Shown: in pieces, positions 1 to 34,120 of the stretch
Layout of the letters: every line of letters starts with the position of its first letter
How positions within the stretch are numbered: position 1 is the stretch's first letter
Assembly (NCBI GenBank): GCA_016182045.1
Contig: JACOYE010000007.1
Location: forward strand, 1 to 34,120
Direction of reading: 5' to 3'
DNA from: Candidatus Microgenomates bacterium
GTDB lineage: Bacteria > Patescibacteriota > Microgenomatia > Daviesbacterales > UBA10151
DNA: 34,120 bases
The notes under the pieces: generated by a model
Database searches by the model: none
The model's input: only the letters and a program-made list of their open reading frames with translations
What the model was told of the DNA's origin: nothing
Position numbers and translations under genes: made by a program

Positions 1-9945: not shown

Positions 9946-10157
9946 AAAAATCTTTATTGTTTATCAGCACAATTGCCATCCTGTCAATTCTAATAATAGT
10001 AAGCTTTGTCTATTTACAGAAGAAACTATCTACTTCTTCCTCACCAACTCAGACCACTCCACAATCTTCTTTTCAACCTGCACCGGAAGCTTCCGGCGCA
10101 GCCGAGGGTGGAGGGGAAAAACCCCTACCGCCCTCCCCAGAAGGAGCAAAAAGATGA
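9942..10157 (+). CDS. Small membrane-anchored protein
   Basis: [32 protein letters not shown] overlaps with both flanking genes. Confidence 0.6.
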
Positions 10158-12937
10158 AATATTTTTTTTATGGTCTTTTAAACTTGGTGATGCTGGGTCT
10201 AATTTATCTATCTCCCCCTAATATCCAAACTGTCTTTGCCTGCAAAAGCGCAGTTTCTCTTTATTTGGAATCAGATACAGCCCCGGGCCATCTCTACTTT
10301 AACCATCAGGACCCGGTAGTCATTAATGATTCTGTCAATGATATCAGTAAATACGTCTATGCCTCAGCTTTTGGCAACAACTGTACCGGTACACCCCAAT
10401 ATGCTTTTAATATCGCCTATTGGGATGGGGACAGTTGGCGGACCTTTGATCAAACAGGCTGGCAAACTGCCAATTATGAAACATTTTCTCTTAGCAATGG
10501 AGAGCGTCAATATTCAATTGGGGCCTGGACCTGGACATCAACAGATGGTGTTTCACCTGATAAATATAAACATCTTTTTGCCATGACACAAACACATTCT
10601 GTTGCCAACATCACTCACAATTCAGCCCAACTGTCCTGGTCTTTAAGAATGAACCATTACAATGGAGTCAGTTGTTCGCCAACTTCCCTTTGTAATAGCA
10701 GCCAGCCTGATAGCTCGTTTCCTTTCTATCTTTTGATTGGCACTGATCCGGCTATTGTCTCAAAGCGTAGCTCTGATCCTTCTGATGTTAAAGTGGAGGG
10801 CTCCTGGAAAGATTATGACCCTTCCTATGTGCGTATCACCTGGTTTGTAGATAACCATTCTGTCACCGGTCTGCAACCCAATACCACCTACTATTGGCGT
10901 ATCAGGGGTGATCATCCCTCAATTGGTGACTCATATTTTGGTGGTGGCAGCTTTACCACCCTGCCGCCTCCCTTTACCTTTTCTCTGTCCAATGACGGTA
11001 ATAAACAGGTTGCAGAAGGAGGCGGATCTGCTGCAAGCACCATTACAGCCACCAATACCAGTGAGCCTGGTGCCACTGCAAAGTCAGTTTCTTTTTCTGC
11101 TTCAGCCACTAATCTGTGGACCCAGGAAACTGGAACTGTTTGGCCGGCCCGTTATGCTCACACTTCCTTAGTTTTTAATTCCAAAATGTGGGTGATGGGA
11201 GGAACTGATGGTACATCAGCCAAAAATGATGTCTATTCCTCAACAGATGGAAAAAATTGGACCCAGGAAACTGCAGCTGCAGCCTGGTCTGCCCGTTACA
11301 ACCATACCTCGCTGGTTTTTAACGGCAAAATGTGGGTGATGGGAGGAACCAACGGCATATCCAATAAAAATGATGTTTACTCCTCAACAGATGGAAAAAA
11401 TTGGACCCAGGAAACTGCAGCAGCAGCCTGGTCTGCCCGTTTTGGTCATACCTCGGAATTTTTTAATAACAAGATGTGGTTGATGGGAGGAACTGATGGT
11501 AGTGGTAGTGGATATAAAAATGATGTTTACTCCTCAACAGATGGAAAAAATTGGACCCAGGAAACTGCAGCAGCAGCCTGGTCTGCCCGTTATTATCATA
11601 CTTCCCTCACTTTTAACAATAAAATCTGGCTGATGGGGGGATATGATCCTATAGGGGGGTCTAAAAATGATGTCTACTCCTCAACAGATGGAAAAAATTG
11701 GACCCAGGAAACTGCAGCAGCAGCCTGGTCTACCCGTTATTCTACCAGCTCCCAACTATTTAATGGCAGGATGTGGTTGATGGGAGGAAACGGTACCACA
11801 GCCAAAAATGATGTCTACTCCTCAACAGATGGAAAAAATTGGACCCAGGAAAATGCGGCAGCCAGCTGGGGAGCCCGTTATTCTCATACCTCCTCACTCT
11901 TTAACAAGAAGATATGGCTGATGGGGGGATATACCCCTCCAACTAAAAAGCAGGCTGGTGGACCTAAAAATGATGTCTGGTCTTTTTCAGACCCATATCA
12001 ATTTAGTTTTACCTTCTCTCCCCTAAGCTGTACCCCAACCTGCACCACCACCATGACCACTACAGCCACTGCTCAGGCAGCTTCCACCTCCATTACCGTC
12101 ACAGGCACTGACGGAACCAATCAAAAAACCACCTCATTCAACCTGACTGTCGGTACTCCACCTCCTACCCCAACCTCTGCTCCCACCTCCACCCCTACCC
12201 CCACCCCAGGGGGTCCTACTCCCACCCCACCTCCCTCCGGTCCTTGTGGTTCAGGTACACCCAGGACAGAAGGATTGATTTCTGCCCCCAGCTTGACAGG
12301 TAAGTTTAACACCTCATCCGGTGCCTGTGTCATTGACCTGAGGGCTGCCTTTGCTCCTTTTAAACTGAAGACCTTTGAGGATTTAAAGTATGCCCATTTT
12401 GATCAACACTCGGGTAGTAAATTGAATATCGAAGGTTCCAGCCTTCCCCCCATTGCCAATGACACTGCCTACTTTAAGGATGGTAATTTATCCATTACCT
12501 CCCCCATTTCAGGATCTGGTACGGCTGCAGTTATTGTCAAGGGTGATTTAACCATCGGTCCCATATCAGGCAATCAGGTCCTTTATGGAACACCCTTGAC
12601 CGGTCTGGTCTTTATAGTCTCAGGCAATATATTTATTGATAAAACAGTCACCAGAGTGGATGGGGTATTGATCTCCTCAGGCACCATCTTTACCGCCTCT
12701 GACAACACCACCACCCCCCCAACAGCCTGTTTGGAAAATTCGGTCTTAACCCCAAACGGAGCCTTAACCATCAATGGCAGCTTAATTTCCCTAACTAGTA
12801 GCAGCCCCATTAAATTCTGTAGATACCTTTTGGATAATGCCAGTCCGGCAGAGGTGATCAACCATCAGGTTAAATATGTGGTGATATTAAGAAATGTCCT
12901 CTCGGAAATCCTACAAAGATGGATTGAAATACCATGA
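10154..12937 (+). CDS. Large secreted adhesin-like protein with Kelch-like beta-propeller repeats
   Basis: Signal peptide [29 protein letters not shown]; six WTQE..AxWxARYxHTSxxFNxKMWxMGG...[12 protein letters not shown] repeats. ORF open from 9869; start at 10154 overlaps the upstream stop. Confidence 0.8.
11110..11990 (+). repeat. Near-identical 141-150 bp tandem coding repeats (Kelch-like)
   Basis: CAACAGATGGAAAAAATTGGACCCAGGAAA recurs at 11241, 11385, 11535, 11682, 11823. Confidence 0.95.
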
Positions 12938-14046
12938 AAAAGGGAAGCGGTGGATTTACCCTAATTGAACTTTTGGTGGTGACATCAATAATTGCCGTCA
13001 TCTTATCCATTGGAATTTCCACCTATAGAGGGGCGGTGGCAAAATCAAGGGATCATATCAGAAAGCAGGATCTGACCAATCTGGCCACGGCCTTGGAAGT
13101 ATATTACCAAAAGAACCACCAATATATCCCGGGAGATGGATACTGTTCCTCAGATACAGGTACATTTTACTCAGATATTGCCCCATTTATATCCAGTGAT
13201 GTTCCCAAAGACCCTCAAACACAAGACCCATATTGTTATGTGTCCATCAACAACGGGGCCTCATACCGGCTGTTTACCAAACTGGAGAATTGTGCCGATC
13301 CTGATATCATTAACTGTGCTGATCCATATAATTTTTCCGTAGTCTCAGATGATCTAACCATTGCCTCTGCCGCTGATTTTGTGGAACCTGCCCTAACTCC
13401 AACTCCTGGTCCCACTGCCACCCCAACTCCAACCCTGGCTGCCACTCCAACCCCAACTCCTGCATTAACCCCAACACCTACACGCACACCTACACCCACA
13501 CCCACTCGTACGCCTACTCCAGTGCCTACCACAACTCCAACACCTACTCGCACACCAACTCCAACCCCTACCTGTACAAATGGTTATAAAGATTATGATA
13601 AAGATGGGTATGGTGCAGGGGCTTCTGGCTGTTATACCTTATCACCAGACTATAATATTGTTGCTAATTCCTCTGACTGTTGGGATTCAGACAGTAGAGC
13701 CAAACCTGGACAGACTGCTTACTATAATACTGCCAGAACTGGGGATACAGGAAGTCTGCGTTTTGACTTTGACTGTGATGGTAAGATTACTCCCAGATAT
13801 CAGTGGAAGGGGTCAGCAGTAACCTGTTATCAAAGTGACTGTACCACAACCGCAACTTGTGTAAATGTCAATCCCTCTACCACCAAAAATGTATCTGCAG
13901 CAGATTGCGGGATTGCCACCAATTATACAGACTGCAGTTCTCAATCATATTCATGGGAAGCCATCGGAGCAGAAGAGTTCATCTGTATACAGCACTCAAC
14001 TGATTACTGCTTCCGTAAAAGTACCTCAGCTTTGGCCTGCCGTTAA
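12934..14046 (+). CDS. Type IV pilin-like protein with PTPTP linker and C-terminal Cys-rich domain
   Basis: [59 protein letters not shown] prepilin signature. Confidence 0.85.
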
Positions 14047-14075
14047 ATTATTTCCCAAAATTTCTCTTTTCAAGC

Positions 14076-14104
14076 TTGACATACTATTCATACTATGGTA
14101 TGTT
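14076..14104 (+). promoter_or_regulatory. Promoter of the RHH/PIN module
   Basis: TTGACA (14076-14081), 17-nt spacer, TATGTT (14099-14104), ATG at 14112; CATAC/GTATG inverted repeat at 14089-14102 and direct CATACTAT repeats. Confidence 0.6.
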
Positions 14105-14111
14105 TAGTATT

Positions 14112-14387
14112 ATGAAAAAGATTGTTATCACTAACTTGAGGATTCCCGAGGATGATTGGTTACAGATTAAAACTCTTGCGGTAGAAGCGGGAATAAGTGT
14201 TAATGAATGTATTAACTTATTAATCAGAGATTTAACAGTTAGACGCCAATTATTAATAGATGTTAAGAAGAAAATTTCTTCTAGTAAAAGGGATGCTCCT
14301 ATATGGAGATTGGGAGATCTTGCTAAAAAATTTAAATCTGCTAAAAAATATGAATTATCTGAAGATGACAAGTTAATTTATGAATAA
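14112..14387 (+). CDS. Putative ribbon-helix-helix antitoxin
   Basis: MKKIVITNLRIPEDDWLQIKTLAVEAGISVNECINLLI; directly upstream of and overlapping a PIN gene. Confidence 0.65.
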   Translation: MKKIVITNLRIPEDDWLQIKTLAVEAGISVNECINLLIRDLTVRRQLLIDVKKKISSSKRDAPIWRLGDLAKKFKSAKKYELSEDDKLIYE

Positions 14388-14802
14388 GGCCTCTTATGTT
14401 TTTGTTGACACCAGCTTCTTAAAGGCAATTTTGGATATTAAAGACGAATTTCATATCAATTCCAAAAAAATCTTTAAAAGATTACAAGAGGAAGAAGAAA
14501 CTTTATTAATTACTTCCAATTATGTGCTTGACGAGAGTTTCACCTTACTTCGCAAAAGGTGTGGTCTGGAGGCTGCAATACAATTAAGAGATGATCTGGT
14601 AAGAAGTAGTAAGGCAATTAAATTAATCAGGATAACTTCGGCTGATGATGCCAGAGCCTGGGATTGGTTTTTAAACGATTGGAGCGATTTATCCTTTACT
14701 GATTGTGTATCCTTTGCTCTTATGAACAGGCTTAGTATTAAACGATCAGCTACTTTTGACAGACATTTTCAAAGAGCCGGTTTTGAGATAGAAAAAGTAT
14801 AA
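14380..14802 (+). CDS. PIN-domain toxin
   Basis: YVFVDTSFLKAILD..., DESFTLL, DLSFTDCVSFALMNRLSIKRSATFDRHFQRAGF. Confidence 0.85.
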   Translation: MNKASYVFVDTSFLKAILDIKDEFHINSKKIFKRLQEEEETLLITSNYVLDESFTLLRKRCGLEAAIQLRDDLVRSSKAIKLIRITSADDARAWDWFLNDWSDLSFTDCVSFALMNRLSIKRSATFDRHFQRAGFEIEKV

Positions 14803-14803
14803 C

Positions 14804-15499
14804 TTATTTACCAAAGTTCCTCTTTTGAGTTTGGTACCAAGATATTGCCTTTTTAATCTCTTGAGGGCCAAAATCCGGCCACAAAGTCTTGGTAAAATAA
14901 AATTCTGAATAAGCTGTCTGCCAAAGCAAAAAATTAGACAATCTGCTTCTTCCTCCGGTTCTTATGACCAGCTCCGGATCAGGTTGGCCATTGGTATATA
15001 AATGTTTTTCAAGCAGTTTTTCATTTATCCTGTTCACCTCAATCCCCTCTTTGACTATATCTTTAACAGCATCCAGAAGCTCTTTTTTCCCTCCATAATT
15101 TAGGGCAATATTAAGCTTAATAGATTCATTTTTAATGTAGGTATTTCTGATGGCACCAATAATTCGCTTGATAGTGCCTGGAAGCCCTTCCAGCTCACCT
15201 AAGATAGCTACCCTCACCCCTCTTTGCATCATTTTTCTTAATTTAGTTTGATATCCTGTTCTCATCAAATTAAATAACCCCCAAACTTCTCTTTTGGCCC
15301 GTTCTTTGATATTCTCAGTAGATAAAGCATAAACTGTGATAGTTTTAACCCCTAAATCTTCTGCAGTCTCAACTATTTTTTCCAAAGTATCAGCCCCTGC
15401 CTCATGACCCTTAATATCAGGTAAGTTTCGGGCTCTGGCCCATCTTCTGTTTCCATCCATAATAATGGCAATATGGGAAGGAATATTCTTAATATTCAT
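14804..15499 (-). CDS. uppS: Isoprenyl (undecaprenyl) diphosphate synthase, cis-type
   Basis: HIAIIMDGNRRWARARNLPDIKGHEAG, YALSTENIKER, DPELVIRTGGRSRLSNFLLWQTAYSEFYF. Confidence 0.95.
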   Translation of the reverse strand: MNIKNIPSHIAIIMDGNRRWARARNLPDIKGHEAGADTLEKIVETAEDLGVKTITVYALSTENIKERAKREVWGLFNLMRTGYQTKLRKMMQRGVRVAILGELEGLPGTIKRIIGAIRNTYIKNESIKLNIALNYGGKKELLDAVKDIVKEGIEVNRINEKLLEKHLYTNGQPDPELVIRTGGRSRLSNFLLWQTAYSEFYFTKTLWPDFGPQEIKKAISWYQTQKRNFGK

Positions 15500-15533
15500 A
15501 TAATCATTATAACCGTTATAACTATTATAGATG

Positions 15534-16364
15534 TTATTTCTTCCTTTCCACCAAATATTCTGCCATCTGTTTAAGTAATTTACTCATTTTCGGATCTTTG
15601 GTGATACTGGGCAGCAATTTTATAGCTTGATTTTTATAATGAATTGCCTGTTCCAATTCAAAAGTACCATCTCCATCTAAGATATCATCTTTAATCTGAA
15701 AAGCAATCCCAAGATTTACTCCATAAAGCCCCAACAACTTTACTAACTCTTCTTTTGCTCCCCCCAAAATGGCTCCCAGCTGCAACGGTCCGGCAATGGT
15801 ATAGTGGGCTGTTTTTAACTTGGCAATCAGTATAGGATCAGTTTTTTCCAAATCTAATATTTGTCCCAGGGCAGTATTAACTATGGTATCAAAAAAAAGC
15901 TTTAGAGCTTCCAGTTTTCTCTGATTGTCAAACTCAGCTTCAGTTATAATTTTGAAGCTTAGGAAAAAGCCCAAATCAGCAAGACTTATTGCTTGTGAGA
16001 TACCATAGTGTCCACCACCCAGAGCTTTATATAAAGAGGGCTGACCTCGTCTCAAAAGACTCTCATCTATGATATCATCATGAATCAGGATGGCTGTATG
16101 AAAAATCTCATAAGCAGCTCCAACTTTTATTATGTCTGGCGACTGAAGACTGACTGCTGATGACTGATTGCCAATCTCATATCCCAGTCTAACCAGCGTT
16201 CCCCTAATCCTTTTCCCACCTTGACATGCCTTAATAAATGCTTTGGCTAAAGGAATAAGTTTGGGGCTTATACCTTCTACTTCTTTAAGCCATACACCTA
16301 AGATCGATTGGATCTCTCTATCCAGCTCTTGTGCAGAATGCTCAAGATAACTTTTAAAATCCAT
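15534..16364 (-). CDS. Polyprenyl synthetase family protein (trans-prenyltransferase, FPP/GGPP type)
   Basis: LIHDDIIDESLLRRGQPS (first Asp-rich motif) and FQIKDDILD (second). Confidence 0.93.
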   Translation of the reverse strand: MDFKSYLEHSAQELDREIQSILGVWLKEVEGISPKLIPLAKAFIKACQGGKRIRGTLVRLGYEIGNQSSAVSLQSPDIIKVGAAYEIFHTAILIHDDIIDESLLRRGQPSLYKALGGGHYGISQAISLADLGFFLSFKIITEAEFDNQRKLEALKLFFDTIVNTALGQILDLEKTDPILIAKLKTAHYTIAGPLQLGAILGGAKEELVKLLGLYGVNLGIAFQIKDDILDGDGTFELEQAIHYKNQAIKLLPSITKDPKMSKLLKQMAEYLVERKK

Positions 16365-16493
16365 GGGATTAATTTACCACTTTTTCTTGTATTATTCTAC
16401 ATACCCCATACTTTGAACGATCGTTTAATGTTTGGGATAAAAATTTAATCTGAGAAGTGTAAATTTAAAAAATATTTGATAGAATTAGCTTTC

Positions 16494-17645
16494 ATGAAAA
16501 AATCCAGTTCCCTGCAAGATTTTCCCTCTGCCTCTAAAAGAAGAAAGTTTTTAGAAAAAGAACTAAATATTAATCTTGACCATATTGGCAATTTTAATTT
16601 TACCCAAGATCAAGTTGTTGGTAGAAACATAGAAAACTTAATAGGTGCAACCCAAATCCCCCTGGGAGTTGCCGGACCATTAGCCATTAAAAATTTTAAA
16701 TTTGAAATTAAAAATTATTTTATCCCTCTAGCAACCACGGAGGGTGCTTTAGTAGCCTCAGTCTCCAGGGGCTGTAAGACGATCACAGAGTCCAGTGGAG
16801 CCACAGTATATGTTGAAGATGTGGGGATCACCCGGGGGCCGGTATTTAAAACCAAAGGTATCGAACACGGACAAAAAGTTATAGCCTGGATCAACTCCCA
16901 TATCCCCCTCATCTCCCAAAGCACCCAAAAAACCTCAGCTCATCTTAAGCTTTTAAAAATAGATTCCGCAATCGTGGGCAGAAATCTTTTTGTTAGATTT
17001 TACTTTGACACTCAAGATGCCATGGGTATGAATATGGCCACTTTTGCCACAGAACAGGCTACCAAATTAATTGAAGCAGAAACTGGTACCAAATGTATAG
17101 CACTTGCCGGAAATTTTGATATAGATAAGAAGCCAGCCTGGTTAAATTTTATTTCCGGCAGAGGGAAAAAAGTTTGGGCAGAGATTGTCTTGCCTAAAAA
17201 AGTGGTTAAAGAGGTTTTAAAAACTACACCTAAAGCAATGGCAGAAGTGGTGGAAAGTAAAACACATCTAGGATCCATATTGAGCGGTTCTTTAGGTTTT
17301 AACTCACATTTTGCCAATATTATTGCTGCCATTTTTGCAGCCACTGGTCAGGATTTGGCTCATGTTGTAGAAGGATCTTTGGGAATAACTTCAGCCGAGG
17401 TCTTGGAAAATATGGATTTATACTTCTCCATTTATTTACCAAGCTTAATTGTGGGTACTGTGGGAGGAGGAACCCATCTGCCAACTCAGCAGGAAGCTTT
17501 GAGCCTGATGCAAGTATCTAATGTGTTAGAATATTCAAAGGTCTTGGGAGCAGCGGTTTTAGCTGGGGAATTGTCATTATTAGCCAGTTTGGCTGAAGGA
17601 AGTTTAGCTGAAGCCCATTCCAAGTTAGGAAGAAAAGGCAAGTAA
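16494..17645 (+). CDS. hmgA: Hydroxymethylglutaryl-CoA reductase
   Basis: IENLIGATQIPLGVAGPL, TTEGALVASVSRGCKTI, DAMGMNMAT, LAGNFDIDKKPAWLNFISGRGK, VGTVGGGTHLPTQ. ORF start called at 16476 (TTG); ATG at 16494 preferred. Confidence 0.96.
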   Translation: MKKSSSLQDFPSASKRRKFLEKELNINLDHIGNFNFTQDQVVGRNIENLIGATQIPLGVAGPLAIKNFKFEIKNYFIPLATTEGALVASVSRGCKTITESSGATVYVEDVGITRGPVFKTKGIEHGQKVIAWINSHIPLISQSTQKTSAHLKLLKIDSAIVGRNLFVRFYFDTQDAMGMNMATFATEQATKLIEAETGTKCIALAGNFDIDKKPAWLNFISGRGKKVWAEIVLPKKVVKEVLKTTPKAMAEVVESKTHLGSILSGSLGFNSHFANIIAAIFAATGQDLAHVVEGSLGITSAEVLENMDLYFSIYLPSLIVGTVGGGTHLPTQQEALSLMQVSNVLEYSKVLGAAVLAGELSLLASLAEGSLAEAHSKLGRKGK

Positions 17646-17648
17646 AGG

Positions 17649-17679
17649 AGCGAAGTCCGCCTAAGGCGGACGAGCGACC
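17649..17679. repeat. Intergenic palindrome AGCGAAGTCCGCCTAAGGCGGACGAGCG
   Basis: Core GTCCGCCTAAGGCGGAC; near-identical copy at 28207-28233. Confidence 0.9.
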
Positions 17680-17683
17680 ATAT

Positions 17684-18727
17684 ATGATAGGCATCATCTC
17701 TTACGGGGTTTATATCCCTAAATTCAGAATAAAACCAACTGATATTGCCCAATCTTGGGGTAAAGAAGCACCAGAGGTGGAGAAATCTTTGGGGGTAATG
17801 GAAAAGGCAGTGGCCTCATACGATGAGGATGCTGTTACCTTGGCAATTGAAGCAGCCCAAAAAGCACTAATTACGGGCAATATTAATCCTGAAGATATCG
17901 GTGGCATCACAGTTGGTTCAGAATCCCATCCTTATGCTGTCAAACCTTCCTCCACAATTGTGGCTGGAATTTTAGGTATGCCAAATGAGTATCTGGCAGC
18001 TGATTTAGAGTTTGCCTGTAAAGCAGGCACAGCAGGAATTCAGCTTTTATCAGGTCTTATTGCCCAGCATAAATCCAACTACTGTTTAGCCATAGGTAGC
18101 GATGTTGCCCAATCCAAGCCTTCTGATGTTTTGGAATACACTGCCTCATCAGCTGCAGCAGCTTTTATTTTGGGACAAGATCATACAATTGCTAAAATTT
18201 TAGATTTTAGCTCTTTTTCATCAGATACTCCTGACTTTTGGAGAAGAGATAATGAAAAATTTCCCTCTCACGCTGGTAGGTTCACCGGAGAGCCGGCCTA
18301 TTTTGCTCATGTTTTGGGTGCATCGCAGGCTCTACTTAAAAAGGTTAAAATGAAGCCTCAAGATTTTGATTTTGCTGTCTTTCATATGCCAAATGCCAAA
18401 TTTCCCAAAGAGGCTGCCAAAAGACTGGGGTTTTCAGATGAACAAATCAAACCTGGATTTATAGTTGCCCAAATTGGCAACCCTTATTCTGCTTCATCTT
18501 TAGTAGGGCTTGCTGCCACTTTAGATATTGCTAAGGCGGGCCAGAAAATATTGTTGTGTTCATATGGGTCTGGTGCAGGCTCTGATGCTTTTGTTTTTGA
18601 GACAACTAAAGAAATCTCCGCTTACCAAAAAAGAAATAAACAGACTGTGCAGTCCCAAATCAAGCATAAAACTTATATAGATTATTCACTGATAGCTAAG
18701 AATATTCTGACTAAATATCGAATATGA
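17684..18727 (+). CDS. Hydroxymethylglutaryl-CoA synthase, archaeal type
   Basis: MIGIISYGVYIPKFRI..., EYLAADLEFACKAGTAGIQLL, SYGSGAGSDAF. Confidence 0.93.
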   Translation: MIGIISYGVYIPKFRIKPTDIAQSWGKEAPEVEKSLGVMEKAVASYDEDAVTLAIEAAQKALITGNINPEDIGGITVGSESHPYAVKPSSTIVAGILGMPNEYLAADLEFACKAGTAGIQLLSGLIAQHKSNYCLAIGSDVAQSKPSDVLEYTASSAAAAFILGQDHTIAKILDFSSFSSDTPDFWRRDNEKFPSHAGRFTGEPAYFAHVLGASQALLKKVKMKPQDFDFAVFHMPNAKFPKEAAKRLGFSDEQIKPGFIVAQIGNPYSASSLVGLAATLDIAKAGQKILLCSYGSGAGSDAFVFETTKEISAYQKRNKQTVQSQIKHKTYIDYSLIAKNILTKYRI

Positions 18728-19857
18728 AAATCAAAGTACTTGGAACCGGTCTTACTAAATTTGGAGAACTTTGGGACAAGTCCTTATTTGATTTGGCTCA
18801 AGAAGCTTCTTTGGAAGCCATAAAAGACTCAGGACTATCCCCCAATCAGATTGATGCTGTTTTTGTTGGTAATATGATCTATGGTAAGGTTTCAAATCAA
18901 GATCATCTTGGACCAACCATAGCATCTCAACTGAATATTAAGGGTGCAGCCTTAAGAATAGAGGGGGCTTGTGCCTCCGGTGGCTTGGCTGTTCATTTGG
19001 CTATTCAATCAATTTTGGCCCAAACCTATAAAAATGTTTTGGTGGTGGGAGTAGAGAAGATGACAGATATATCTGTCTCCCAAGTTACCTCAGCCTTGAT
19101 GGGAGCTGGATCAGAGGAGGAAAGAAGGGCAGGTTTAACTTTTCCTGCCCTTTATGCTTTGATGGCCAAAGCTCATATGCAAAAATATGGTACCACTAAA
19201 AAACAGATGGCCCAAGTGGCTGTCAAAAATCACTTTCATGGCTCGTTAAACAATAAAGCCCAATTCCCTTATGAGGTGAGCTTGGAAAAAGCCTTAAACA
19301 GTCCCTGTATTTGCGATCCTCTTAATTTATTCGATGCCTCCCCCATCACTGATGGAGCAGCAGCAGTTGTGTTAAATGCCGATACATCTAAAAGGGGAGT
19401 TTTTATAACAGGCTCTGCCGTGGCAACTGATACAGTTGATTTATCATCAAGAGAAAGCCTAACTGAAATAAAAGCCACAAGAGAGGCTTGTCAAAAAGCT
19501 TTAAAACAAACAGGCTGTCAGATAAAAGATGTTAATGTCTGTGAGGTTCATGATTGTTTTACCATTGCCGAAATTTTGGCTATGGAAGATTTAGGTTTTT
19601 GCAAAAAGGGCGAGGGGGCAGAATTTATTGAAAAAGGTACCACTAAACTGGGAGGCAAAATCCCGGTTAATACCTCCGGTGGTTTAAAAGCTTGCGGGCA
19701 TCCTGTGGGAGCAACCGGTGTTAAACAAATTGTGGAGTTAACCTGGCAACTAAGAGGTAGTGCAGGCTCAAGACAAGTTAAAGATGCAAAGGTGGGTCTT
19801 GCTCAAAATGTAGGAGGAACAGGAGCAACAGTGGTGGTACATGTATTGCAAAATTGA
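18724..19857 (+). CDS. Thiolase (acetyl-CoA C-acetyltransferase), archaeal SCP-x-like type
   Basis: RIEGACASGGLAVHLAI, VCEVHDCFTIAEI, NTSGGLKACGHPVGATGVKQ; ATGA overlap with HMGS. Confidence 0.93.
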   Translation: MKIKVLGTGLTKFGELWDKSLFDLAQEASLEAIKDSGLSPNQIDAVFVGNMIYGKVSNQDHLGPTIASQLNIKGAALRIEGACASGGLAVHLAIQSILAQTYKNVLVVGVEKMTDISVSQVTSALMGAGSEEERRAGLTFPALYALMAKAHMQKYGTTKKQMAQVAVKNHFHGSLNNKAQFPYEVSLEKALNSPCICDPLNLFDASPITDGAAAVVLNADTSKRGVFITGSAVATDTVDLSSRESLTEIKATREACQKALKQTGCQIKDVNVCEVHDCFTIAEILAMEDLGFCKKGEGAEFIEKGTTKLGGKIPVNTSGGLKACGHPVGATGVKQIVELTWQLRGSAGSRQVKDAKVGLAQNVGGTGATVVVHVLQN

Positions 19858-19931
19858 GGATAGACACTAGAAACTAGATGCTAGATAAAGAAGTTAGCTG
19901 ATAGAAGTTAGATAATCAAGCTTCAAACTTC

Positions 19932-19949
19932 CTCGCTTCGCGAAGCGAG
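19932..19949. repeat. Perfect 18-bp palindrome CTCGCTTCGCGAAGCGAG, intergenic
   Basis: Direct reading. Confidence 0.95.
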
Positions 19950-19996
19950 CAGCTTCAAGATCCAGCTTCCAGTTTCTAACGTCAAGCATCAAAGTT

Positions 19997-20308
19997 ATGA
20001 GTAGTCCAGTAACTATTTGGCGGTCACATAAAAAACTAAGTGCCTATTTAAACAAAGAAGGTAGGTTGGTTATTTGGACCAAAATTTATGTGGCCCCTGT
20101 CGGTTTTGAACATCAGGTTCCCTATCTGGTGGGAATTGTTCAATTTGATCCGCCAGCTGGCGGAGAAAGAATGCCCTTACAAATTGTTGATTGTGAAGAA
20201 CAGGATTTAAAAGTAAATCAAAAAGTAGTTACTGTCATTAGAAGAATTGGTAAGACAAAATCTGAAGATGTGATTGAATACGGCCTTAAAGTAAAACCAC
20301 GTTCATGA
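19997..20308 (+). CDS. DUF35 OB-fold protein, partner of thiolase/HMGS
   Basis: GRLVIWTKIYVAPVGFEHQVPYLVGIVQF...VVTVIRRIGK; position after thiolase/HMGS as in archaeal operons. Confidence 0.75.
   Translation: MSSPVTIWRSHKKLSAYLNKEGRLVIWTKIYVAPVGFEHQVPYLVGIVQFDPPAGGERMPLQIVDCEEQDLKVNQKVVTVIRRIGKTKSEDVIEYGLKVKPRS
20149..20164. repeat. 16-bp perfect palindrome TCCGCCAGCTGGCGGA inside the DUF35 CDS
   Basis: Identical palindrome at 31956-31971 in the ligase CDS. Confidence 0.95.
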
Positions 20309-20321
20309 AAACTGAACGTGG
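20297..20321. repeat. Stem-loop CCACGTTCA-tgaaaac-TGAACGTGG overlapping the DUF35 stop codon
   Basis: Perfect 9-bp stem; stop TGA lies in the loop. Confidence 0.85.
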
Positions 20322-20345
20322 TAAAACCTGCTTGACAATTTAACA

Positions 20346-21296
20346 ATGAAACAATTCAACAATGAAATTGTGGTTTCTGCCCCAGCTAAAGTTCACTTGC
20401 TTGGTGAACACTCTGTTGTTTATGGAAAACCAGCTATTCTGGCAACTCTAGACTTGCGGGTCACCTTTACCACTAATCCATCCTCCAACCACGAAAGGGG
20501 ACGCCTTTCGAACGTGATTGAGCCAATTATTAAAAAATATCTTAAAATCAAAACTATTCCCCCTTATCGTGTAGCCATTTCATCCCAGATTCCACAAGGA
20601 GTTGGTTTAGGCTCTTCTGCAGCTGTCTCAGCCTCATACATCGCTGCCCTACTCTCTTTTTTAAAAGTAAAATGGGATTTAAATCTTATTAATAAGCTTA
20701 CATACGAGGCGGAAAAAGTTTTCCATGGAAATCCCTCAGGAGCTGATAACTCCACAGTAGTTTTTGGAGGTTTAATCTGGTTCAGAAAAGAATCAGAGGA
20801 TTTAAAGATCATTCAGCCGCTTACCTTCTCTATTCCAGCCAAACTGGCCAAAAATTTCTATCTTATTAATACTGGCACTCCCAAAGAGTCTACAAAAGAG
20901 ATGGTGACAGTTGTTAAGAATCTTTACGATAAAAATGAAAAACTAGTTAATAAATTCTTGGAGGATCAAGAAAAGTTGGTTAAAGAGTTGTTGAACATAA
21001 TTAAAGCAGGTAACGAGGTTGAGATGATTCGTATCATTAGAGCAGGTGAGGCAAATTTGGAAAGCATTGGTGTTTGCTCCCCTTATGTTAAAAAGATAAT
21101 CAGACAAATTGAGAAATCAGGTGGTGCTGCCAAAATTTGTGGGGCTGGTGCAACATCTGGTCCAACTGGAGTCTTACTGGCATATCACCCTAATAAAAAT
21201 AAATTAATAAAAGTTGTAAAATCACTTAATCTATCCCATTTCACAGTGAGGTTAGGTGTAGAAGGATTAAAAAAAGAGGAATTTCTAATTCATTAA
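20346..21296 (+). CDS. mvk: Mevalonate kinase (GHMP family)
   Basis: VVSAPAKVHLLGEHSVVYGKPAI, IPQGVGLGSSAAVSASYIAALL, FHGNPSGADNSTVVFGG, KICGAGATSGPTG. Confidence 0.92.
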   Translation: MKQFNNEIVVSAPAKVHLLGEHSVVYGKPAILATLDLRVTFTTNPSSNHERGRLSNVIEPIIKKYLKIKTIPPYRVAISSQIPQGVGLGSSAAVSASYIAALLSFLKVKWDLNLINKLTYEAEKVFHGNPSGADNSTVVFGGLIWFRKESEDLKIIQPLTFSIPAKLAKNFYLINTGTPKESTKEMVTVVKNLYDKNEKLVNKFLEDQEKLVKELLNIIKAGNEVEMIRIIRAGEANLESIGVCSPYVKKIIRQIEKSGGAAKICGAGATSGPTGVLLAYHPNKNKLIKVVKSLNLSHFTVRLGVEGLKKEEFLIH

Positions 21297-21326
21297 TGAA
21301 GCGGCCATGTCAACAATGAAAATATT

Positions 21327-22310
21327 ATGAATAAAAAAATTACTGTTTCAGCTCCGGGAAAATTAATGCTTTTTGGGGAACATGCTGTGATTTATGGCAG
21401 ACCTTGCATTGTCACTGCTGTGGGGCAACGGATGAAGGCTACAGTTGAACTCACCAGTGAACCCATTTTCCAGCTTAATGCTCCTGATATTAATGTTTCA
21501 AATTATAAAAAACCCATCAAGGAGCTTGGACAAGGTGATATCACTAAAGGCGCTAAGTTTGTAGAATTGGCTTTATATAACTATTATAAAAATTATAAAT
21601 ATTATATTAAAAAGCCGGGAATCAAAATTTCCACCAAATCAGAATTTTCCTCCCAATTTGGCTTTGGTTCCTCCTCTGCCTCCACTGTTTGTGTAATTAA
21701 AGCCTTATCAGAATTAACAGAGGCAGACTTAGATAATAAAGCTATTTTTGATTTAGCCTACAAAACAGTCTTAGATATTCAGGGGAAAGGTTCTGGATTT
21801 GATGTGGCAGCAGCTATTTTCGGTGGAACTTTATATTTTTTAACTGGTGGCAAGGTTATTGAACCTCTTAATATTGATACCTTACTATTGGTTGTAGGAT
21901 ATAGCGGCATAAAAACTGACACAGTCACACTTATAAATCAGGTAAAAGAATTAGCAGATAATTATCCGGAAGTGGTGGAAGGCATTTATGATAACATCTC
22001 AAAGCTGGTTGATAGAGCAAAAGCAGCTCTTTTGGCAAAAGATTGGCAAACCCTTGGGCAGCTTATGAATTTTAATGAAGGATATCTTTCAAGCTTGGGA
22101 GTAGAGGGTAAAAAACTTAGCAGTATGATTTATGCAGCAAGGGAAGCTGGGGCATATGGAGCCAAACTTTCTGGGGCAGGAATTGGAGACTGCATGATAG
22201 CTTTGGCCTCACAAAAGAGCAGAAAAGCTGTTGAGCAAGCTATTAACAATGCTGGGGGTCAGGTAATTGATATTAAAGCTAACGTAGAAGGAGTTAGAAT
22301 TGAAAAATAA
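21327..22310 (+). CDS. GHMP kinase, probable phosphomevalonate kinase (or second mevalonate-kinase-like enzyme)
   Basis: VSAPGKLMLFGEHAVIYGRPCIV, SQFGFGSSSASTVCVIKAL, IQGKGSGFDVAAAIFGGTLYF, GAKLSGAGIGDC. Confidence 0.8.
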   Translation: MNKKITVSAPGKLMLFGEHAVIYGRPCIVTAVGQRMKATVELTSEPIFQLNAPDINVSNYKKPIKELGQGDITKGAKFVELALYNYYKNYKYYIKKPGIKISTKSEFSSQFGFGSSSASTVCVIKALSELTEADLDNKAIFDLAYKTVLDIQGKGSGFDVAAAIFGGTLYFLTGGKVIEPLNIDTLLLVVGYSGIKTDTVTLINQVKELADNYPEVVEGIYDNISKLVDRAKAALLAKDWQTLGQLMNFNEGYLSSLGVEGKKLSSMIYAAREAGAYGAKLSGAGIGDCMIALASQKSRKAVEQAINNAGGQVIDIKANVEGVRIEK

Positions 22311-23808
22311 ACAAGAAGAAATTTTTATAGTTGTAGATAAAAATGATAAGGTATTAGGCTACAAACCACGTTCAGTCTGCCATAAAGAACGCTTGTTACA
22401 TAGAACAGCTGCTGTTGCTGTAATGAATAACAAAAGTGAAGTTTTGCTTCAAAAAAGAAGCCGGAATGTTGAGATGAATCCCGGCAAGTATACTCTTTCT
22501 GCATCAGGACATGTAAGTAAAGGTGAAACATATGAGGAGGCTGCACAAAAAGAGCTAAAGGAAGAGTTAGGCATAACTGGCAAATTAAAGTTTGAGAAAA
22601 AAATTATCAAAGATTTTCCAGATCATTTTGAAATGCAGTCTTTTTATACAACAGATTATAATGGTCCCTTTAAAATTCAGAAAGATGAGGTAGAAAAAGT
22701 TGAATTTGTGCCTGTAGATAAGCTTCCTGAATATTTCTCTAAGTCCCTAGCCACAATCAGCATATTCTATAATCAGATCTTAAAAAAGGATACGAAAGCA
22801 ACAGCAATTGGTCCTACCAATATAGCTTTTACCAAATATTGGGGTAAAAAGGATGAAGTTTTCAGGCTACCAGAGAATGGCAGTATATCCATGACTTTAA
22901 GTCATCTTCTGACGACTACCACTGTGGAGTTTTTACCAAAGTATAAAAAAGACCAGATCAGCATCAATGGTTTGTTCACCTCCGAGGTGAGTTCAAGCAG
23001 TAACCCAGCTTACACCTCGGAGGTGTCTGCTGAAAGAGTTATCAAACATTTAGATAGAGTTAGAAAAATGGCTGGTATCCAGGATAAAGCTAAAGTTGTA
23101 TCTAAAAATAATTTCCCTATAGGCACTGGACTTTCATCATCAGCCTCAGGTTTTGCAGCTTTAACATTAGCTGCTTCTAAGGCAGCTGGACTTAAATTAT
23201 CAGAAAAAGAATTATCCATATTAGCAAGGCAAGGGGCCGGTTCTGCTTGCAGGTCTATCCCAGGAGGCTTTGTAGAGTGGCTGGATGGTGATACTTCTGA
23301 CACATCTTATGCTGTCCAGATTTTTCCTCCTAATCATTGGGCAATTTGTGATGTGGTGGCAATTGTTTCTGAAGGGAGAAAAGAAATTTCTTCATCAACA
23401 GGTATGAAAGCTGCTATCTCCTCCCCTTTTATGAAACTTAGGCTTTCCAGAATGAAAGAGAAAAATAAGCTGGTCAAAAAATATATTAAAGAAAGAGATT
23501 TTAAAGCTTTGGGAGAACTGACTGAACAGGAAGCTTTGGAACTTCATACCATCATGCTTACCCAATACCCTCCCCTTATTTATTGGACTCCAGGAACCCT
23601 GCAGATTATGAAACTAACCAGCCACTGGAGAGGAGAGGGAATTCCAGTTTATTTTACCATTAATACTGGCCAGGATATTCACCTTATTTGTGAACAAGCA
23701 AATCTTAAAAAAGTTGTAGCCAAATTAAAAGAGCTGGATTTTGTAAAAAATATTATTGTTAATACTCCAGGAGAAGGCACCAGACTTTCAAAATCACACT
23801 TATTTTAA
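22300..23808 (+). CDS. mvaD: Nudix (IDI-like) domain fused to diphosphomevalonate/phosphomevalonate decarboxylase
   Basis: N-terminal SVCHKERLLHRTAAVAVMN...SGHVSKGETYEEAAQKELKEELGI Nudix box; C-terminal IGPTNIAFTKYWGKKDEVFRLPENGSISMTL, GTGLSSSASGFAALTLAA, GAGSACRSIPGGFVEW. Confidence 0.9.
   Translation: MKNKQEEIFIVVDKNDKVLGYKPRSVCHKERLLHRTAAVAVMNNKSEVLLQKRSRNVEMNPGKYTLSASGHVSKGETYEEAAQKELKEELGITGKLKFEKKIIKDFPDHFEMQSFYTTDYNGPFKIQKDEVEKVEFVPVDKLPEYFSKSLATISIFYNQILKKDTKATAIGPTNIAFTKYWGKKDEVFRLPENGSISMTLSHLLTTTTVEFLPKYKKDQISINGLFTSEVSSSSNPAYTSEVSAERVIKHLDRVRKMAGIQDKAKVVSKNNFPIGTGLSSSASGFAALTLAASKAAGLKLSEKELSILARQGAGSACRSIPGGFVEWLDGDTSDTSYAVQIFPPNHWAICDVVAIVSEGRKEISSSTGMKAAISSPFMKLRLSRMKEKNKLVKKYIKERDFKALGELTEQEALELHTIMLTQYPPLIYWTPGTLQIMKLTSHWRGEGIPVYFTINTGQDIHLICEQANLKKVVAKLKELDFVKNIIVNTPGEGTRLSKSHLF
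22977..23025. repeat. Paired palindromic element CACCTCCGAGGTG ... CACCTCGGAGGTG inside the decarboxylase CDS (copy 2)
   Basis: Units at 22977-22989 and 23013-23025; same architecture as 4936-4985. Confidence 0.9.
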
Positions 23809-23810
23809 GT

Positions 23811-23844
23811 AATAATCCGCCTAAGACTACTTAAGCGGATTATT
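23811..23844 (+). terminator. Hairpin directly after the mevalonate gene run
   Basis: AATAATCCGCCTAAG ... CTTAAGCGGATTATT followed by a short T-rich run. Confidence 0.5.
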
Positions 23845-23965
23845 TTCTATTATTCTCTCCCCACCATGCTGTCTTCACTTTTTAAGTCAACAGGATCTCT
23901 TACTGGTTGTCCCGTTGGATCTGTGCCTATTTCAGCTATTTCATAGGGTAGAAGTAATAATCTTA

Positions 23966-24493
23966 TCAGAGAATTTTATTTTCCGTCAATACCTTAACTC
24001 CCTCAACTGCCCAAGGAGTATATTTTGAAGGATTTTGTTCAATATCTTGCACAAATTCTCTCTTATTTATCCATGTATATTCATATCCCACCATGGGATC
24101 CATATTAACTTCACCATCATATTCTCCCACCAGAATATAATCATGTTCATTTTCACAAAGCTCACCCACTTTAGCAAAGTAATTAAAAGTTCCAACTTCT
24201 TTCACCAACACATTCTCAATCCCGTATTCATCCTTTAAAGCTCTCAATGCGGCCTCTTTTATACTCTCATCCGAGCCATCAGCTTTATGTAAAAGGTGGG
24301 TTGAAGCAGTGAAGTCCCAAATGTTATCAAAGACCTTATGTTTCCTTCTTTGTAGTAAAACTTCCCCTTTGGAATTGTAAAGTAGCACTGTGACAGCCAG
24401 ATGCCTTTTGCCTTGCCCTGTATGCCCTGCCTCTTTGGGAATATATTCCAAAAAATTACCCTCATCATCACAAGCTAAAATTGTTTGATCCAT
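23966..24493 (-). CDS. IDI-like Nudix protein (isopentenyl-diphosphate delta-isomerase type 1-like)
   Basis: HLAVTVLLYNSKGEVLLQRRKHKVFDNIWDFTASTHLL...LCENEHDYILVGEYDG resembles type 1 IDI including the ExE motif. Confidence 0.75.
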   Translation of the reverse strand: MDQTILACDDEGNFLEYIPKEAGHTGQGKRHLAVTVLLYNSKGEVLLQRRKHKVFDNIWDFTASTHLLHKADGSDESIKEAALRALKDEYGIENVLVKEVGTFNYFAKVGELCENEHDYILVGEYDGEVNMDPMVGYEYTWINKREFVQDIEQNPSKYTPWAVEGVKVLTENKIL

Positions 24494-24496
24494 CTT

Positions 24497-25258
24497 TTAA
24501 CCTGCGCCTTCCAAGGTGAAAATAGCCAGATATATTACCACTACCCCCATAAAAAGACATACTGTCTCCCAAAAAGCTACTTTTTTATTTTCCTGGGAAT
24601 GAATCTCAGGAATTAAATTGGCTGAGGCTATATAAATAAAAAATCCGGCAGTGAGAGCCAAAATAATAGGTACTAATCCTTCCAGGCTGTCTCTGTAAAT
24701 AAAAGTCAAAACCGCTCCTACCAACGCAGACAAGGAAGAGAGCAGATTGATCCAGAGTACCTTCCCTCTTTTTACCCCTCTGGAAAGCATCAGGCCAAAA
24801 TCGGCGATCTCCTGGGGAATTTCATGGGCTGCCACAGCCATGGTGGTAACAACCCCTAACGGAATACTGATCAAAAAGGTGGCGGCTATGGCCACCCCAT
24901 CCACAAAATTATGAACAGTATCCCCGATCACGATCAAGGGAACTACAGGCTGACCCGCTTCGACTCGCGTCGAGCGAGGCGAGTCATGATGGTGAATGAA
25001 TCGTTCCAAAAGGAAAAATGCCAAAATTCCCAAAAGAATCCAAAGGAAAATATTAATCTCACCTGTTAGTTTCTCCTCAAAAGCCTCCGGCAAAAGATCA
25101 AAAAAAGCAGTTCCCAGTAACGCTCCTGCTGCAAAAGCAGATAAAAAGTGAGAGATTTTTAGGGTAAAACTTTCTTGAGTTAACAACAGTGCCCCACCGA
25201 TCAAGGAGACTACGCTTCCCAACAGAGTAAAAATAATGATGTAACTTAAGATATCCAT
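24497..25258 (-). CDS. ZIP family metal transporter
   Basis: FAAGALLGTAFFDLLPEAFEE, IGDTVHNFVDGVAIAATFL, AVAAHEIPQEIADFGLML. Confidence 0.93.
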   Translation of the reverse strand: MDILSYIIIFTLLGSVVSLIGGALLLTQESFTLKISHFLSAFAAGALLGTAFFDLLPEAFEEKLTGEINIFLWILLGILAFFLLERFIHHHDSPRSTRVEAGQPVVPLIVIGDTVHNFVDGVAIAATFLISIPLGVVTTMAVAAHEIPQEIADFGLMLSRGVKRGKVLWINLLSSLSALVGAVLTFIYRDSLEGLVPIILALTAGFFIYIASANLIPEIHSQENKKVAFWETVCLFMGVVVIYLAIFTLEGAG

Positions 25259-25266
25259 CGAAAGAC

Positions 25267-25902
25267 TTACTTACCAGGAGTCTCCATGGTCTTTTCAGGA
25301 CCCTGGTTTAGGTGAGTATCAATAAATTTCTCAATCCTATCACCATCAAAAGCATCAAATTTATCAATATAGTTCCAGGCTGTCAGAGCAATTCTGGCAT
25401 CCAGTTCAGGTCTGGGTGTTACAATAAGTCTAGTTTTGCCTTTTTTCTCATATATGGAAATAAGCTGATCTACTAACTTATGGCAATCTTCTGATTTAAA
25501 AGCAGCCGAAAGCTCGCTTGAGGATGTAGCTTCAGCTCCACTACTGGCTTCTTCCTCTGTCCCATGAGCATAAACTATACTTGTTACTTGTCTCTTGTTA
25601 CTTGTCTCTTTTCTTGCACAATTATATGACATAATCACATATCCATGTTCCAAGGAATGAATCAGATACCCATCATCCCTGGGAATATCATAAACACCGG
25701 ATCTTACCCAATCAGCATAGTGATCACCTGAGGTAGGTGGATTGGAGTTATAATCTACTTTTGTTCCCACCGGCACATGTTTTCTGCCCAAATCATCAAT
25801 TTTTTGGCCGGGTAAGGGTTTTGAGGATGCAACAAAAAGCCATATTAGAAAGGCTACAAGAAGTAAAATAACAACCCCCATAATAATCCATTTACTGTTC
25901 AT
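25267..25902 (-). CDS. DUF3105 domain protein, membrane anchored
   Basis: VDYNSNPPTSGDHYADWVRSGVYDIPRDDGYLIHSLEHGYVIMSYNC. Confidence 0.88.
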   Translation of the reverse strand: MNSKWIIMGVVILLLVAFLIWLFVASSKPLPGQKIDDLGRKHVPVGTKVDYNSNPPTSGDHYADWVRSGVYDIPRDDGYLIHSLEHGYVIMSYNCARKETSNKRQVTSIVYAHGTEEEASSGAEATSSSELSAAFKSEDCHKLVDQLISIYEKKGKTRLIVTPRPELDARIALTAWNYIDKFDAFDGDRIEKFIDTHLNQGPEKTMETPGK

Positions 25903-25923
25903 TTAATGAAAAATTATACCAGA

Positions 25924-26661
25924 TTAGAAGATATTTTGTTGATTTGTGAAAACTAAATCATGATATTCCCAGTATTTACTTTGATCCCCAGCACACCTGG
26001 CTGCCTCAGCTGCTTTTTGAGCTCCTGGATGGATTTGGGATAAGGGGAAATCTCTGTAATAGAATTTGACTTTACCGGTATCTATGTATTCTTTTTTAAG
26101 TTGTCCTTCTGTCTGGGTAAAATGTCTACCGCAAAATGGACACTGATAATCGGAAAACTCAATCAAAGTCACTTTGGCACTTTGATTACCTTGAACTGGT
26201 AAATCCCCATTCCCAACTGTCACCCTTTGAGTAGTTGAAGGTGCATTTCCGTTTAATTCCTCATCAATTACACTTTTAAACTGCTCAAAAGGTACTGCTC
26301 CGGAGATAAGTCTGCCATTTATAAAAAAGGCCGGTGTACCATTAACCCCTGCCTTGGTACCGTCATCCAAATCTGCCTTTACCAGAGATGATTTTTCAGC
26401 TGAATCTAGGCATGAGTTAAATTTGTTTGTATCCAACCCCAAATTAGAGGCCAGACCTTTTAACCCTTCCACAATCTGAATCTCGGTCTTAGGTTGCTGA
26501 GGTTGTCCGACAGCCGTTGGAGTAACAGCAGGAGTAGTGCTCGTAGCAGGTTTACCTAATTTAATAATTCCTCCATGCATTAAAATGGCAATTGATAAAA
26601 TTACACAACCTAGAAAGATGGCTGAGGCAACTGACTTTAGAGGATTAATGGTGTTTTCCAT
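25924..26661 (-). CDS. DsbA-like thiol-disulfide oxidoreductase with apparently permuted domain order
   Basis: C-terminal VTLIEFSDYQCPFCGRHF (CPFC); DsbA C-terminal half LASNLGLDTNKFNSCLDS...GVNGTPAFFINGRLISGAVPFEQFKSVIDEEL located N-terminally. Confidence 0.85.
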   Translation of the reverse strand: MENTINPLKSVASAIFLGCVILSIAILMHGGIIKLGKPATSTTPAVTPTAVGQPQQPKTEIQIVEGLKGLASNLGLDTNKFNSCLDSAEKSSLVKADLDDGTKAGVNGTPAFFINGRLISGAVPFEQFKSVIDEELNGNAPSTTQRVTVGNGDLPVQGNQSAKVTLIEFSDYQCPFCGRHFTQTEGQLKKEYIDTGKVKFYYRDFPLSQIHPGAQKAAEAARCAGDQSKYWEYHDLVFTNQQNIF

Positions 26662-26717
26662 GCTAAGTTAGTTTAACGAAAATAACCAAAAACTGTCAAG
26701 CTCTGTTTGGGTCTTAG

Positions 26718-34120: not shown

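Follow-up and report, generated by a model that had tools for sequence, protein, structure and literature searches.

An in-frame palindrome doublet in a mevalonate-diphosphate decarboxylase gene of Candidatus Daviesbacteria, probably a REPIN-like element mobilised by RAYT transposases

Two inverted 13-bp palindromes with starts 36 nt apart lie in frame inside a mevalonate-diphosphate decarboxylase (MVD) gene of Candidatus Daviesbacteria, at positions 22977-22989 and 23013-23025 of the window, i.e. of the whole 34,120-nucleotide stretch of DNA analysed here. The pair is probably a REP doublet of the REPIN/BIME-like kind, mobilised by RAYTs acting in trans, which the host proteins tolerate in their surface loops.

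The doublet in the MVD and TrmH genes

The features of the window that concern the element are the following.

22300-23808, plus strand: host ORF, Nudix (IDI/YfcD-like)-MVD fusion; Pfam NUDIX, MVD-like_N and MDD_C, TIGR01240 at 260 bits
22977-22989, plus strand: hairpin 1 in MVD, CACCTCCGAGGTG, TSEV frame
22990-23012, plus strand: variable spacer of 23 nt, predicted to form with the arms one 13-bp single-stranded DNA hairpin, z -5.5
23013-23025, plus strand: hairpin 2, CACCTCGGAGGTG, which is hairpin 1 inverted, TSEV frame
4694-5278, minus strand: host ORF, SpoU/TrmH-family RNA 2'-O-methyltransferase; Pfam SpoU_methylase at residues 30-186
4936-4985, minus strand: second copy, in frame within the TrmH/SpoU-type methyltransferase ORF; spacing 37, TSEV then HLGG

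A paired palindrome in frame within the MVD domain had been proposed by a sequence-only reading of the window, and a pattern search returned the same positions. The host ORF encodes 502 aa without a stop, and its MVD-like_N match (residues 172-338) spans the insert at residues 226-242. The gene is a mevalonate-diphosphate decarboxylase, as that reading had it, but in the form of a fusion with a Nudix domain. The Nudix part is IDI/YfcD-like and, by eye, lacks the cysteine motif NTCCSHP found in type I IDI. The MVD frames of those relatives that were inspected are shorter and unfused to Nudix. A separate second Nudix gene is located at 23966-24493.

In the methyltransferase gene, the palindromes occupy 4936-4948 and 4973-4985, and the insert corresponds to residues 98-115 of the ORF, within the SpoU_methylase match. 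The reverse complement of the MVD copy had been said to align with the TrmH copy; the two were recovered as inverted repeats I3 and I8. The sharing between the two genes thus stands, but the notion of a local two-copy repeat does not, since the element is spread genome-wide. The sequence-only reading named neither the REPIN-like family nor a transposase. Within the window, ACACCTCSGAGGTGT with at most two mismatches has four sites against 0.01 expected, and four were reached in none of 100 shuffles.

Abundance, clade restriction and architecture of the repeat family

The exact pattern CACCTCNGAGGTG occurs 12 times in the source genome of the window (G000; 905 kb, 24 contigs, 92% complete). Five of its pairs are inside conserved genes, namely MVD, TrmH, AspS, TrpRS and GT4. 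Neither the pair at C1:24061/24109 nor the single hairpin at C13:40104 is crossed by an ORF of at least 100 aa. In the family as a whole we found 203 palindromes, with 32 of the 45 genomes positive and up to 38 palindromes per genome. The repeat is restricted mostly to this clade: an even draw of 294 genomes from the phylum contained 21 positive ones including three family members, which leaves approximately 18 of 289 (~6%) outside the family. Those relatives in the family that have names are Candidatus Daviesbacteria. The relatives are metagenome-assembled genomes, and the source genome is split into 24 contigs with a completeness of 92%, which could favour an assembly artefact; chance palindromes were the other trivial reading. 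Both were rejected, and we give them practically no weight: the reversed-pattern control yielded 0 matches against 12, and the same elements recur in tens of other genomes.

The relative G040 has 19 pairs, and all 19 are in open frames. The hosts include UvrA, UvrB, UvrD, DinB, TopA (two pairs), TsaD (two), AspS, MVD, an ATP synthase gamma-type subunit and two GHMP kinases. Insertions of this kind in essential genes number in the dozens across the relatives. With these 19 pairs and the five of the source genome in open frames, the repeat is not predominantly extragenic as REPs are.

The start-to-start spacing within the family is dominated by 36 nt; spacings of 21, 28, 33, 35 and 37 are found less often. 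In G040, 14 of the 19 pairs have a spacing of 36 and one of 37, the rest being 21, 21 or 28, and 33. REPINs and BIMEs are likewise characterized by a palindrome and its inverted copy, set a preferred and short distance apart. The spacer sequence is divergent and has a weak consensus, and when this consensus was used to orient the elements relative to the coding strand, the forward and reverse scores were close for several copies. Folded as single-stranded DNA, the whole element is predicted to form a single hairpin, again as a REPIN doublet does (z from -3.8 to -5.5 in four copies, the MVD copy having -5.5). A GTAG/GTGG or CGTC foot was not found in the nucleotides that precede the hairpins in the pairs listed, a single CGTC being read as chance; the element is therefore classed as REPIN-like and not as a GTAG REP.

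The window holds several other repeats. The palindromic repeat AGCGAAGTCCGCCTRAGGCGGACGAGC has two copies, at 17649-17675 and 28207-28233. The palindrome TCCGCCAGCTGGCGGA is found in ORFs at 20149-20164 and 31956-31971, where it encodes PPAGG/GPPAGG peptides (in a small protein and a DNA ligase), and is probably another in-frame repeat family. The repeat AGATTGC...CTCGCAATGACG is present at 27386-27419 and 32518-32551, one copy being in the DNA ligase ORF; the MVD insert of L158 resembles the translation of a similar repeat. An AT-rich repeat with a 9-bp period (TTATAACTA) is located in or near ORFs at 15498-15538, 21575-21614 and 30962-31019 and encodes YNSYNSYKNYK-like peptides.

Insertion sites and reading frame

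The nearest MVD orthologues without the insert (75-80% identity) are 12 residues shorter at the insert site. This net gain of 12 residues (36 nt) replaces the 25-30 aa suggested earlier; the doublet itself measures 49 nt against the 36 nt gained, and the exact ends of the element are not fixed. The TSEV...TSEV segment is not a common property of related decarboxylases, and the proposal of an insertion holds: among 65 aligned orthologues only L148 carries it, which is assigned to G040 by the agreement of the MVD peptides. The MVD of G019, found outside this alignment, has the segment at the same place. The filled site in G000, G019 and G040 could also be explained by an ancestral part of the protein, kept and homogenised by selection on the TSEV/HLxG peptide motif. 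However, the segment is missing from nearly every other MVD, unrelated proteins share its DNA sequence in two reading frames, and copies exist outside genes too. The ancestral reading is contradicted by the orthologue alignments, and we consider it extremely improbable.

The MVD loop is insertion-tolerant. In L158 and L171 it is filled by unrelated repeat-derived inserts, and the other aligned orthologues have nothing similar there. The AspS genes of the family contain doublets with other hairpin loops at the same position of the OB-fold, and many AspS orthologues are insert-free; the loops of the two hairpins co-vary and stay complementary (GGG/CCC, CGA/TCG). In four genomes, 20 inserts are each enclosed by one Pfam domain match. 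MVD, AspS, GT4, DinB, TopA and the CCA enzyme have the same loops filled in several genomes, and some copies may thus be inherited rather than newly inserted.

In the AlphaFold2 model of the MVD with its insert (43 sequences; mean pLDDT 91.5), the confidence is below 50 only at residues 65-77. The model places a strand at residues 55-58, a helix at 80-94 and GLSSS at approximately 113-119, in agreement with the earlier placement of the insert after a strand and ahead of the helix that precedes the GHMP motif. The enzyme is probably lengthened by about 12 floppy residues that do it no harm.

The 34 intragenic elements whose frames we compared were chosen as open-frame copies, so that a stop-bearing third frame could not be picked; of their 68 hairpins, 44 read H-L-x-G, 24 read T-S-E-V and none uses the third frame, and the value of (2/3)^34 = 1e-6 overstates the significance because of this preselection. 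In hairpins of the type TCACC...GGTGA, the third frame holds TGA. A switch between the two open frames accompanies spacings of 28, 35 or 37. Since no hairpin uses the third frame, and one type of hairpin has a stop there, translation of the insert is probable, as far as the reading frames tell. The element is able to form a stable hairpin, and the byp elements of yeast mitochondria offer a lead for a different reading, in which it is removed or skipped by bypass or splicing and is not translated. Against this reading, which we regard as very improbable, the stop-bearing frame is unused and the frame is kept across spacings, in copies that were chosen in open frames.

RAYT transposases and relation to known systems

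Genes of RAYT-type Y1 transposases were found in 39 of the 45 family genomes. Their products match PF01797 above the cutoff and have the NHFH motif (HUH), and the matches to NF047646, the REP-associated tyrosine transposase, reach 39-53 bits, below the cutoff of 80. A sequence search of one RAYT against solved structures gave no match. Most family RAYTs are bracketed by a hairpin specific to the gene: at 41 of 59 RAYT loci the two flanks have in common a word of 12 nt or longer, mostly hairpin-forming, versus 3 of 174 shuffled pairs. Five relatives (G013, G019, G002, G059 and G015) carry the exact palindrome beside their RAYTs, with seven occurrences against 0.08 expected. Three RAYTs were found in the 92%-complete source genome, and the exact CACCTCCGAGGTG is present at none of them. 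One of these three, at C2:47783-48382, has the end sequence TCCGYAGGTGTNAACCTATTCCACCCCAAGGGTG, solo near-copies of which are located at C4:36700, in frame in a LepA ORF, and at C18:11521; its hairpin alone is present in GatB and a glycosyltransferase. RAYT ends thus appear to be scattered through the source genome. Elsewhere in the phylum, in a different family, the segment G089:C51:347-1059 has two hairpin pairs with a spacing of 23 that flank approximately 640 nt, a length that fits a RAYT gene.

The RAYTs flanked by the same hairpin are the probable cause of the insertions. The element would be a non-autonomous mobile element of about 50 nt, in which a variable spacer of 23 nt separates an inverted pair of 13-bp palindromes. 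The hairpin would be recognised in single-stranded DNA by a Y1 HUH transposase of the RAYT type, which would copy or move the doublet to new sites. Copies that break the frame would be lost, and open-frame copies in tolerant surface loops would persist and be translated.

The main competitor of RAYT mobilisation, in our view an unlikely one, is a protein-coding palindrome akin to the Rickettsia RPEs, spread by template switching or recombination and with a mobiliser that is unknown. The RAYT hairpins would then look alike because transposon ends share the CACC...GGTG architecture. To our knowledge, RPEs have no known mobiliser or transposase, and the available parts of the RPE papers name none; that no exactly cognate RAYT was found in the source genome fits as well. 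The exact palindromes at five family RAYTs, far above the expected number, and the dispersal of one RAYT's own ends within the source genome speak against this competitor. RPEs are palindromic selfish DNA found in frame in housekeeping genes (PMC2229807, PMC10969869), and the doublets resemble them in being in-frame insertions in conserved ORFs. The RPEs described there are longer, 105-146 bp (PMC2229807).

The closest likeness is to REPINs, which are extragenic REP doublets tied to RAYTs (PMC3116915, PMC8266576). The family shares with REPINs and BIMEs the paired inverted palindromes, the variable spacer, the hairpin fold and the cognate hairpin at RAYTs, the last seen in the five relatives and not found in the 92%-complete source genome. 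It differs in that the GTAG foot is absent and the copies are mostly within genes and not between them. The start-to-start spacing is mostly 36, and in P. fluorescens SBW25 the distances between next neighbours peak at 71 and 110 bp (PMC3116915).

REPs that lie in frame within genes have precedents in the Rickettsia RPEs and the GTAG/CGTC REPs. For the latter, the available portion of one study describes REPs and REP dimers inside ORFs of several bacteria, many in uvrA, uvrB and the UvrD/REP helicase and also in tRNA synthetases (PMC3733652). Occurrence in ORFs, DNA repair genes among them, is common to both cases; tag and sequence differ, that portion of the study includes no Patescibacteria, and the G040 doublets are set apart by their open-frame share of 19 of 19 pairs. 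REP insertions in tnpA-REP genes (TnpA-Y1 subclass 2.4) are likewise in frame and tolerated in peripheral protein regions (PMC6006769), whereas the hosts here are mainly unrelated housekeeping genes. Our literature search on Patescibacteria, CPR and Microgenomates, which covered little of the subscription literature, found no account of such elements in this phylum among the papers listed.

Unlike the Rickettsia RPEs, the present family comes with a concrete candidate for the mobiliser, and a single enzyme with a single oligonucleotide would allow a test of how palindromes spread into coding genes. Annotators should be aware that a short loop in such a protein can be a remnant of a transposon. 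We tentatively speculate, as a possibility that we rate below even, that the hairpin repertoire of protein-coding REPINs is renewed in situ: a small, constant set of surface loops (of MVD, AspS, GT4, DinB, TopA and the CCA enzyme) would be hit again, or both arms rewritten together, by RAYTs of changing specificity, and RAYT-REPIN families would then shape the loops of essential proteins in Patescibacteria. The host gene belongs to the core metabolism of a very small bacterium from groundwater, and with this element protein-coding mobile palindromes are extended to the Candidate Phyla Radiation, whose streamlined genomes are a place where selfish DNA was unexpected.
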